Shown: one piece after another, positions 1-64,000 of the stretch
How the letters are laid out: the number at the start of each line of letters is the position of its first letter
How positions within the stretch are numbered: position 1 is the stretch's first letter
Assembly (NCBI RefSeq): GCF_015206895.1
Contig: NZ_JADEXU010000027.1
Span: 1 to 64,000, forward strand
From: Nostoc sp. LEGE 12450
Lineage (GTDB): Bacteria > Cyanobacteriota > Cyanobacteriia > Cyanobacteriales > Nostocaceae
Direction of reading: 5' to 3'
Length of the DNA: 64,000 bases
Position numbers and translations under genes: made by a program
Notes under the pieces: model-generated
What the model was told of the DNA's origin: nothing
The model's database searches: none
Seen by the model: only the letters and a program-made list of their open reading frames with translations

Positions 1-283
1 TCAAAGGCTTTACAGAAATCATCTACATGACAGAACAAAGCATCTAAACTAAACATAGGACAGGTTGCTGGATTTGTTGTTATTTTCAGCTTACTACCTG
101 TCCTTTTCCTTATCCCGAACTCAGGTTAAGTAATACATCATCCTCTACCAACAAAATTTTCATAAGTTGCATCCAAAGAAGATGCTTATGACACCTTCGC
201 GATCGCAGCGCCCACTATTTTCATAGTCAAGTCATTATGTAATTTTAATATTGCGATCGCAATCAGCCCCTAATTATAAATTC
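1..283. other. Left edge, no gene assigned
   Basis: No complete gene is visible. One + strand frame from base 3 is open to a TAA at 45-47 and would encode KGFTEIIYMTEQSI, which could be the tail of a gene cut by the window edge. Too little is present to identify it. The rest is AT-rich spacer with HIP1-type GCGATCGC sites near 198 and 254. Confidence 0.3.
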
Positions 284-2053
284 TTAACTCCGCTGCCAAA
301 TTTTAATTGTCTTATCTAAACTTCCGCTAACCAACATCTCGCCAGAAGCTGTGAAGGCTAATGCTGTGACTATATTTCCATGACCTGTAAACGTACCCAG
401 CAACTCCCCGGTTTGTAAATGCCATAATTTAATGGTTTTATCAGCACTACCACTAGCGATAATTTGTCCATCAGGACTTAAGGCGATCGCATATACTCTA
501 TCTCTATGTCCTTTAAGTGTATGAAGTAATTCTCCAGTTTCCAATTGCCAAATTTTAATTGTTTGATCCCAGCTACCACTCACGAGCAGTTTAGCATCTG
601 CACTGATTGCTAACGAACGAACGATGTGAGAATGGCCCATGAGGGTATGCAGAGGTTGTGCATCCTTTAAACTTTTGATCCCCGTCTGGGGTGAAGTTCG
701 CCAGACTTTGATTTTACGGTAGCTACCTGTAACTATAGTTTCCCCGTCTCGGCTCAAAACCAGAGAATGAGCAGCTGTATCATCTAAAGAAAGTGCGATC
801 GTAACCTGACGATGCATCAAATCCCAAAACAAAATTTTTCTGTCATCTCCGCCTGTAGCTAGCATTCTGCCATCTGGAGTAAAGGCAGCACACCGCACTA
901 CCCCATTATGTTTATGCAAAATATCTATCAAGTCTAAAGCACCCACGTGCCAAAGTTTAATTGTGGAATCAGCACCGCAACTCACTAAAGTCTGTCCATC
1001 TGAACTAAAAGCCAGGGAATTCACTTCATCCACTAGCCCAGGTATCACCCAAGGATATTCTGATAATGTATCTATTAATTCACCCTTGCTCAAATCCCAG
1101 AGTTTCGTTTCTCCACGACTACCACTTGCCAAGATGGGTAAGGCTTTACCATTCTTGCACGCAAAACTGAAAGCTAGGCAATTAATACCTCTATTGTGCC
1201 CTTGTAAAGTTTGCCAGCATTCCCAGTCACCAACTATACCCTTAAGACAATGCTCTGGTGGTAGAGTCTGTATTGTATCTGCGATCGCTTTCTCATTAAT
1301 TACTGGCGACGTGTCTTTTTTGCCAATAAGTGATTCTAAATACCAACTCAGACCACCGGCATACAACAAGTTACTCGGACTTATATACAGTTTTGGTTCA
1401 GTAAGTTCAATTTGATTTGCAGGTAAAAATCCTGTAATTACACTCTGCCTTTCGTATCCTAACTGACCTGTTGATGGATAAAACAAACAGAGAAAAATTA
1501 ATACTTGGTGATTTTTTAAATCTTCTTGAGTAACCGACCATTTAATTTTGTCTTTCTTAATACCATTAAAACTTTCTCCATCAGCAACATAAACTTGAAC
1601 ACTTAGCTGAGGATTATCTTTTAGTACATAAGAAAATTTGCTTTCGCCACACAAATTTCCCTCATCATCTAAAATCATATTTTGCAAAGTATCTTGTGAT
1701 ACCTTTTTTACCAACTTCCCCAAACGTTCAGCTATCACCAGGTCAACGATTTTTTCCCGCAAAAGATAATCTTCCGCTTGGCGCTGGAAGTATTTGGGAA
1801 AAGGTATCGTCCAGTCGGGAGGCTCAGGATATTCTGGTGGCGTAGGCGGTGGATTTTTGGCAAGAACTTCTGCTTGTTGGCGAGAAAATTCTTGGAGTCT
1901 GGCCAATGGTTCGCCCCAAAAAGCCATCATTTCAGTGTGACAACCCTTGACTTGACTTTCCAATAAAGATAAGTCATAAGTTTTAGGTTTCTTCACACGT
2001 TGAAGGAAGTCAGCTTGTTGAAATTTAAGTAAGCTAATCCAATCCATCTGCAT
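284..2053 (-). CDS. WD40 repeat protein
   Basis: A 589-residue protein. The C-terminal half, from about residue 280, holds seven WD40 repeats ending in motifs such as TIKLWHV, KIKVW, TIKIWQL and TIKLWHL, enough for one seven-bladed beta-propeller used for protein-protein contacts. The first 280 residues match no domain I recognise; they contain a helical stretch near residues 85-120 and no signal peptide or membrane segment. Proteins with a unique N-terminal part and a C-terminal WD40 propeller are abundant in filamentous cyanobacteria and usually act as scaffolds. Two in-frame ATGs lie six bases apart at the start; the outer one is used here. The partner and pathway cannot be read from the sequence. 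Confidence 0.88.
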   Translation of the reverse strand: MQMDWISLLKFQQADFLQRVKKPKTYDLSLLESQVKGCHTEMMAFWGEPLARLQEFSRQQAEVLAKNPPPTPPEYPEPPDWTIPFPKYFQRQAEDYLLREKIVDLVIAERLGKLVKKVSQDTLQNMILDDEGNLCGESKFSYVLKDNPQLSVQVYVADGESFNGIKKDKIKWSVTQEDLKNHQVLIFLCLFYPSTGQLGYERQSVITGFLPANQIELTEPKLYISPSNLLYAGGLSWYLESLIGKKDTSPVINEKAIADTIQTLPPEHCLKGIVGDWECWQTLQGHNRGINCLAFSFACKNGKALPILASGSRGETKLWDLSKGELIDTLSEYPWVIPGLVDEVNSLAFSSDGQTLVSCGADSTIKLWHVGALDLIDILHKHNGVVRCAAFTPDGRMLATGGDDRKILFWDLMHRQVTIALSLDDTAAHSLVLSRDGETIVTGSYRKIKVWRTSPQTGIKSLKDAQPLHTLMGHSHIVRSLAISADAKLLVSGSWDQTIKIWQLETGELLHTLKGHRDRVYAIALSPDGQIIASGSADKTIKLWHLQTGELLGTFTGHGNIVTALAFTASGEMLVSGSLDKTIKIWQRS

Positions 2054-2459
2054 TCCTGCGGCAAACTATTGCATACCTACGGTAAGCTATACCAATGCAA
2101 TTACTCAAGTTTATAACCTTAGTTAATTAAAAATTCAGTAATGTTAGCAGTCTAATAAAACACAGCCATTGGCAGATGTTTCCGGGAAAAATAGAGATGG
2201 ATAGCACTTAGACATTTCATGAACTGATGCAGTTGAAGTATATAGAATTAAATGATGTCAGTCAATTCTAACGAAGATGAACAACAAGATACTGTTTCTA
2301 AGGAAACACTTCTTGCTGCAAAGGAAAGTTAAATGTGAAAAGCATTTTAAAGGTTGCGGCAACGTTAAGTCAACAAATACCCTCACTAAAATGACTTAGT
2401 AACGATTATTTTCGGGTATATCATCTGAAATTGGCATAAATGGTGAATATTAGCTAATT
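2054..2459. other. Intergenic spacer, 406 bases
   Basis: AT-rich spacer between two leftward genes. A 26-codon + strand frame starts at 2252 (MMSVNSNEDEQQD...) and is acidic, but it has no clear ribosome binding site and no recognisable homology, so it is not called. I see no RNA gene or strong terminator. Confidence 0.4.
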
Positions 2460-2855
2460 TTAACCTTTGCGTTTTGGTTGCCTGGGTATAGTACTTACAT
2501 CAGACGAGTCACCAAAAGTATCCCTTGCTTCAATCTGTTTAATTTTCATTTGCAAGTTCAAGTCATCACTGCTAACAATTGTTTCTAAATTCGCTAATCT
2601 CCGCTCTAACAGTTCTATTTGCTGCTGTTGCAAATAGTTAGTTTTTGATTTTTGCTCATCAGAACGCCAAACAGCAACTGTACCAACTGCTGCGCCACCA
2701 ATAGCAACTAAAGGAAGAATAGCACCACTTCTAGTAACGGCTGAGAGTGGGACGCAAACTCCGAGAATGGCGACTGTAATTACCCAAATTCTTGTGGTGG
2801 CAGATAATCTGACATCTTGGTATTGTTCTACATTTGGTTGAGATTTTTTAGCCAT
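2460..2855 (-). CDS. Small membrane protein with C-terminal coiled coil
   Basis: Called from the ATG that gives MAKKSQPNVEQ, 131 residues. An upstream extension of 17 codons would need a TTG start and looks less likely. Two adjacent hydrophobic segments (about residues 23-40 and 45-63) are followed by a hydrophilic tail rich in Gln, Glu and Leu (QQQQIELLERRLANLET), which looks like a coiled coil. This arrangement is common in small cyanobacterial inner-membrane proteins, but I do not recognise a named family. It stands alone on the minus strand, with the sulfurtransferase gene lying upstream after a repeat-containing gap. Confidence 0.7.
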   Translation of the reverse strand: MAKKSQPNVEQYQDVRLSATTRIWVITVAILGVCVPLSAVTRSGAILPLVAIGGAAVGTVAVWRSDEQKSKTNYLQQQQIELLERRLANLETIVSSDDLNLQMKIKQIEARDTFGDSSDVSTIPRQPKRKG

Positions 2856-2977
2856 AAGTCTATCCAAAGAAAAGTTATTTGCTAGATTGGCACAATTGCC
2901 CACCAAAATACTTCCTACAATTGGGTTAAGTATAATTGCTCTACTAGCGATCGCAGTTCATGCTTTTTTCCAACCAG

Positions 2978-3165
2978 GCAATACTTCTTGGATTTTGGGG
3001 AAAAGGGGAAGGTGGTGTCGTCCTCTGGGGGTAATGGTAAAGAAAAAACCTTTAAGCCAAATCCAGTAACTTTTTCCCAAAAAAGATTCCGAGTTATAAA
3101 GCAATACAGTTCAGATCAGACCAAAACACTTGTCTTGACGGCGATTTATCGCGTCTCGAAAACCC
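2978..3165. repeat. Dispersed repeat segments in a spacer
   Basis: The stretch from about 2981 (AATACTT then TTTTGGGGAAAAGGGGAA) to AAAGAAAAAACCTTTA near 3055 is found again, diverged, at about 58613-58670. Just after it, at 3137-3157, lies GACGGCGATTTATCGCGTCT, a member of the palindromic family also present near 6045, 39940 and 55210-55274. These are non-coding mobile or iterated sequences, not genes. Confidence 0.55.
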
Positions 3166-3206
3166 AACGTCAAGTATGTTACAGCAAAAAACCGAGCCTG
3201 CGATGC

Positions 3207-4067
3207 CTACATGCTGATGACTCTGCTATCAATGGGTAGGGAAAAATCACGAGACCATTCATTCCAAGAGCCAAAATAATTTCTAGCAGAAATTCCTACT
3301 TGTTCAAGGGCTATTAATGTATTAGCAGCCCTTGAACCTTTAAAGCAGTAAATATACACAATGGACTCTGGAGTAATACCTACTGATTGACAAATTTCTC
3401 GGATTTCTTCTGGCGATCGAAATGTGGGGATTTCCGATTCGGAATTCATCAGATGATGCCATTCTAACCATACAGCATTAGGGATTCGACCTTTGCGAGG
3501 GCAAAAGTCAGGATTATAGGGAGAAGAACTCAGTCCAAGCCATTCGTTGCGATCGCGCACATCTAATTTAATAATTGCTGGATTATCAATTGCTTGCAAC
3601 ATCTCGGCAGTAGTCACCATCATCTCAGTGTTGGGATGCAATCTAAATATGCTGCTTTCACATAATGGTACTTCATCGGTAGTAGGTAATCCCTCTGTCA
3701 GCCATGCTCTATATCCTCCGTGTAAGATAGATACCTCAGCGCAACCCAAATACTTCAGTAAAAAAGCTGCTCGACAAGATTGACCATAACCTTTATTTAA
3801 GGCATCTTCGTACACAATTAACCGTTCCGCACCCGATATTCCCAGCTTGCTCATAATTTCTGCAAAATACTCTTGTAATTCCTTTAATCCTGCTGGGTAG
3901 GAACTCTCTAAAAGATAGGTGAAAAAATCTCTAATATTTATGGATTGAGGAATATGAGAAATAGCATAATCTTCGGGAGTTCGTGTATCGATAATGACAG
4001 CCCGCGATGACTTTTCTGCTAATATAGACGTGAGTTCTTGAGGAGAAATGAGGGCTTTTGTATTCAC
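3207..4067 (-). CDS. Thiosulfate/3-mercaptopyruvate sulfurtransferase (two rhodanese domains)
   Basis: A 286-residue soluble protein with two rhodanese domains, the usual length of the TST/MST family. The N-terminal domain (about 1-130, with VIIDTRTPEDYAISHIPQSI) lacks a catalytic cysteine, as expected for the inactive half. The C-terminal domain (about 150-286, with IKLDVRDRNEWLG) carries the active-site loop CFKGSR with Cys241. The enzyme family moves a sulfane sulfur from thiosulfate or mercaptopyruvate to cyanide or thiol acceptors. The loop fits CxxGxR, but does not cleanly match either the thiosulfate-type or the mercaptopyruvate-type consensus, so donor preference is left open. Confidence 0.87.
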   Translation of the reverse strand: MNTKALISPQELTSILAEKSSRAVIIDTRTPEDYAISHIPQSINIRDFFTYLLESSYPAGLKELQEYFAEIMSKLGISGAERLIVYEDALNKGYGQSCRAAFLLKYLGCAEVSILHGGYRAWLTEGLPTTDEVPLCESSIFRLHPNTEMMVTTAEMLQAIDNPAIIKLDVRDRNEWLGLSSSPYNPDFCPRKGRIPNAVWLEWHHLMNSESEIPTFRSPEEIREICQSVGITPESIVYIYCFKGSRAANTLIALEQVGISARNYFGSWNEWSRDFSLPIDSRVISM

Positions 4068-4292
4068 GATTTCATGCTTCTGTTATCCTACCATTAGGCA
4101 TTATCGCGCTCGGTAGATTTGCATTTTGGAATGTAAATCACAGAAGAATGAATGTTGAATGTTACAAGATAACTTTTATCGCTGTGTTGTTTTAAAACTG
4201 ATTAAATCCAGTTAAAAAAATTATGAATATTCATTTAAGTATTCTTAAAAATAAAATTTATAATAAATTTTAAAATACAGGCTTAATAAAAT

Positions 4293-4745
4293 CTACAAAC
4301 GTGAATTTTCTAATTCTATTTGTGATTTATTAGACCTATTATACATTTGCATCCATTTAAAAGCTGTGATATTTAATAATAAACCCACAAAAAATAACAA
4401 CACCATCAAGGCTATCTGATACCAGAGAACTGGCTGGACAAATAAATCTAAAACCACGTGTAGTAAGTTCATGATGCTGTAAAAGACAGTTAAGGCAAAA
4501 TGAATGATTCGATAACGTTTTGAATCGGTAAAAATAGTTAAAATAATTGCCAGCATTGGTAGCACAAAAAAGCCTAACATCAACCACATAATTCCAGAAA
4601 TATCGTTGATATTTGTAGCTTTTTGAGATTCAATAACAGATAAACCGTGAAAAAGCGGCAATAAACCCAGTTGTGTATGAAACAATGTTCCTAGTAGAAA
4701 TACTGTCCAAAGAGCAATGATTCTTTCCCGATAATTAATTGCCAT
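4293..4745 (-). CDS. Four-helix membrane protein of unknown function
   Basis: A 150-residue hydrophobic protein with four predicted membrane helices (about residues 9-28, 50-72, 80-100 and 108-130) and a short polar C-terminus. The ATG opens MAINYRERIIALWTV. I do not recognise the family; it is placed as an integral inner-membrane protein only. It is separated from neighbours by AT-rich gaps on both sides and shows no operon link. Confidence 0.65.
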   Translation of the reverse strand: MAINYRERIIALWTVFLLGTLFHTQLGLLPLFHGLSVIESQKATNINDISGIMWLMLGFFVLPMLAIILTIFTDSKRYRIIHFALTVFYSIMNLLHVVLDLFVQPVLWYQIALMVLLFFVGLLLNITAFKWMQMYNRSNKSQIELENSRL

Positions 4746-5385
4746 AACTATAATTGATTCTAAAATTATTGTGTAATTGTCTCACTTTCAACTTATATAA
4801 AGAATTTGAGTAACTTGTGAGTTAAGCGAACTTAATAAATTCGCGTCCTTCTTGTGGTTCAAGGCTTACAATTCGCAGTTAGCATTAGCGACGCAGACCG
4901 AGAAAACAGCATTTCTATAATTGTGCGACGGTATTTTTGCAGGCGATCGCTTCGCTATGCTACATATCTTCGCGTCAAGGGTCAAAAGTCAAGCTTTTCG
5001 CATTTTTGACTTTGGGCGATTTTGGCGAAAAAAATGATACTTGCGTAAGTCCTCATACCACTTCTTTGTGATGCTGCGCCAAACCTTTTTAACTTCTTTC
5101 TTTGTGTCCTTTGCGTTCTTCTCTAACGAGACGCTGCGCGTAGCTTGCTTCTCCGTAGGAGTATGCGGTTCGTTTCTCTTTCTTCTGTCTTGTACTTAAA
5201 TATGGTTTAGCGCATCTTCATACAGGATTGGTATCAGAATTAGTTTTTAACTTCTGGAATGCGCTGTGCTTTCAATTACATATAAAGAGTTTGAGGAACT
5301 TGTGAAGATCCATTGGTCATTTATTGTTTGTCATTGGTGAGTGTTTCAGGTATATTTATGTTTCTTAACAAGGAGTAAATAGATC
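4746..5385. other. Repeat-rich intergenic region, 640 bases
   Basis: It holds no supported gene. Two related segments of about 30 bases with the core TTTGAG-AACTTGTGA lie near 4796-4820 and 5287-5307 in direct orientation. Between them are the REP-like string GAGACGCTGCGCGTAGC near 5131 and the GCGTAAGT end motif near 5043 that recurs in small inverted-repeat elements elsewhere in the window. The last 25 bases carry the AAGGAG ribosome binding site of the DUF1499 gene. Confidence 0.5.
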
Positions 5386-5919
5386 ATGTTCCGTCTGCTA
5401 AAAACATACCCCTTTCCTACGGAACGCTCCGTGAACGGGGAAATGAGGTACGTGCAGCGACTTATGTGGAGTATTATCTTTGTAATATTCTTCAGCCTGA
5501 CTAGCAGCTTCATACTTCCTGCTGCTACTTGGGCTGCCACTTCTGGCTTGGGAGTTGACAATATCCATCTTGCTCCCTGTCCGCCTTCTCCGAACTGTGC
5601 TGTCAGTCAAGATGCTGATTCCAAACATAGCATTGACCCGATCGCCTACCATGTAGACCTCCAGACAGCACGAGCAACTTTACTCAAAGTTCTTAGTGTT
5701 GTTCCACGTACAGAGGTTATCCAACAGACAGATAATTACATCCATGCTCTTTCTAAGAGTCGGATATTCCAATTTGTGGATGATGTCGAGTTTTATTTCC
5801 CTGCTAATGAATCAGTAATTCATCTGCGTTCCGCATCACGTCTTGGAGACTCAGATTTTGGTGTAAACCGTAGGCGCTTGGAGCAAATTCGTCTAGCACT
5901 ACGCGATTTAAAAATTTAA
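5386..5919 (+). CDS. DUF1499 family protein
   Basis: A 177-residue protein. After a basic N-terminus, a hydrophobic segment at about residues 28-50 ends in WAA and reads as a signal peptide or anchor. The mature part has the DUF1499 hallmark APCPPSPNCAVSQ (about 63-75), then a region that ends HLRSASRLGDSDFGVNRRRLEQIR, also typical of the family. Function is not established; members are small secreted or membrane-associated proteins of phototrophs and proteobacteria. AAGGAG lies about ten bases before the ATG. The first 19 codons include a repeat-like stretch (ACGGAACGCTCCGTGAACG), so the ancestral start may be the later ATG giving MRYVQRLMW. Confidence 0.82.
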   Translation: MFRLLKTYPFPTERSVNGEMRYVQRLMWSIIFVIFFSLTSSFILPAATWAATSGLGVDNIHLAPCPPSPNCAVSQDADSKHSIDPIAYHVDLQTARATLLKVLSVVPRTEVIQQTDNYIHALSKSRIFQFVDDVEFYFPANESVIHLRSASRLGDSDFGVNRRRLEQIRLALRDLKI

Positions 5920-6453
5920 TTTGTGTTTTCTAGTAAGGACTTTAGTACTTGAAAGCCAAGAAATAAAGTTCTTATTCTTAGCTATTAAGCATCTACGCGT
6001 CCAATACGTTTCGGATAAGGTTTTTTGATGACACACCCTAGATTGTAAAGACGGCGATTTATCGCGTCTCTTGCCTTAACCGAACCGTATTGTCTACGCA
6101 AGCGTCATATTAGAAAATTTTTAGTGTTTGCCTTTTTGCCAATCTTTTTGAGTCTTAAAGTCAAGATGATACTCGGAAAAATTGAGAAAATTATGATGTT
6201 ATATGAAAATCTAAAAATATAATTATTAGCTTTGGATTTATGATTTTGCTGGTATTCATCGGTTAGCTTGACTTTCGCTGTGTTAGTGATTTAACTTTAC
6301 ATGAGCCTCTAAGCTTATTCTGACAGAAGTGTTGGCATTGGCTATTCTCTAGCTATATGAACTTTGCTTATAATTAAACCTGAGTATTTTCAAAAAGCTG
6401 TATTAAAAAAATACGGTTTCTTATGCATAAATCTGATACTACAGGTCACTAGC
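5920..6453. other. Intergenic region, 534 bases, with a small inverted-repeat element
   Basis: No gene is supported. The region holds the element at 6002-6092 described separately, followed by AT-rich sequence up to the stop codon of the leftward receiver-kinase gene. Confidence 0.5.
6002..6092. mobile_element. MITE-like element with imperfect terminal inverted repeats
   Basis: The left end CAATACGTTTCGGATAAGG pairs with the right end CCTTAACCGAACCGTATTG; the reverse complement of the latter is CAATACGGTTCGGTTAAGG, so only a few positions differ. The interior carries the palindrome GACGGCGATTTATCGCGTCT. The element is about 91 bases, has no coding capacity and would need a transposase in trans. 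The same right end occurs at 55279-55297 next to the same palindrome. Confidence 0.6.
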
Positions 6454-7788
6454 CTAAAGCGATTGCAGAAATTTTCGGTCTACTGAAGTTGCTAGAGTAA
6501 TGATAAACTTCGTTCCCTGACCCGAGGTTGACGAGCAGTTTATTTGTCCATTGTGTTTATCGATAATAATTTGGTAGCTAATAGCTAATCCTAGCCCAGT
6601 TCCTTTTCCCACGGGCTTAGTTGTAAAAGATGGCTCAAAAACTCTCGCTTGCACTTCAGGAGGCATACCAAGAGCGTTATCTTCGATGCAAATTGTCACG
6701 GTTTGTTGCTCACGCTGGATTGATGTAGCGATCGTGATGGTGTGAGGGCTAGCAGCAGCTATTTCCTCAACTGAGCGGTTTTGATAGAGGTCATCAAATG
6801 CATCAATGGCATTGGCGATAATATTCATAAATACCTGATTCAGTTGTCCAGGATAGCAAGTGATTGGAGGTAACTCACCATATTGTTTAACAACCTCAAT
6901 TACAGAGCGTTCTCCTTGGTCTTTGAGTCGATGTTTTAATAGCATTAAGGTACTATCAATTCCCTCATGAATCTGAAACTCCACCATAGATGAGATATCA
7001 GATCGAGCAAAGGTTCTTAGAGAAAGGCTGATATCCTTCAGACGACCAATTCCCTGCTCCATTGATCCCAGAATTTTTGGTAAATCTTCAACTAGATACT
7101 CTAAGTCAATTTCTTCAACAAGTTCTTCAATTTCTGGGTCTGGATGTGGTAGCTTTTGCTGTTGGAGATTCACCAAACGCAGGAGATCCTTGACATATTC
7201 CTCAATATGAGAGCAATTTCCACTAATAAAACCAATTGGATTATTAATCTCATGACCTATCCCTGCAATAAGTTGTCCAAGGGTGGACATTTTCTCACTC
7301 TGGATTAGTTGTAGTTGGGTGTTTTGTAACTGTTGGAGAGATTGGGTTAATTCTGCGGTGCGTTCTTGCACTCTTTGTTCGAGGGTACGGGTAAGATAGG
7401 AAATTTTCAAATGTAATTTTAATCGAGCAATGACTTCTTCTTGCTGGAAGGGTTTGGTAATATAATCAACTGCACCAATTTCTAATCCTTTCACTTTGTC
7501 TGTGGCATCGGCCAAGGCAGTCATAAAAATGATCGGAATATTCTGAGTGATGGAATTGGCTTTCAACCTGCGGCAAGTTTCAAATCCATCAATACCTGGC
7601 ATCATGACATCTAGAAGAATAAGATCGGGAGCAGCGTATTCTGTTTGTTCGATGGCGGATTCTCCATCGGTTGCCATGAGTGTTTTCCAACCACATCCCT
7701 GAATCGCTTCTGATAGCACTTTAAGATTGTTGGGATTGTCATCTACCAAAAGGATATGCATTGGTTTTAAGAGTGATTCGATCATCAT
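6454..7788 (-). CDS. Response regulator-histidine kinase fusion
   Basis: A 444-residue cytoplasmic protein. Residues 11-128 are a receiver domain with phosphoacceptor Asp60 ([13 protein letters not shown]) and the conserved Lys in TKPF. A coiled coil (about 130-170) leads to the H-box GIGHEINNP with His179, then N, G1 and G2 boxes of the ATPase ([24 protein letters not shown]). This receiver-first arrangement is widespread in cyanobacteria and usually works downstream of another kinase. Its start codon overlaps the stop of the CHASE2 hybrid kinase gene by four bases, so the two are translationally coupled and probably form one phosphorelay. Confidence 0.93.
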
Positions 7789-10637
7789 TGACGTGACTCA
7801 GTTGTTACAAAAGATTTAAGGAACTTACGGATTTTTCCGGTTTGGAAGTTGGCAGTGAATTTGCTCAACTCATGTGCGAAAGGAGTTAGTTGACTATCTT
7901 GCTTAGTTAACTCTTTTATGATTTCCTCAATTGCTGGAATATCTCCCATCATTGCCAGATGATAAAGTTGTTGTAAAACATCCGGTGATGGCATAACCAA
8001 TTCAGCATCAGCTTTCTGCTCAGACTGGTAAAATGACTTATGAGGTGTGGATTGATCGTAAATCCACTCCACTTTTAGCAGCGATTTCAGTGCATTAAAT
8101 AGTTCATCAATTTGTAGAGGTTTTGGCAAGAATGCTGTGGCCCCTGCCTGAAAACTTCGTTGCCGATTTTCCTCGAAGACGCTGGCACTAGAGACAATAA
8201 TTGGAATAAAACGAGTTTGTGGATTTTCTTGTAAATGAACCATTAGCTCAAAGCCATCCATGTTAGGCATAGCTAAATCAAGGAGAATCACATCTGGGTG
8301 ATGTTCAGTTACCATCTGTAGTGCATATTTGCCATCACTTGCTTCCAAGGTTCGACAGCCAATTTCTTGGAGCAAAATGATCAACATAGAACAGTGGTTA
8401 GTATCATCATCGACAATGAGAATTTGAGGTGCAGTACCCCTAATCCCAGTGATTTTTTGATGGGTTAGAGCTGCTGCTACGCCCGTCGTAGAGATTGCTT
8501 CTATTTGCCAGTCATGGGAAACTGGTACTGGTACAATTAAATCTAGCCAAAAGAGACTACCTTCACCTAGATGACTCTGTACTTGAATTTGGCTGCCCAT
8601 CAATGCCGCAATTCTTTGACTGATTGCTAATCCTAAGCCAGTACCTTCAGATTTCCGTCCTGCTTCACCTACTTGCTCAAAAGCCAAAAAGATTTTCTCT
8701 AATTGGTCTGGTGACATCCCAATACCTGTATCTTCAATCTGGAAGCGAATCTTCTGATGTGTCATTTGTCCATTGTCATTTGTCATTGGTTTCAACTCTT
8801 GATCAATGACGAATGACTCATGACTGATGACATCTACTTTGAAGGTGATGCTACCGGTGTCTGTGAATTTGATAGCATTACCTAGTAAGTTTATCAAAAC
8901 TTGCCTTAGTCGCTTTTCATCCACTTCAATAGCAACTGGTAGGCGATCGCTGATTAAAATATTAAATGAAATCCCTTTCTGCTTTGCTCGGATACTGCAA
9001 ATCTCGGTGACACCATGTAAAAAAGTGTGCAGATGTACATTAGTTGTAACCAATTCTAATTTACGAGCTTCAATTTTTGAAAGGTCGAGAATATCATTGA
9101 TTAGCATCAGCAGGTGTGTCCCACATTGATAGATAATGCTGACACCTTCCAGATTTTTCTCTGTCATGTTTGGCGATACTTCTAGCACCTGAGCAAAACC
9201 AAGGATGCCATTAAGCGGTGTGCGTAGTTCGTGGCTCATATTTGCCAAAAACTCGCTCTTTGCTTCGTTAGCAGCATCAGCAGCTTGCTTGGCCTCAAGC
9301 AGTTCATGAGTTCGCTCTTCAACTTTGAACTCCAGAGTTTTGGAATAATCTAATAGTTGAGCATTGGCAATTTCTAGTTGCTGATTTGCTTCTTCTAACC
9401 GCCTCTGTTTATAGGCATTTGTTGTTGCAATTACACTGCTGATGAATGCGGCTAAAGCAGGTGTGACTGGAATCAGAATGCCATGTAAAAACATCCCATA
9501 GCCACCCCCCACAAACAAGCCACAGATGCCTATAGTTGCCCAGAGAATTTTGCCACCAGGAATCCGCATCCTGCGACTGGATAAGAACCAACTACCACTA
9601 GAGCCGATCGCAGACCAAAAAATAATCCAGAGCGACACAGCCCCGCCAGAAAAGCCGTACAGGTTTGTCTTCCCTGTTTTTGCCCCTTGCACCAGTTGAT
9701 GGGCAATATTGGCATGGACAACAACCCCAGGCATCGTTTTTTGGGCAGAGATCCAGGAGGAACTGAAGGGTGTGTTGAAGAAGTCATTGGTACTAGCGGC
9801 GGCTGATCCAATAAACACCATACGATCGCGCATTAGGTTGGCTGGAATTCTCCCTGCTAAGACATCGCGCATGGCAACTGTCCGAAATGCCGCATCTGTT
9901 CCATGCCAATTGAGTAGAATTTGATAACCGCCTAAATCAGCATCGGAGTAGCCTGCTTCTTGATTGTCTAGTGGTAGGTAAATTGCTTTACCCAACTGAA
10001 ACTTTTGCTGCTTGGGATCAATGCTTTCTAAGGTAATTTTGTCAGCTTCTAGGTACTTGAGCGCTACAAGAGTTGCTAGCCCAGCTTTGAGCGTGTTTTG
10101 CTCTTTGGCATCAACTGCCGTCAGGAGGGCGCGACGGACAAAGCGATCGCCATCCAACACCAAATCTGCTAACCCTACTTGATTGAGTTTTTTCAACTCC
10201 GGTGCTGGATTGACGCGCTCCCCGGTGATTTTCTCAACACCGATTAAATTAGGAGTGCTACGGAAGATTTTTACAAGTTCTTCATGTCCGCTTCCCTCTG
10301 GTAAATCTCGATAGAGATCCAGTCCGATGGCTCTGGGTTGCTGCGCCCGAATCTTTTCTAGTAATTTTGCTAATGCCAAATCTGGAATTGGCCATTTACG
10401 CACCGATTGAATATCGCGTTCATCGATTGTGACAATCACAATCTCATCCGCCATCGTCTCCTGCGTTGGCGTAGCCGGCCATTGGCATCGCTGACGAACC
10501 CATTCATCACGAATTTTCCATTCAGGCAAATTGAAAAATCCCAACGATTGCCCGACAATGACAGTCAGGGCAACAGTGGGAGTAATAATCAAAACACTAC
10601 GAGTATGTTGGATAAAGGTTTGGAATCTACGCCACAT
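7785..10637 (-). CDS. CHASE2-domain hybrid sensor histidine kinase
   Basis: A 950-residue membrane sensor. Helix 1 (about 12-32) is followed by an extracytoplasmic CHASE2 domain (about 40-325, with VTIDERDIQ and [11 protein letters not shown]), then three helices (about 333-406), a coiled coil, the H-box [10 protein letters not shown] with His469, ATPase boxes ([23 protein letters not shown]) and a receiver with Asp787 ([13 protein letters not shown]). The last 85 residues are helical. The ligand is unknown. Three low-complexity stretches look like inserted repeat DNA: residues near 48-61 ([12 protein letters not shown]), near 603-628 ([13 protein letters not shown]) and near 711-724. They fall in linkers or surface positions and keep the frame. 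Forms an operon with the downstream receiver-kinase. Confidence 0.94.
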
Positions 10638-10712
10638 GGTGACTGGGGATTAGGGAGTAGGGAGTAGGGAGCAAGGAGCAGGGTGAAAATAACCGATGCC
10701 CCATGCCTAAAA
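10638..10712. repeat. Heptamer-type tandem repeats (STRR-like)
   Basis: From about 10645 the sequence runs GGGATTAGGGAGTAGGGAGTA and continues as related GGGAGCA/AGGAGCA units. Such short tandemly repeated heptanucleotides are well known in heterocystous cyanobacteria. They fill the gap between the DUF928 gene and the kinase gene. Confidence 0.6.
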
Positions 10713-11699
10713 TTACTTCGTAGATACTAATAAAGGAGCTGTGACAATCTCCTTCAAGCTAACTGAGGAGAGTAGTTCTTCCCATTGCTTGTTAAGAGTT
10801 ACATTGCTCGGTTGAGTGCTATGTAGGGCTGCAAGTGTTTCTACGCAGTCATACCAAACGCCATGTTTACCAAAAGCTGCCGCCCGCTTCAGAGCATCTT
10901 TTTGCTCCATTGCTGTTGTCAGTTCAGCATTAGGCTGGATGCGCTGAATCCAACCATCGACATAAGGCGTATTTGGGCCGAGCTGTCCATCAAGTTTGAC
11001 AGCTAGAAACCAATGGTAGTTTTTTCCAACTGCTAAAGCGGGTGCTTTGGCTGGTAATTTGACAGCAACTACCCCAGCTTTGAGAGCAACAGGAATGGTC
11101 ATTTGATACTGTGTATTGCCAGCTTCATCCTTGAGGCTGAACACAGCTTCTTCTGCATTAGAAGCAGGGAGATATACCAGAATTGTGGGACGTTCAGACA
11201 CTGTTGTGCCATAGAAGCTTTGGGGTAGGAGTGCAATTAGGGCTGCTGGGCCTGTTGTACCTACAGTTGAATGATTTAAGTAGTAAGTACCAACCCGAGA
11301 AGCTCCTCCACTTGCCTGTTGAGGAGCATTTTTCTCTGCGCTAGGTGTAAAGAGTTCGCCTCTAGAAGCTCCTCCAGTTGCTTGTCTGGGAGCGCTTTTG
11401 CCAGCACTGGGTGTAAAGAGGTCGCCTCTGGAAGCTCCTCCAGTTGCTTGTCTGGGAGCGCTTTTGCCGGCACTGGGTGTAAACAGACTACCACGGGAAG
11501 CTCCTCCAGTTGCTTGGCTGGGAGCGCTTTTGCTAGAAGCAGGGATAAAGAAATTACCACGGGAAGCTCCTCCGGTTGCTTGGTTGGGAGCGCCATTGTT
11601 GATTGGTGGGGTAAATGTAACAGCATTGGCACTATTCAATGTAGTACTGGTGAATAGAGCGATGACGCTTAATGCACTAGCTAAATATCGACGTTTCAT
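10713..11699 (-). CDS. DUF928 family exported protein with internal repeats
   Basis: Called from MKRRYLASALS, 328 residues; an ATG five codons upstream is less likely. Residues 1-26 are a signal peptide ending SANA. About residues 35-145 hold five near-identical repeats of roughly 22-23 residues with the core APxQATGGASRGxLFTPSA, the last one degraded. The remainder is the DUF928 domain (from about 150, with RPTILVYLPASNAEEAVFSL and PNTPYVDGWIQR). DUF928 proteins are cyanobacterial, exported, of unknown function and often lie beside CHAT-TPR proteins and CHASE2 kinases, exactly as here. All three genes point left, which suggests a shared signalling or cell-envelope role; that is inference. 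Confidence 0.88.
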   Translation of the reverse strand: MKRRYLASALSVIALFTSTTLNSANAVTFTPPINNGAPNQATGGASRGNFFIPASSKSAPSQATGGASRGSLFTPSAGKSAPRQATGGASRGDLFTPSAGKSAPRQATGGASRGELFTPSAEKNAPQQASGGASRVGTYYLNHSTVGTTGPAALIALLPQSFYGTTVSERPTILVYLPASNAEEAVFSLKDEAGNTQYQMTIPVALKAGVVAVKLPAKAPALAVGKNYHWFLAVKLDGQLGPNTPYVDGWIQRIQPNAELTTAMEQKDALKRAAAFGKHGVWYDCVETLAALHSTQPSNVTLNKQWEELLSSVSLKEIVTAPLLVSTK

Positions 11700-11959
11700 G
11701 ATGTAGCACCTCATTTGAGAAAAGTAATACTAAATACATTGATGCTGATTGTGGAAAAAAGCTGGATAAATCTTTTTGGCTGAGAGTCAAAGGCTTCAAT
11801 ACCTACTAAAAATATAAACGAAACCTGAATTTTATACCGTAAAAATTTGTACAAATTACTAGAACCTTACTAAGTAAGTTTACTTAGATAAAAAGAGATG
11901 CAGAAAGCAGAGCGAAGTTTGCGGTTTAAATCCACTAAATCTCCTTCCTGCTACCTTCT

Positions 11960-14512
11960 TTACAGCCAGTTACCAACCAAAACAAAGGCAGACCAAAAGA
12001 AAGGATCGTGGAAATCAGTTTGACGGATTAAGTTGATTTGGGCTTGTCGCAGTGCTTCGGCTTTAGTGATTTTGGGCTGTCGCAATTGCTCATAGAAGCG
12101 CGTCATCAGCATCTCGGCTGCTTTATCTTTGACGGGCCAGAGAGTGGCAATGGTTGAGCGGGCACCAGATTTGACAGCCAAGCCTGCTAGTCCAAGAACG
12201 GCGCGATTGTCACCTGCTGCTGTATCGCAGGCACTCAGTACTAGCAACTCAATTGCTTTCGATGATTCACCACCCCGATTTTTGAGAAGTTCTGACAATT
12301 CCTTAACGTTGACTTCTCCATCCCAAGTCAGTAGGAAGGTATCTTCAAGGCGGGAGCTAAACTGTCCGTGGGTTGCCAGATGGACAATATCGGCACTACT
12401 AGATTTGACGCGACTGGCAAGGGCTTGACTAGTGAATTGCTGGTTGAGCAACATCGAAGATCGGACTGCCTTCGAGATTTGCTTAACTTCTAATTCTACA
12501 GCTGGTAAAGCACTGAAACCATTACGAGATTGGCTGATACCGCCGACGATCGCATTAATGTGATTTGCTTGGAGCGATCGCGCACTCATCAATTGCATGC
12601 CCGGTGAGAGGGCAACAGCATACTTTTCGATCAGATATTGCTTCCCATCATACAAAGCTGATATGGGAATATTACGTAATCGACCATCCAAAACAAATAC
12701 TAGTGTTTGGGTATCTTTAAAAGCTTGATCCATTTCGGCAGGACGAATTAACCAACTATAAATTTCTTGGGACAAGCGATCGCGCTCTTTGGAGTTGGAG
12801 ACAGGATTGAAGGCAACTAATAATTTTTCTAGAGTTTGTTCGATGTCGGCTTGAGCTTTTCGTGTCACATAATAACGCAACGGTTGTCCGGTTTTGGAAA
12901 GGATTACCGCTAGGCGATCTGGCAAGATAATCGGATAAACAACAGTTGCATTGGGGTCAATTTGGTCAATCTGCTGAGATATATCTAAGCAAGCTTCCCG
13001 GAAAAAGTTATCGAGTTCTGCAACTTGGAGTGCCTCAATCAAGTCACGAGCTTCCATTAGTTCTGCTTGACTAGGTTGCTGATCTAGGAGTAAACCCACA
13101 AGTTCTCGGTAAACAGGCTCCACACTTTCACGGAAGGAGAACTGAACATCGGGGTTGACTGAAACTAAATCTCCCCTGATTGACTTTAAAGCTTTGACCG
13201 CTTCAGTATAAGCAGTAATTGCTTCTGGGCGATCGCCCTGTTCTTTATACAACTGTCCCACCTGCCAAGCAGATTGAGCAATGATATCCTCAGCTTGGAG
13301 TTGACGTGCAATTTTGAGGGATTTCTGAGTTAACTCCTGCGCTTGTGATAACTGCTGTGTACGACGATAGAGTTTTCCCCACTGATGCAATGCGTAAGCT
13401 TCTGCTTGAGCATCCTGGATCTGCTGTGCAGACTTGACTGTGACTGCCATGAGTTGCGCCAGGTCTTTCATCGGTATGATTTGGCTAGAATTTGACTGCC
13501 GATTCAGTGAGGCAACAAAATTAATAGCTGCGTAGAGAGAGGTATGACTGGGGGGCAGCTCTGTGAGTTGTTTTAGTAATTGAGGCGCGAATGGGGTAGC
13601 CAATTCAGGCTTGTCATAGTCAAGGAAAAGTTTGAAATGCCCTAAACGTGCCTGTAAGCGATCGCCTGGATTTGTCGCTACCTGTTCTGCTTGTTCAAAG
13701 TAATCTAATGCCGCCTTTGGATCTTTTAAGTCTACGGCGGTTTTTCCTAAGCTTAGTAGGATGGAACTCAACTGAGGTGTAATTTCAATTTTACGAGCGA
13801 TCGCTAAACTTTGCTCTAACACCTGTTGGCTCTTGCCAGAGTCGCCAATCATCAACAGGGCTAAACCAAGCGATCTTAGCCCACTAACTTTAATTTCCGA
13901 ATCTGGCATTGCTCCTAGCTTTTGATTTAGCTCCTCCAACTGCTGTTTAGAACGGCGATAAAACCCCAAACTTTGTAAAGCTTGTGCCTGGTTAATTTGA
14001 CTACCCAAGCTGCCCATTTTATCGCCTGCTAGATCATAATATTTTTGAGCTTGTTGCCAACTTTCAAGAGCAGTTTCGGCTTTGCCATTGTGCAATTGCA
14101 AATTTGCTTTAGTATTGAGTGCCTGTGCCCAGAGAATCGCATCAGCAGAGGGAATAGAGGTTTGTAAGAGTTTTAAGCTTTGCTCAATAGACTCTTCGGC
14201 TGCTTTCCATTGGTTAAGTTCTTGTTGTGCCAGTGAAAGGTAACTTAAGCTTAGGGCTTCGTTAAGGCGATCGCCTTGAGTATGGTAGTCTTGTGCTGCC
14301 GTTTGCCAAATCATCACGGCTTCTGCAAAGCGTCCTGAACGGTAGAGGTTTCGTCCCTGTTCTATCTGGTTAGTAGAAGCTGGGGCATTCAGAGTAGATT
14401 TTGCTGATACTTGCACAGATGCTTTAACAGGAGTAATCGTCACTGCCAAACACAAGCTTAAAATACTCAGACCAATATATAGCCAACGACGTTCTTTGAT
14501 TGGGAAAGCCAT
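11960..14512 (-). CDS. TPR-CHAT domain protein
   Basis: An 850-residue protein with an N-terminal signal peptide or anchor (about 1-31), about ten tetratricopeptide-like helical repeats (about 50-470) and a C-terminal CHAT caspase-like peptidase domain (about 560-850). The catalytic pair is visible: His715 in HLATHGQFS and Cys762 in VLSACDTAAGD. CHAT proteases are cysteine peptidases of clan CD; some act in defence or regulated cell death, but most cyanobacterial ones have no known substrate. The TPR part should bind a partner. It is the first gene of a leftward series with the DUF928 protein and the CHASE2 kinase, separated from them by small gaps. Confidence 0.93.
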   Translation of the reverse strand: MAFPIKERRWLYIGLSILSLCLAVTITPVKASVQVSAKSTLNAPASTNQIEQGRNLYRSGRFAEAVMIWQTAAQDYHTQGDRLNEALSLSYLSLAQQELNQWKAAEESIEQSLKLLQTSIPSADAILWAQALNTKANLQLHNGKAETALESWQQAQKYYDLAGDKMGSLGSQINQAQALQSLGFYRRSKQQLEELNQKLGAMPDSEIKVSGLRSLGLALLMIGDSGKSQQVLEQSLAIARKIEITPQLSSILLSLGKTAVDLKDPKAALDYFEQAEQVATNPGDRLQARLGHFKLFLDYDKPELATPFAPQLLKQLTELPPSHTSLYAAINFVASLNRQSNSSQIIPMKDLAQLMAVTVKSAQQIQDAQAEAYALHQWGKLYRRTQQLSQAQELTQKSLKIARQLQAEDIIAQSAWQVGQLYKEQGDRPEAITAYTEAVKALKSIRGDLVSVNPDVQFSFRESVEPVYRELVGLLLDQQPSQAELMEARDLIEALQVAELDNFFREACLDISQQIDQIDPNATVVYPIILPDRLAVILSKTGQPLRYYVTRKAQADIEQTLEKLLVAFNPVSNSKERDRLSQEIYSWLIRPAEMDQAFKDTQTLVFVLDGRLRNIPISALYDGKQYLIEKYAVALSPGMQLMSARSLQANHINAIVGGISQSRNGFSALPAVELEVKQISKAVRSSMLLNQQFTSQALASRVKSSSADIVHLATHGQFSSRLEDTFLLTWDGEVNVKELSELLKNRGGESSKAIELLVLSACDTAAGDNRAVLGLAGLAVKSGARSTIATLWPVKDKAAEMLMTRFYEQLRQPKITKAEALRQAQINLIRQTDFHDPFFWSAFVLVGNWL

Positions 14513-15171
14513 AAATAATTACTAATACCCTAAAGAATAGTCACACTACTCACTTAAATATTGCCCAACTGATCGTGCAATCTATCACTTCTAGCTTTCA
14601 CGGAAAGTTATTTGTTGAGCGATCGCATAAAAGTTAAATACTGTAGTTTATGATTCTGGGCGGAAATCGCCGCGATCTTCAGCCCTAAAAAAGCCGTGCT
14701 ATACTAGCTAGCGTAAATTCAGCTACCATGTCAATTAACTCTACAAGTAGGGGTAATTCATGCATTGCTCCTACTTTGCAATTTCTGTGTTTTATCTGAG
14801 GTCGAAATCTCCGACTAATCTTATTTTGCGATCGCTAGCGACGAGCTAGTAGCCACGCTAATTCAACGACTCAGTAATCTGTTTAATCGTCACTCTTCCC
14901 TGCGGCATCTCGTACTTCCAAATAATTACAATGTGAGCATCCCTAATCTTCACTGCTCCAAATAGCATTCATTCTTACGACAGATATATTGTTAGTGTAA
15001 GTACGTCTATTAATATAGTCATAATCTCAGCAATTAGATGCTTGTAAAGAGATTTGCCTAGATGTTTTAATATGATTAAGGAATTTACAATTAAATGTAA
15101 TCCTATTATCAATAGACCATCTAATAGTTTCTGTAAGTTAATCCTTTATAGCAAGGTAGTAATTTCAAATA
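14513..15171. other. Intergenic region, 659 bases, with a possible gene remnant
   Basis: The spacer separates the divergent CHAT gene and a small membrane-protein gene. On the minus strand the frame ending in TAG at 14858-14860 reads KIRDAHIVIIWKYEMPQGR and then VTIKQITESLN. It looks like a real protein C-terminus, but no start or upstream body is present, so it may be a relic. I see no other gene or RNA. Confidence 0.35.
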
Positions 15172-15450
15172 ATGGAAAATACATTAATTGATAAAACTTT
15201 TCGTGACAGCGATGGCAAAATTGTTTTAGCTCAGATGCCAAACCTACCACTTATTGTTTGGATAGTAACCAGTTTACTAGCTCTAGTTTTTACAAGTGGT
15301 AAAATCAATACAGTTTTAGACGTGGTAGCAAATGGCTCTTTATTTACTTGGGCGTGGCTGGAATTATTTCAAGGAGTCAATTATTTTCGTAGAGCGTTAG
15401 GTCTTGCTGTATTGATTGGGATTATTGCATTAAAAATTCAGTATTCATAA
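15172..15450 (+). CDS. Small membrane protein
   Basis: A 92-residue protein: a polar N-terminus of about 25 residues, then hydrophobic segments at about 27-41, 49-65 and 73-88. The ATG reads MENTLIDKTFRDSDG. Composition and length look like a real short inner-membrane protein, but I recognise no family. It stands alone on the plus strand between two long spacers. Confidence 0.55.
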   Translation: MENTLIDKTFRDSDGKIVLAQMPNLPLIVWIVTSLLALVFTSGKINTVLDVVANGSLFTWAWLELFQGVNYFRRALGLAVLIGIIALKIQYS

Positions 15451-15465
15451 CGGACTTAGCAATTT

Positions 15466-15542
15466 AGGACTTACGCAAAAATTGCCAAAGAGCTTAACTT
15501 ATCGCAGAGAAGAGAAGAATTTTTAGAGTGTGCGTAAGTCCT
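15466..15542. mobile_element. MITE-like element, 77 bases, perfect 12-base ends
   Basis: It starts AGGACTTACGCA and ends TGCGTAAGTCCT, a perfect 12-base terminal inverted repeat. The interior is AT-rich and non-coding. Related ends (ACTTACGCAAAAC and TTTGCGTAAGT) bracket segments at about 33314-33409 and 38372-38460, so this is a family, probably non-autonomous. Confidence 0.6.
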
Positions 15543-15917
15543 ATAATTAAGCAAAATTATTTATATATTTTCATAGACTGTGGCTCTAGTCTATATACAT
15601 GAAATTCAGTACGCTATTTCAGCTAAACTGTAACTTTTCCAAACATACAATAAAGCCGACGTTGCAAAAACCATAAAAAGCTAGCCAGTTGGGAATCCCT
15701 AAAACTCATGGACGAATCAACTCTATCGGGTATCTTTCCAAAATTGTCGAAATGGTGAACGCATTGTAAAGGTTTATCTAGAATGACAATTGCTCGAAAT
15801 TGTTGAAATTATATTTAAAAGCCAGATTTTTCCCCTCGAAAACCAATCTGCAACTGCTTAGGGCTGCTCTTTTTTCCACGCAACATAGTTTACACAACCC
15901 TATTCATCAATATACTG

Positions 15918-15963
15918 ACGCAGCTACAGTGCCAAGTTGCAAAACCTGGCACTGTAGCTGCGT
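15918..15963. other. Perfect 17-base-pair hairpin
   Basis: ACGCAGCTACAGTGCCA at 15918-15934 pairs perfectly with TGGCACTGTAGCTGCGT at 15947-15963 across a 12-base loop (AGTTGCAAAACC). No U-tract follows on either strand, so it is not a standard terminator. It may be a structured RNA, a recombination site or a repeat element; there is no gene within it. Confidence 0.55.
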
Positions 15964-16232
15964 TGATATTTTATGTCAACCGACAATTAAGCTTAACTAG
16001 AAAATGTAACCGTATTGTAACGGTGGCTTGAGTTGACGTTGCAAAAGTTTACATTTAGAATGGAAGGCGGCAAAATACGATAAGTATTTATTCTTATTTA
16101 TCCTGATGATTTGAGATTCAATGAGTATATATTCCTGTAAATAGTCAAGATTAAATCTTCTAGAGTTCAAGATAGTTTACAAAAGTATAGATTCCTTAAT
16201 ATAATGAAATCAAAAGCGAGAAGGCAAATTGA

Positions 16233-17858
16233 TTGTCAGAAGTGATGAATGCTATTGAATTTCCCTGGCTAACAGCCATAATCCTCTTACCCTTGGTGGC
16301 TGCCTTAGCCATCCCCCTGATCCCAGACAAAGAAGGTAGAACTGTGCGGTGGTATGGTCTGGGAGTTGCGATCGCTGACTTTGCACTGATGATTTATGCC
16401 TTTTGGTATAAGTACGACTTTCAGAGTTCAACACTCCAATTTGTAGAAAACTATCCTTGGATACCGCAGTTAGGTTTGCATTGGGCTGTGGGGGTTGATG
16501 GTTTATCGATGCCCTTGCTGCTTCTGACAGGCTTAATAAATACCCTCGCAATATTCGCGGCTTGGAAAGTTACCACCAAGCCGCGATTATTTTATGGTTT
16601 GATGTTAGCGATGTACAGCGCCCAGCTTGGCGTATTTGTCGCCCAAGATTTGCTGCTGTTCTTCCTAATGTGGGAAATCGAGTTAGTGCCGATTTACCTG
16701 CTGATTTCCATCTGGGGAGGACAAAACCGCCGTTATGCGGCTACCAAATTCATTCTTTACACCGCCGCCGCATCAATATTTATCTTGATCGCCGGTTTTG
16801 CAATGGCATTCTCTGGAGATACCGTCACCTTCGACATGGCGACTCTGGGAATGAAAGAATACCCCAAAACCTTAGAATTGTTAGTTTACGCAGGTTTCTT
16901 GATTGCCTTCGGTGTAAAACTGCCGATTTTCCCTTTACACACTTGGCTACCTGATGCCCACGGTGAAGCATCTGCACCCGGTTCGATGATTTTGGCTGGT
17001 GTGTTGTTAAAAATGGGTGGTTATGCTCTCATTCGCTTCAATGTGGAAATGTTGCCCAATGCCCATGTGACTTTTGCCCCAGTGCTGGCAATTTTGGGTG
17101 TAGTTAACATTGTCTACGGTGCTTGCTGTGCCTTCGCTCAAACCAATCTCAAACGGCGCTTGGCTTACTCTTCAATTGCCCACATGGGATTTGTGCTGAT
17201 TGGGATTGCTTCCTACACAGAACTGGGTATCAGTGGTGCAGTATTACAGATGGTATCTCACGGCTTGATTGCTGCTAGCTTATTCTTCCTTTCTGGCGTG
17301 ACTTACGATCGCACCCACACCTTGATGATGGATAAAATGGGCGGTATGGCGAAGGTAATGCCTAAAACCTTTGCTCTGTTTACCATTGGTTCAATGGCTT
17401 CTCTCGCCTTACCCGGAATGAGTGGTTTTGTGGGTGAGTTGATGGTGTTTCTCGGTATCGCCAGCAGTGATGTTTACAGTTCCAGCTTCAAAGTTATAGT
17501 TGTCTTGCTGTCAGCAGTTGGTGTAATTTTGACACCAATTTATTTACTGTCGATGCTGCGTCAAGTGTTCTACGGCGATCAAAGTCAAGAGTTACACTTG
17601 GATGCTGTAATATCTGATGTCAAACCCCGCGAAATATTTATTACCGCTTGTTTGCTGCTGCCAATCATCGGTATCGGGTTTTATCCCAAATTAGCAACGC
17701 AGACTTATGATGTGAAGGCAGTAGAATTAGCCGCCCATGCTCGTCAAGTTCTACCAGTCGTTGCTCATCAACAACCATCAAGTCTGTACTCGCGGATTTT
17801 CTCTGCGCCAACATTGGCTAATTCTCAAGTTGAAAGTTCGATTAACATTTCTGAGTAA
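16233..17858 (+). CDS. ndhD: NAD(P)H-quinone oxidoreductase chain 4 (NdhD)
   Basis: A 541-residue antiporter-like membrane subunit of the NDH-1 complex in the thylakoid membrane, with about 14 helices. Family motifs are clear: [38 protein letters not shown] with the conserved Lys and the His/Asp of the proton path, and [18 protein letters not shown]. The respiratory and cyclic electron-flow form (NdhD1 type) is the likeliest, because no CO2-uptake genes (ndhF3, cupA) are next to it; that is inference. The frame opens with TTG at 16233; an ATG four codons later ([10 protein letters not shown]) matches where homologues usually begin and is an equally good start. Confidence 0.95.
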
Positions 17859-17912
17859 ATTAACTTCCCATTAAGGGGTCTGCAAGTAAATTCTAAATTA
17901 TTAGGGCAATAA

Positions 17913-17940
17913 AGGGGTGGTTAGTTAGATAACTACCCCT
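17913..17940 (+). terminator. Hairpin terminator after ndhD
   Basis: AGGGGTGGTTA pairs with TAACTACCCCT (one G-U pair) across a short loop, followed by AACATTTTGGCTTTTTGG. It lies 55 bases after the ndhD stop. Confidence 0.6.
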
Positions 17941-17959
17941 AACATTTTGGCTTTTTGGA

Positions 17960-17991
17960 GGGGCGTAGGCATAGCCCGCCATAGGCATCGC
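17960..17991. repeat. Palindromic repeat, GCGTAGGC...GGCATCGC family
   Basis: GGGGCGTAGGCATAGCCCG followed by CCATAGGCATCGC is a member of the small repeat family also found at 10463-10491, 19155-19190, 21267-21302 and 22291-22320. Here it lies harmlessly between ndhD and the decayed SDR gene. Confidence 0.55.
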
Positions 17992-18017
17992 TTGTATTTC
18001 CCGACCGAGAAATAAAA

Positions 18018-18397
18018 CTAAATAGCAGAAGAATAGGCTTCATCCACCTTCAAAGTTGTGCCTGTAATAAACTTGGCATCATCAGAAATCAGAAAAGCAA
18101 TTATTTTAGCAAACTCTGCATAGGTAGTAGGACGACCAAGCATCAAATCCGAAGTCACATTCCAGCATCAATACGACCGAATTGAGCTAAAGTTGTCTCT
18201 ACTAATCGCTGTAAGTCTTGAAAATTGGTAATTGATCCTTGAGTAGCAATACCGCCCAATTCATCTGCTAAATCCAGAATCTCAGGCGATCGCGCCATCA
18301 GTGAAACCCTATAACCCTGCGCTGCTAACTCTCGCGCACAACCTGCGCCAATTCCTCGACTAGCAGCCGTAATAATCGCTACTTTTTGTGAATCCAT
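18018..18397 (-). pseudogene. Decayed short-chain dehydrogenase/reductase
   Basis: The N-terminal part is intact: MDSQKVAIITAASRGIGAG with the Rossmann TAASRGIGAG motif, continuing to LAQFGRIDAGM, then a stop at 18155. Downstream, in another frame, lies a normal SDR C-terminus (GRPTTYAEFAKIIAFLISDD, then AKFITGTTLKVDEAYSSAI and a TAG at 18018). The middle, about 130 residues with the YxxxK catalytic site, is missing. The gene therefore suffered an internal deletion with a frame change and cannot make an active enzyme. Confidence 0.82.
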
Positions 18398-18414
18398 ATA
18401 AGTAATTTAAATTC

Positions 18415-18981
18415 CTAAACTTTTCGTAATTTAGGATATAGCCAAGAACTAAACAAACGGCTAACTCTAGGCATAACAATATATGTCAATAGCAAAACCA
18501 TAGTAATGGTAATGATCAACGAAATAATTAAGGGAGGTAAGCCGCGAAGCAGTGGCGTTATAAATGTATTCAACAAATTAATCAACACAAATACAGCTCC
18601 CCAAGTTAGTAATGCTGTTTTATAGCGCGGTGGAGTTTTCAGTGGTTGACCGGGAAGAGAAAACCAAGCTTCTAATCCACAAATTTCTTGAACATCAGGA
18701 TCGGATTCCACCAAATGTTTACCTTGATTCAGCCAATATTCGCGATCGCGCGATGTCATCCACACCTTTAAATTTTGATAACCGTCAAACCGGAAGATGA
18801 TCACATATTCATTTCGCACTCCAAGTTGGGGACGAATCACGTTTGTTCCCAGATGACCTATATAGGTTCTGGCAACTCTGGTAATATCTTTCAACCAAGC
18901 TTCGTAAGCGCTTTCGCATCCTGGTTTGACAACTTGTGTAATGACCACGGTTACAAATTGATCGTCCTGTCCCATCTCCAT
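18415..18981 (-). CDS. ABM-domain membrane protein
   Basis: A 188-residue protein. Residues 8-105 form an antibiotic-biosynthesis-monooxygenase-like ferredoxin fold (VTVVITQVVKPGCESAYEAW, then NEYVIIFRFDGYQNLKVWM). The C-terminal part has two membrane helices (about 122-142 and 150-170) and a basic tail. Similar ABM plus two-helix proteins are found across bacteria, with no fixed function; the ABM fold can bind or oxidise small molecules or haem. It lies next to the decayed SDR on the same strand (17-base gap), a plausible former operon. Confidence 0.8.
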   Translation of the reverse strand: MEMGQDDQFVTVVITQVVKPGCESAYEAWLKDITRVARTYIGHLGTNVIRPQLGVRNEYVIIFRFDGYQNLKVWMTSRDREYWLNQGKHLVESDPDVQEICGLEAWFSLPGQPLKTPPRYKTALLTWGAVFVLINLLNTFITPLLRGLPPLIISLIITITMVLLLTYIVMPRVSRLFSSWLYPKLRKV

Positions 18982-19045
18982 TAGTTATGTCACCATGAAG
19001 TTAATAGTTGGAAGTTTTTGTAACCGTAGCATGGTTGAGTCATTC

Positions 19046-19984
19046 TCAAGTTAAGGAATACCCAATTTTTCCAACTTCTAATCGAACAACATTGGCGGGA
19101 ACAACCCCTGTGGGTGGGGGTAAAAACATTCCACCATTAGTTACAACATAAATCGCGGTGCGTAGGCGTAGCCCGTCGTAGACATCGCCATCACTTTGAC
19201 CAAAAGCTATGGCTGTGCTACCAATTACACCTGACTCGGCTTGAGCAATAATAGTAGTACTGCGATCGGGTGCAATTCGTACCACACTGTTATAAATGTG
19301 CGTTGCTCCATAAAGGTTGCCTTCTACATCAAAGGCAAAGTCATCAATATTGGTCTGCTCAACAAAAATTTCTGGCTCACCTGGTTTATTAGCGTTATCA
19401 ATGGGAATCCGCAACAACAACATTTTTTCTGTGTTTGAAACGTACAGGAAATCACCAAAACGCTTCAAGCCATTTGCAGCCGGAAACACGCTCTCTGAAT
19501 TGCTACGAGCCAGCATTGGATGTTCTAGCCAAATCGATCCACTGGGTTTAGCAATATCAATTAGCCAGATTGCACCACGATAAGAATCTGCTGTTAAATA
19601 CTGAGTGTCGGAAAGTGGCGTGATGCCATTGAGAAATATCGCATCTGGCAGTGTAAGCAAGGTTTCTACTGTCCCATCATTGGAAACTAAAGAAACCACG
19701 GGAATAGAATCAGCGTTCCAGCCTGTTGCCACCAAATTACCATTAGTAGTGAAAGCAAGACCACTTACTTTGCCTTCAACAGTGGCATGAATTTGCTGAT
19801 TGCCATCTGGGGTAATGCGAACAATCTTACCAACTTCATGATTGCTTACAAAGATTGTGCCATCGATTGCGATCGCTAGATTTTCCAAAAAAGTATTAAC
19901 TGGGAACGAGGCAATAATTTTAGCAGGTGCTAATTCAATCGGCTTATCTGCGTAAATAGGCGGTAAACCTGCGGAATTTCCCAT
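19046..19984 (-). CDS. SMP-30/NHL-like beta-propeller protein
   Basis: A 312-residue protein with repeated beta-propeller motifs of the SMP-30/gluconolactonase or NHL type ([54 protein letters not shown]). No signal peptide is visible. Such proteins may be lactonases or sugar-binding proteins; the metal ligands cannot be assigned by eye. Near the C-terminus the residues [10 protein letters not shown] come from a small repeat that is also found in the Uma2 gene at 21267. Here it is read on the opposite strand and adds in-frame residues. The SDR gene lies six bases upstream, so the two are co-transcribed. Confidence 0.78.
19155..19190. repeat. 36-base repeat copy inside a coding gene
   Basis: This 36-base stretch is identical to 21267-21302: it starts GCGGTGCGTAGGCGTAGCCC and ends GACATCGCCA. 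Its core is a palindrome-like GCGTAGGCGTAGCCCG/CGTAGACATCGC. On the minus strand it is open and encodes [12 protein letters not shown]. Confidence 0.85.
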
Positions 19985-19990
19985 ATCAAC

Positions 19991-20737
19991 CTACCATTGT
20001 ACTTGAATAGGGCCACCAAACTTTCGCATCTCTGCAAAAAACAGTCCTTGCGCTCCTCCATCAGGAAGTGTTGCTAAATAGACAGCAGTTTCGGCTCCTT
20101 CTTCCGCCGTAAACGGCGCATCATCTCCCCCCATATCTGTCTTCATCCAACCCGGAGAATAGGCATTTACGAGAATATTAGTACCTTGGAGTTCTTTGGC
20201 GAGAAGCACGGTTAGTCCATTTACTCCTACCTTTGAGAGTCGATAGGATGGTGCTAAAGGGTAATAGTCAGTGGGAACTGATGTTAGAGATGCCATTTCC
20301 GTTGAGATATTGACAATGCGGCCGTAATTTTGCACCTTCATCAACGGAATTAATGCTTGAGAAATTCTGAGTACTGCTAGAACATTAGTTTCAAAGGTTG
20401 ATCGCATCGTTTCCAGTTGCACAGTTAGTAAGCTAGACTCCTCCGGCTTAGTTGTGGGATTTACGCCTGCATTATTGACCAGAATATCTATCTTGCCGTA
20501 AGTTTCACGCAGCCACTCTGTAAACTCTTGCACACTTCCATTATTAGTGACATCTAGGGTGTGATAGTCAACATCAAACCCTTCATTGGTAAGCTGCCTT
20601 TTAGCAGCAAGACCATCTGTTTCATTACGACTCGTCAGAATTACGCGGTTGCCAATTTGGGATAATTGACGGGAAATAGAATAGCCTAGCCCTCGATTAC
20701 TGCCTGTTACCACAGCAATCTTTTTTTCAGTTGTCAT
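19991..20737 (-). CDS. SDR family oxidoreductase
   Basis: A 248-residue classical short-chain dehydrogenase. It has the cofactor motif TGSNRGLGYSIS (residues 10-21), the NNAG motif (about 88-91), catalytic Ser in NISTE and the YRLSK form of YxxxK near residue 167. The lack of an acidic residue after the second strand suggests NADP(H). It resembles carbonyl-reductase-like enzymes; the substrate is unknown. It is the first gene of a leftward pair with the SMP-30-like protein (gap six bases), hinting at a shared small-molecule pathway. Confidence 0.87.
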   Translation of the reverse strand: MTTEKKIAVVTGSNRGLGYSISRQLSQIGNRVILTSRNETDGLAAKRQLTNEGFDVDYHTLDVTNNGSVQEFTEWLRETYGKIDILVNNAGVNPTTKPEESSLLTVQLETMRSTFETNVLAVLRISQALIPLMKVQNYGRIVNISTEMASLTSVPTDYYPLAPSYRLSKVGVNGLTVLLAKELQGTNILVNAYSPGWMKTDMGGDDAPFTAEEGAETAVYLATLPDGGAQGLFFAEMRKFGGPIQVQW

Positions 20738-20984
20738 TTTTATGACCTTGAAACTGCTTGTGATTTTACTGTACTGAGATGCGGTAAATTAAGCAAGTTG
20801 ATTGCAATGATATGTTCAATCAATGAGATTACTGACGTTTAATTCAAACTCGAAGCTTGCTGTCCACTTAAGCGTTGTCCTCTTTACATTGGCAATAATT
20901 CTAATCTTCATGAGTTAACCCTGGTTTAACCGTAGATTGTGAAAAGATTATAGTTAAAGCAGGTGAAGTAGCCACAAAGCAATT

Positions 20985-21611
20985 ATGACCACCAACTTAC
21001 CTGTAGCCACAGAAATTATACCAGTGGTTTTGCAATTACAACCTGCGATCGCACTAACCGAAGATCAGTTTTACGAATTTTGTCAGCTAAACCGCGACTT
21101 TCGCATTGAACGCAATGCTGCTGGAGAATTAGTGATTATGCCCCCTACTGGTTCCGAAACTGATGAACGCAACTTTAACTTAGTTGGGCAGTTGTGGGTA
21201 TGGACAAAGCAAGACGGTACAGGTGTAGGGTTTGGTTCCAGTGGTGGGTTTACTTTGCCGAATGGTGCGGTGCGTAGGCGTAGCCCGTCGTAGACATCGC
21301 CAGATGCAGCGTGGATAAAACGCGATCGCTGGGAAGCGATACCAGCCGAACTGCGAAAAAAGTTTGCGCCGATTTGTCCAGAGTTTGTGATTGAATTGCG
21401 TTCTGAGAGCGATCGCTTACAAGTTTTGCAAGACAAGATGCAAGAGTACATTGATAATGGCACACAACTTGGTTGGTTAATTGATAGAAAACAACACCAA
21501 GTTTTTATTTATCGTCCTAATACTAGTATTGAAGTTTTAAATAACCCTAAAACCCTTGATGGTGAACCTTTACTACCTGCTTTTGTTTTGGATTTAAGTC
21601 AGGTTTGGTAG
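20985..21611 (+). pseudogene. Uma2 family endonuclease-fold gene broken by a repeat
   Basis: The full frame encodes a Uma2 (DUF820) protein with the PD-(D/E)XK nuclease-like fold: ALTEDQFYEFCQLN, GELVIMPPTGSETDERN, then after the break FVIELRSESDRLQVLQDKM and IDNGTQLGWLIDRKQHQVFI. An in-frame insert of about 24 bases at codons 98-105 brings TAG at 21291-21293 between NGAVR and SPDAAW. Reading resumes in the same frame straight after it. The first 102 residues end inside the fold, so the product should be inactive unless the TAG is read through. Uma2 genes occur in very large numbers in cyanobacteria and their role is not known. Confidence 0.85.
21267..21302. repeat. 36-base repeat copy carrying an in-frame TAG
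   Basis: Identical to 19155-19190. In this orientation and frame it reads [14 protein letters not shown], which ends the Uma2 protein early. Confidence 0.85.
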
Positions 21612-21642
21612 GGAGTAAGCCAGAAGAGGAGGCGATCGTAAA

Positions 21643-21978
21643 ATGGCAAAAGTAGAACATTATCGTCAACTTATTCAAGAACTGTTGCTAGCTTACAGCG
21701 AAATCAAAGCCAGTAACGAAGAAGTCGAAGCAGAAGTTATTTTTGATAGAGAACGCGATCGCTACCAAGTTGTTCATGCGGGGTGGTCAAATAAGCGCCG
21801 TGTATATGGCTGTGTTTTGCATTTAGATATTAAAAACGAAAAAATTTGGATTCAACACGATGGTACAGAAGGAGGTATTGCCAATGAACTTATTAGTCGG
21901 GGTATACCCAAAAAAGACATCGTTTTGGCTTTTCATTCCCCCTTTAAACGACAATTTACCGAGTTCGCTGTTGGTTAA
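21643..21978 (+). CDS. xisI: XisI family protein
   Basis: A 111-residue protein matching the fdxN-element excision controlling factor XisI family: MAKVEHYRQLIQELLLAYSE, then YQVVHAGWSNKRRVYGCVLH, IWIQHDGTEGGIANEL and GIPKKDIVLAFHSPFKRQF. In Anabaena, XisI and XisH help control excision of the fdxN element during heterocyst formation, but XisI genes are also scattered in many copies away from any such element. AGGAGG lies ten bases before the ATG. No XisH gene precedes it; the upstream neighbour is the broken Uma2 gene 31 bases away, so this copy looks orphaned. Confidence 0.9.
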   Translation: MAKVEHYRQLIQELLLAYSEIKASNEEVEAEVIFDRERDRYQVVHAGWSNKRRVYGCVLHLDIKNEKIWIQHDGTEGGIANELISRGIPKKDIVLAFHSPFKRQFTEFAVG

Positions 21979-22017
21979 GGTGGCTGAAGGTTGAAAAGAA
22001 CCCAATCACTCAAATAA

Positions 22018-22173
22018 ATCGATTTTATTGCTCCTGTAGCATGGTTACAAACCAATACAGGCGGAGAACAATTGCTTTTAGGTCGAGAAGTTGTATTTAA
22101 TAAATTTAATATTGAATTTAGGCAAGCTGAGGAGCAAATTGTTTTTACATGGCATGAAGATTTTAAGTTATAA
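22018..22173 (+). pseudogene. Gene remnant, C-terminal fragment
   Basis: An open frame without a start codon, bounded by TAA at 22015, reads FIAPVAWLQTNTGGEQLLLG, then REVVFNKFNIEFRQAEEQIV and FTWHEDFKL before TAA at 22171. The composition is protein-like and resembles the tail of small cyanobacterial retropepsin-like proteins, though I cannot confirm that. It is most likely the stub of a gene deleted when the neighbouring island was rearranged. Confidence 0.4.
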
Positions 22174-22290
22174 AAAAAGGGACATATCCTGAGAAGAATC
22201 TATAATTTGCAGATGGATCTATTAGCCCAGAAGTGAACTTCTGGGCGGAATGTGGGGATTAGCTAGATTTTAGAGTTTTAGAGAAGTCAA

Positions 22291-22320
22291 GCGATGTCTA
22301 CGACGGCCACGCCTACGCAC
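22291..22320. repeat. Small repeat abutting the methyltransferase stop codon
   Basis: GCGATGTCTACGACGGCCAC then GCCTACGCAC is another copy, slightly diverged and inverted, of the repeat at 19155 and 21267. Its last base forms part of the TAG that ends the methyltransferase gene on the minus strand. Confidence 0.6.
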
Positions 22321-24356
22321 TAATTATCACTTATATCAAAATTAGTAGCATTTTTACCTAGTAACTCTAAGCACGCTCTCCTTGTTAGCTCTCGTGCTTC
22401 AATTCTTTCATGAATAGCCTGCTGCACCATTTTTGTTACTTTCTCCTGCAACAATTTGTCTTTTGGAATAGGTAATATGAGTTCATTAATCCGATCTCCT
22501 AAAGAATCAATAATGTCTTGGGTAAATCTCTTGGATTTAATCTGCTGTTGAACAGGAACAGAACTTAATGCCGCAAGCAGTAGATAAGGAGAGAGTTTAG
22601 AAGGATCAGTTACACGGAGTTTGTATAGGTGACTTTGGTAAATAATGCGAGTGTCATATTTTGTCACAAATGCACAAGTGCCAATCAGGTAAGTTCCATC
22701 TCGCACCATCAAGATGTCCCCTTCTTGAACATCTTGTTTTTTGGCATAAGTCGTATAAATTTCTTCACTAATACAATGCTTTGGATCTACTTTTATTTCC
22801 CAATTAGATATGTCAGAGGTACGAATAAAAGGTATATCTCCATTTCCGTAAGCGAGCTTACCTACTTCATCTCCTGTACTAATTTTTATTACTCCTGATA
22901 AAACTAAATCCCCAAACTTTATTAAGTGATGAGTATCCTTAAGCAGTTGCAGCGAATCATTAACTTCGGGGTTGTAATATCTAGGAGCTAGGACATTATC
23001 TACGATTTGAGTATTAGAGATGCTATACCCCAGATGAGTATACTCTTTTGGCATATTGCTTAAAAATTCATGGTATTTCCTAGCAATTTCAGGTAGTTCA
23101 TCACATCCAAGTTGTCTTCCCCTACTATCATGACCGCACCATTTGGCTTCTGCCATGAAGATTCTGATCTTGCCACCGTCTAATTCCCTATCGGACTTCT
23201 TTTGAAAAAGAACTAAGCAGGTTTTAGTGTGAGTTCCTCCCTTCCCTGAGATTTTAAAAAGAGACTCTGGCATCCCCAATACTGCTTTGATGTGTGCATA
23301 TTCTCTAATGTAATTAATAACATACCGATAGTTTTTACTGGACATAAGGCTTTCTGGAACAACCATACCGATGCGTCCATTAGCTCTTACTAGAGAGAGG
23401 CAGCGTTCAACAAAGAGTACTTGTGGTGGAACGGAGTTTTGAAGTATATCAGATTTGACAAATTTAGATGTTTTCTTATCTGTTTTCCACTTGTAACCGA
23501 GATCAAACACTTTCTGTACATTGCTGATTACCGACACAATACGAGAGCCAAAGGGAGGATTGGTTACTACACCATCAAAAGTACCGAAACTGTCTTTCAA
23601 TACGAAATTTTTCTCTCTTTCTGCTACCCAAGCAAGAGAGTCTGCACAGAAAACATTGGCGGGTGAGAGCGTAACTAGCGATAAGCGAGCTGCTGCGAGA
23701 TTAACTAGATAGCTATCTTTATCTACTCCAAAAACACTGTTGGAGACATCTTTTGGAGAAACACCAGCAGTAACGAGACTACGTGCTATGGCATTGAGAA
23801 ACCCGCCTGCTCCACAAGCTGGGTCAATGAATCTTTCCCCTGACTTGGGAGCTACAAGTGAAACCAAGAGTTCAACGGCATTCTGAGGTGTAAAAAACTG
23901 TCCCTCTTGTCCTCTGATGGTAGAACCAATAAAAATTTCGTAAGCATCTCCAAAAGGGTCACGACTCCAGTTATTGAGGTGGATTTTATCTAGTTTCTGA
24001 TCGATATACGTGATGCTTGCTGGGTCGAGCAATAATTCTTCTTCATGGCTAAAAATAGCCTGTATACCAAACAAGTTGGGTAATAAATCACGTAGCTCTG
24101 AGAATGCTTTTCTATACTGCTTGGCAACTAAAAAGGCATCGTTATTATCAAACTGCACTTGTTGTTTTATAAGATACAACTTGCAAAAAAGGCACTTAAT
24201 CACCTCTGTTAACAGTGCTTCATCACGAGTTGCTCCTACATATTGACCAGCAAGGTAGTTGCGGATTTGGCGGTAAGCTTCTTTGTAATCCAAGCCCTCA
24301 CAGGCTTCTGATGCTAGCAATGACAACTGCTCATGGTTTTGAAGCTTATTTTTCAT
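22320..24356 (-). CDS. N6-adenine DNA methyltransferase with fused specificity-like domain
   Basis: A 678-residue protein. Residues 130-430 form an HsdM-type methyltransferase: DPFGDAYEIFI and GQFFTPQNAVELL, SAM motif I DPACGAGGFL (178-187) and catalytic NPPF (266-269). From about residue 455 to the end it resembles half of a type I specificity subunit or a type IIG target-recognition domain (IKFGDLVLSG, IPFIRTSDI, VQEGDILMVRDG, DSLGDRINELILPIP and a closing helix). It should methylate adenine at its own target without a separate HsdS. There is no nuclease motif in it. It is divergent from the XRE-HNH gene pair across 355 bases. The C-terminus ends at a small repeat, so it may be shortened. 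Confidence 0.88.
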   Translation of the reverse strand: MKNKLQNHEQLSLLASEACEGLDYKEAYRQIRNYLAGQYVGATRDEALLTEVIKCLFCKLYLIKQQVQFDNNDAFLVAKQYRKAFSELRDLLPNLFGIQAIFSHEEELLLDPASITYIDQKLDKIHLNNWSRDPFGDAYEIFIGSTIRGQEGQFFTPQNAVELLVSLVAPKSGERFIDPACGAGGFLNAIARSLVTAGVSPKDVSNSVFGVDKDSYLVNLAAARLSLVTLSPANVFCADSLAWVAEREKNFVLKDSFGTFDGVVTNPPFGSRIVSVISNVQKVFDLGYKWKTDKKTSKFVKSDILQNSVPPQVLFVERCLSLVRANGRIGMVVPESLMSSKNYRYVINYIREYAHIKAVLGMPESLFKISGKGGTHTKTCLVLFQKKSDRELDGGKIRIFMAEAKWCGHDSRGRQLGCDELPEIARKYHEFLSNMPKEYTHLGYSISNTQIVDNVLAPRYYNPEVNDSLQLLKDTHHLIKFGDLVLSGVIKISTGDEVGKLAYGNGDIPFIRTSDISNWEIKVDPKHCISEEIYTTYAKKQDVQEGDILMVRDGTYLIGTCAFVTKYDTRIIYQSHLYKLRVTDPSKLSPYLLLAALSSVPVQQQIKSKRFTQDIIDSLGDRINELILPIPKDKLLQEKVTKMVQQAIHERIEARELTRRACLELLGKNATNFDISDN

Positions 24357-24711
24357 TTTCTGTGGTAAAGCTTTTGATTTTCATATTCTGATTGAATTAA
24401 ATAATAAAACAGATGCTGTTGTTAAACAAGTCTTCATAAAAAATTACTGCTTATGTTAGTTGGAGCCTGGAAAGGCGTAAATACGTCAATATAGCTAAAC
24501 ATCTTGGCTAAACCATAGCTTGAAACCCTTGCTATCGCTTGAGCATTTTTAATTCACATAAGGCGTAAATTTGTATTTTTAAGTCATAACCCCACTCGAA
24601 TTTACTGGCTCTGAAACGAGTGGAGATAAGTCTGATAGTAAGACCGTTAAAAAGTCGATTTTGGACTATTTATAATCAGACTTTAAGATGTAAGGCAATG
24701 TATTTCAAAAC
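24357..24711. promoter_or_regulatory. Divergent control region of the methyltransferase and XRE-nuclease genes
   Basis: The 355-base gap must hold both promoters. A TATAAT sits at 24671-24676, 36 bases before the XRE gene. AAGTCTGAT (24628-24636) and ATCAGACTT (24675-24683) form a 9-base inverted pair, the right arm overlapping the end of that TATAAT. A second pair, CCACTCG (24592-24598) and CGAGTGG (24617-24623), lies just upstream. These are good candidates for operator half-sites of the XRE protein, but binding is inferred. Confidence 0.5.
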
Positions 24712-24957
24712 ATGCCAAAGTCTTTGTTTTCCAAGGATTACGCGGTTTTTCTAGAAGTTCTCATAGAAACCAGGAAAAAAGCTAGTTTGACGCAAGAACA
24801 ACTTGCCGAATGCCTTGCTACAACTCAATCGATCATTAGTAAGTGTGAACGTGGTGAAAGAAGATTGGATATTGTTGAATTGCGTCGGTGGTGCAATGCG
24901 ATTGACATCGGATTGCTCAATTTCATTGCCGACTTCGAGGAGCGTTTGAGCGAATAA
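24712..24957 (+). CDS. XRE family regulator (controller-like)
   Basis: An 81-residue protein that is almost entirely a lambda-repressor-like helix-turn-helix (about 15-75): LIETRKKASLTQEQLAECLA and TTQSIISKCERGERRLDIVE. Size and position match the controller (C) proteins of some type II restriction-modification systems, which bind near their own promoter and time nuclease expression. Only two bases separate its TAA from the ATG of the HNH protein gene, so the two are co-translated. It could also be a plain autorepressor. Confidence 0.85.
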   Translation: MPKSLFSKDYAVFLEVLIETRKKASLTQEQLAECLATTQSIISKCERGERRLDIVELRRWCNAIDIGLLNFIADFEERLSE

Positions 24958-24959
24958 AC

Positions 24960-26051
24960 ATGCATCCCCTTCAAGCGTCTATTGAGCAGGCTTCTAATGC
25001 AGAGCGTTTCAATATGATCAATCTGTATCAGGCTGCATTGCCATTTCTCAACAGTGATTCAAGAATATCACAGCTTATCATACCTATCACTGCACAACTG
25101 GGCACCGAGAAATATCTCCGCTTAGTCAGTGGCGCAATTTTACGACATGTTTTCCTCATTGAACTTGTCAAGGTTCCAAAAATAGATTCGACTAAATTCC
25201 GAACACGGTGGTTCGAGCAACTAAATGGCGATCAACGGTATTGCTCTTTTGATGAATGTCTTGAAATTGCCATAGACCTTATTTCAAAACTAGATCAGTG
25301 GTTACAAACGCCAGAACATAGAGAAACCCTGGAACTGTTTTTCAAATACCCGCAACTTCCCTACGAAGCACCTATCGACTATCTCGCTAAACCTGATATA
25401 TCTGACAAAACTACAAGGATACATCGACTTGGTAATGTTGCTTGGACATACACAGAGACAATTCTACGCACGTTAAAGCTACGAAAATTTCTGACTCAAG
25501 GCGAAACCAGCCCGGATGCAAAATTTTTCAAATTGCTTCTGAGGGATAAGATCATAGTTAAAGCTTATCTGACTGACCGTGCTTTAACCGGGAATTTTAA
25601 AACTAACAGAGAAAAGCGATGGGAAACACATCCGCACTCAGTTCAATTTGCTAATCGTCGAACTTGCATGGAAATTGAGTATGTTTTAATTGAACAGCTT
25701 TGCACTTTTGATGGTTTTCCAGCCACATCAAGGCAAGCACTTGAAAAAGAGAAAGTTCTCTTTAATACAGAGACAGTATTTCAGTGCCCGATCACACTCA
25801 TTCCTATGTCCTTTGATCAATTCGAGGCAGAGCTAACAACCCGAACGCACGGCAAATCAAGCTTCCAAGTTGGTCATCTTAACCCGTTGAAACTCGACGA
25901 TCCTGCAAGCGCTACATCTGGACATACCGCTGACAACATAAGCTGGATTTCAGACGACGGGAACCGCATTCAAGGAAGCAAAAGTCTGGACAGCATCCGA
26001 AAGCTGCTTAAGCAAATCGCAGATAACTATCAAAAACTTAAACTTCATTAG
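24960..26051 (+). CDS. Candidate HNH-type restriction endonuclease
   Basis: A 363-residue protein. The C-terminal 90 residues look like a beta-beta-alpha-metal (HNH) nuclease: FQCPITLIPM with Cys276, VGHLNPLKL with His306 as the likely general base, then TADNISWISDDGNRIQGSKS with Asn326 and Asn335. That is the order HNH nucleases use. The first 270 residues are mostly helical and match nothing I know; they could recognise DNA. The position behind an XRE regulator and opposite an adenine methyltransferase makes a restriction enzyme the best guess. It lacks the usual zinc-binding Cys pairs, so it belongs to a simple HNH class or has lost them. Function is inferred from motif and context. Confidence 0.62.
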   Translation: MHPLQASIEQASNAERFNMINLYQAALPFLNSDSRISQLIIPITAQLGTEKYLRLVSGAILRHVFLIELVKVPKIDSTKFRTRWFEQLNGDQRYCSFDECLEIAIDLISKLDQWLQTPEHRETLELFFKYPQLPYEAPIDYLAKPDISDKTTRIHRLGNVAWTYTETILRTLKLRKFLTQGETSPDAKFFKLLLRDKIIVKAYLTDRALTGNFKTNREKRWETHPHSVQFANRRTCMEIEYVLIEQLCTFDGFPATSRQALEKEKVLFNTETVFQCPITLIPMSFDQFEAELTTRTHGKSSFQVGHLNPLKLDDPASATSGHTADNISWISDDGNRIQGSKSLDSIRKLLKQIADNYQKLKLH

Positions 26052-26135
26052 CTAAAAATTAGCTTAGTGCCAAAATACATTTATTGCTAGATGAGTGCCG
26101 TTAAGCATTTGCAACTCATGCTATTGTAAAAACAT

Positions 26136-26163
26136 AACCCCTCTCCGCCACCGGAAAGGGGTT
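26136..26163 (+). terminator. Hairpin terminator after the HNH gene
   Basis: AACCCCTCTCCG and CGGAAAGGGGTT pair with one mismatch across a 4-base loop, followed by AATTTAG. It lies 85 bases after the stop codon. Confidence 0.6.
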
Positions 26164-26358
26164 AATTTAGTACGTATATACTTACACTTGCAACATATAT
26201 TTGTACCCTAGTAACAATCCTGAATGGTTGCTTCGACATAAAGCAGAACTTCTTAAGTTAATTAAAAATAAGCTTGGTTGTCATGCTGACTACATCAATG
26301 TTACTACGATGAAATAAAATTACTAATTTTAAATTAGTATTGACTAGACTCATTAAAA

Positions 26359-26428
26359 ATCGGGACTGAAAAATACATCTCAGTCCCGATAAAAAAGCGG
26401 GCTAACCGCTATTGATATGGTTAACCCG
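26359..26428 (-). terminator. Tandem hairpins ending the ycf46-ycf35 unit
   Basis: Read on the minus strand, hairpin one (26398-26428, CGGGTTAACC/GGTTAGCCCG) is followed by hairpin two (26359-26390, an 11-base stem ATCGGGACTGA/TCAGTCCCGAT). The second is followed by ATTTTTAATG, the U-tract of a Rho-independent terminator. Both lie downstream of the ycf35 stop. Confidence 0.72.
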
Positions 26429-26457
26429 TGCAGCTTTGGGAACGCGCAGAGAAATTG

Positions 26458-26808
26458 TTATTGCAATACCAACTTCACATTGGCGTTTTGCAGACCGCGC
26501 TGTTTTACTTCAGCCAAAGTTTTGTTAACGGCATACTTTTGGTTGATTGAGTTGATCAACTCGGTTTGGTTGTGCTTCTTAGCAACGCCCCACAGGTCAG
26601 CAATTAGGTCAAAAGAACCATCGCTGTTGCGAGACCAGCCGAGGTCATATTCGCCATCCAACATAGCAACGATGTCAGAACGGACGCGCTAACCGTTATA
26701 ACCACGGACATCAGCTTCAGTCTTTACGCTGATACCGAGGTCGCGCAAAGAAGCTTTGAGGATTTCGGCATCGGTGATCTTGGTACGCAGGGTGCTAAAG
26801 TGAGACAT
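26458..26808 (-). pseudogene. ycf35: Ycf35 (DUF1257) gene with in-frame amber codon
   Basis: The frame of 116 codons opens MSHFSTLRTKITDAEILKAS and, apart from one codon, reads as a full-length Ycf35/DUF1257 protein to NANVKLVLQ. Codon 40 (26689-26691) is TAG between GYNG and RVRSDIVA, where homologues have Gln; a single C-to-T change from CAG explains it. GGAGGAAACCCA gives a strong ribosome binding site. The product would be a 39-residue peptide unless TAG is read through or translation restarts at MLDGEYDLGW. The rest of the frame is undamaged, so the change is recent, a sequencing error, or tolerated. It is encoded behind ycf46. Confidence 0.85.
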
Positions 26809-26863
26809 TTGGGTTTCCTCCAATGAGAAGATTGAGAAAAACGACAACGGTTTGTTTCGGGCG

Positions 26864-26893
26864 AAGCCGCTCTTAGCAGGATGCGGCTTTTTC
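26864..26893 (+). terminator. Terminator-like hairpin in the ycf35 leader, facing rightward
   Basis: AAGCCGC and GCGGCTT (26864-26870 and 26883-26889) form a 7-base stem followed on the plus strand by TTTCTT. On the minus strand it lies in the ycf46-ycf35 gap. It could end an antisense transcript or simply form structure in the mRNA leader. Confidence 0.45.
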
Positions 26894-26950
26894 TTATAAC
26901 TGCTAGCATTGGGAGCTAGCCTTTCCCCCTGGGATGGCAGAGGAAAGCTT

Positions 26951-28462
26951 TTAAAACTCCATTCGCTGATATTCAGCTACGGAGGATGCTGCGGGGCGTG
27001 CGCGCTGTCTGGCCCAATCTCTCAGAGCCGTTACTTGTTCTTGCATCGTTCGAGACAGCGGCAATGTTGCCTTCAGTGCAGCAATAATATCTAGTTGGGT
27101 GAACTCCCGATCTTGGGCAAAAGCTTCATACATTGCCGCAACGATCGCTTGTTCAACTTCTGCCCCAGAAAAACCATCAGACATCTTGGCTAGTTGCTCA
27201 AGATCGAATCTAGAGATGTCTTCACGGCGCTTGGTCAGATGAATATTAAAAATGTGTTGTCGTTCTTCCGGTGTTGGCAGATCGACAAAGAAAATTTCGT
27301 CAAAGCGTCCTTTCCTCAAGAACTCGCCAGGTAAGCGTTCTACTCTGTTGGCGGTTGCCATCACGAACACTGGTGATTTCTTATCTTGCATCCATGTTAG
27401 GAAAGAGCCGAAGATTCTGCTTGAAGTCCCCCCATCTGAATCAGAAGAACCTCCACTACCAGCAAAGGATTTATCCAATTCATCGATAAACAAAATCGCT
27501 GGAGAAATAGATTCTGCTGTTTTCAGGGCGTTCCGCAAGTTTGCTTCACTTCGTCCCACCATTGAGCCGTCGTAGACTCGGCCCATATCCAACCGCAACA
27601 GTGGTAAACCCCACAGCCGGGAAGTTGTTTTGGCAATTAATGACTTACCGCAACCGGGAACACCGAGAATTAACATCCCCTTTGGTTGAGGCAAACCATA
27701 CTCTCTCGCTCTCTCTGTGAAAGCGTTAGAACGTTGCTTGAGCCATCTTTTTAACTCTTCTAAACCACCTACAGCATCAATGGTTTCATCTTCTTCAATG
27801 TATTCTAAGATTCCATTGCGCCGAATTAGTTGTTTTTTCTCAGATAAAACGATATCTACTTCATCTTCCGTCAAACGCCCTGTAGTTACCTGCGCCTTTC
27901 GGTAGACTTTCTCAGCTTCATCTTTAGTTAGACCTAAAGCTGCTCTGAGAAGCTTTTCTCTGGCTTCTGTTGTCAACCGCCGACCACGATTTTGGTCTAC
28001 GTGCTGAGTCAGTACTTTATTTAACTCCGCCATATCTGGCAGTGTAAAATCGATAACAACAACTTCTTTTTCCAACTCTATTGGTACTTGTTGCATTGGA
28101 GACATCAAAATGATGTTCTTTTGCGTACCTTTAAAGCTAGCGATCGCATCACGTAACGATCTGTTTGTTGCAGGCGCATCAATAAAGGGGTGTAAATCTT
28201 TAAGAATAAATATACTCGGTTCTTTCTGCCGGATTATCCACTCAATCGCCGCCTCTGGAGACACGGTATTATGTTGGGTGACATTCCGGGGTTGACCATA
28301 CTCCACAATCCCGTGTGTCACTGTCCAAACAAATACTCGGCGCTGGGGCTTCAACAACTGGGCGATTGTGTAAACTGCTTGCTCGGCCCGCTCTTCCTCG
28401 GAGGTCACAAGGTAGATTAAAGGGTATTGAGCTTGAATTAGGATATTGAGCTCTTCTTTCAT
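26951..28462 (-). CDS. ycf46: AAA+ ATPase, Ycf46 family
   Basis: A 503-residue cytoplasmic AAA+ protein. An N-terminal domain (about 1-215, MKEELNILIQAQYPLIYLVT) is followed by the ATPase: Walker A GVPGCGKS (267-274), Walker B AILFIDELDK (322-331), an arginine-finger region (LRKGRFDEIFFVDLP) and a C-terminal sensor-2 helical part. Ycf46 is conserved in cyanobacteria and red-algal plastids; work in Synechocystis has linked it to regulation of inorganic carbon use. It lies between the RHH protein gene and ycf35 on the same strand. Confidence 0.92.
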   Translation of the reverse strand: MKEELNILIQAQYPLIYLVTSEEERAEQAVYTIAQLLKPQRRVFVWTVTHGIVEYGQPRNVTQHNTVSPEAAIEWIIRQKEPSIFILKDLHPFIDAPATNRSLRDAIASFKGTQKNIILMSPMQQVPIELEKEVVVIDFTLPDMAELNKVLTQHVDQNRGRRLTTEAREKLLRAALGLTKDEAEKVYRKAQVTTGRLTEDEVDIVLSEKKQLIRRNGILEYIEEDETIDAVGGLEELKRWLKQRSNAFTERAREYGLPQPKGMLILGVPGCGKSLIAKTTSRLWGLPLLRLDMGRVYDGSMVGRSEANLRNALKTAESISPAILFIDELDKSFAGSGGSSDSDGGTSSRIFGSFLTWMQDKKSPVFVMATANRVERLPGEFLRKGRFDEIFFVDLPTPEERQHIFNIHLTKRREDISRFDLEQLAKMSDGFSGAEVEQAIVAAMYEAFAQDREFTQLDIIAALKATLPLSRTMQEQVTALRDWARQRARPAASSVAEYQRMEF

Positions 28463-28558
28463 ACTTCGACCTACTTGAGACCTTATAGAGACAGTAGAGA
28501 CATTGCTTCTGGTAAAGACAACCGAATCATGAATGAATAATCCATAATTCCTATCTAT

Positions 28559-28912
28559 CTAGCAAGGAACTAACTCTTCCTCACCCTTGGGGTTGGTTTC
28601 ATCTCCATCCATCTCATCAATGGAAAGATGTTCTTGACCGACTACTCCTGGTTGATTGCCTAAAGTAACCAGTTCCCCATCACGTAAGACTAGTGAGCTA
28701 TCACAAGTTGGGCATGAATAAACTCTATGAGTCCGCCCAAAAGAAGAATCTTCTAATTCGTCAACTAATTCTTGATTAGATAGGTAAAAACCAAGGGCGC
28801 GTTCGGCAAGTTCTGACATTGGTTCGGAATCGACTGCTGAACGAATCTTCAGTTTTCTGTGCAACTCTGGCGATAAATACAAAGTGACCTTTTGCTTAGT
28901 TTGCGTTTGCAT
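28559..28912 (-). CDS. Ribbon-helix-helix protein with CxxC motif
   Basis: A 117-residue protein. The N-terminal 45 residues (KVTLYLSPELHRKLKIRSAV) have the CopG/Arc ribbon-helix-helix pattern for DNA binding. YSCPTCDSSL at about 66-75 has one CxxC pair that might bind metal by dimer formation, and the tail is very acidic. It is 96 bases upstream of ycf46 on the same strand and may regulate or accompany it; function is not known. Confidence 0.75.
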   Translation of the reverse strand: MQTQTKQKVTLYLSPELHRKLKIRSAVDSEPMSELAERALGFYLSNQELVDELEDSSFGRTHRVYSCPTCDSSLVLRDGELVTLGNQPGVVGQEHLSIDEMDGDETNPKGEEELVPC

Positions 28913-29156
28913 ATAACTCTTTAACGGTCTTACCCGGGTATGTATATCAACTTATCGGTTCTTCTATTGGTTGTCAAGACAGCAAAACGTTTTAACGCCA
29001 CTTTTGTTACATTTGTTAACATCAGAAGCTGAAATGCTGTTTATTGAGTGATAAATCCCTCACACAAACCTCTTCGAAGTTAATCAGGGCTTAGGATGCA
29101 AATCCTGAAACCTCAATGGCAATTAGCGATCGCTAATTAATGATTCCCTAACTGGC

Positions 29157-29945
29157 TTACTTTTTAACTATTTGGAGCGTAAGCGGATTAAAGTTGAACA
29201 CTTTTCCGGTTGTAAACAACTGATATCCACAAGAGATGCCAGCGAATGACAGCAGTAGAGAAAAAAGTGACACTGAACCGATTACAACACCACTGGCAAT
29301 GAATAGAGCAATTCCGATGCCAATCAACACCCATCCTAGTTTGCGATTATCGCGTCCACCCCAATTTAGAGCTACTACACCTCCCATACACAGCAAAATT
29401 CCAGGTGTGCTGCGTAAGTAGACACTCACATAAAGACTTGTACTTAAAAATGTAATGCCTGCGAGGATTAGTCCTAAACCAATAAGCTTGCTAGCAAGAA
29501 TTACTTGTTCCTCTTCTTTACTAGTGGTAGGCACTGTAATTTTCGTGGGTGCGGAATTTGGTGTAGGATTTTTGGCGGTAGATGCAGAGTGTTGCTGCAC
29601 CCTAAACATAAAAGTTATTTTGTCTCCTTGTCCAAAGGAAACTCTGTCTCCTACATGTAGTGGGCAAAAAACTTGAGGTTTAAGTTTCGCACCGTTAATG
29701 TATGTGCCATTAGAACTGCCCAAATCGGTAATATGGTATTCATCGCCATTCACCCAAATTTGCGCGTGGATGCGAGATGCCACATCCGAATCTGGTAAGC
29801 CAGAAATATCAATATCTGGTGGTTTTTGCTCGTTTGGCTTACCGATGCAAATTACAGAAAGATTTGCTGGAAATTGCAAGGATGTGTTGGTTTGGAAGTG
29901 AAAAAGCTCTAAAGTTACCTCGGCTGTCTTAGATGGACTGTACAT
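29157..29945 (-). CDS. FHA-domain membrane protein
   Basis: A 262-residue protein. Residues 28-113 form an FHA phosphothreonine-binding domain with the expected GKP...SRIHAQI and GSSNGTYING signatures. A Ser/Thr/Pro linker (about 115-145) leads to membrane segments at about 152-173, 181-196, 203-222 and 226-246. FHA domains read Ser/Thr kinase signals; tethered to the membrane here, it probably recruits a phosphoprotein. It is a stand-alone leftward gene divergent from the lipoprotein gene. Confidence 0.87.
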   Translation of the reverse strand: MYSPSKTAEVTLELFHFQTNTSLQFPANLSVICIGKPNEQKPPDIDISGLPDSDVASRIHAQIWVNGDEYHITDLGSSNGTYINGAKLKPQVFCPLHVGDRVSFGQGDKITFMFRVQQHSASTAKNPTPNSAPTKITVPTTSKEEEQVILASKLIGLGLILAGITFLSTSLYVSVYLRSTPGILLCMGGVVALNWGGRDNRKLGWVLIGIGIALFIASGVVIGSVSLFSLLLSFAGISCGYQLFTTGKVFNFNPLTLQIVKK

Positions 29946-30119
29946 AAATTGTGTGATAAAGCACCTTTTATAAGCTTCTCTACTGAGAGCTAAAAAGAGA
30001 ATGGTAAATATCCTGAAAGAATATTTAATTTTTAATGAGCGCTCTTTCAGTGCAAGGTATTGATCTGAGTTTCTGGTATTTCTATAAAATCAGTGACTTT
30101 GGCAAAATGTGTAATGTAA

Positions 30120-30650
30120 ATGGCTACTGCGAATAAAATCTGTAGTTTGGGGCGAAGAACTTATCGGTTTGCTGCCAGCGTTAGCGGGGTTATTGCCCTG
30201 TTAATAATTATTTGGGGTTGTACTGCAAATGATTTTAACGCTGGAGCGATCGCATGGAAAACTTATAGCAACTCCCGTTATGGCTTTGAATTTCCATATC
30301 CGAGTAACTGGACTTCTTCAGCAGGCCCAGCAAATGGTGATGGAATTGCCTTTATTTCGCCCCAAAACAAAACGGTGGAAATTCGAGGGTGGGCAAGTCA
30401 GCAGTTACTGAATTCGATTGTTACAGAGCAAGAGCCAGTGAAAAAGATCAAACCCAACTTTCAAACCGCCCAAGGAGTATCTGGGGTGCTAGTTGTAGAA
30501 GTTGACCAAGGAGTAGGTTCTATGACACTGACACTAACTCAGGATCAAGTGAAATACTTTTGGCAGGGACGAAGCAAAAGCCAAGAATTTCAAGATTACT
30601 ATCGTTTGTTTTATTACATTGCCCAGCAGTATCGAATTTCAAAGTCTTAA
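30120..30650 (+). CDS. Putative lipoprotein, PsbP-like
   Basis: A 176-residue protein. The N-terminus is basic, then hydrophobic (about 17-35), ending in IIWGCTAN, a lipobox-like site with Cys at about 34. The mature part has NSRYGFEFPYPSNW, the kind of motif seen in PsbP/MOG1-like folds, and ends as a small beta-rich domain. A membrane-anchored periplasmic or lumenal protein is likely. The CPBP protease gene follows 133 bases later on the same strand. Confidence 0.68.
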   Translation: MATANKICSLGRRTYRFAASVSGVIALLIIIWGCTANDFNAGAIAWKTYSNSRYGFEFPYPSNWTSSAGPANGDGIAFISPQNKTVEIRGWASQQLLNSIVTEQEPVKKIKPNFQTAQGVSGVLVVEVDQGVGSMTLTLTQDQVKYFWQGRSKSQEFQDYYRLFYYIAQQYRISKS

Positions 30651-30783
30651 GTTAGGACTGGAGTTTCTTTAGCGATGCCAAACTTAAAACCTTTATATTG
30701 ATGATATTTATCCACCTCTGACTTTTTCTTGCGATAATTCCCAAGGGGGACGCGCTCTCCACTGGTTAGTCAAAGGGGGATAG

Positions 30784-32358
30784 ATGACATTCAAGCGGTT
30801 GGTTTTAATTTTTGTGCTAACGCCGATAGCAGTTCTGTTGGCAGTTTCGGCTTTATTCGGTAGTTGGCAAGAACCCCAGTTCCAAAGTCGCCTGGAACTG
30901 TACCAAACCAATATTGCTTTGCAGGCCCAAGCTTGGCAATCAGAAGATAGCGGTGATGATAATCTTCAAGGGATTCGGGAAGCGATACTTGGTGAGCAAC
31001 CCCTAGAAAGCGCCACAAAGCAATATCAGGAGGCACGTCAGTCAGTTCAAGCGAATTTGGACAAAGTTAACAATAAGCTTGCACAATTACGCTCTCAATC
31101 TGAAATAACTCCCACACCTCCTAAACCTCTACCTGAAGTTCCTCCGACCGCTAAAACCTCTAAACAAGGAAAGCAACAGTTACAGCAGTCCCTAAAGCAA
31201 TTACAAAAATTACTGGCTGAATTAGACCTGCGCCTGGGAATTTTACAAGCACAGCAAGGACAGACGGATACAGCCCTGAAAACTTGGAGCGAATTACAAC
31301 AACGCTCAGATATCAATCCAGAGTTTGGAGAAACCGCAGCTGTATTGAGTGGACTGTGGAGTAATCCTCCCCGTCTGCTCCAAAATGCTCAAGAACGGAT
31401 TCAAAAAAATTTAGAAGGTTGGTTTCGCTCTACTGCTTTGGTTCAGCTATACCAACTCCAACAACGACAAGACGCTTTATTAGCAGTAAAAGCTACACAA
31501 AAAGAAACTGCTGCTCAAGCGGTGTTGAAACTAGCGGTTATTGGTACTATTCCTACCTTGGCGGCTTTAATTGGTCTAATATTGCTGATTTTATTATTTG
31601 CTCAACGCTTGTTGAAAGGAAAAGCCTCGTTACTAGCTCAAAATGCTGATATTCCTTGGTCAACGCCTTGGGATGGTGAAACGGTTTTGCAGGTTTTTAT
31701 TGTCGGCTTTTTCTTTATGGGGCAAATTTTTGTGCCCTTGGTGATATCGGTGCTACCCATTCCGCGCCCTATTATTGATGTGCGACTTCAGGCATTTTCT
31801 GTTTTGGTTAGTTACCTATTGGTAGCATTAGGTGCGCTGTTAGTGCTGTATTTCTCTCTCAAGCCATTTTTTCCGTTACCGGAATTTTGGTTCCGCTTCC
31901 GTTTTCAAAATAACTGGTTTCTGTGGGGACTGGGCGGCTATTGTACGGCTTTACCTATAGTTGTGATGGTATCTTTAATCAATCAACAGCTATGGCAAGG
32001 GCAGGGTGGTAGTAACCCCCTGCTGCAACTGGCCCTAGAAAGCCAAGATGGGGTAGCACTTGGTATATTTTTCTTTACAGCAGCGATCGCAGCTCCATTT
32101 TTTGAAGAAATTCTGTTTCGCGGCTTTTTATTACCTTCTCTAACGCGTTACTTACCCGTGTGGGGATCGATTATAATCAGTAGTTTGTTGTTTGCGATCG
32201 CTCACCTCAGCTTGTCGGAAATTCTTCCCCTCACTGCCTTGGGGATCGTTTTAGGGGTAGTTTATACGCGATCGCGCAACCTCCTTGCTCCTATGCTCCT
32301 ACACAGCCTTTGGAATAGTGGTACATTATTAAGCCTGTTTGTTTTAGGTAGTAATTAA
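30784..32358 (+). CDS. CPBP family intramembrane endopeptidase
   Basis: A 524-residue protein. An N-terminal anchor (about 5-25) and a long Gln-rich coiled-coil region (about 30-240) precede at least eight membrane helices. The CPBP (ABI/CAAX) protease motifs are all present: FFEEILFRGF (439-448) with the catalytic Glu pair, FAIAH with His474 and LLHSLWN with His507 and Asn511. These enzymes cleave within membranes; some process peptides or confer self-immunity. Cyanobacterial members with a coiled-coil N-terminal region have no known substrate. Confidence 0.93.
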   Translation: MTFKRLVLIFVLTPIAVLLAVSALFGSWQEPQFQSRLELYQTNIALQAQAWQSEDSGDDNLQGIREAILGEQPLESATKQYQEARQSVQANLDKVNNKLAQLRSQSEITPTPPKPLPEVPPTAKTSKQGKQQLQQSLKQLQKLLAELDLRLGILQAQQGQTDTALKTWSELQQRSDINPEFGETAAVLSGLWSNPPRLLQNAQERIQKNLEGWFRSTALVQLYQLQQRQDALLAVKATQKETAAQAVLKLAVIGTIPTLAALIGLILLILLFAQRLLKGKASLLAQNADIPWSTPWDGETVLQVFIVGFFFMGQIFVPLVISVLPIPRPIIDVRLQAFSVLVSYLLVALGALLVLYFSLKPFFPLPEFWFRFRFQNNWFLWGLGGYCTALPIVVMVSLINQQLWQGQGGSNPLLQLALESQDGVALGIFFFTAAIAAPFFEEILFRGFLLPSLTRYLPVWGSIIISSLLFAIAHLSLSEILPLTALGIVLGVVYTRSRNLLAPMLLHSLWNSGTLLSLFVLGSN

Positions 32359-32964
32359 TACTTATATTGCACTGTTGCTAAAAATGTAAATATCTGATTT
32401 TATCTGCTTATGTAAGAACAATTTACTGGTTATAATTGGTTACAAGCATAAATACTAGCTGAAAAGCCAATTCAAATAATGCTGTTAACATAGACAACAA
32501 AATATCTAGTTAAGCATTTATTTTTATCCGGGTGATTTTAGCCAATAACTGAATCTTGTCATTGGTGCAATGGCGTTTCACTACCAGTGAAAGCGCTCAT
32601 AAAAAAACCCGGAAATAATACTGATGTACTTGTAAAAAGTGGTATATCAGTTTTTGATGATTATTCAGATTTATTTTTCTCAAGACCAAATGTCTTACTT
32701 GAAAATGTGCAAAACTTCTGCAACAGAGTTTGCAGTCGTCCAATCCACCAAAATTTATTAAGGAGCGCCAGATTTTCAAGCTATGCCGCAAGACATTTTA
32801 GCGTCTCCTCTAGAACAGAAGCACGCTGATTTTAGTCATTTTGGGGCCTACTTGTACTGAAAAAATTAAAAATCTATTTATTAAGCAAGTAAATCTATTT
32901 GCTTTGATTACAATAAAGACTTTATTTTTATATCTCATTTACTTATCAAGGAGCAGCATTTAAT
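32359..32964. other. Intergenic region, 606 bases
   Basis: AT-rich spacer. A 80-codon + frame at 32587-32829 is open but has no motif, poor composition and no clear ribosome binding site, so it is not called. CAAGGAGCAGC just before 32965 is the ribosome binding site of the first TM2 gene. Confidence 0.45.
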
Positions 32965-33240
32965 ATGTCAAATCTCAACCCCAGTCACCCTACCAAACAA
33001 CTTCTAGCTGGTTACTGTGGCATTATCCTTGGAGGATTTGGGGTTCATAAATTTATTCTAGGATACGCTCCAGAAGGCTTTATCATGTTGGTAGTTTCTG
33101 TAGTAGCGGGTTCTTTCACCTACGGCATTGCCTTGTTAATTATGCAACTCGTAGGTTTAATAGAAGGCATGATCTATTTGAATAAGTCCCCTGAAGAATT
33201 TGTAAATACCTACTTTGTGAATAAGCAGGGCTGGTTCTAA
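32965..33240 (+). CDS. TM2 domain protein (first of two)
   Basis: A 91-residue protein with a TM2 domain: KQLLAGYCGIILGGFGVHKF, then LGYAPEGFIMLV and a second helix ending VGLIEGMIYL. The two helices joined by a short Asp/Gly loop define the family, whose function in bacteria is unknown. AAGGAG lies eleven bases before the ATG. The C-terminus NTYFVNKQGWF is nearly repeated in the next gene, so the pair arose by local duplication. Confidence 0.87.
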   Translation: MSNLNPSHPTKQLLAGYCGIILGGFGVHKFILGYAPEGFIMLVVSVVAGSFTYGIALLIMQLVGLIEGMIYLNKSPEEFVNTYFVNKQGWF

Positions 33241-33585
33241 AAACTTAGATTTCCCATTTGGGTTGCTCTGTAAAGTTATATATCTTGAGTGTATCTTTAG
33301 AATAAGTTAGTGCTGACGCAAAACTACAACTTTTAGGGGCAATACCCTGTGGGAAAAGTTTTGCATCTACATGAAAACAAGGGTTTCGGCTAGTGTTTGC
33401 GTAAGTTCTATAAGTTTGTTAATACTGGATTTCCGAATTTGTTTTCAGTAATACTTAGTGCTTATTTGTCTCCTGAACTAGATTAAATCTGACAATTTAT
33501 TACTAATGAGAGATATGTAGATGCTAAGTAAGAATAATTACATTAACATTGGGGATGTCATTTATAGCTGAGGAGTATTCTCATA
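33241..33585. other. Intergenic region, 345 bases, with an inverted-repeat element
   Basis: About 33314-33409 is bracketed by GACGCAAAACTACAAC and TTTGCGTAAGTTCT, a looser copy of the MITE-like family at 15466. No gene is visible. GAGGAG before 33586 is the ribosome binding site of the second TM2 gene. Confidence 0.5.
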
Positions 33586-33852
33586 ATGTCTAATGTCAAC
33601 CCCAGTGATGCTAGCAGCAAAAAAATTGCTGCTGGTATTTGCGCTATCTTGTTAGGAGCTTTAGGTATTCATAAGTTTATTCTTGGTTACACTACTCAAG
33701 GTCTAATCATGCTGCTCGTTACCATACTCACATTTGGTTTGGGTGGAGCAGTGATGGGGATTGTCGGTTTGGTTGAAGGTATCATTTACTTAACCAAGAC
33801 TGATGAAGAATTCCTCAATACTTACATTGTCGAAAAGAAAGGCTGGTTTTAA
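33586..33852 (+). CDS. TM2 domain protein (second of two)
   Basis: An 88-residue paralogue of the gene at 32965: MSNVNPSDASSKKIAAGICA, LGIHKFILGYTTQGLIMLLV, then VGLVEGIIYLTKTDEEFLNT and IVEKKGWF. Two membrane helices, TM2 family. The strong similarity at both ends and in the loop shows tandem duplication. Its 3' end overlaps the upstream-most possible start of the DUF2752 gene. Confidence 0.88.
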   Translation: MSNVNPSDASSKKIAAGICAILLGALGIHKFILGYTTQGLIMLLVTILTFGLGGAVMGIVGLVEGIIYLTKTDEEFLNTYIVEKKGWF

Positions 33853-34153
33853 CTCCCTCCATCTAAAATTGTTTTTGCCGTTTGAATTATCTCCTTATCC
33901 TTTGTCATACGAAGGGAAATTAGTTCGGTGGGGTTTACTAGGATTCTCCTGTACACCCCTACTTGCTACTTATTTTTATCACCAAGGTTATAGAGTAGGA
34001 TTCTTAGTTTGTCCTATCCAGCATTTAATTGGAATTCCATGTCCAACTTGTGGGATGACTCGCTCCTTTATGGCTATTTCCCAAGGCAATTTGGTTGCAG
34101 CACTGGCAGAAAATTTATCAACTCTCCCTTGGGTAAACTTCTTTCTTGAGTAA
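33803..34153 (+). CDS. DUF2752 family protein, possibly shortened
   Basis: Up to 116 residues. The DUF2752 signature IPCPTCGMTRSFMAISQGNL is clear, preceded by a membrane helix. An ATG start at 33803 would overlap the TM2 gene by 50 bases and has no good ribosome binding site; a TTG at 33869 (LFLPFELSPYPLSYEG) is an alternative and removes the overlap. Family members usually continue with another helix pair after this point, whereas here the frame stops at WVNFFLE, so the gene may be truncated. The next small gene encodes a helix pair that could once have belonged to it. Confidence 0.72.
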   Translation: MKNSSILTLSKRKAGFNSLHLKLFLPFELSPYPLSYEGKLVRWGLLGFSCTPLLATYFYHQGYRVGFLVCPIQHLIGIPCPTCGMTRSFMAISQGNLVAALAENLSTLPWVNFFLE

Positions 34154-34223
34154 CTATTCATGAAAGCTATTGTGTATTCTGTGCAGATTTCTAGGTATAA
34201 CTAGAGCTTTTTGTTAAAAAATT

Positions 34224-34418
34224 ATGAATCCTACTGCTATGCTAACCATCAAACGTAAACAGATGATCTGGATACTGTTCTTGTTGTTGGGCTTTGGCTA
34301 TTTCAGCGCCATGTCTAATTTGGAAATTCACAATTTTTGGAAAAGCCTGATTGTCCTGATGCCAATGCAGGTTGCAGCTATTATTTATGTGACTTATCTA
34401 CGCTGGAGTCGTCAGTGA
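34224..34418 (+). CDS. Small two-helix membrane protein
   Basis: A 64-residue protein with two hydrophobic segments (about 13-30 and 40-58) and a basic end. It follows the DUF2752 gene on the same strand after 70 bases. It may be a separate small protein or the detached C-terminal part of DUF2752; I cannot tell which. Confidence 0.45.
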   Translation: MNPTAMLTIKRKQMIWILFLLLGFGYFSAMSNLEIHNFWKSLIVLMPMQVAAIIYVTYLRWSRQ

Positions 34419-34553
34419 CCCTTAGCGAAGTACGATAAATTAAGAAATTTAACAGGGTTGACATACAGTCGTAGTTCCATATTTAGCCTACGCTCAAATT
34501 AGAGACGCTTTTATTCAGGCGTTGAATTTCTGTAGCGAATCTAAACACTTGCC

Positions 34554-37010
34554 ATGCAACTTGTCCCAAAAACTAAGCTAGCCCCAGAACTTGACCCAAT
34601 CTTAGAGAAAATTATTCTCGATGTTGGAGGTATGAAGTGTGCTGGGTGTGTGAACGCGGTAGAACGACAGCTAACCCAACATCCAGGAGTCAAGAGTGCC
34701 TGTGTGAACCTGGCCACAGAGGTAGCAGTTGTAGAGTCAGAAACTGGTGCGGTAGATGCAGATGCACTAGCAGAGAGATTAACAGCCGTTGGATTTCCAA
34801 CTCAACCCCGAAAAGCTAGGGGCACAGTAGCAGGCGAAATATCTAACTTACCAGATCCAGCAGAACGACAACGCCGAGAAATGCGGTCTTCTGTGAGGCA
34901 GTTGGCGATCGCTGCAATGTTGCTGTTATTGTCGGGAAGTGGACATTTTGGTAATCTTGGTAGCTCAGTGCTGCCACTGTTAAATAACATCTGGTTTCAC
35001 TGTGGATTGGCTACAGTGGCGCTATTAATTCCCGGTCGCCCGATTTTAGTAGATGGCTGGCTAGGCTGGCGGCGAAATGCGCCTAACATGAACACCCTGA
35101 TAGGATTGGGAACGCTGACAGCCTACATTGCTAGTTTAGTAGCACTACTCTTTCCCCAAATGGGTTGGGAGTGCTTCTTTGACGAACCAGTAATGATGCT
35201 GGGCTTTATTCTTTTGGGAAGAACATTAGAGCAACAAGCTAGAGGTCGCGCTGCTGCTGCATTTAGGAAATTGCTAGCACTCCAGCCACAAGTAGCGCGA
35301 TTGATTGCCAACCCAGAAAAAGGAGGAGTGGGATCTTCTAGTGTAGAGATTCCTGCCGAACAGGTGCGGGTTGGTGAATGGTTACAGGTGCTGCCAGGCG
35401 ATAAAATTCCTGTCGATGGTGAAGTGGTGCTTGGTCAAACAACGGTCGATGAATCCATGTTGACTGGGGAAGCCGTGCCAGTAATTAAGCAACCGGGAGA
35501 TTCGGTGACAGGGGGTACACTAAACCAGTCAGGAGCGATCGCTATTCAGACAACCCGGACTGGAAGTGATACAACTCTAGCTCAAATTGTTGCTTTAGTA
35601 GAAGCTGCCCAAACTCGAAAAGCTCCAGTACAAAAATTAGCCGATACAGTCGCTGGTTACTTTACATACGGGGTACTAACAGCATCTTTATTAACATTTG
35701 TCTTTTGGTACTTTTTCGGCACTCATATTTGGACTGATATCACCATGTCTGGTGAGATGGAGATGATGAGCCACGCTACACATCAAGCTCCCCACTCCCC
35801 TTTATTAATTAGTTTAAAACTAGCGATCGCTGTTATGGTAGTCGCCTGTCCCTGTGCATTAGGACTTGCTACCCCAACAGCTATTCTTGTTGGGACTGCT
35901 ATGGGCGCAGAACGAGGTTTATTAATCAAAGGCGGCGACGTTTTAGAAAAAGTACACCAGTTAGACACCGTAGTATTTGATAAAACTGGTACTCTGACCA
36001 CAGGTCATCCCATCGTTACAGATTGTCTGTTAATCGAGCAATTGGGAACTGGGGAAGAGGCAGAGAATAACAGCCCAATTCTCAATGCCCAATCCTTAAT
36101 CCAACTAGCAACAGCCGTAGAAAGCGGTACTCACCACCCTCTAGCAAAAGCGATTCAGCAAGAAGCACAGAAACAACAGTTATCTATTCCAGAAGCTGTG
36201 GACTTTCACACGGAACCAGGATTAGGAGTGTCTGCTGTGGTAGAGAACACAGTTGTACTGTTGGGTAACTGGGATTGGTTGAGTTGGCACGGTATTTCAA
36301 TTAGTGAAACTGCACAACAGGTAGCACAGGATTTGGCAACAGATGGTAAAACAGTCGTTTGTGTAGCAGTTGGGGGAACTCTAGCCGGACTAATTGCTGT
36401 TTCTGATACTCTCAGACCAGATGCCCAATCCACTGTAGACAAATTGCGTCAGATGGGATTACGGGTAATGTTGCTCAGTGGCGATCGCCCAGAAGCAGCT
36501 AGCGCCATAGCCAAACAATTAGGATTAGATAGTGCTGATGTCATAGCAGGTGTTCCCCCAGCGAAAAAAGCAGCTGCAATCAAGTCTTTACAACAAGCAG
36601 GGACAAAAGGAACTCCTAACTCCTCACCCACTACTACCCGCTCAGTAGTCGCAATGGTAGGAGATGGAATCAATGATGCTCCAGCTTTATCCCAAGCAGA
36701 TGTAGGAATTGCTTTGCACTCCGGGACAGATGTGGCAATGGAAACTGCTGAAATTGTCTTAATGCGCGATCGCTTAAACGATGTAGTCGAATCTATTCAG
36801 CTTAGTCGCGCCACCTTCAACAAAATCCGCCAAAATTTATTCTGGGCTTTTGCATATAATACAGTTGGCATTCCTTTAGCAGCAGGTGTTTTGTTCCCTA
36901 GTCTGGGTTTTGTCCTTAACCCATCTGGTGCTGCTGCATTAATGGCTTTTAGCTCTGTTAGCGTCGTCACAAACTCAATATTATTAAGGCGATTAGCTCG
37001 TCACTCGTAG
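34554..37010 (+). CDS. ctaA: Copper-transporting P1B-type ATPase (CtaA-like)
   Basis: An 818-residue P-type ATPase. An N-terminal heavy-metal-associated domain has [15 protein letters not shown] with the Cys29/Cys32 pair. Eight membrane helices surround the metal site CPC (Cys431, Cys433), the phosphorylation motif DKTGTLT (Asp476) and the hinge [10 protein letters not shown]. The [12 protein letters not shown] form of the HMA motif matches CtaA, the plasma-membrane copper importer that feeds plastocyanin and cytochrome oxidase, rather than PacS. Two low-complexity stretches (around residues 505-520 and 684-698, [12 protein letters not shown]) resemble inserted heptamer repeats in the nucleotide-binding domain. 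Confidence 0.9.
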
Positions 37011-37336
37011 AATACTTTGTTGAACCTAAAATTTCTCATAACAAATCTTAGTCATTCCCATCTCAGCTTAACAATTTTTAATTCGTAATTACTAATGACG
37101 TTCACTACGAGACGCTGTACGTAGCTTGCTTCTTGTAGAGAACGTCATTACGAAATCGTAATTATTTGTTACACTGAGTCGATATTCAGGTTTTACGCAG
37201 ATCACAAAGCCTGTTAAGACACCTACAAAAGCTATCATAGCTACTGGAGTAGAACGACCAAGTTCTACTCTTTCAAGGTATTATGCAATTTTAAAGCTTA
37301 TTTAGATCAGCACCACAGACTGAACAGTGCCCGAAA
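37011..37336. other. Intergenic region, 326 bases, with a nested palindrome
   Basis: About 37080-37165 forms an imperfect inverted repeat (AATTCGTAATTACTAATGACG to CGTCATTACGAAATCGTAATT, shortened here to matching ends) around GAGACGCTGTACGTAGC, a REP-like core also seen at 5131 and 46495. No gene is visible. Confidence 0.5.
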
Positions 37337-37834
37337 ATGGCAAAATACGATACGAAACAAATCTTGTTAAATCATAGTTCCACCGATTTGTCAATGGCAG
37401 CAGAAACCAATGAAAACCATCTACTGATTATTGAAGACGATCAAGGTCGCAAAGAATTTTCTCTGGAGCAACCCGTCTACTCTATCGGTAGAGACCGCGA
37501 GTGTAATATCCGTTTGATGTCGCAGTTTGTCTCCCGCCGCCATGCCACATTAGTGAGATTGCCACGAGAGCATAATAGTCATAGCTACTATTACCGGATT
37601 GTGGATGGCGATGCCAAAGGTAAGGCTAGTTCCAACGGTTTGATGATTAATGGACGTAAAATACCAAACCACGATCTCAGAAATGAAGACGAGATCGTTT
37701 TTGGCCCTCAAGTCCGTGCCATTTATTACCTTTTAAAAAACACTCAGCGTTTGGGACAAACGGATTCGAGCGAGTACGACATTACACTAATAAACCCCGG
37801 TATGGCCGAGGATTTAGAGGATCTGGGAGATTGA
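37337..37834 (+). CDS. FHA domain protein
   Basis: A 165-residue soluble protein. Residues about 27-125 are an FHA domain: YSIGRDRECNIRLMSQFVSR with the phosphothreonine-binding Arg and Ser, then SSNGLMINGRKI. A short acidic tail follows. A second ATG 19 codons later (MAAETNEN) is a possible start. It is a stand-alone signalling adaptor; partners are unknown. The C-terminus faces the gene at 37907 across a hairpin. Confidence 0.85.
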   Translation: MAKYDTKQILLNHSSTDLSMAAETNENHLLIIEDDQGRKEFSLEQPVYSIGRDRECNIRLMSQFVSRRHATLVRLPREHNSHSYYYRIVDGDAKGKASSNGLMINGRKIPNHDLRNEDEIVFGPQVRAIYYLLKNTQRLGQTDSSEYDITLINPGMAEDLEDLGD

Positions 37835-37857
37835 ATTATAACTACCAACCACAATTT

Positions 37858-37890
37858 GACAATCTCACGGCTTTAAGCCGTGGGATTGTC
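37858..37890. terminator. Bidirectional hairpin between convergent genes
   Basis: GACAATCTCACGGCTT is followed directly by AAGCCGTGGGATTGTC, a 16-base stem with one G-U pair. It lies between the FHA gene and the converging gene at 37907, 24 and 17 bases from their stops. Confidence 0.65.
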
Positions 37891-37906
37891 AATTCAATTA
37901 CCAAAG

Positions 37907-38254
37907 CTATCCTGCAATACTTTCAATCAAATGCCAATGGCGGCTACTTTCAATAGCCTGCTTGATAAATTCAAACATTTGTCGGCAGTAATTATCTAGT
38001 TGGAGAGGTAGTTCTTCATTTTTAATCACAATACTCATCCGGGTTTCTGTTTCAGTAGATTTTGATTTATCAACCAGTACTTCTACTGTGATCAATTTAG
38101 GAAAAGGAACATTACCAGGAGTCTGACGAGCGATAATGTAATCGCCCGTGTGGTACTGAATATCCAACTGACAGTCCTGTAGAAGTTCTACAAGTAACGG
38201 CAACAGATGGTCACTAGCAACAGAAACAATAAACGAACAGGTATAGCGAGCCAT
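37907..38254 (-). CDS. Conserved cyanobacterial protein of unknown function
   Basis: A 115-residue soluble protein of alternating strands and helices (MARYTCSFIVSVASDHLLPL, LDIQYHTGDYIIARQTPG, ending FIKQAIESSRHWHLIESIAG). It has no signal peptide or membrane helix. The look is that of a small ferredoxin-like or dimeric alpha-beta protein, but I recognise no named family. Confidence 0.65.
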   Translation of the reverse strand: MARYTCSFIVSVASDHLLPLLVELLQDCQLDIQYHTGDYIIARQTPGNVPFPKLITVEVLVDKSKSTETETRMSIVIKNEELPLQLDNYCRQMFEFIKQAIESSRHWHLIESIAG

Positions 38255-38554
38255 AATAGCCCCACGCCTTGCAACACTCCGTCCATCCTATAATACCGAA
38301 GCATCTAAACGGAAAGTGATTCAAAAAGCAAAGTTTTTGAGTTTTGAGATTAGGCATCACCAGATATACATCTGACTTACGCAAAACTACGCGCTGTAAG
38401 GGTAATTAGTGAATTGCCGCTACTTTAGAATCAGGGTTTTGGTTATTATTTGCGTCTGATACAGTTGCATCTGTTCTATCCACAAAGAAAGTGCTGTAGG
38501 CTGAAAGGTTGATCAAAAACTTTACAATAAGAGTTTGGCTGAGGTAGAAAATGA
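38255..38554. other. Intergenic region, 300 bases, with an inverted-repeat element
   Basis: About 38372-38460 runs from TGACTTACGCAAAACTAC to TTATTTGCGTCTGAT, another degenerate member of the MITE-like family. It lies between two divergent genes. No gene or RNA is visible. Confidence 0.5.
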
Positions 38555-39475
38555 ATGAAAGTAGCAATTACTGGAGCAACAGGATTTGTCGGTAGTCTTT
38601 TGGTACAACGACTCCACGAAAAAGGTCATAAAATAGTAGTATTAACTCGGAACACCGCCTTTGCTCAAAAGGTTTTTCCATCTGAGGCTTTCCCCAATGT
38701 AGAAATTGTTGCCTATACACCAAATACATCTGGTTCTTGGCAAAGTGTCATAGCTAGTTGTGATGGCGTAGTTAATCTGGCAGGAGAACCTATTGGTGAA
38801 GGGCGCTGGACACCAGAACGCAAACAAGAAATCCTCAATAGCCGAAAGTTAGGCACACAAAAAATAGTTGAAGCAATAGCCAACGCTAACCCCAAGCCAA
38901 CTGTGTTAATCAATGCTTCGGCTATTGGTTACTACGGCACCAGTGAAACGGCAAACTTTGATGAAACAAGCCAATCTGGTAACGATTTTCTCGCCCAGGT
39001 CTGCCAAGCCTGGGAAGCAGAGGCGACAAAGGTAAAAGATGCTGGTGTACGACTAGTAATTCTGCGTTTTGGGATTGTTCTAGGCAATGGTGGGGCTTTA
39101 GGTAAAATGATTCCGCCTTTCAAACTCTTCGCTGGTGGCCCCATTGGCAGTGGTCGGCAATGGTTCTCATGGATTCACGTAGACGATTTAGTTAACTTGA
39201 TTATGCAAGCTTTAACTAAACCGGAAATAGAAGGCATATACAATGCTACTGCCCCTAACCCAGTCCGAATGGCAGATTTAAGCCAAACTTTGGGACAAGT
39301 GATGAATCGCCCTTCTTGGTTGCCCGTTCCGGCTTTTGCGATCGAAGCTCTTTTAGGAGACGGGGCTATAGTAGTTTTAGAAGGTCAGCAAGTCCTTCCT
39401 AAGCGCACCGTGGAAACAGGATTTGAGTACAAATATCCTAATTTAGAGTCAGCACTAAAACAAATTCTTGCGTAG
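38555..39475 (+). CDS. TIGR01777-family epimerase (ThyD/SulA-like)
   Basis: A 306-residue extended-SDR protein. ITGATGFVGSLLVQRL (4-19) is the cofactor motif; the body includes GVVNLAGEPIGEGRWTPERK, INASAIGYYG and WFSWIHVDDLV, all marks of the TIGR01777 (YfcH) family. In cyanobacteria such proteins have been described as ThyD, a SulA-like thylakoid-associated protein that affects cell division; I infer that role from family memory only. No membrane helix is visible. Confidence 0.85.
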   Translation: MKVAITGATGFVGSLLVQRLHEKGHKIVVLTRNTAFAQKVFPSEAFPNVEIVAYTPNTSGSWQSVIASCDGVVNLAGEPIGEGRWTPERKQEILNSRKLGTQKIVEAIANANPKPTVLINASAIGYYGTSETANFDETSQSGNDFLAQVCQAWEAEATKVKDAGVRLVILRFGIVLGNGGALGKMIPPFKLFAGGPIGSGRQWFSWIHVDDLVNLIMQALTKPEIEGIYNATAPNPVRMADLSQTLGQVMNRPSWLPVPAFAIEALLGDGAIVVLEGQQVLPKRTVETGFEYKYPNLESALKQILA

Positions 39476-39479
39476 AGTC

Positions 39480-39560
39480 AAAGGGAATGGGGAAGAGGCA
39501 AGGGAGTAGGGAGCAAGGGAGAATAGTTTTCCCCTCAGCAAGAGCAGCAGCCTATCCCCC
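39480..39560. repeat. Heptamer-type repeats
   Basis: From 39484 the sequence reads GGAATGGGGAAGAGGC then AGGGAGTAGGGAGCAAGG, the same G-rich heptamer family as at 10645 and 49617. It separates the epimerase gene from the small membrane-protein gene. Confidence 0.45.
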
Positions 39561-39588
39561 TGCCTCTTTTCGATCCCCAATCACTTTA

Positions 39589-39834
39589 TTATTGACTAGA
39601 GAGAAATTTTTTGGAAATCCAACTGATAATACCACTGAGAATTGCACCGCCCATGAGGATGCCGATCGCTGGGTTAAATACAGGTTGCCAAAGTTGATGC
39701 CACAAATCTAAACCCAAATTTACTCCCACAGAATCACCGATCGCAGCGATCGCTAACCAGACAAAGCCAAACAAAACCAAAAAAACATCTGCAACTAAAA
39801 CTGTGTTTAGCCAATTTAACAATTTATCTTTCAT
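39589..39834 (-). CDS. Small two-helix membrane protein
   Basis: An 81-residue protein. Two hydrophobic segments (about 11-33 and 55-72) are joined by a loop with NLGLDLWHQLWQPVFNPAIG. The composition looks real, and such proteins are common in this group; the family is not recognised. The stop lies beside heptamer repeats. Confidence 0.65.
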   Translation of the reverse strand: MKDKLLNWLNTVLVADVFLVLFGFVWLAIAAIGDSVGVNLGLDLWHQLWQPVFNPAIGILMGGAILSGIISWISKKFLSSQ

Positions 39835-39973
39835 CTACCCTTTTGTATAATTGCCCAAAATTTGACGACTGCTAACTAAAGTTACGGATAAGTTAGAAGT
39901 GAGAATTGTCGACTTAAATTTAACTCCTCACTCCTGTACAGACGCGATTAATCGCGTCTGTACTCTTAACTTA

Positions 39974-40396
39974 TCACTCCTCCAACAGCCAATTTTTGAC
40001 TTTTGTCAAACTTTGCCAATCTGGTTTTCTAGTTAAACCGTCTTCGATACTGGTTTTTATTTCATCGCGCCATTCTGGATTGACAAAAATTAGCTGCTGT
40101 GCAATGTCAATATGTTCTCGTAAACCTTTTTGACCTGTCTCCAGCATTGCTAAAGCGATATTGACTCTAGCCTGTGGGTCTTGCGGATTTAGCTTGACTG
40201 CCTTCTGTGCAGCTTTGTAAGCCAAGTTGGGCTTGTTATCGAGTAGATACAACCACGCCAAACAGATCCAAGCAGCACTTGTTTTAGGAGCGCGATCGCA
40301 CACTTCTTTAAATACAGGGATTAAAGAATCTACTGCCTCTCCTGCTTTATAGCGTTCTAAGCCTGTATCAAACAGGGATTCAACTGTTTGAGTCAT
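39974..40396 (-). CDS. Tetratricopeptide repeat protein
   Basis: A 140-residue helical protein of about three TPR units (TSAAWICLAWLYLLDNKPN, AYKAAQKAVKLNPQDPQARV). The start giving MTQTVESLFD is preferred to an ATG seven codons upstream that lies in a heptamer repeat. It should act as a small protein-binding adaptor. The IscA-like gene lies upstream on the same strand, beyond heptamer-repeat sequence. Confidence 0.78.
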   Translation of the reverse strand: MTQTVESLFDTGLERYKAGEAVDSLIPVFKEVCDRAPKTSAAWICLAWLYLLDNKPNLAYKAAQKAVKLNPQDPQARVNIALAMLETGQKGLREHIDIAQQLIFVNPEWRDEIKTSIEDGLTRKPDWQSLTKVKNWLLEE

Positions 40397-40417
40397 AGTA
40401 AGTTTGTCAATAATCAT

Positions 40418-40500
40418 TAGTTAATAGTCATTAGCCATGATTCAATAGTCATAGGCCAATAGTCAAGAGTTAGAAAACCTTGACTCTTGACTATTGGAAA
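40418..40500. repeat. Heptamer-type repeats (AATAGTC/ATTAGTC)
   Basis: The sequence consists of variants such as ATTAGTTAATAGTCATTAGCC and TCAATAGTCATAGGCCAATA. It fills the gap between the IscA-like gene and the TPR gene. Confidence 0.5.
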
Positions 40501-40527
40501 ACCTCGCATGTGATCGGCTCCTTTTGG

Positions 40528-40884
40528 CTAAACCCCAAATGACTTGCCACAACCGCAAGTTTGGTTGGCATTAGGATTAGTAAATTGAAAGCCACCGCCA
40601 ATCATGGCATCGCTGTAATCGAGCATTAAACCGTAGAGATATAAGAGACTCTTGCGATCGCTGACAATTTTGAAGCCATCATAGTCAAAAACTTCATCCT
40701 GCGGGGTGATCTTGCTAGTATCTTCAAAGTCCATCATGTAAGACATCCCAGAACAGCCACCCTGACGGACTCCTACCCGTAAGCAGAAGTCTGTGCCTTG
40801 CTTGTCCCGGAGGGATTTTACCTGGTGCAATGCGGCTTCGCTCAACAGAATTCCGCGTTGTTGAGACTGAATTGCTTGTGTCAT
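40528..40884 (-). CDS. IscA/ErpA-type iron-sulfur assembly protein
   Basis: A 118-residue HesB/IscA/SufA-family protein with the three cysteines that bind iron or a cluster: Cys44 in GGCSGMSY and Cys110 and Cys112 in TCGCGKSF. It carries clusters to target apoproteins in the cytoplasm. It is not next to suf or nif genes, so it is a stand-alone A-type carrier of the general cyanobacterial type. Confidence 0.92.
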
Positions 40885-41209
40885 CTGCTTTTTTCACTCC
40901 TTAATTAGTCTAAGCTTTACCCTATATCGGCTTGTTAATGCCTCTGGGTTTCCCTTGGTGTTTTTGTATTCATTCTAGCGGCTTAGATGTCGTTAGATGC
41001 CAAATTGTAAACACTCCGTTAAAAGCAGCCAAAGGTTTTTATTCTAGAATTGAGAGACTCAGTGTGTTTAGAGATTCGGTATTTTTGGAGTTCAAGCATG
41101 GCTTGTCTGAGAAGCAACTATCTTTCAGGTGCAGCCATAAAAACCTAATCCGAGGCTAGCTATCCCCCAAAGTTTACTTTCAAATTGCTTCTTTTGATTA
41201 ACTTACTCT
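40885..41209. other. Intergenic region, 325 bases
   Basis: A divergent spacer between the IscA-like gene and a large gene. A 75-codon + frame at 40932-41159 lacks any motif and a proper start context and is not called. Nothing else is seen. Confidence 0.4.
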
Positions 41210-42853
41210 ATGACAAGTTTTAATCGCTCTACCAGTCGTCGCTTGAAGAAATTAACTCAAATTCCTTCTGTATGGGAGGGCGATCGCCGTCCGTTGTCAT
41301 CACCAAACCAGCACTCAGACTCTGAGGAAAAGGGAGAATGCATTCTTTGGGTAGATTATTCCCAAGGTGTTGTCCGAGGAATGGACGTGGTAGCTTCAGA
41401 TGTTGGCCCAGAAGCAATCGTTCGTACCTTAATGCGAGCTATGGAGCATCCTCACAGTCCGGCAAGACCTGCTAGGCCCCAAAGAATTGTAGTCAAAGAC
41501 CGTGAAATCCAATTTTACCTGCGGGGGGTGCTGCAAGATTTGGATATTGCCATTGACTACGCACCAGAACTGCCTTTAATTGACGAACTATTTCGCGGAT
41601 TCGCTGACATCCTCGATAGCCAAACTCCTGATTTACCGCCCCAGTATGCACAAATCTTGCGAGAGAAAGCATTTGCAATTTGGCAAGCAGCACCTTGGGA
41701 ATTTTTGGAAGAACAGCAAATTTTGTCAATCGAGATTAATAAGTGGGATGTTGGCACACTCTACGCCTCAGTCATGGGAATGCTGGGAATGGAGTATGGG
41801 ATTTTGTTTTATCGCTCAGAAGACTCTTTAAAACAGTTTCGCACCGCAGTTTTACAAGATGAAGACTCAACAGAGCATCTAGAAGAAGCGTTTCTCAAGC
41901 AAGATTGCCTGTTTCTTACCTTTGAGAGTGCTGATGAAGACGAAGATGAAGATGATGACGAAGAAAGTGATTTGGCGGATCTGCCATTATCAGAAATTGA
42001 CCCCACTTTCGGTAATATCCACCCCTTAGAAGGACTGCGGTCTGTTTTGTATGATGAAGAAGCCCTGGTAATCTTCGTTGCGATCGAAAGTCTGATCCGC
42101 TTTATTCGCGATCACCGCCGCCATTTGCATGAGGACATTTTCCCTACCCTCAGCCGTCGTTATCGCATATCTCTGCCGCAGTCGGAAGAATCAACTAAAT
42201 CTGTGGCTGTGACAGTCTCTACCATGCCGCAGTTAGCAGCAGAATTAGAGGAAATGGCAGGTTTTGGTGACGATGATCAGGAAATTGATAACCTTAACTC
42301 CTCAAACTTCCAATCATTGCAAGATGACTTGATACCGGAAGACTCCTTTCTCAGCTTAGGCGTAGTGTCCTGGGAAATGTTGGATCACCTCCGTAAGGGG
42401 GTAACTTACCATAAGGCTGGTGAAATTAAACGAGTGGGTGACGGTTTGCCGGTGATTTTAATTCAAACTTCTCGCCCCAAGGCTAAAACTGTAATTGAAA
42501 GAATTGAAGCAGCAGGCGGGCTGAGAGCAATTTGCTTTAATCCAGGTGCCGATCCTTTCGATGGCGATCGCTACGATCTGGGTTTATTGCAAACTCAAAA
42601 TGGTGAATTGTTCCTATTTGGTGAATTTTTAGATGAAGATCCTATTCATGTAGAAGCCCGAAAAAAATGGAATCAGAGGTGTAAAAATACTAAGGGCTAC
42701 TGTGGCTTAATCATTGCTAAAGGATTAACAGGAGCTTCCCGTGGCAATCCTCAGTTACGAGACATGATGGCTTTGTTTGAAACGCGATCGCTTCCACCGA
42801 AAGATTTAGGTATTGGCACTCTCCAACTCATGCCCCAACTCAAATTGGAATAG
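41210..42853 (+). CDS. Large conserved cyanobacterial protein of unknown function
   Basis: A 547-residue soluble protein. Residues 241-256 are almost purely acidic (DEDEDEDDDEESD), separating an N-terminal domain (VDYSQGVVRGMDVV, APWEFLEEQQILSIEINKW) from a C-terminal one (VVSWEMLDHLRKGVTYHKAG, DGDRYDLGLLQTQNGELFLF). I think it belongs to a cyanobacteria-specific DUF family (DUF6930-like), but I cannot confirm that. No catalytic motif, membrane helix or signal peptide is seen. Confidence 0.75.
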   Translation: MTSFNRSTSRRLKKLTQIPSVWEGDRRPLSSPNQHSDSEEKGECILWVDYSQGVVRGMDVVASDVGPEAIVRTLMRAMEHPHSPARPARPQRIVVKDREIQFYLRGVLQDLDIAIDYAPELPLIDELFRGFADILDSQTPDLPPQYAQILREKAFAIWQAAPWEFLEEQQILSIEINKWDVGTLYASVMGMLGMEYGILFYRSEDSLKQFRTAVLQDEDSTEHLEEAFLKQDCLFLTFESADEDEDEDDDEESDLADLPLSEIDPTFGNIHPLEGLRSVLYDEEALVIFVAIESLIRFIRDHRRHLHEDIFPTLSRRYRISLPQSEESTKSVAVTVSTMPQLAAELEEMAGFGDDDQEIDNLNSSNFQSLQDDLIPEDSFLSLGVVSWEMLDHLRKGVTYHKAGEIKRVGDGLPVILIQTSRPKAKTVIERIEAAGGLRAICFNPGADPFDGDRYDLGLLQTQNGELFLFGEFLDEDPIHVEARKKWNQRCKNTKGYCGLIIAKGLTGASRGNPQLRDMMALFETRSLPPKDLGIGTLQLMPQLKLE

Positions 42854-44541
42854 TTGCATTCATGGCCGTAATCTGACATTAAGGATTACGGCTATCAGAA
42901 ATTAAGTTGATATATATTTGATTCGCATATTAACCAGATTAAGCGCTGAGAAGCTAGGGATATTACTGTGTACTAAGTAAACTACAGAATACTTAGCTTT
43001 TATGCACCTATTACGGCAAGGCGGAAATTTATCTAACTTTGAAAAGAGGATTAATTTTTTTCCGAGTCTTGTTAATGGAGATGTTAGCTGCATTTCTACG
43101 AAGGTTTACTAGGAAATATCCCAGGATGGCAGCTAACTTTACCTAAATTTCATGAAGTATCTATATTTTCATGGTTTTTCAGTAATTTCATTTGAATATT
43201 TTTTAGTATAAATAATCACAAATAGCTTTTTAAGTATTTACGAAGTTGAGTTTAATCAAACTTAGCCGACGCACTTCAATATCAGAATCTTTTTTTTACA
43301 ACTTTTTGAGCTTACAAGGTTGTTCTATATCAATATCATTAAGCAAAAGCTTATATTTATCTCTTTTTCTTTGTAATTTTTTTATAAAGTCTAAAAATGA
43401 GTTGTTTTAGTGCCTAAATAAAGTTTATTTAAAGCCCATAAATCATGGTTATAATGAATACACTCAACAAGAACATTGAAGTGAAAAGTTGCTTTTATGC
43501 TTAATTTTACTAATCAATAAACATTTTAATGCAAGACTTTTTTTAGCAGTAGTTTTTCTCTTAGCTTAGATATAAATTAAGCAGTTTGAAGCAAGCTTTT
43601 TAGCGAATTAATTTGCTAAAAACAACTTTCGTAACCTCGAAATAGGTGAATGCAAGGAATTGAAACAATACTGACTTTCAAACAAATTATATCGCTAGGG
43701 GGAAGAGAAAAAATATCTAGGATTTCATCATATATTTCCGGGGGCTTAGTGTAAAAACATGAAATAAAACTAAAATATTATTATCGGCGACAGTCAAGTA
43801 ACATCACGTCTATTCTTGGTTAATTTTTCTGGGTGAAATTACAGGTAATCCTGTAAAAATTACCAAAAGATTTGTTTTTTTATACTCAGTGAGCTGAATC
43901 TTATACTCTTGTTGATGACTACATCATTAGCACGGTAAAGTAATCAGTTTAATTGCAGTAAGCCAAAAGCCTTAAGTGTTTAAGTCGCTCTTAGCTTATT
44001 GGTTACAGCAATGGATAGAGATGGATGTTTGGTATAAAACGATCGCTTATTTGCCTACTTTTAAGTGATTGTTTCCGAGCTGTATATCTCGCCTTAAGCG
44101 GTCTGTAAGACACAATTTCAGCCTGACAATGATTCTAAAGCTTTATTTTCATCTGTTATACCAGATGTTCTCATCAAGTGGGTTTGGCAAATTTGGTTAA
44201 GATATAAGGTCGAATTATTTCGATAGAGAATAATTTTGCAAATCTTGATTGAAGTAAACATTCGTATCTCAAATTCATTTATAGAAGTTCATTGCCAGGC
44301 TTTACTGATGCTGTTAGTAGGATTATCCTCTTCAGAAGGAACTATGTGCTTTTTTTGCTGTCAAAATAGTAACAAATAAAGTGTAGGTTTTTGAATTCTT
44401 TAGAAAATTATGAATCCTTTGACAAAACGACAATTTTTAATATTAATGGTATTACTTGTTTCGTGAGACAAATTCTGATACTCTTATCGGTTCCCTCTTT
44501 AATTTAGACTCTTTCGACAATCTAGATATACAGCAGATAGC
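42854..44541. other. Long AT-rich intergenic region, 1688 bases
   Basis: No frame of convincing length or composition is present on either strand, and no tRNA, rRNA or strong hairpin stands out. A single GGAATTGAAAC string near 43665 resembles the end of a CRISPR repeat but is not repeated. Possible contents are long leaders, small RNAs or a decayed locus. Confidence 0.5.
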
Positions 44542-44718
44542 ATGATAATGACAAATAAAAAATGGGCCGTTAAACGCATAACAGTTAATCTCGCAACGCA
44601 GGAAGCGGAAAAACTAGAAAAATATTGCCAACAAACAGGTAGACCTGCAACCGATGTGATTCGTGAACTGATTAGAAGTTTGCCTGTCTCCGACGATGGC
44701 AAAGATGTAAACAAGTAA
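44542..44718 (+). CDS. Small ribbon-helix-helix protein
   Basis: A 58-residue protein: MIMTNKKWAVKRITVNLATQ, then EAEKLEKYCQQTGRPATDVI and RELIRSLP. The short strand (KRITVNL) followed by two helices is the CopG-like ribbon-helix-helix pattern. An ATG two codons later is an alternative start. It lies upstream of crtQ on the same strand after 274 bases, possibly as an independent DNA-binding or antitoxin-like protein; no toxin gene is next to it. Confidence 0.7.
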   Translation: MIMTNKKWAVKRITVNLATQEAEKLEKYCQQTGRPATDVIRELIRSLPVSDDGKDVNK

Positions 44719-44992
44719 GAACATACTTTCACTACTTACTAGATAACTGCTTTGCCACCAACAAAATAGCTCTAACACTTTTTTGGGTGCGCCGCAATGG
44801 ACAATAATTTGTCTAGCTGATACAGGCGCGTTTTGCTCGCGTCTGTTCAATTACGGGGACTAAAAAAAGTAATTAAAGAGGTTTTAGTATCGACATTGCT
44901 TGCCTTAATATGCTGGTAGAGTTGATATTAAGTAGCAAATTCCGACACCAACCCAGTTACAATCTGTAAAGAAACTGAAAAGGAACGACGGA

Positions 44993-46432
44993 ATGCGTGT
45001 TGCAATCGTAGGTGCGGGACTTGCTGGACTAGCAACCGCAGTGGATCTAGCTGATGCTGGTTGTGAAATAGAGATTTTTGAGTCTCGTCCGTTTGTGGGT
45101 GGTAAAGTCGGCAGTTGGGTTGATGGAGATGGCAACCATCTAGAAATGGGGTTGCATGTATTTTTCGGGTGCTACTACCAACTATTTGACTTGATGAAGA
45201 AAGTGGGGGTGTTAGAGAACTTACGCCTCAAGGAACACACCCACACTTTTATTAATAAAGGGGGGCGCACTGGTGGTTTGGATTTTCGCTTCTTTACAGG
45301 TGCGCCTTTCAATGGCTTAAAAGCATTTTTCACGACTTCCCAACTATCGTTGCAGGATAAATTGCAAAATGCGATCGCTTTGGGTACTAGTCCTATTGTT
45401 CGCGGATTGGTAGACTTTAACGGCGCGATGAAAACCATCCGCAACTTGGATAAAGTTAGCTTTGCCGATTGGTTTCGCAGTCATGGTGGGAGTAATGGCA
45501 GCATCAAACGCTTATGGAACCCCATTGCTTACGCATTGGGATTTATTGATTGCGAGAATATGTCTGCCCGTTGTATGTTAACGATATTCCAGTTATTTGC
45601 AGTCAGAACTGAAGCTTCAGTTCTGCGAATGTTGGAAGGTTCTCCAGCTGACTATTTGCACAAGCCCATTCTGGAATATTTAGAAGCCAGAGGCACTAAA
45701 GTTTATACGCGTCGGCAAGTGCGAGAAATTCAGTTTATAGAGTCAAACGAACAAACCCGTGTCACTGGTATAGCAGTTGCCCAAGGTGATGCAGTCGAAA
45801 CTATTACTGCTGATGCTTACGTTTTTGCCTGTGATGTTCCAGGAATTCAACGTATCCTACCCCAGGAATGGCGTAAGTGGTCAGAATTTGACAATATTTA
45901 CAAACTGGATGCAGTACCAGTGGCTACAGTGCAGTTACGCTTCGATGGTTGGGTAACAGAACTCAACGATAAAGAGCAACGTAAACAGCTAAATCATGCG
46001 GCTGGAATTGATAATTTACTGTACACAGCCGATGCTGACTTTTCTTGTTTTGCGGATTTAGCGTTAACTAGTCCTGCTGATTATTATCGCCCAGGACAGG
46101 GATCTTTGTTACAACTAGTGCTGACACCGGGAGATCCGTTTATTGCACAGAGTAATGAAGCGATCGCACAGCATGTCCTCAAGCAAGTCCATGAACTGTT
46201 TCCCTCGTCGCGGGAGCTAAATATGACTTGGTATAGTGTAGTAAAACTTGCTCAGTCTCTTTACCGAGAAGCGCCAGGGATGGATGCGTATCGTCCTAAC
46301 CAAAAAACACCAGTAGATAATTTCTTCCTTGCAGGGAGTTATACTCAGCAAGATTATATTGACAGCATGGAAGGTGCTACTATTTCTGGACGGCGGGCGG
46401 CAAAAGTGATTTTGGAAAGTTTGAAGAGATAA
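44993..46432 (+). CDS. crtQ: Zeta-carotene desaturase (CrtQ)
   Basis: A 479-residue plant-type zeta-carotene desaturase. The FAD-binding motif [18 protein letters not shown] (5-22) and the [13 protein letters not shown] region are typical, as is the C-terminal [20 protein letters not shown]. The enzyme converts zeta-carotene to lycopene by way of neurosporene, using a quinone acceptor at the thylakoid or cytoplasmic membrane. GGAACGACGGA lies before the ATG. The SRPBCC gene 109 bases downstream is a usual companion. Confidence 0.96.
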
Positions 46433-46541
46433 CGTAGACACGCAGCAGCTTGCCGCAGGCTACCGCCAAGGACGCATACTCCTAGGTCGAAGCAAGCTAC
46501 GCGTAGCGTCTCGCAGAGAAGAACGCAAAGGAAGAAGAAAA
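46433..46541. repeat. REP-like palindromic segment
   Basis: The spacer contains CAGCAGCTTGCCGCAGGCTA and AGCAAGCTACGCGTAGCGTC, members of the GAGACGCTACGCGTAGC family seen at 5131 and 37108. AAGGAAGAAGAAAA at its end is the ribosome binding site of the next gene. Confidence 0.5.
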
Positions 46542-46985
46542 ATGTCAGATTGGTTAGAGCATACTGTACAGGTAGAAGTAGAGGCTCCCATAGATTTAGT
46601 ATGGAGCCTCTGGTCTGATTTGGAGCAAATGCCCCGATGGATGAAGTGGATTGATTCGGTGAAAATTCCGCCAGATAATCCAGATATATCTCTTTGGAAA
46701 TTAAAGACTGGCAGTCTAGAATTTAATTGGCAATCCCGAATTCTGAAAGTTATTCCCAACCAAATTATCCAATGGGAATCTATTGATGGTTTGCCTAATC
46801 AAGGAGCGATTCGCTTTTACGATCGCCACAATAGTAGCATTGTCAAAATGAGTATTTCCTATGCTATCCCCGGCATTATTGGCAAAATTATGGATAACTT
46901 GTTTTTAGGACGGATAGTTGAATCGACGATTCAAGCTGATTTGGAAAGGTTTAAAGAATATGCGCTGAATATTAAAGCTAATTGA
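46542..46985 (+). CDS. SRPBCC family protein
   Basis: A 147-residue START/polyketide-cyclase-like protein: VQVEVEAPIDLVWSLWSDLE, MPRWMKWIDSVKI, then VIPNQIIQWESIDGLPNQGA and a long final helix. The fold has a deep hydrophobic pocket for lipids, and in cyanobacteria this gene often follows crtQ, suggesting binding of a carotenoid or quinone. That function is inferred from context. Confidence 0.88.
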   Translation: MSDWLEHTVQVEVEAPIDLVWSLWSDLEQMPRWMKWIDSVKIPPDNPDISLWKLKTGSLEFNWQSRILKVIPNQIIQWESIDGLPNQGAIRFYDRHNSSIVKMSISYAIPGIIGKIMDNLFLGRIVESTIQADLERFKEYALNIKAN

Positions 46986-47025
46986 TTGATATTGTTCAGC
47001 ACTAGTTACCACTTACTCAATTGCG

Positions 47026-47244
47026 TTAACGTACTCTACTTACTGTTGGTTCTGGAAGTGGATCACCTACAGCTTCGTAAGCAATAATTAGAGACTCTAA
47101 AGCTTCAATTCCATTTGCCACAGCTAACTCATAAGTATCCCCATGAGTCCGCCAACGTTGTCCTGGAAAATCAGGAAATCCGACTAAGAAGCAATCATCT
47201 TCATCAGACCATTGAATAATCATTTGGTACTTAAGCTTACTCAT
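47026..47244 (-). CDS. hicB: HicB family antitoxin
   Basis: A 72-residue protein with the HicB fold: YQMIIQWSDEDDCFLVGFPD, then GDTYELAVANGIEALESLII. It is the short form without a clear C-terminal DNA-binding domain. It overlaps the HicA gene by eight bases, in the usual toxin-first order, and should bind and block HicA. Confidence 0.87.
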   Translation of the reverse strand: MSKLKYQMIIQWSDEDDCFLVGFPDFPGQRWRTHGDTYELAVANGIEALESLIIAYEAVGDPLPEPTVSRVR

Positions 47245-47449
47245 CTTTTTCTTTCCCTTCTACTTCCTCAATTGCCTGTCTCACTTCCTTCTCTTGGTAG
47301 CGTTTAGCATCTACTCCGTTTTTGCCTGAAATCGTGATTTTTCCAGTATAGAGAGGATGTACCCAGTTCGTATGACTTCCTTTTCCTGGGACTTCTGTAA
47401 AACCTAATTGGGAAAGCATTTGCTTCAGTTCCCGGATTTTCTTTGGCAT
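47237..47449 (-). CDS. hicA: HicA family toxin
   Basis: A 70-residue protein from MPKKIRELKQMLSQLGF; the longer upstream reading is not needed. It has the double-stranded-RNA-binding-like fold and the catalytic motif GKGSHTNWVHP. HicA toxins cut mRNA when free of HicB. The pair is complete and appears intact. Confidence 0.87.
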   Translation of the reverse strand: MPKKIRELKQMLSQLGFTEVPGKGSHTNWVHPLYTGKITISGKNGVDAKRYQEKEVRQAIEEVEGKEKDE

Positions 47450-47600
47450 TAATTTTCTTAAAAAATGCGATCGCCACAGTAAGAAATAATGGTTCAAATA
47501 TTCCTTGCTGTCTATCCAAAAAAATCTAATCATTGATTAGATTTTTGTTTGTACATGACTTGTTTTACTATACTAGTTCTTGTGAATAACAGGGCTGACA

Positions 47601-47837
47601 TTACCAAGTAGGATCGCTAAACAAATTAATTGTCAATTCCTTGCGTGACGGTATTGCAGTGATACAAGCGCGGATGATCTCTCCATCCTCTAATTCGACG
47701 GTGCAAGCGTGACAAGACCCCATTAGACAACCAGTGGGAATAAGTACTCCAGCCCGGTCTGCTACATCCAAAATGGCTTCTCCCACTTCGGCATCTACCG
47801 TCACATTATCTGGTAAAAAATGGACACGAACAATCAT
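47601..47837 (-). CDS. 2Fe-2S ferredoxin-like protein
   Basis: A 78-residue plant-type ferredoxin-fold protein. The cluster ligands are visible as GCLMGSCHACTV (Cys-x4-Cys-x2-Cys) and a fourth Cys in IRACITAIP. It is shorter than photosynthetic ferredoxin and likely serves as a dedicated electron carrier; its partner is unknown. The 5' flank carries a 15-base heptamer-derived hairpin at 47878-47920. Confidence 0.9.
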   Translation of the reverse strand: MIVRVHFLPDNVTVDAEVGEAILDVADRAGVLIPTGCLMGSCHACTVELEDGEIIRACITAIPSRKELTINLFSDPTW

Positions 47838-47877
47838 GAATCTTACGCTTTTGATTTGAAATTGATTCGTAAGGGTT

Positions 47878-47920
47878 GTTATTTGTCATTTGCCTTTTGT
47901 CTTTACAAATGACAAATAAC
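47878..47920. repeat. Heptamer-derived hairpin in the ferredoxin leader
   Basis: GTTATTTGTCATTTG (47878-47892) pairs perfectly with CAAATGACAAATAAC (47906-47920). The sequence is a typical tandem heptamer (AATGACA) of this genome; its position upstream of the leftward ferredoxin gene could affect transcription or mRNA structure. Confidence 0.6.
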
Positions 47921-48057
47921 CATCTTAACGAAAAAAAGTGCAATTTCTTTTATGCAACTTACAGTAATTTGAAACATGATTGTGACAGATGAATCACTAC
48001 ACCTAGATTTAGAAAGCTATTCTCAGTCCAAAATCTAAAATTAAAAATGGTATCAGT

Positions 48058-49542
48058 TTAAGACAAAAATGGAGTTAAGTCTAAATGGCTTTCTACTTCA
48101 GTGGCTAAGGAATCCAAAATCTGCTCTCGCTGTTCTCGGTAGTTAGCAACACCGGTAGGCAAAGATTTTAAACCGCGCTGTTGACGGAGGCGATTTAACC
48201 AAGCGCGTCGCCAAGGACCATTATCAAAAAGCCCGTGGAGGTAACTTCCCCACACCGATTGACAACTATCCACTAATCCTAAATTAATATCGTCAAATAG
48301 GGCATGGTAGGATTGAGGATCTATTCCTTGCTGCTCGATGCGCGATCGCCCTTGGTGAATTTCAAAGCCATTGACTGGCAAGCCCTGTTGTGGATAATTT
48401 GAGCTAACTTGGCGCTGGCGGGCGATTTTTTGTCCGGTAATTACGGTTCTAATTGGTAAAAGATTTAACCCTTGAAATCTGCCAGCTTGTCCTTCTATCC
48501 CTTCTGGATCGGCGATGATTTGACCGAGCATCTGATAGCCACCGCAGATACCTAAAACGGTTCCACCAGAAGCAGCATAGTGTTGAATAGCTTCTGCCAT
48601 ACCGCTTTTTTGCAGCAGTAGTAAATCAGCAATTGTAGTTTTTGTACCTGGGATAATTACGGCATCAGGATGCCCTAAATCTTGCTTAGGGCTTAAGTAT
48701 TTTACTGAAACTGTGCTTTCTGATTCTAGCGGGTCAAAGTCAGTGAAATTGGCAATTCTGGGTAAGCGGATAACGGCAATGTTGAGGTCTGTTTGGGCTT
48801 TACTTGACGACGATTGACGCTCTAGCAAATCCAGGGAGTCTTCGGTCGAAAACACTTCTTGTAGGTAGGGTATAACACCGATAACAGGAATACCTGTGCG
48901 TTCTTCTAACCATTTTATCCCCGGATCTAAGAGCGATCGCTGCCCTCGAAATTTGTTAATTACTACACCCTTAATTAGAGCGCGTTCATCTGGTTCTAAT
49001 AACTCTAAGGTTCCTACCACATGGGCAAAAGCACCACCCCGATCGATATCAACTACTAACATTGTTGGTGCATTCAAATATTTTGCCACCCGCATATTAG
49101 TTAAATCGCGGTGCTTGAGGTTAATCTCTGCTGGACTACCGGCACCTTCACAAACCAGTAAGTCAAATTCTGTTCCTAAATGTTGTAGCGATTCTTCAAT
49201 TGTCCGCCACCCCAGTTCAAAATATTGCTCGTAGTAATCTGAGGCACTTACTTTGCCTACAGACCTACCTTTGATAATTACTTGGGAAGTCATATCCCCT
49301 TGAGGTTTGAGTAAAATTGGGTTCATTTCTACCCAAGGCACGACTCCCGCAGCCCAAGCTTGCACTGCTTGGGCATAGCCAATTTCTCCACCACTGGCAG
49401 TAACATAAGCATTTAAAGCCATATTTTGACCTTTAAAGGGAGCCACCCGCCAGCCACGCCGCGACAGAATGCGACAAATAGCTGTAGTTAAAAGTGATTT
49501 CCCTGCGTGGGATGTTGTCCCCACCACCATAATTGATTTCAT
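48058..49542 (-). CDS. cobQ: Cobyric acid synthase (CobQ)
   Basis: A 494-residue glutamine-dependent amidotransferase that adds four amides to adenosylcobyrinic acid diamide in cobalamin biosynthesis. The N-terminal ATPase domain has the P-loop GTTSHAGKS (7-15) and later DIDRGGAFAHV. The C-terminal glutamine amidotransferase domain shows GICGGYQMLG with the nucleophilic Cys and SYLHGLFDN with the His. Length and domain order are normal. The gene is isolated from other cob genes. Confidence 0.96.
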   Translation of the reverse strand: MKSIMVVGTTSHAGKSLLTTAICRILSRRGWRVAPFKGQNMALNAYVTASGGEIGYAQAVQAWAAGVVPWVEMNPILLKPQGDMTSQVIIKGRSVGKVSASDYYEQYFELGWRTIEESLQHLGTEFDLLVCEGAGSPAEINLKHRDLTNMRVAKYLNAPTMLVVDIDRGGAFAHVVGTLELLEPDERALIKGVVINKFRGQRSLLDPGIKWLEERTGIPVIGVIPYLQEVFSTEDSLDLLERQSSSSKAQTDLNIAVIRLPRIANFTDFDPLESESTVSVKYLSPKQDLGHPDAVIIPGTKTTIADLLLLQKSGMAEAIQHYAASGGTVLGICGGYQMLGQIIADPEGIEGQAGRFQGLNLLPIRTVITGQKIARQRQVSSNYPQQGLPVNGFEIHQGRSRIEQQGIDPQSYHALFDDINLGLVDSCQSVWGSYLHGLFDNGPWRRAWLNRLRQQRGLKSLPTGVANYREQREQILDSLATEVESHLDLTPFLS

Positions 49543-49599
49543 AGTTGCTATTAGTTAGTTTTTCAAGATACAGAGTGAATTTTTAGGAGCGAACAATAA

Positions 49600-49670
49600 G
49601 CGAGCAGGAAGACATGAGGGAGTAGGGGAAGAAATAATACACCATACCCCACACCCACCATTAGCATCAC
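49600..49670. repeat. G-rich heptamer repeats
   Basis: AGGGAGTAGGGGAAG, then ACACCATACCCCACACCCACC, both of the STRR-like type seen at 10645 and 39484. They lie between cobQ and the gene at 49776. Confidence 0.4.
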
Positions 49671-49775
49671 AAATTTTAATTAGATGATTACGGTAAAGAC
49701 TTCATGAATAAATGTGATGTTTCCGTATATATTATTCCCTTTGATTGCCTAATGCTAACTCTTTGGTTTTTTATT

Positions 49776-50180
49776 CTAAAAGGGTATCCGTAACCAACGA
49801 ATCACAGCATCGAATAAGCGATCGCGCCATGAAGGTGTCCGCCAGTTTTTTCCGTGGTATTGTTCCACCAACTGGCGACCCAAGGGAGTGAGGCGAAAAC
49901 TATCTGTAATCCCCTGTCCATCAACTTCTCGCCGCAATACACCCACTTGGATTAGCCAGCCCAAGGCGTTATCACAGGCTAATTCTGATAAAGGGCGCTT
50001 AGTATAGCCCTGTTTGAGCCCATTTTCCAGAGCGATCGCAGTTACTGAAACACTCTGGTGTCCCATGACTTCAAATAAAGATAAATTGAAGGGCGAACAC
50101 ACTAGCGATCGCTCGGCTCTTTCTACTGTGCTTTGAGGATAGACAAAAATATTTGGGTTTTGGGAATCAGCAGCAGCCAT
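49776..50180 (-). CDS. Npun_F0494 family protein
   Basis: A 134-residue soluble protein: STVERAERSLVCSPFNLSLF, SVTAIALENGLKQGYTKRPL, WLIQVGVLRREVDGQG and FRLTPLGRQLVEQY. The alternation of helices and a beta-hairpin looks like a winged-helix DNA-binding fold. The sequence matches a family I recall from cyanobacteria as Npun_F0494, with no assigned role. Confidence 0.78.
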   Translation of the reverse strand: MAAADSQNPNIFVYPQSTVERAERSLVCSPFNLSLFEVMGHQSVSVTAIALENGLKQGYTKRPLSELACDNALGWLIQVGVLRREVDGQGITDSFRLTPLGRQLVEQYHGKNWRTPSWRDRLFDAVIRWLRIPF

Positions 50181-50374
50181 TGTGTAGGGGGAGAAATTTT
50201 TCTTCTTAAAAAGATTAATTCAAGAATATATTTTTTCTTGTACTATATACCTCATTTAACCAAAATTAGTTACCTGAAGTATAGTTATGCTATTTTTTAG
50301 TAATTATATTTAATGATTATAAATTAATGTAAAATTTCAAGTGCATCAACAATCTGAAACAGGAAAGGTTAATT

Positions 50375-50812
50375 ATGCCTCTAGCAGTTGGTACGGATGC
50401 ACCTGCATTTACCGCCAAAGATACAAACGGCAACACAGTCTCGTTATCTAATTTGAGGGGAAAGACAGTTGTTTTGTATTTTTACCCCAAAGATGACACG
50501 CCAGGCTGCACCAAACAAGCCTGTAGTTTTCGAGATGCCCAGGCTCAATATCAAGGTAAAGATATTGTAATTTTGGGAGTCAGTGCAGATGATGAAGTCT
50601 CCCATCAGGCATTCACCCAAAAATATAATTTGAATTTTCCTCTATTGGCTGACTCCGACAAATCCCTCATCACAGCTTTCGATGTGGATGGCGGTGGTTA
50701 TGCCAAGCGCGTCACCTACGTAATTGACCCCAACGGCAAAATTACCCATGTTGACACTAGCGTAAATACCACTACCCATGCTAGCGATGTTTTGGCTGCA
50801 CTTGGGCTGTAG
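50375..50812 (+). CDS. bcp: Peroxiredoxin Q / BCP
   Basis: A 145-residue thiol peroxidase of the PrxQ type. FYPKDDTPGCTKQACSFRD holds the peroxidatic Cys45 and the resolving Cys50 five residues later. It reduces hydrogen peroxide and alkyl peroxides with thioredoxin. GGAAAGG lies before the ATG, and the gene is followed by a strong terminator. Confidence 0.95.
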   Translation: MPLAVGTDAPAFTAKDTNGNTVSLSNLRGKTVVLYFYPKDDTPGCTKQACSFRDAQAQYQGKDIVILGVSADDEVSHQAFTQKYNLNFPLLADSDKSLITAFDVDGGGYAKRVTYVIDPNGKITHVDTSVNTTTHASDVLAALGL

Positions 50813-50854
50813 TTTTTTACCTGATAACTAAGGATTTTTTAAAAGCGTAGTTTC

Positions 50855-50882
50855 AACCCCAAGCCCTCTAGGGTTTGGGGTT
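50855..50882. terminator. Terminator between bcp and a convergent gene
   Basis: AACCCCAAGCCCT pairs with AGGGTTTGGGGTT around a short loop, followed by CTTTATT. It lies 42 bases after the bcp stop and 12 bases before the stop of the converging gene, so it may serve both. Confidence 0.72.
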
Positions 50883-50894
50883 CTTTATTAAAAT

Positions 50895-51281
50895 TCAGTT
50901 ACCAGATGCTGGTGTAGCTGGTTGTGGTATAACTAATGGCAAACCGGGGGTTACTTGCTGTTGTTGACGACGTTCTATTAATTTTCGTTGGTTTTCTCTA
51001 AAGGCATCTGCTGCTGAGTTTAGTTGTTCATTTTGTTGGTCAGAATTCCAATTGAGAGTCCCGAAATTCGCCCGATGAATCAAGTCAAACATATTGAAAT
51101 TATCTGCGTTTGAACGAGAGAACGGATCGGTATTTTGGTCTGTTGTACTATTACTAGGAAAAGAATCTGCTGGGCTGCTGACTTGAGCCGAACTGGGTTG
51201 AGCCATGAGCAAGGAAGCAAAGCTAATTCCTGCCACGGTAGCTACAAAGAGTCTAGGAATTTGTAAAAATGGTTTTTTCAT
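50895..51281 (-). CDS. Exported protein of unknown function
   Basis: A 128-residue protein with a signal peptide (about 1-32, ending SSAQ). The mature part is Asn-, Gln- and Ser-rich with a short helix (DAFRENQRKLIERRQQQQV) and a Pro-rich end. No family is recognised. It is co-directional with the ABC permease gene (36 bases apart) but unlikely to be related. Confidence 0.72.
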   Translation of the reverse strand: MKKPFLQIPRLFVATVAGISFASLLMAQPSSAQVSSPADSFPSNSTTDQNTDPFSRSNADNFNMFDLIHRANFGTLNWNSDQQNEQLNSAADAFRENQRKLIERRQQQQVTPGLPLVIPQPATPASGN

Positions 51282-51317
51282 GGGATTTTGACCCTAAAAT
51301 TGCTCTATTTTATCTCT

Positions 51318-52208
51318 TTAAGCAAGAGTCCGCCGTAGTTGGGGTTGAATGCTCAGTAAGGCAACAATGGCAAAGCCAAACAATACCAGCAATGCTCCCC
51401 CAAAGGTAACATCACCCCAAGGAGCCTGCATAACTACACTACCTAGTCCCCAACTACTGTGGAGATACAGATAGCGAATTGGTTCGATCGCATAACTAAG
51501 AGGATTGAGGGTAGCCACAACCTGCAACCACTGAGGCATGAAAGATAGAGGAGCCAAAGCAGTACTAGCGAACAACAATGGTAGGTTAGTGACAAAAATC
51601 ACTGCAATCAGTTCAATGTGTCCAGGTAGGGCGAAAGCTAAACCGAGGGAGATGGCTGTTACACCCAAAGCTAATAAGAAGACAATTAGAGCGATCGCAC
51701 TTAAACCGACTGCATCGGGTAGTCCAGCGCCCAAGAACGCCGCCGCTGCTACAATCACGGCTGCTTGCAGCAAACTCTGGCTGATGATAAAGATTGCCGA
51801 AGCAAAGACTATGGAAAACCGCGATGCTAGTGGTGCCACCAGCAAACGATTCAAAAAGCCGAACTCGCGGTCAAACATTACGGGTAAACCAGCATTCAGC
51901 GCCCCAGCAAAGGCTGTAAACACAATAATACCGGCAGCTAAAAATTGTCCGTAATTTGTTGTTGTATTGCCAAATATACCCTTGGGGGCATTTTGGAACA
52001 AAGCACCAAACAGTATCAACCACATGACTGGTTGAATAATTCCGGCAACCAAAGATGAGGGACGGCGTTGCAACTGAATAAACAAGCGACGAGTTAAAGC
52101 CAACGTCTCTTGTACCAATTCACCGAAAAAGCTAGGTGCAGCATTAACATCTGCTAGTGGCGATGCTAGTGACTGCCAATTGATATCTGATTTAGGAGTA
52201 ACGCTCAT
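51318..52208 (-). CDS. ABC-2 type permease
   Basis: A 296-residue membrane permease with six helices. GIIQPVMWLILFGALF, FTAFAGALNAGLPVMFDREF and ATLNPLSYAIEPIRYL are hallmarks of the ABC-2 (DrrB-like) family. With the ATPase gene upstream on the same strand, it forms an exporter of a hydrophobic compound or lipid. A heptamer-repeat spacer separates the two genes. Confidence 0.92.
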   Translation of the reverse strand: MSVTPKSDINWQSLASPLADVNAAPSFFGELVQETLALTRRLFIQLQRRPSSLVAGIIQPVMWLILFGALFQNAPKGIFGNTTTNYGQFLAAGIIVFTAFAGALNAGLPVMFDREFGFLNRLLVAPLASRFSIVFASAIFIISQSLLQAAVIVAAAAFLGAGLPDAVGLSAIALIVFLLALGVTAISLGLAFALPGHIELIAVIFVTNLPLLFASTALAPLSFMPQWLQVVATLNPLSYAIEPIRYLYLHSSWGLGSVVMQAPWGDVTFGGALLVLFGFAIVALLSIQPQLRRTLA

Positions 52209-52216
52209 AGAAATTT

Positions 52217-52258
52217 GGGAATTGGGAATTGGGAATTGGGAATTGGGAATTGGGAATT
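52217..52258. repeat. Six tandem GGGAATT heptamers
   Basis: Six perfect copies of GGGAATT lie head to tail between the ABC ATPase and the permease genes. This is the clearest STRR in the window. Confidence 0.9.
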
Positions 52259-52294
52259 GTAATTATTTTTATTCCTTATGCGCCCGCCATGCCC

Positions 52295-53314
52295 CTATCT
52301 CATAAGCTGCTTTTTCTCAGCTTTGGGATCGCGAGTGGCAACGGCTGCCAGTTCTGCATCCATTAGGGTGCGTCCTGTAGCGGCGAGGTAAACGTCATCG
52401 AGGCTGGGGCGAGATTGGGCAATGCCAAATATAGGCAAACCAGCAGCATTCAGTGCTTGCTGTATGTTAATGAGAACATCGTTTTGAGGTGTCACCACTA
52501 AATTGAGGGAATTACCTTGAGCGCTGTTGATAATGACTTCTTGCACAAAGGGCAAAGGTTGCAAGAGGTTTTTGGCAATTTCTGCTTCTTCACTGGGGGA
52601 AAACTCGCGAATTCGCAAGGTGATGCGATCGCCCCCGACTTGATCTTTTAATTGTGAAGGTGTCCCAGAGGCAATTACCACGCCCCGATCTATAATTGCA
52701 ACGCGATCGGCTAAAGCGTCAATTTCTTCTAGGTAATGGCTGGTAATTACTACCGTCGTCCCAGAGGCGCGTAATTTTCGCAGGAAATCCCATACTACAA
52801 AGCGGGTTTCTATATCAAGTCCTACAGTTGGCTCATCCAATACCAGAACATCTGGTGCATGGAGCAATCCAGCAGCCAAGTCTAGGCGCTTGCGTAAACC
52901 ACCAGAATAGGTTCCTGTCTTTTTATTGGCGTATTCTTGCAAACCGAGTAAATCTAATACTGTCTCAATGCGCTGTTTGGCTACTGCGCGTGGAAGGTGA
53001 TAAAGTGCTGCTTGCAATTGCAGCAGTTCTTTTCCAGTTAGCACCTTATCTATAGCTACTTCCTGAGCAACATAGCCTAGTCGTTGCCTTGCCACCCTCG
53101 GATTATCTAACACAGAGATGCCAGATACTTCGATTTTGCCAGCATCCGGTGTGGTCAGCGTACACAAGGCACGCAAGGTAGTAGTTTTCCCAGCACCGTT
53201 GGGGCCAAGTAAACCAAAGATTTCTCCCGGCTCTACCTGAAAGGAAACATCCTGGACGGCAACCACTGTACCGTAACGTTTTTGCAGATTCTGAATTAAA
53301 ACGGCGGGAGCCAT
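52295..53314 (-). CDS. ABC transporter ATPase (DrrA-like)
   Basis: A 339-residue ATPase from MAPAVLIQNLQKRYG; an eight-codon upstream extension would start with TTG. Walker A GPNGAGKTT, signature YSGGLRKRLDLA and Walker B VLVLDEPTVGLD are clear, and the C-terminal part matches the DrrA subfamily (PSLDDVYLAATGR). It powers export through the permease encoded downstream. Confidence 0.95.
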   Translation of the reverse strand: MAPAVLIQNLQKRYGTVVAVQDVSFQVEPGEIFGLLGPNGAGKTTTLRALCTLTTPDAGKIEVSGISVLDNPRVARQRLGYVAQEVAIDKVLTGKELLQLQAALYHLPRAVAKQRIETVLDLLGLQEYANKKTGTYSGGLRKRLDLAAGLLHAPDVLVLDEPTVGLDIETRFVVWDFLRKLRASGTTVVITSHYLEEIDALADRVAIIDRGVVIASGTPSQLKDQVGGDRITLRIREFSPSEEAEIAKNLLQPLPFVQEVIINSAQGNSLNLVVTPQNDVLINIQQALNAAGLPIFGIAQSRPSLDDVYLAATGRTLMDAELAAVATRDPKAEKKQLMR

Positions 53315-53576
53315 GACAGCTTTTCCCCAACTATACAAATCTCAATAAAGTCTATCCTTATTGTAGAAGGTAGGGAGCAAGGAAATAGCGTATGAGCGAA
53401 AATCTCTAAACAAGTTCGCTTCATGCGCCATGCTGCCAAAATTCCTGATTATTTTAGACAAGCTGCTTGATTTGACCAAAACGATCGCTTTGGTGATGAA
53501 AACGATCATTTTTGTGGCAATGCTTAAATAAAACTTATGAATGATTTGACGTTGGCAATAAATATTGCACTGCACC

Positions 53577-53869
53577 CTACGACTCTGTTTCTAGCCTATC
53601 TTGCGCTGCCCAAATTGCCTCGCGCACCTCTCCAGCGCACTCTCCACCTGTCGCCTCGCGCCAAATGGTTTGAAACTGGCTTTTCACCCAGCTGCTTGAG
53701 CATTCGGGAGATAATCTTCTAAATACCAACGCAACTCAGCCGCGTTCTCTTCATCGAAGGGTTGCTGGAATGCGATTTCTGGTACAAGGCGAGGACTTTC
53801 AGAACCGCGTTGCTAAGAAAGTTGGATTGTTTCGCCTTGATGTGTGATTCGCAACCAATTTGTTGCCAT
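53577..53869 (-). pseudogene. Decayed N-terminal part of a CHAT/TPR-type protein
   Basis: A minus-strand frame opens MATNWLRITHQGETIQLS, meets TAG at 53813-53815, and continues in the same frame as QRGSESPRLVPEIAFQQPFD, then ENAAELRWYLEDYLPNAQAA to a TGA. It then continues in another frame as VKSQFQTIWREATGGECAG and EVREAIWAAQDRLETES. The ELRWYLEDY motif is common near the start of cyanobacterial CHAT proteins. A stop and a frameshift in 290 bases, with the rest missing, mark it as a relic. Confidence 0.5.
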
Positions 53870-54036
53870 TGCTGCTGTGCTGATTACTGGGTAATTTGAT
53901 GCTAACTTATTTGGGTAATTCACCCAGAGATGCAGAGGCGCAGAGAGCAAGATTGATTTTTGCTAATTAGTGCAACTTGGTATGATTTGGGTTTGTGTGG
54001 CTTTTAAATTTACTCAAATCATTAGGGAATTATTTC

Positions 54037-55164
54037 ATGCTGCCAGTTATTGAAACTATTATATTACGTCAAATGGCTTCGGGCGATCGCCTATACTTAC
54101 AATTATACAAATTCATCGGCGCTCAACCTGGTAAAAAGGTATATATTCAATCTAATCTGCATGGTGCGGAAATTGCTGGCAATGGCGTTATTCACCAGCT
54201 AATTGAGTTTTTGTTAACAATAAATGATACAGATTTAACTGGTGAAATTTGGTTAGTTCCTGTTTGTAATCCAATGGGAACAAATGAACGCGCTCATCAT
54301 TTTTCTCCGGGACGATACTGCATTTATGAAGCCAAAGACTGGAATCGGATATTTTGGGACTACGAGAAAGAAGCTGATGATTTAGTAGCTTTTACTAAAT
54401 CTCAACTTCATAGTGATCTAGAGGTCATTCGACAAAATTATCTAACTATAATTAAGCAACAATTTGCGAAAACTTTAGAAAAAATTAATTCTTCTAATGG
54501 TGTTCTCTACACTGAGCTTTTTGCCTACAAGTTACAAAACCTGAGTTTAGATGCAGACTACTTAATTGATTTACATAGTTCTACCAATCAAGCTTTAGAC
54601 TACGTTTATTACTTCCAAAATAGAGAAGACAGTGCAAAATATTTCCTACTCGATTTCGGAATCTTACTTAATAAATATGATGGTGACGCTTTTGATGAAG
54701 CTTTTATCAAACCTTGGTTAGCACTGGAAGCTTGTTTTAAAGAGTTTGGTAGAGAAATCAAGTTTGATGTGGAAGCTTGGACACTGGAATTAGGCTCAGG
54801 AATGCAAATGAATCCTAATTCAGTATCCAAAGGTGTACGGGGTGTGAAAAACTATTTAGTGCAAAAAGGTGTACTACAAGTTTCTAATTTATCAGAAGAC
54901 ACCAAAACTTATGAGATGACTTTTGCATCTAGCAGCAACAGGAAAAAATATTATGCGATCGCAGGTGGCATGATTCAATCGAGAATAGCATTAGGTAGCA
55001 AAGTCAAACCTGGAGACAAGCTCTATCAAATCCTCAGTTTTAATAAAGAAGGTCAACTACCTACTGTAATTGATGTCTGCGCTCAACATGATGGATTGGT
55101 TTATGATGTCGCAACCAATCAAGCTGTGAATGAAGGCGAGTTTGTATTGGGAATTGTTAGTTAG
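54037..55164 (+). CDS. Succinylglutamate desuccinylase/aspartoacylase family protein
   Basis: A 375-residue zinc carboxypeptidase-like protein. The metal site is visible as SNLHGAEIAGN (His and Glu ligands) and YLIDLHSSTN (His). The start at MLPVIETIIL is preferred to a GTG 14 codons upstream. The C-terminal beta-rich domain (QLPTVIDVCAQHDGLVYDVA) is usual. The substrate is an N-acyl amino acid or related amide and cannot be fixed by sequence alone. Confidence 0.88.
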   Translation: MLPVIETIILRQMASGDRLYLQLYKFIGAQPGKKVYIQSNLHGAEIAGNGVIHQLIEFLLTINDTDLTGEIWLVPVCNPMGTNERAHHFSPGRYCIYEAKDWNRIFWDYEKEADDLVAFTKSQLHSDLEVIRQNYLTIIKQQFAKTLEKINSSNGVLYTELFAYKLQNLSLDADYLIDLHSSTNQALDYVYYFQNREDSAKYFLLDFGILLNKYDGDAFDEAFIKPWLALEACFKEFGREIKFDVEAWTLELGSGMQMNPNSVSKGVRGVKNYLVQKGVLQVSNLSEDTKTYEMTFASSSNRKKYYAIAGGMIQSRIALGSKVKPGDKLYQILSFNKEGQLPTVIDVCAQHDGLVYDVATNQAVNEGEFVLGIVS

Positions 55165-55209
55165 GACATGGGGCATTGGGCATAGATATTCATGTAATTT
55201 TCATTACAA

Positions 55210-55274
55210 AGACGCGATGAATCGCCGTCTCTACAATAATTAGTCTTTTGTCTTGACGGCGATTCATCGCGTCT
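55210..55274. repeat. Long inverted repeat of the AGACGCGAT family
   Basis: AGACGCGATGAATCGCCGTC (55210-55229) pairs perfectly with GACGGCGATTCATCGCGTCT (55255-55274) across a 25-base loop. It is followed at 55279-55297 by CCTTAACCGAACAGTATTG, the right end of the element at 6002. It lies between two convergent genes and may also act as a terminator. Confidence 0.7.
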
Positions 55275-55300
55275 CTTGCCTTAACCGAACAGTATTGAGT

Positions 55301-56398
55301 TTAGTCTCCTAAATAAATACCCATACCATGAGCGGTTTTAACTAAAGTACCATTGGGATCGACGGCGCTATATTGAGCGATCGCTTCTGTAATTGGTACA
55401 CTTAATACTTGGCGATTTTGCCATGTCACCATGCGATCGTATTTACCCTCTGCAATGAGATTAACTGCTGCTACGCCAAAAGCTGTTGCAACTAATCTAT
55501 CTAGTGGCGAAGCAGTTCCACCGCGTTGGATGTGTCCTAAAACTGTGACTCGTGTTTCTACACCAATGTGTTCAATAATTTTATCTGCTAAATATTCGCC
55601 AATTCCACCGTATCGAGATTGACCTAAGCGATTTGTAATCGTCACATTTTCCCCATCGTGGGTACGAACCGCTTCAGAAACAATTATCAAACAATAGTTT
55701 TTGCCTTTCTCCTGGCGTTCTTTAATTTTGTGGCAAATATGCTCAACTGTGTAAGGAATTTCGGGGATTAAAATTACATTTGCTCCCCCTGCAATTCCCG
55801 CAGCTATAGCTATGTGTCCGGCATCACGCCCCATTACTTCTAAAATCATGACTCGGCTATGACTTGCAGCAGTAAAATGCAACCTATCTAGTGCTTCTGT
55901 GGCAATATTGACTGCTGTATCAAAACCAATAGCATGTTCAGTAACACCAATATCGTTATCAATTGTTTTGGGAATACCTACTAGGTTAATGCCGCCTTGT
56001 TGGGCGAGGCGACGGAGAATTGCCAAGCTTCCATCACCGCCAATACCAATCAAAGCGTCTAAACCTAGCTCATGATAACCTGCAATGATTTCTTCGGAGC
56101 GATCGCATAAACTTCCATCCGCCATTGGAAAAGCAAAGGGGTCGCCTTTATTGGTTGTCCCCAACATTGTGCCACCCGCAGTTAATAGCGAGTCAACTTG
56201 ATCAACTTCCAGTTTTGTGAATTGTGGGGGACGCGCCATTAATCCTAGAGTCGCTTGACGAATTCCCAAAACTTCCCAGCCGTAAGTATCCACTGCACAA
56301 TTTACTACAGCCCTAATCACAGCATTTAAGCCAGAACAATCACCTCCACTGGTAAGAATTCCAATGCGTTTGGGTTCTTCCATATTTTTTATTGACAT
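55301..56398 (-). CDS. pfkA: 6-phosphofructokinase
   Basis: A 365-residue phosphofructokinase: GILTSGGDCSGLNAVIRA (nucleotide site), GIGGDGSLAI, PKTIDNDIGVTEH (catalytic Asp), VMGRDAGHIAI and LGHIQRGGTASPLDR. It phosphorylates fructose 6-phosphate in glycolysis. GGDG (Gly at the ATP/PPi switch position) with PKTIDND (Lys at the second) is the combination seen in group III enzymes, so the phosphate donor is uncertain. A start five codons later (MEEPKRIG) is equally possible. Confidence 0.94.
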   Translation of the reverse strand: MSIKNMEEPKRIGILTSGGDCSGLNAVIRAVVNCAVDTYGWEVLGIRQATLGLMARPPQFTKLEVDQVDSLLTAGGTMLGTTNKGDPFAFPMADGSLCDRSEEIIAGYHELGLDALIGIGGDGSLAILRRLAQQGGINLVGIPKTIDNDIGVTEHAIGFDTAVNIATEALDRLHFTAASHSRVMILEVMGRDAGHIAIAAGIAGGANVILIPEIPYTVEHICHKIKERQEKGKNYCLIIVSEAVRTHDGENVTITNRLGQSRYGGIGEYLADKIIEHIGVETRVTVLGHIQRGGTASPLDRLVATAFGVAAVNLIAEGKYDRMVTWQNRQVLSVPITEAIAQYSAVDPNGTLVKTAHGMGIYLGD

Positions 56399-56450
56399 TT
56401 TGATCCAGATATATTGAGTAGTCGATGAAACTTAAGCCAAAATTAGCAAC

Positions 56451-56680
56451 AGATTAAACCTAAGTTAATGCGCTCCTTATAATGCCAAAGTAATTTTATG
56501 TTTGTTTTGTATCTAAAAACAAAACAAAGTTATCTCAGCTGTAAAATATAGGTGTAGAGCTAGTAGTAGATTAAACCTCGGCAAAAGCAATCCCTAAAAA
56601 TGCCAGGGGAATTTTATGCTTGTTTTGTGTCTAAGAAAAAACCAAGTTATCCCAGCTGTAAAATATGAGGGTGGAGCCAA
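56451..56680. repeat. Imperfect tandem duplication of about 118 bases upstream of era
   Basis: AGATTAAACCT at 56451 recurs at 56568. AATTTTATGTTTGTTTTGT and CAGCTGTAAAATATAGG in copy one match AATTTTATGCTTGTTTTGT and CAGCTGTAAAATATGAG in copy two. The era ATG lies in the second copy; copy one has ATA at the same place. The duplication covers the promoter and leader. Confidence 0.78.
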
Positions 56681-57639
56681 AGGTGACAAGTATTGATAAT
56701 TACAACTTCTCTTTTTCGGGAGAAGTCACAATCCCACAGGCTCCTCCTGATTTTAAATCAGGTTTTATCGGCATTGTTGGTCGTCCAAATGTCGGTAAAT
56801 CTACTTTGATGAATCAATTAGTAGGACAAAAAATTGCCATTACCTCACCGATAGCACAAACTACACGTAACCGTTTGCGCGGTATATTAACTACACCAGA
56901 GGCGCAATTAATTTTTGTAGATACGCCAGGAATTCATAAGCCCCATCATCAATTGGGCGAAGTATTGGTGCAAAATGCCAAAATTGCCATTGAATCGGTA
57001 GATGTAATCCTATTTGTGGTAGATGGAGCAGTGGCTTGTGGATCGGGCGATCGCTATATTGCCGAATTGCTCAGTCGCAGTAAAACATCGGTGATTTTAG
57101 GTGTGAACAAAACCGACCAACAACCGCCCGATTCTCAGTATCTAGATGATAGTTACGCTCAGATGGCCCAGTCACATGAATGGGAAATCGTGAAGTTTTC
57201 TGCCAAGACGAGTGCAGGATTACCGCAACTTCAAGAGTTATTAATTGAACATTTAGAAATTGGGCCGTTATACTACCCGCCAGATTTGGTAACAGACCAG
57301 CCAGAACGCTTTATTATGGGTGAATTAATCCGAGAACAAATTTTATTATTGACTCGTGAAGAAGTACCCCATTCAGTAGCGATCGCCATTGACTTAGTAG
57401 AAGAAACTCCCAGCATTACTCGTGTACTTGCTACCATCAACGTCGAGCGTGATTCTCAAAAAGGCATACTCATTGGCAAAGGCGGAGCGATGCTCAAAGC
57501 AATTGGTAGTGAAGCTCGCGAACAAATCCAAAAGTTAATCGCTGGTAAAGTTTACCTCGAATTGTTTGTCAAAGTCCAACCAAAATGGCGACAGTCGCGC
57601 ATTAGTTTAGCAGAGTTAGGCTATCGCGTGGAAGAATAA
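56665..57639 (+). CDS. era: GTPase Era
   Basis: A 324-residue GTPase with GRPNVGKST (39-47), DTPGIH, NKTD and a C-terminal KH domain containing GKGGAMLKAIG. Era binds 16S rRNA and helps assemble the 30S subunit. The N-terminus before the G1 motif is about 30 residues longer than usual; a GTG eight codons in (TSIDNYNF) may be the true start. The start region lies in a tandem duplication. Confidence 0.96.
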   Translation: MRVEPKVTSIDNYNFSFSGEVTIPQAPPDFKSGFIGIVGRPNVGKSTLMNQLVGQKIAITSPIAQTTRNRLRGILTTPEAQLIFVDTPGIHKPHHQLGEVLVQNAKIAIESVDVILFVVDGAVACGSGDRYIAELLSRSKTSVILGVNKTDQQPPDSQYLDDSYAQMAQSHEWEIVKFSAKTSAGLPQLQELLIEHLEIGPLYYPPDLVTDQPERFIMGELIREQILLLTREEVPHSVAIAIDLVEETPSITRVLATINVERDSQKGILIGKGGAMLKAIGSEAREQIQKLIAGKVYLELFVKVQPKWRQSRISLAELGYRVEE

Positions 57640-57838
57640 ATTAGTCATTGGTCATTAGTCATTGGTCACTTGTACTGAGTTTCGACTGCGCTCAACTACT
57701 GCGTAGTCGTAAAGCCTGCGCCCTAGCGTAGCTATGCCGCAGCCTTTCGTAGACAAGTATTGGTTAAAAAGGCAAAGGACAAAGGACAAATGACTAATGA
57801 CAAAGGACTAATGACTAATGACTCTTAATAAATAAATA
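57640..57838. repeat. Heptamer repeats flanking a REP-like segment
   Basis: The left side has TTAGTCATTGGTCATTAGTC, the right side has GGACTAATGACTAATGAC, so the flanks form a long inverted repeat. Between them lie GCGCCCTAGCGTAGCTATGC and related REP-like sequence. Confidence 0.6.
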
Positions 57839-58516
57839 ATGTCTTTAGATACTCGCTATCCCTTAAATTTGCCAGCCAATGCTCCGCCGTTGCGGGTGTT
57901 AATTGTCGAAGACGATCCGATGATGCAACTGGGATTAGAGCAATCATTAATGGCTCATCCTCAGTTGGAGATAGTTGGACAAGCAGAAGATGGTTATTTG
58001 GGAGTTCAAGCCGCACTGCAACTGAAACCCGATTTGGTGGTTATGGATATTGGATTGCCGCGATTGGATGGCATTGCAGCGACACAGCAAATTAAGGCGG
58101 CGTTGCCAGCAACTCATGTGGTGATGCTGACATCTCATCAAACGGAGACAGAAATTATTGCGGCACTATCTAGCGGTGCAGATGCGTATTGTATTAAAGG
58201 TGCAAGTGTGGAACGATTGTTAAGTGCGATCGCAGCCGCAGTTGATGGTGCAGCCTATCTCGATCCCCAGATTGCGCGGCGAGTAATTGATAATCTCAAA
58301 CCTCCTGCACCCACCAGCAACAACGCCAATTTATCTGGGCGCGAGTTAGAAGTGTTGAAACTCATGGTAGACGGGTTGAGTAACCCAGAAATTGCCGAAA
58401 AACTCTATCTCAGTCCCAACACCATAAAAACCCACGTCCGAGGGATTATGAATAAATTAGCAGTGGACGATCGCGTGCAAGCAGCAGTTGTTGCATTGCG
58501 TTCAGGTTTGGTTTGA
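57839..58516 (+). CDS. NarL/LuxR-type response regulator
   Basis: A 225-residue regulator. Residues 17-135 are a receiver with Asp70 (LVVMDIGLPRLDG). Residues about 160-222 are a LuxR-type helix-turn-helix: LSGRELEVLKLMVDGLSNPE, then LSPNTIKTHVRGIMNKL. No kinase is adjacent, so it is an orphan. It should bind DNA as a dimer once phosphorylated; its targets are not known. Confidence 0.94.
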   Translation: MSLDTRYPLNLPANAPPLRVLIVEDDPMMQLGLEQSLMAHPQLEIVGQAEDGYLGVQAALQLKPDLVVMDIGLPRLDGIAATQQIKAALPATHVVMLTSHQTETEIIAALSSGADAYCIKGASVERLLSAIAAAVDGAAYLDPQIARRVIDNLKPPAPTSNNANLSGRELEVLKLMVDGLSNPEIAEKLYLSPNTIKTHVRGIMNKLAVDDRVQAAVVALRSGLV

Positions 58517-58856
58517 TTTCTGCAAGCCACACACTCGAATTGTTCCAGCAAATCATCATTCTCTACGTAACCTGTAGCACAATACACTTGAGTTAAAACT
58601 TGATCGAAACTCAATACTTGTCGGGTTTTGGGGAAAAGGGGAATGGGAAAGAGGAAAGAAAAAACCTTTACCCCAAACCAAATTACAGTTTAAAATCCAA
58701 AACCTGAGCAGTATTGGATCGGGGCTTACGCACCTTTGGCTTTCAAGTCTGCCCGGCTTTTAATCCCATTTACAAATAAAGGCGTACTTATGTACGCCTT
58801 TATAGCTGATTAATTTGTTGCCAAGATGTCTGAAAAATAGTCTACCTCAATGCATT
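58517..58856. other. Intergenic region, 340 bases
   Basis: It contains a diverged copy of the dispersed repeat also at 2981 (near 58613-58670) and the terminator hairpin at 58777. No gene is visible. Confidence 0.5.
58777..58802. terminator. Perfect 11-base-pair hairpin terminator
   Basis: TAAAGGCGTAC pairs with GTACGCCTTTA across the loop TTAT. It lies between a rightward regulator gene and a leftward gene and can act on both strands. Confidence 0.7.
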
Positions 58857-59162
58857 TTAGTTAAAAGAGTTTGAGAGTTGATTAGGGTCTAGATTAGCAG
58901 GAAATAATAAAATTTCCTTGCCTTCTAATTTTGCCTTCTGGTGAAGCAAAATAGCCTTTCCCAAAGAACAATATTTAATTGGAACCCATCTGTCGCTATA
59001 AAAGTAGACAGTTACTCGGTTCATTGCATACTCTTTCAACGGCAGTGGAAGAGACCAGGACGTGTCCACAGTTTGAACCTTACCTGTTGAGTCCATGCTT
59101 TGAACCTCAGTTATTAAGTATATATACTTTGACCTATAAGGAGGATTAAAAGTAACTATCAT
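58857..59162 (-). CDS. Small protein of unknown function
   Basis: A 101-residue soluble protein (VTFNPPYRSKYIYLITEVQS, RVTVYFYSDRWVPIKYC, ending LFPANLDPNQLSNSFN). It could be a short beta-sheet protein. No family is recognised. Codon composition is plausible, but there is no strong support beyond the open frame. Confidence 0.45.
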   Translation of the reverse strand: MIVTFNPPYRSKYIYLITEVQSMDSTGKVQTVDTSWSLPLPLKEYAMNRVTVYFYSDRWVPIKYCSLGKAILLHQKAKLEGKEILLFPANLDPNQLSNSFN

Positions 59163-59278
59163 AAGTTACAATAAACTGCCTTGAAGCTAAATCTTTAGGT
59201 AAAAATTAGAATAATTAGAACTAATCTAAAGACATGGGGGAAGTCAGTCTAAACTTATCATTTTTGGGTGAAAGGCTT

Positions 59279-59350
59279 ACGGAGTTCAAAGACTCGTTCA
59301 CGAGTATCTGAGGTGAATGAACGGAGTTCAAAGACTCGTTCACGAGTATC
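59279..59350. repeat. Direct repeat of 30 bases
   Basis: A 30-base unit (ACGGAGTTCAAAGACTCGTT plus CACGAGTATC) occurs at 59279-59308 and 59321-59350, identical in both. Its ends resemble the GGAGTTC and CACGAGTA parts of other REP-like repeats. Confidence 0.85.
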
Positions 59351-59383
59351 AAAGACTCATCTTACAAATTACGCATAGCGGTA

Positions 59384-59953
59384 CTAGTGTTGATGCACTC
59401 GTTCTAGCAACCATAACGAAGCGACAGTCCCCACATAGTGAGCAGCAATCCCAGTGATATCTGCTACAACCACAAAAACATCCATCGGTCGAATAATGTT
59501 ATAGGGGTTGGTGATTGCCACTCCTGGAGGTTGGGATATAGATTTTGCCACTAGCACGAACACGGTTGAACCAGCACCTAAGAGAGTTAATAATATTCCT
59601 ACTAAACCCACAATTATCCCCAGTCGGAGGATTTTAGTTGTATTTGGCTTACTGGGATGCAAAGCTGGATTGGAATTTTCTAAAGCTTTGCCGATGTGAG
59701 TGTAACGAAAGTTCCAATAGAGACTGAATAACAATAGTACAATTCCGCAGACAGCCCAAAATATGCCAATTCCAAGACCAGCATTCTGTTGCTGAACAAA
59801 TTCACGACCAGTCAAGGCAAACAACAAAGCTAAGACAGAAACCACTCCAATTGACAATTGTGCCCAGAAAGCAATCCAGCCTGTAAGGCGAATAGTATTA
59901 CCAATTCCTCGTGTTTCTGGTGGTAGCGATCGCACTTGTGATTCTGTTTGCAT
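59384..59953 (-). CDS. DUF3611 family membrane protein
   Basis: A 189-residue protein with four membrane helices and the DUF3611 pattern: RLTGWIAFWAQLSIGVVSVL, FSLYWNFRYTHIGKALENSN, then IIVGLVGILLTLLGAGST and VVVADITGIAAHYVGTVASL. It is conserved in cyanobacteria and plant plastids, without an assigned activity. Confidence 0.9.
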   Translation of the reverse strand: MQTESQVRSLPPETRGIGNTIRLTGWIAFWAQLSIGVVSVLALLFALTGREFVQQQNAGLGIGIFWAVCGIVLLLFSLYWNFRYTHIGKALENSNPALHPSKPNTTKILRLGIIVGLVGILLTLLGAGSTVFVLVAKSISQPPGVAITNPYNIIRPMDVFVVVADITGIAAHYVGTVASLWLLERVHQH

Positions 59954-60245
59954 AAAAATTACCTTAATCCCCTACTCCCAAGAATATTTCCCCGGTTCGC
60001 CCCATACCCCCATCTTTAGACATAATCACCTCAACATCCTGGGGAATAAATAAGGCAGGGGCAAGGGGGAGAAAAATTACCTCTTTCGCCTCTGCCTCTT
60101 CGCAATGCCCATAATTTAAAATCCTGTCAAACGATGTAAAGGTTTCAAACTCAGGGACGATGAAGAATTAGCAATTAAATTGACAAAATTACACTATAAA
60201 GAGTGATATTAAGCGATAGATAGCGCTTTTAAAGGACTAACGTGC

Positions 60246-60719
60246 ATGATTAAATCTTGGATGGTGATTGGGGGCGTGGCTTTCTTGGTTGCTTTAGCCG
60301 CTAACGTGATTACGCCTAGCGATCGCCAATGGTTCAAGCGCTTACAACGACCAAGATGGCTAACTTTTGAGGGCGCGATTCCAATTATCTGGACTGTAAT
60401 ATTTATTTGCGGTGCTTGGTCAGCTTATATTGTCTGGGAAAAAGATCCAGGAAGCACCTCAACCTGGTTAATCATGGGTTTATATCTGCTGTTAGAAATA
60501 ATTACTATCGCCTATACGCCTGTAATGTTTAGGCTTCGCAGTCTGAAAGTGGGTACAATTCTTGGAGGCACAGGTTTTATCATTAGTGCTTTATTGATAC
60601 TTGCAATCTTAAGTATTTCTGGTTGGGCAGCATTGCTACTAGTTCCTTATTTGCTTTGGAGTCCCATTGGTACTTATACCACTTGGCAGATGATCGGTCT
60701 CAATCCTCAAGATGCCTAA
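60246..60719 (+). CDS. TspO/MBR family protein (first of two)
   Basis: A 157-residue, five-helix membrane protein with the TspO/MBR motifs RPRWLTFEGAIPIIWTVI, WSAYIVWEKDP and LLVPYLLWSPIGTYTTWQM. TspO binds porphyrins and regulates tetrapyrrole and stress responses. The next gene is a close paralogue 90 bases downstream. Confidence 0.88.
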   Translation: MIKSWMVIGGVAFLVALAANVITPSDRQWFKRLQRPRWLTFEGAIPIIWTVIFICGAWSAYIVWEKDPGSTSTWLIMGLYLLLEIITIAYTPVMFRLRSLKVGTILGGTGFIISALLILAILSISGWAALLLVPYLLWSPIGTYTTWQMIGLNPQDA

Positions 60720-60809
60720 AATTCGCACCAACGAATGATTAAAGCTATGCCCTAAATTGTCAAACTTGCAATGTATAACTTGACAAAATAGACAAAGCTT
60801 GAGGTCATT

Positions 60810-61283
60810 ATGATTCCATCTTGGCTAATAATTGGGGCTGTAACTTTCTTAATCGCCCTTGGAAGTTTCTTGATTACGCCGCGTGATGTTAAATGGTTTG
60901 CACTCTTAAGTCGCCCTCGCTGGCTAGTTTTTGAGCCTCTGATTCCACTCATCTGGACTGTGATTTTTATTTGCGGTGCAGCTTCAGCTTATGTTGTGTG
61001 GGAAAAAAATCCCGGAAGCCCAATTACTTGGTTAATAATGGCTTTGTACCTTTTGGTGGAAATTATCACCGTTGCCTACATCCCTATAATGCTGAGGTTT
61101 CGCAGTCTCAAAGCTGGGGAAATTCTTGGGCTAATTGGTTTGATTTCAGGCATTGTCCTCGCAATCTGCGTTTTGCCGATTTCTCTAATGGCGGCGCTGT
61201 TACTCCTTCCCTATCTAATTTGGACTCCCATTGGTACTTACACTACCGACGAGTTAAAGGAACTGAATCCTCAAGATGCATAA
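60810..61283 (+). CDS. TspO/MBR family protein (second of two)
   Basis: A 157-residue paralogue of the gene at 60246. Equal length, the shared RPRWLVFEPLIPLIWTVIF and PYLIWTPIGTYTT motifs, and the shared ending LNPQDA show recent tandem duplication. Differences in the middle suggest some divergence in ligand contacts. Confidence 0.88.
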   Translation: MIPSWLIIGAVTFLIALGSFLITPRDVKWFALLSRPRWLVFEPLIPLIWTVIFICGAASAYVVWEKNPGSPITWLIMALYLLVEIITVAYIPIMLRFRSLKAGEILGLIGLISGIVLAICVLPISLMAALLLLPYLIWTPIGTYTTDELKELNPQDA

Positions 61284-61288
61284 CGCAT

Positions 61289-61996
61289 CTATGCAATAGG
61301 GCCATAACGTGCTGTGACAGGATTGGCTGGATTAGATTGATTATTCAGCCAAGCCCACATTTGATCGCCAACAGAAAAATGCCACCACTCTCTGGGATTG
61401 CGTTGAAACCCTGCTTTTAACATTACATCTTGCAATAGCTGGCGGTGAGCATGATACTTTTGTGCTTCTGGGTCGTCATTATTGGCATAATAATCGGGAT
61501 GCGATCGCTCTGACATTTCATCAATTGGCGAACCCATATTTACTATTTGCCCAATATCATCTACTAGAGTCACATCCACCGCCGCACCTGTACTGTGAGG
61601 AGGCGGAGTTTTTTCATCCAAACTTGGTGCAGCCCAAATTGCATAAACCGCTTCCCAAACTTCTTGACGTTGGTTTGGGGATAACTTCACATTAGTTAAT
61701 CCCCTATCTTGCACTGCTTGAGTGAAGCTGTAATCTACCATAAACTGCTGAACTGCGATCGGGCGATAAGCATCAAAAATTTGGATATGCCAGTTAGGAT
61801 ACAGCAATTCAAGATAATTTTGCGCTTGGCTCAAATTTTTAATAACGCTTTGACGGAGATAATAAGGAGAGTGTTCGCCATAGGGCGCACCTAATTTTTC
61901 ATAAGGATGAGGAGATTCCACCGCAAACAATTCTAAAGGAATCTCAATTAGCGGTTCACCACACTCAAAAATTGGGATTTGATGATAAGGTCTCAT
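61289..61996 (-). CDS. D-Ala-D-Ala dipeptidase (VanX-like, M15D)
   Basis: A 235-residue zinc peptidase. The catalytic motifs are HSTGAAVDV with His134 and Asp141, and EWWHF with Glu203 and His206, with Arg78 in DAYRP as the transition-state residue. VanX-type enzymes cleave D-alanyl-D-alanine; in cyanobacteria the likely role is cell-wall recycling. It converges on the TspO pair, stopping five bases after the second. Confidence 0.9.
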   Translation of the reverse strand: MRPYHQIPIFECGEPLIEIPLELFAVESPHPYEKLGAPYGEHSPYYLRQSVIKNLSQAQNYLELLYPNWHIQIFDAYRPIAVQQFMVDYSFTQAVQDRGLTNVKLSPNQRQEVWEAVYAIWAAPSLDEKTPPPHSTGAAVDVTLVDDIGQIVNMGSPIDEMSERSHPDYYANNDDPEAQKYHAHRQLLQDVMLKAGFQRNPREWWHFSVGDQMWAWLNNQSNPANPVTARYGPIA

Positions 61997-62064
61997 CTAG
62001 TCAGCCACACAAAAAATTACGGATTTCAACGCAAGCATAACATTCTTAGGACTTATACAGAAGA

Positions 62065-62104
62065 GATCCCTCAACCCCCTTAAAAAGGGGGCTTAAGAGG
62101 GATC
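62065..62104. repeat. Inverted repeat with poly-C/poly-G core
   Basis: GATCCCTC and GAGGGATC bracket CCCCCTTAAAAAGGGGG. It is a member of the CCCCCTTATAAGGGGGG-type repeat that is also present inside the decarboxylase gene at 63759. Confidence 0.7.
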
Positions 62105-62262
62105 GAGGTTTCAAGCTTTGATTGCTTACAGCTATTTTCAGGTAAATAGACCACGCGGTAGGCGCGTAAGTCCTTGCGTCCCTACGACAGGTGTGGTTCA
62201 AATACATGAAGACTGCTGTAATTACAGTTTTGTGTAAAAGCGTAGCGTTTTTAATACAGAAG

Positions 62263-62440
62263 GATGCATTAATATTGCAGCCAACGCATTGGCATTGTAG
62301 AGAGATGCATTAGCATTGCACAGGGATGCATCAACATTGCAGCCGTCGCATTAGCATTGTAGAGAGATGCATTAACATTGCAGTCGTCGCATTGGCATTG
62401 CAGAGGGATGCATTAACATTGCAGCCAACGCTAATGCGTT
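62263..62440. repeat. Minisatellite of about eight 20-22-base units
   Basis: Units such as GATGCATTAACATTGCAGCC and CGCATTGGCATTGCAGAGG alternate, giving a higher-order period of about 41 bases. The last unit ends at CGCTAATGCG. Neither strand gives a convincing protein. Confidence 0.8.
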
Positions 62441-62824
62441 GTAACGTATTACCAAATTTAATTTGCTACAAATTAATGAAATGCTCTACTATAGCAATCC
62501 TAAATAAGTTGTGAAAAATACTCTTTTTAGCAAACCGCTAAAAACGCAAAGGAAGCATTCGCGCGCGTCTCGAAGAGAAGAAGAAGGAGAGAAAGAATTT
62601 CACGAATGATTTAGGACTGCGATAAGTTTTGATTTTGTGTATAAAACTCATATTTGATTTTTGAAAAACCCCTACAACTCAAAAAGCCTTCTTTCCTATT
62701 GCCTATTGCCTCTTGCCTTCCCACGCAAGTAAGTTAAAAAATCAAAGAGGATTCCTATATAAGATTAAACTCTACTTGAATATTGTGCTGTTTACTTTGC
62801 GTCCTTGCGGTTTATTTCTCCAAA

Positions 62825-64000
62825 ATGCTCAATCAAAACCAAACACCATTATTAGATGCGTTAAAAGCGAATGCAGCAAGACCTCATGCACCTTTTTACA
62901 CCCCAGGACATAAACTAGGTGAGGGAATTCCTCAACCTTTGGCTGACTTACTTGGTAAAGCTGTATTTCGCGCTGATTTAACCGAATTAGCAGATTTAGA
63001 TAATCTCTTTGCACCCCAAGGCGTTATTCAAGAAGCACAACAACTGGCGGCTGAGGCGTTTGGCGCTTCGCAAACATGGTTTCTTGTCAACGGTTCTACC
63101 TGTGGTGTTGAAGCAGCAATTCTCGCTACCTGTGGCACAGGCGATAAAATCATTTTGCCTCGCAATGTGCATTCTTCTGCGATCGCTGGTTTAATTCTCT
63201 CTGGTGCAATACCAATTTTTCTCAATCCTGAATACGATCCAGTTTTAGATATTGCCCACAGCATCACGCCCAATACTGTAGAATCTGCACTCCAACAACA
63301 TCCCGATGCTAAAGCAGTGTTGACAGTTTACCCAACATATTACGGCGTTTGTGGAAATTTGAGTGCGATCGCCAATATTACCCATCAATACAATATTCCT
63401 TTACTCGTAGATGAGGCACACGGCGCACACTTTGCCTTTCATCCCGAATTACCCACTTCCGCTTTAGCCGCAGGTGCGGATTTAACTGTACAATCTATCC
63501 ACAAAGTACTTGGTGCAATGACACAGGCATCAATGCTACATATCCAAGGAAACAGGATAGATTGCGATCGCATCAGTAAAGCTTTGCAACTAATACAATC
63601 TACCAGTCCTAGTTATTTACTTTTAGCTTCTTTAGATGCAGCGCGTCAGCAAATGGCACTCCACGGAAAAATGCTGATGTCTCGCACACTGCAACTTGCT
63701 AATGAAGCGAGAACAAAAATAAGTCGAATTCCTGGATTATCTGTCTTACAGATTCTTAGCCCCCCTTATCAAGGGGGGTTGGGGGGATCTTCTTCTCTAG
63801 GTGGTTTGGTGGCATCTCCCGGCTTTATGGCTTTAGACGAAACGCGACTAACTGTCACTGTTTCTGGTTTAGGCTTAACCGGATTTGAAGCAGATGAAAT
63901 TCTAGATGAAAAATTTGCTGTCACTGCTGAATTCGCTTCACTGCAACATATTACCTTTATCATTAGTCTGGGCAATACCCCAGATGATATCAAGCAATTA
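62825..64000 (+). CDS. Orn/Lys/Arg decarboxylase family enzyme (partial)
   Basis: The first 392 residues of a fold-type I PLP enzyme, cut by the right edge. FYTPGHKLG, RADLTELADLDNLFAPQGVI and NGSTCGVEAAILA, then LVDEAHGAHF and the PLP lysine in QSIHKVLGAM, mark the Orn/Lys/Arg decarboxylase major domain. In cyanobacteria such genes make biosynthetic lysine, ornithine or arginine decarboxylase; the substrate is not fixed here. Residues about 312-323 (SPPYQGGLGGSS) are encoded by a repeat of the GGGGGG type and look like an in-frame insertion on the domain surface. Confidence 0.9.
   Translation, partial: MLNQNQTPLLDALKANAARPHAPFYTPGHKLGEGIPQPLADLLGKAVFRADLTELADLDNLFAPQGVIQEAQQLAAEAFGASQTWFLVNGSTCGVEAAILATCGTGDKIILPRNVHSSAIAGLILSGAIPIFLNPEYDPVLDIAHSITPNTVESALQQHPDAKAVLTVYPTYYGVCGNLSAIANITHQYNIPLLVDEAHGAHFAFHPELPTSALAAGADLTVQSIHKVLGAMTQASMLHIQGNRIDCDRISKALQLIQSTSPSYLLLASLDAARQQMALHGKMLMSRTLQLANEARTKISRIPGLSVLQILSPPYQGGLGGSSSLGGLVASPGFMALDETRLTVTVSGLGLTGFEADEILDEKFAVTAEFASLQHITFIISLGNTPDDIKQL
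63759..63789. repeat. In-frame repeat within the decarboxylase gene
   Basis: CCCCCCTTATCAAGGGGGG followed by TTGGGGGGATC is a member of a repeat family common in this group of cyanobacteria, here contained entirely in coding sequence. Confidence 0.75.

Follow-up and report, generated by a model that had tools for sequence, protein, structure and literature searches.

A very probable DraIII-like Type II restriction-modification system with a controller-like gene in Nostoc sp. LEGE 12450

A divergent cluster of three genes in Nostoc sp. LEGE 12450 raises the question of whether a methyltransferase fused to a specificity domain, a small XRE-family protein and a protein with an HNH-like order of residues act together as one restriction-modification system and, if so, of which kind. 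Within the window, that is, the entire stretch of 64,000 nucleotides that was analysed, the locus is defined by the following features:

21614..26354, no strand: variable chromosomal slot around the cassette; the flanks match genomes G298 and G292, the interior does not
22320..24356, minus strand: M~S methyltransferase gene (678 aa ORF), a gamma-class adenine methyltransferase with one fused target recognition domain (TRD)
24712..24957, plus strand: XRE controller-like gene (81 aa ORF)
24960..26051, plus strand: putative restriction endonuclease gene for a DraIII-related HNH protein (363 aa ORF)

A sequence-only reading of this DNA had described three genes, a two-base junction and the methyltransferase motifs DPACGAGGFL and NPPF, all of which are present; the stop codon of the XRE gene is followed after 2 bases by the start of the 363-residue ORF on the same strand. 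The same slot in the relative G298 is occupied by PDC-M09A/B, a candidate defence system, which places the cassette in a defence context.

The methyltransferase matches N6_Mtase (E 3.4e-34) while its C-terminal part is recognised by type I specificity models, including PADLOC Specificity_I (E 2.5e-14, residues 503–644), in keeping with the fusion proposed from the sequence. In the window protein, which was aligned with 11 homologues, the following elements were recognised:

23796..23825, minus strand: motif I DPACGAGGFL, SAM binding (residues 178–187), conserved among the aligned homologues
23550..23561, minus strand: motif IV NPPF, catalytic (residues 266–269), conserved among the aligned homologues
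22422..22949, minus strand: TRD (residues 470–645), the highest conservation within M~S

Identity to the window M~S in eight carriers (L011–L018) amounts to 58–70% in the TRD and 45–53% in the catalytic part. As conservation within the methyltransferase peaks in the recognition domain, these sequences suggest that the carriers share one DNA target; its conservation in several phyla points to a single specificity, such that one methylome would reveal the target. The methyltransferase could instead be a type I or MADS-type component with its other subunits encoded elsewhere and the HNH protein as an accessory, since the NCBIfam models MAD2 (E 5e-64) and MAD5 (E 1e-13) each have a match within it. 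However, these matches lie far below the curated cut-offs (216.6 bits against 720 and 50.5 bits against 400, respectively), the Type I arrangement of an HsdR translocase with a two-TRD S subunit is replaced by one TRD fused to M, no HsdR-like ORF was seen by eye beside the window methyltransferase, and visual inspection of the ORFs of 10 loci revealed neither HsdR nor another MADS gene. We regard this reading as highly improbable.

The 363-residue protein gave no match in Pfam, NCBIfam or PADLOC, nor did profile searching against the PDB sequences retrieve DraIII, a named HNH Type IIP enzyme (PDB 4L0K, Pfam PF21586) with the target CACNNNGTG. Comparison by hhalign related it to a DraIII homologue (E 2.8e-8, probability 95.2) and to a two-sequence DraIII alignment (E 8.9e-8), each value being that of a single comparison. 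Its full-length AlphaFold2 model (pLDDT 80.6, pTM 0.83) returned DraIII 4L0K as the top three Foldseek matches at probability 1.00, all others being at or below 0.16, with an E value to 4L0K of only 1.4e-3 and TM scores of 0.26/0.41. PF21586 matches the relative L012 at E 0.0011 (19.4 bits against a cut-off of 27), and neither the window protein nor its genome yields a match. The protein is a distant relative of DraIII, to which it corresponds as follows:

25545..26048, plus strand: catalytic copy corresponding to DraIII (residues 196–363; approximately 231–357 by alignment, 196–230 by eye)
25863..25970, plus strand: strand-strand-helix HNH core (residues 302–337) with H306, H322, N326 and N335

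In the AlphaFold2 model the core consists of strands at 302–306 and 327–331 and a helix at 332–337, and the predicted fold, whose best match is an HNH restriction enzyme, agrees with the HNH assignment made from the sequence. H306 and N335 align with the catalytic H183 and N202 of DraIII and are invariant in all nine rows of the family alignment, three of these rows being approximately 93% identical to one another. The sequence-only reading had singled out Cys276, His306, Asn326 and Asn335; all four are found at the positions that it gave, and since they are invariant across the nine-row alignment their occurrence is not due to chance. DraIII binds its HNH zinc through C157, C160, H198 and C201 (PMC3996161), and only C276 is retained at these four positions, T279, S331 and G334 standing at the other three; no counterpart of the N-terminal zinc site of DraIII was seen in the protein. 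The loss of three zinc ligands across the family, together with a copy split into two frames (G102/L017), might indicate that the nuclease is degenerate and that only the methyltransferase is maintained. Against this, all 9 intact rows keep H306, N326 and N335, and all of them share the zinc loss; at two of the three lost ligands the new residue (T279 and G334) is likewise the same throughout. A degenerate nuclease is most unlikely.

A pattern-limited genome scan (51 pattern matches) identified 10 relatives of the nuclease, and in 10/10 the same M~S methyltransferase adjoins the nuclease or is separated from it by the XRE gene only. The methyltransferase also lies beside the nuclease in both of two plasmid records, which share one nuclease accession, and the expectation that homologues would occur near a methyltransferase was thus borne out. 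A phage or viral origin was rejected: phage records contained no match, the one pattern match in viral contigs was not a relative, and the best viral structure match had an E value of 0.16. A DraIII query of the viral contigs found none, and the DraIII family was found in 0 of 244 genomes of the phylum. The open-access titles and abstracts searched (one library) contained no description of this protein family.

For the XRE protein, matches were obtained to HTH_3 (E 7e-7) and, in PADLOC, to HTH_VI (E 4e-8) and the control protein model (E 2e-7), and C.BclI is the fourth of its seven PDB matches (E 1.4e-6), with C.AhdI a weak match (E 0.0045). Small in size (81 aa) and encoded directly upstream of the nuclease gene, it is controller-like, as had been suggested. 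A gene of this type that ends two bases before a nuclease-like gene would also suit a toxin-antitoxin pair with the methyltransferase as an unrelated neighbour, and the best NCBIfam match is to a HipB-type antitoxin model, albeit far under the cut-off (30.3 of 71.65 bits). Yet the constant partner is the methyltransferase, present in every one of the 10 relatives, whereas the XRE gene is directly upstream in 2 of the 7 lineages with upstream DNA compared and absent in 5, and the nuclease is DraIII-related; a toxin-antitoxin pair therefore has very little to commend it. Upstream of the XRE gene lies a candidate regulatory region:

24630..24683, plus strand: weak candidate operator/promoter, with dyads near a -10-like TATAAT

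The dyads are GTCT-N7-AGAC (24630–24644) and AGTC-N7-GACT (24653–24667). The block is kept in the window, L009 and L010, the mid-intergenic region is not, and neither is the TATAAT in L009 and L010. The motif AGTC-N7-GACT by itself is close to what chance would give (0.55 per window), and the promoter scan found 3 against 1.9 expected.

We conclude that the locus very probably encodes a Type II restriction-modification system of the same kind as DraIII, mobile and regulated by a controller. The kind is already known, since the nuclease is a relative of DraIII, the M~S linkage is unbroken (10/10) and the same-genus genome G297 carries an ordinary DraIII version (E 3e-79) accompanied by M~S and a controller-like gene. 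The first proposal, a controlled, Type II-like layout that combines a type I-like methyltransferase with an HNH nuclease, is supported, while the accompanying statement that the set is unknown among named systems is not: DraIII is named, and homologues accompanied by a controller-like gene and M~S occur in G297 and on a Phaeobacter plasmid. The analysis shows homology, linkage of the genes, conservation of the catalytic positions and, from sequence only, a probable duplication within the nuclease; the activity, stoichiometry, timing and target of the system we infer along the following lines. Two M~S copies would occupy the two half-sites of an interrupted palindrome, each strand receiving one methylated adenine, while an unmethylated site would be cleaved by the 363-residue HNH protein, with H306 as the putative general base and N335 as the putative metal ligand at the places of H183 and N202 in DraIII. 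The XRE protein may delay expression of the nuclease once the genes enter a new cell.

The system might be an isoschizomer of DraIII, with a diverged nuclease and the target CACNNNGTG, as its TRD is 41% identical to the Phaeobacter DraIII-linked methyltransferase and the modelled nuclease fold is DraIII-like. G297 is depleted of CACNNNGTG, with 99 sites versus 692 for the reversed control (ratio 0.14), the other 13 genus genomes in the same count, the source genome included, having ratios of 0.50–0.81; this result suggests that site depletion in such genomes can report an active restriction specificity. In contrast, no depletion of CACNNNGTG was found in G000 and 10 carrier genomes (forward/control 0.69–1.38; one of these carriers, G314, has a split nuclease). 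An isoschizomer is accordingly unlikely and the target probably differs from that of DraIII, although the absence of depletion in carriers could also mean recent acquisition. Genome G008 is depleted of CACNNNGTG and has no DraIII match.

For G000, site avoidance was counted over 444 kb, made up of the window and 380 kb of stretches; the most avoided gapped sites there are GCTNAGC, GGTNACC, GACNNNGTC, CCTNAGG and GACN6GTC. None of them points to the target: GACNNNGTC is low in all six close genomes counted, whether with the system (G000, G306 and G307) or without it (G292, G297 and G298), GACN6GTC does not separate carriers from others, and 200 kb of G298, a non-carrier, are likewise poor in GGTNACC, GCTNAGC and CCTNAGG. 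No gapped 3+3 palindrome fell below 0.75 of expectation in the stretches of all eight carriers counted, a set that leaves out the ninth, L009 (7 kb only). Nearest to common avoidance were CCTNAGG (7 of 8 carriers) and CCCNGGG (5 of 7 carriers, those in which the expected number of sites sufficed); both are also low in G298.

The N-terminal 270 residues of the nuclease had been described as unknown, which requires qualification: from approximately residue 231 to 357 the chain aligns with DraIII, and an earlier segment resembles a second module:

25176..25451, plus strand: probable degenerate N-terminal module copy (residues 73–164), recognised from sequence only

Y141, H155 and N159 are invariant in this copy, and the Asn is missing at the place equivalent to N335. 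Residues 78–111 against 215–247 reached a local profile score of 27.0 (maximum of 20.4 in 100 shuffles), and the block around 155–166 against 322–333 scored 24.9 (maximum of 21.6 in 100 shuffles). The hhalign comparison of the two halves is weak (E 0.0076, with 1 of 200 shuffles as good), as is that of the N-terminal half with DraIII (E 0.016). The N-terminal half, when modelled alone, gave nothing credible in a structure search of the PDB, a result that does not support the duplication. On sequence, this half probably represents a degenerate copy of the nuclease module, and its likely role would be in DNA binding or in dimer-like symmetry. It is conceivable, if doubtful, that the protein is a single-chain, pseudo-twofold, zinc-free HNH monomer derived by tandem duplication of a DraIII-like module, in which an inactive N-terminal copy would read one half-site and the C-terminal copy would read and cut the other, the strands being cut sequentially at a target constant in several phyla. 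If the duplication holds, the protein would represent a natural intermediate between homodimeric and single-chain HNH restriction enzymes and would illustrate the loss of zinc from a zinc-stabilised active site.

What is new in this system is the loss of three of the four HNH zinc ligands together with an N-terminal half that resembles a second module copy. A family missed by searches of Pfam, NCBIfam and PADLOC with the window protein is now linked to DraIII, so that a probable Type II restriction-modification system can be annotated in its carriers.

Concerning known systems, PMC3874165 describes a class of gamma methyltransferases in Type II systems in which M and S are fused (M~S). A table in it includes M.XmnI, M.DrdI and M.XcmI as dimeric gamma M~S methyltransferases, and the paper gives the AhdI methyltransferase as 'Type 1 1/2' (2M+2S). 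Like the former three, as tabulated there, the window M~S is a single chain with a catalytic part and one TRD, and by analogy a dimer of it would be expected to act on an interrupted palindrome. The window system would share with BstXI a Type II nuclease with a type I-like methyltransferase partner, but BstXI has separate M and S and two TRDs (PMC4335341). With AhdI it would share a type I-like methyltransferase within a Type II system, but in AhdI the M and S are separate subunits, unlike in the window M~S. To our knowledge, the AhdI nuclease is not of the HNH type. DraIII is like the window protein in that the H and N of its HNH site stand at corresponding positions and the core H..DN.......(C/G)N..QG is common to both, and the DraIII homologues of the Phaeobacter plasmid and G297 likewise have a same-family M~S partner, with a controller-like gene preceding that of the nuclease. 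These two homologues and DraIII itself are single-copy proteins of 227–239 aa and DraIII has two zinc sites, whereas the window protein, at 363 aa, is without three of the four HNH ligands, has no visible N-terminal site and, unlike DraIII, possesses an extra, probably duplicated, half.

The window cassette comprises three genes whose identity and layout, including a two-base junction, bear out the sequence-only reading of a methyltransferase-specificity fusion opposite an XRE-HNH operon:

22320-24356, minus strand: M~S methyltransferase, fused to one target recognition domain (TRD)
24712-24957, plus strand: XRE protein (81 aa)
24960-26051, plus strand: 363-aa protein, starting two bases after the XRE gene

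The methyltransferase is a gamma-class N6-adenine enzyme (N6_Mtase, E 3.4e-34) carrying one specificity domain at its C-terminus (PADLOC). The XRE protein matched HTH_VI first (E 4.2e-8) and a control protein second (E 2.1e-7) in PADLOC, while among PDB sequences C.BclI (E 1.4e-6) was the fourth of seven matches and C.AhdI was found at E 0.0045; in sequence it thus resembles controller proteins. Searches of Pfam, NCBIfam and PADLOC with an E limit of 1 gave no match for the 363-aa protein, and PDB sequences gave nothing meaningful (best E 1.4).

A connection between the 363-aa protein and DraIII emerged from a plasmid search with the methyltransferase: on a Phaeobacter plasmid, a homologue of it (37% identical over 81%) runs convergently with the genes of a controller-like protein and of a 231-aa DraIII-family protein (PF21586, E 9e-77; PDB 4L0K, E 2.5e-66). 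In PMC3996161, DraIII is described as an HNH enzyme targeting CACNNNGTG, with catalytic residues H183 and N202 and two zinc sites, one with the ligands C157, C160, H198 and C201 and the other made up of C4, C22, H28 and C32. The window family profile aligned to the Phaeobacter protein with a probability of 95.2 (E 2.8e-8) and to two DraIII sequences at E 8.9e-8, both being single-comparison E-values. Window residues H306, N335 and C276 align with H183, N202 and C157, whereas T279, S331 and G334 occupy the places of the zinc ligands C160, H198 and C201. The best three PDB matches of an AlphaFold2 model built from nine sequences (pLDDT 80.6, pTM 0.83) were 4L0K chains (probability 1.00, E between 1.4e-3 and 4.0e-3); no other match exceeded a probability of 0.16. 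The Pfam DraIII model was not matched by the window protein, and by only one of six relatives submitted, under the cut-off (L012, E 0.0011); a profile search of PDB sequences with the nuclease family likewise missed DraIII.

The N-terminal half, for which the sequence-only reading had no assignment, is rather likely to be a duplicated copy of the nuclease module, judging from the collinear likeness of the two halves in the family alignment (residues 73-86 with 210-223, 90-112 with 226-248, and 148-164 with 315-331), as exemplified by QIHRADNISF and AGHTADNISW in the first and second halves of L013. With the two near copies of the window protein left out (seven of nine rows), local profile alignment of 78-111 with 215-247 scored 27.0 (mean 14.1 and maximum 20.4 in 100 column shuffles), and the best gapless 12-column block, 155-166 with 322-333, scored 24.9 (maximum 21.6 in 100 shuffles). 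The hhalign comparison of the halves with all nine rows was weaker (E 0.0076; one of 200 shuffles as good). Both halves are modelled as helix-helix-strand-strand-helix, the second with one additional helix. In the first copy Y141, H155 and N159 are invariant, eight of nine rows have (I/V)DY close to where the catalytic G-H would stand, and Asn is absent at the place of N335. Modelled alone, the N-terminal half matched neither DraIII nor any credible PDB structure, and its profile matched DraIII weakly (E 0.016).

The nuclease is rare, being present in two genomes out of 292 sampled across the phylum and in one of 23 near-relative genomes, own genome counted in each; its closest homologues (93% identical) are from Nostoc sp. 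B(2019) and Komarekiella. Two Acinetobacter plasmids carry, in tandem, XRE, a 386-aa nuclease homologue (one common accession) and methyltransferase genes. A scan of 84,980 species, with one genome each, was limited to stretches that fit either of two short patterns; among its 51 matches were 10 relatives: Nostoc and Komarekiella (both close to the window), Larkinella, an uncultured bacterium, an Oscillospiraceae and a Ruminococcaceae MAG, and Azoarcus, Bacteroidetes, Planctomycetota and Acinetobacter MAGs, the last with the gene set of the Acinetobacter plasmids. In all 10 an M~S gene adjoins the nuclease or is separated from it only by an XRE gene, which speaks against the case, raised in the sequence-only reading, of homologues that never occur near a methyltransferase; contig ends truncate one methyltransferase and one nuclease (L013, L018), and the nuclease of L017, apparently a contig of genome G102, is split over two frames. 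Gene order is divergent, convergent or tandem. The nuclease is immediately preceded by an XRE gene in the window's group and Acinetobacter only, i.e. two of seven lineages with upstream DNA (ORFs of at least 55 aa, by eye, the Oscillospiraceae and Ruminococcaceae loci taken as one lineage).

On either side of the cassette the window matches two close genomes, G298 and G292, as far as about 21614 and again beyond about 26354, with dissimilar DNA in the slot enclosed: the G298 slot (L129 5211-7659) holds the PADLOC candidate defence genes PDC-M09A (E 7e-107) and PDC-M09B (E 3e-202), and that of G292 a GIY-YIG match under its cut-off. Between the cassette (22.2/22.3 to 26.1/26.2 kb) and its counterparts in L009 and L010 the identity is 92%, save in the middle of the intergenic region, and the counterparts have different neighbours. 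Since slot contents differ and the cassette is conserved among other neighbours, it has the look of a mobile unit occupying a slot for defence genes. With PDC-M09A and PDC-M09B at this place in G298, 21614-26354 is perhaps a small defence hotspot. Beside the cassette lies a Uma2-family gene (PF05685) split into two ORFs (20985-21611); 21643-21978 is a XisI-family gene. A short repeat at the methyltransferase gene end (22296-22318) seems by eye to recur at two upstream places, near 19155-19189 and 21270-21308, with slightly different lengths; an ungapped search allowing up to 2 mismatches returned one copy only. On a Pseudomonas amygdali plasmid (L007 5947-6630), a recognition-domain-only gene amid insertion sequences, 60% identical over 468-660, is perhaps a remnant of the window's methyltransferase family.

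Recognition domains usually diversify faster than catalytic parts. In eight carriers (L011-L018), however, identity to the window enzyme is 58-70% in the TRD (residues 470-645) and 45-53% in the catalytic part, which suggests one target common to the carriers. This target is probably other than CACNNNGTG, since that site is not depleted in the window's genome or 10 carrier genomes (forward/control 0.69-1.38); the missing depletion would also fit recent acquisition. With the Phaeobacter DraIII-linked methyltransferase, the window enzyme shares 41% identity in the TRD. Gapped-palindrome scans found no site avoided in every carrier sampled. The 444 kb sampled from the window's genome contain almost no copies of many palindromes and of the gapped GGTNACC, GCTNAGC, GACNNNGTC and CCTNAGG, the four gapped sites being low too in 200 kb of G298.

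A close relative of the same genus, G297, serves as a positive control, as the same set of three parts, there including an ordinary DraIII, seems to be active in it. Among 23 genomes searched, own counted, its methyltransferase is the strongest match apart from the window's own (E 2.7e-91); adjoining it are the genes of a controller-like protein and of a DraIII (family search) that is 66% identical to Phaeobacter DraIII. This activity is suggested by CACNNNGTG depletion in G297 (99 sites versus 692 for the reversed pattern), set against forward/reversed ratios of 0.50 to 0.81 in the genus's remaining 13 genomes, own counted. No DraIII was found in a phylum sample of 244 genomes. In G008, of the same order, CACNNNGTG is strongly depleted (37 versus 374 control) and the genome has no match to the DraIII family; the depletion is perhaps due to another enzyme, present or past, with this or an overlapping site.

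The view of the sequence-only reading that this gene set has no named counterpart is not supported. In PMC3874165, the Type II partners listed include M.XmnI, M.DrdI and M.XcmI, which are M~S methyltransferases of the gamma class acting as dimers, together with the 'Type 1 1/2' form of AhdI and BstXI, the last also being described in PMC4335341. Because M~S and type I-like methyltransferases are listed there as Type II partners, the combination is of a known kind. No title or abstract listed from one open-access library deals with the nuclease family; as far as these and the protein libraries show, the 363-aa nuclease is an unnamed branch of that known kind.
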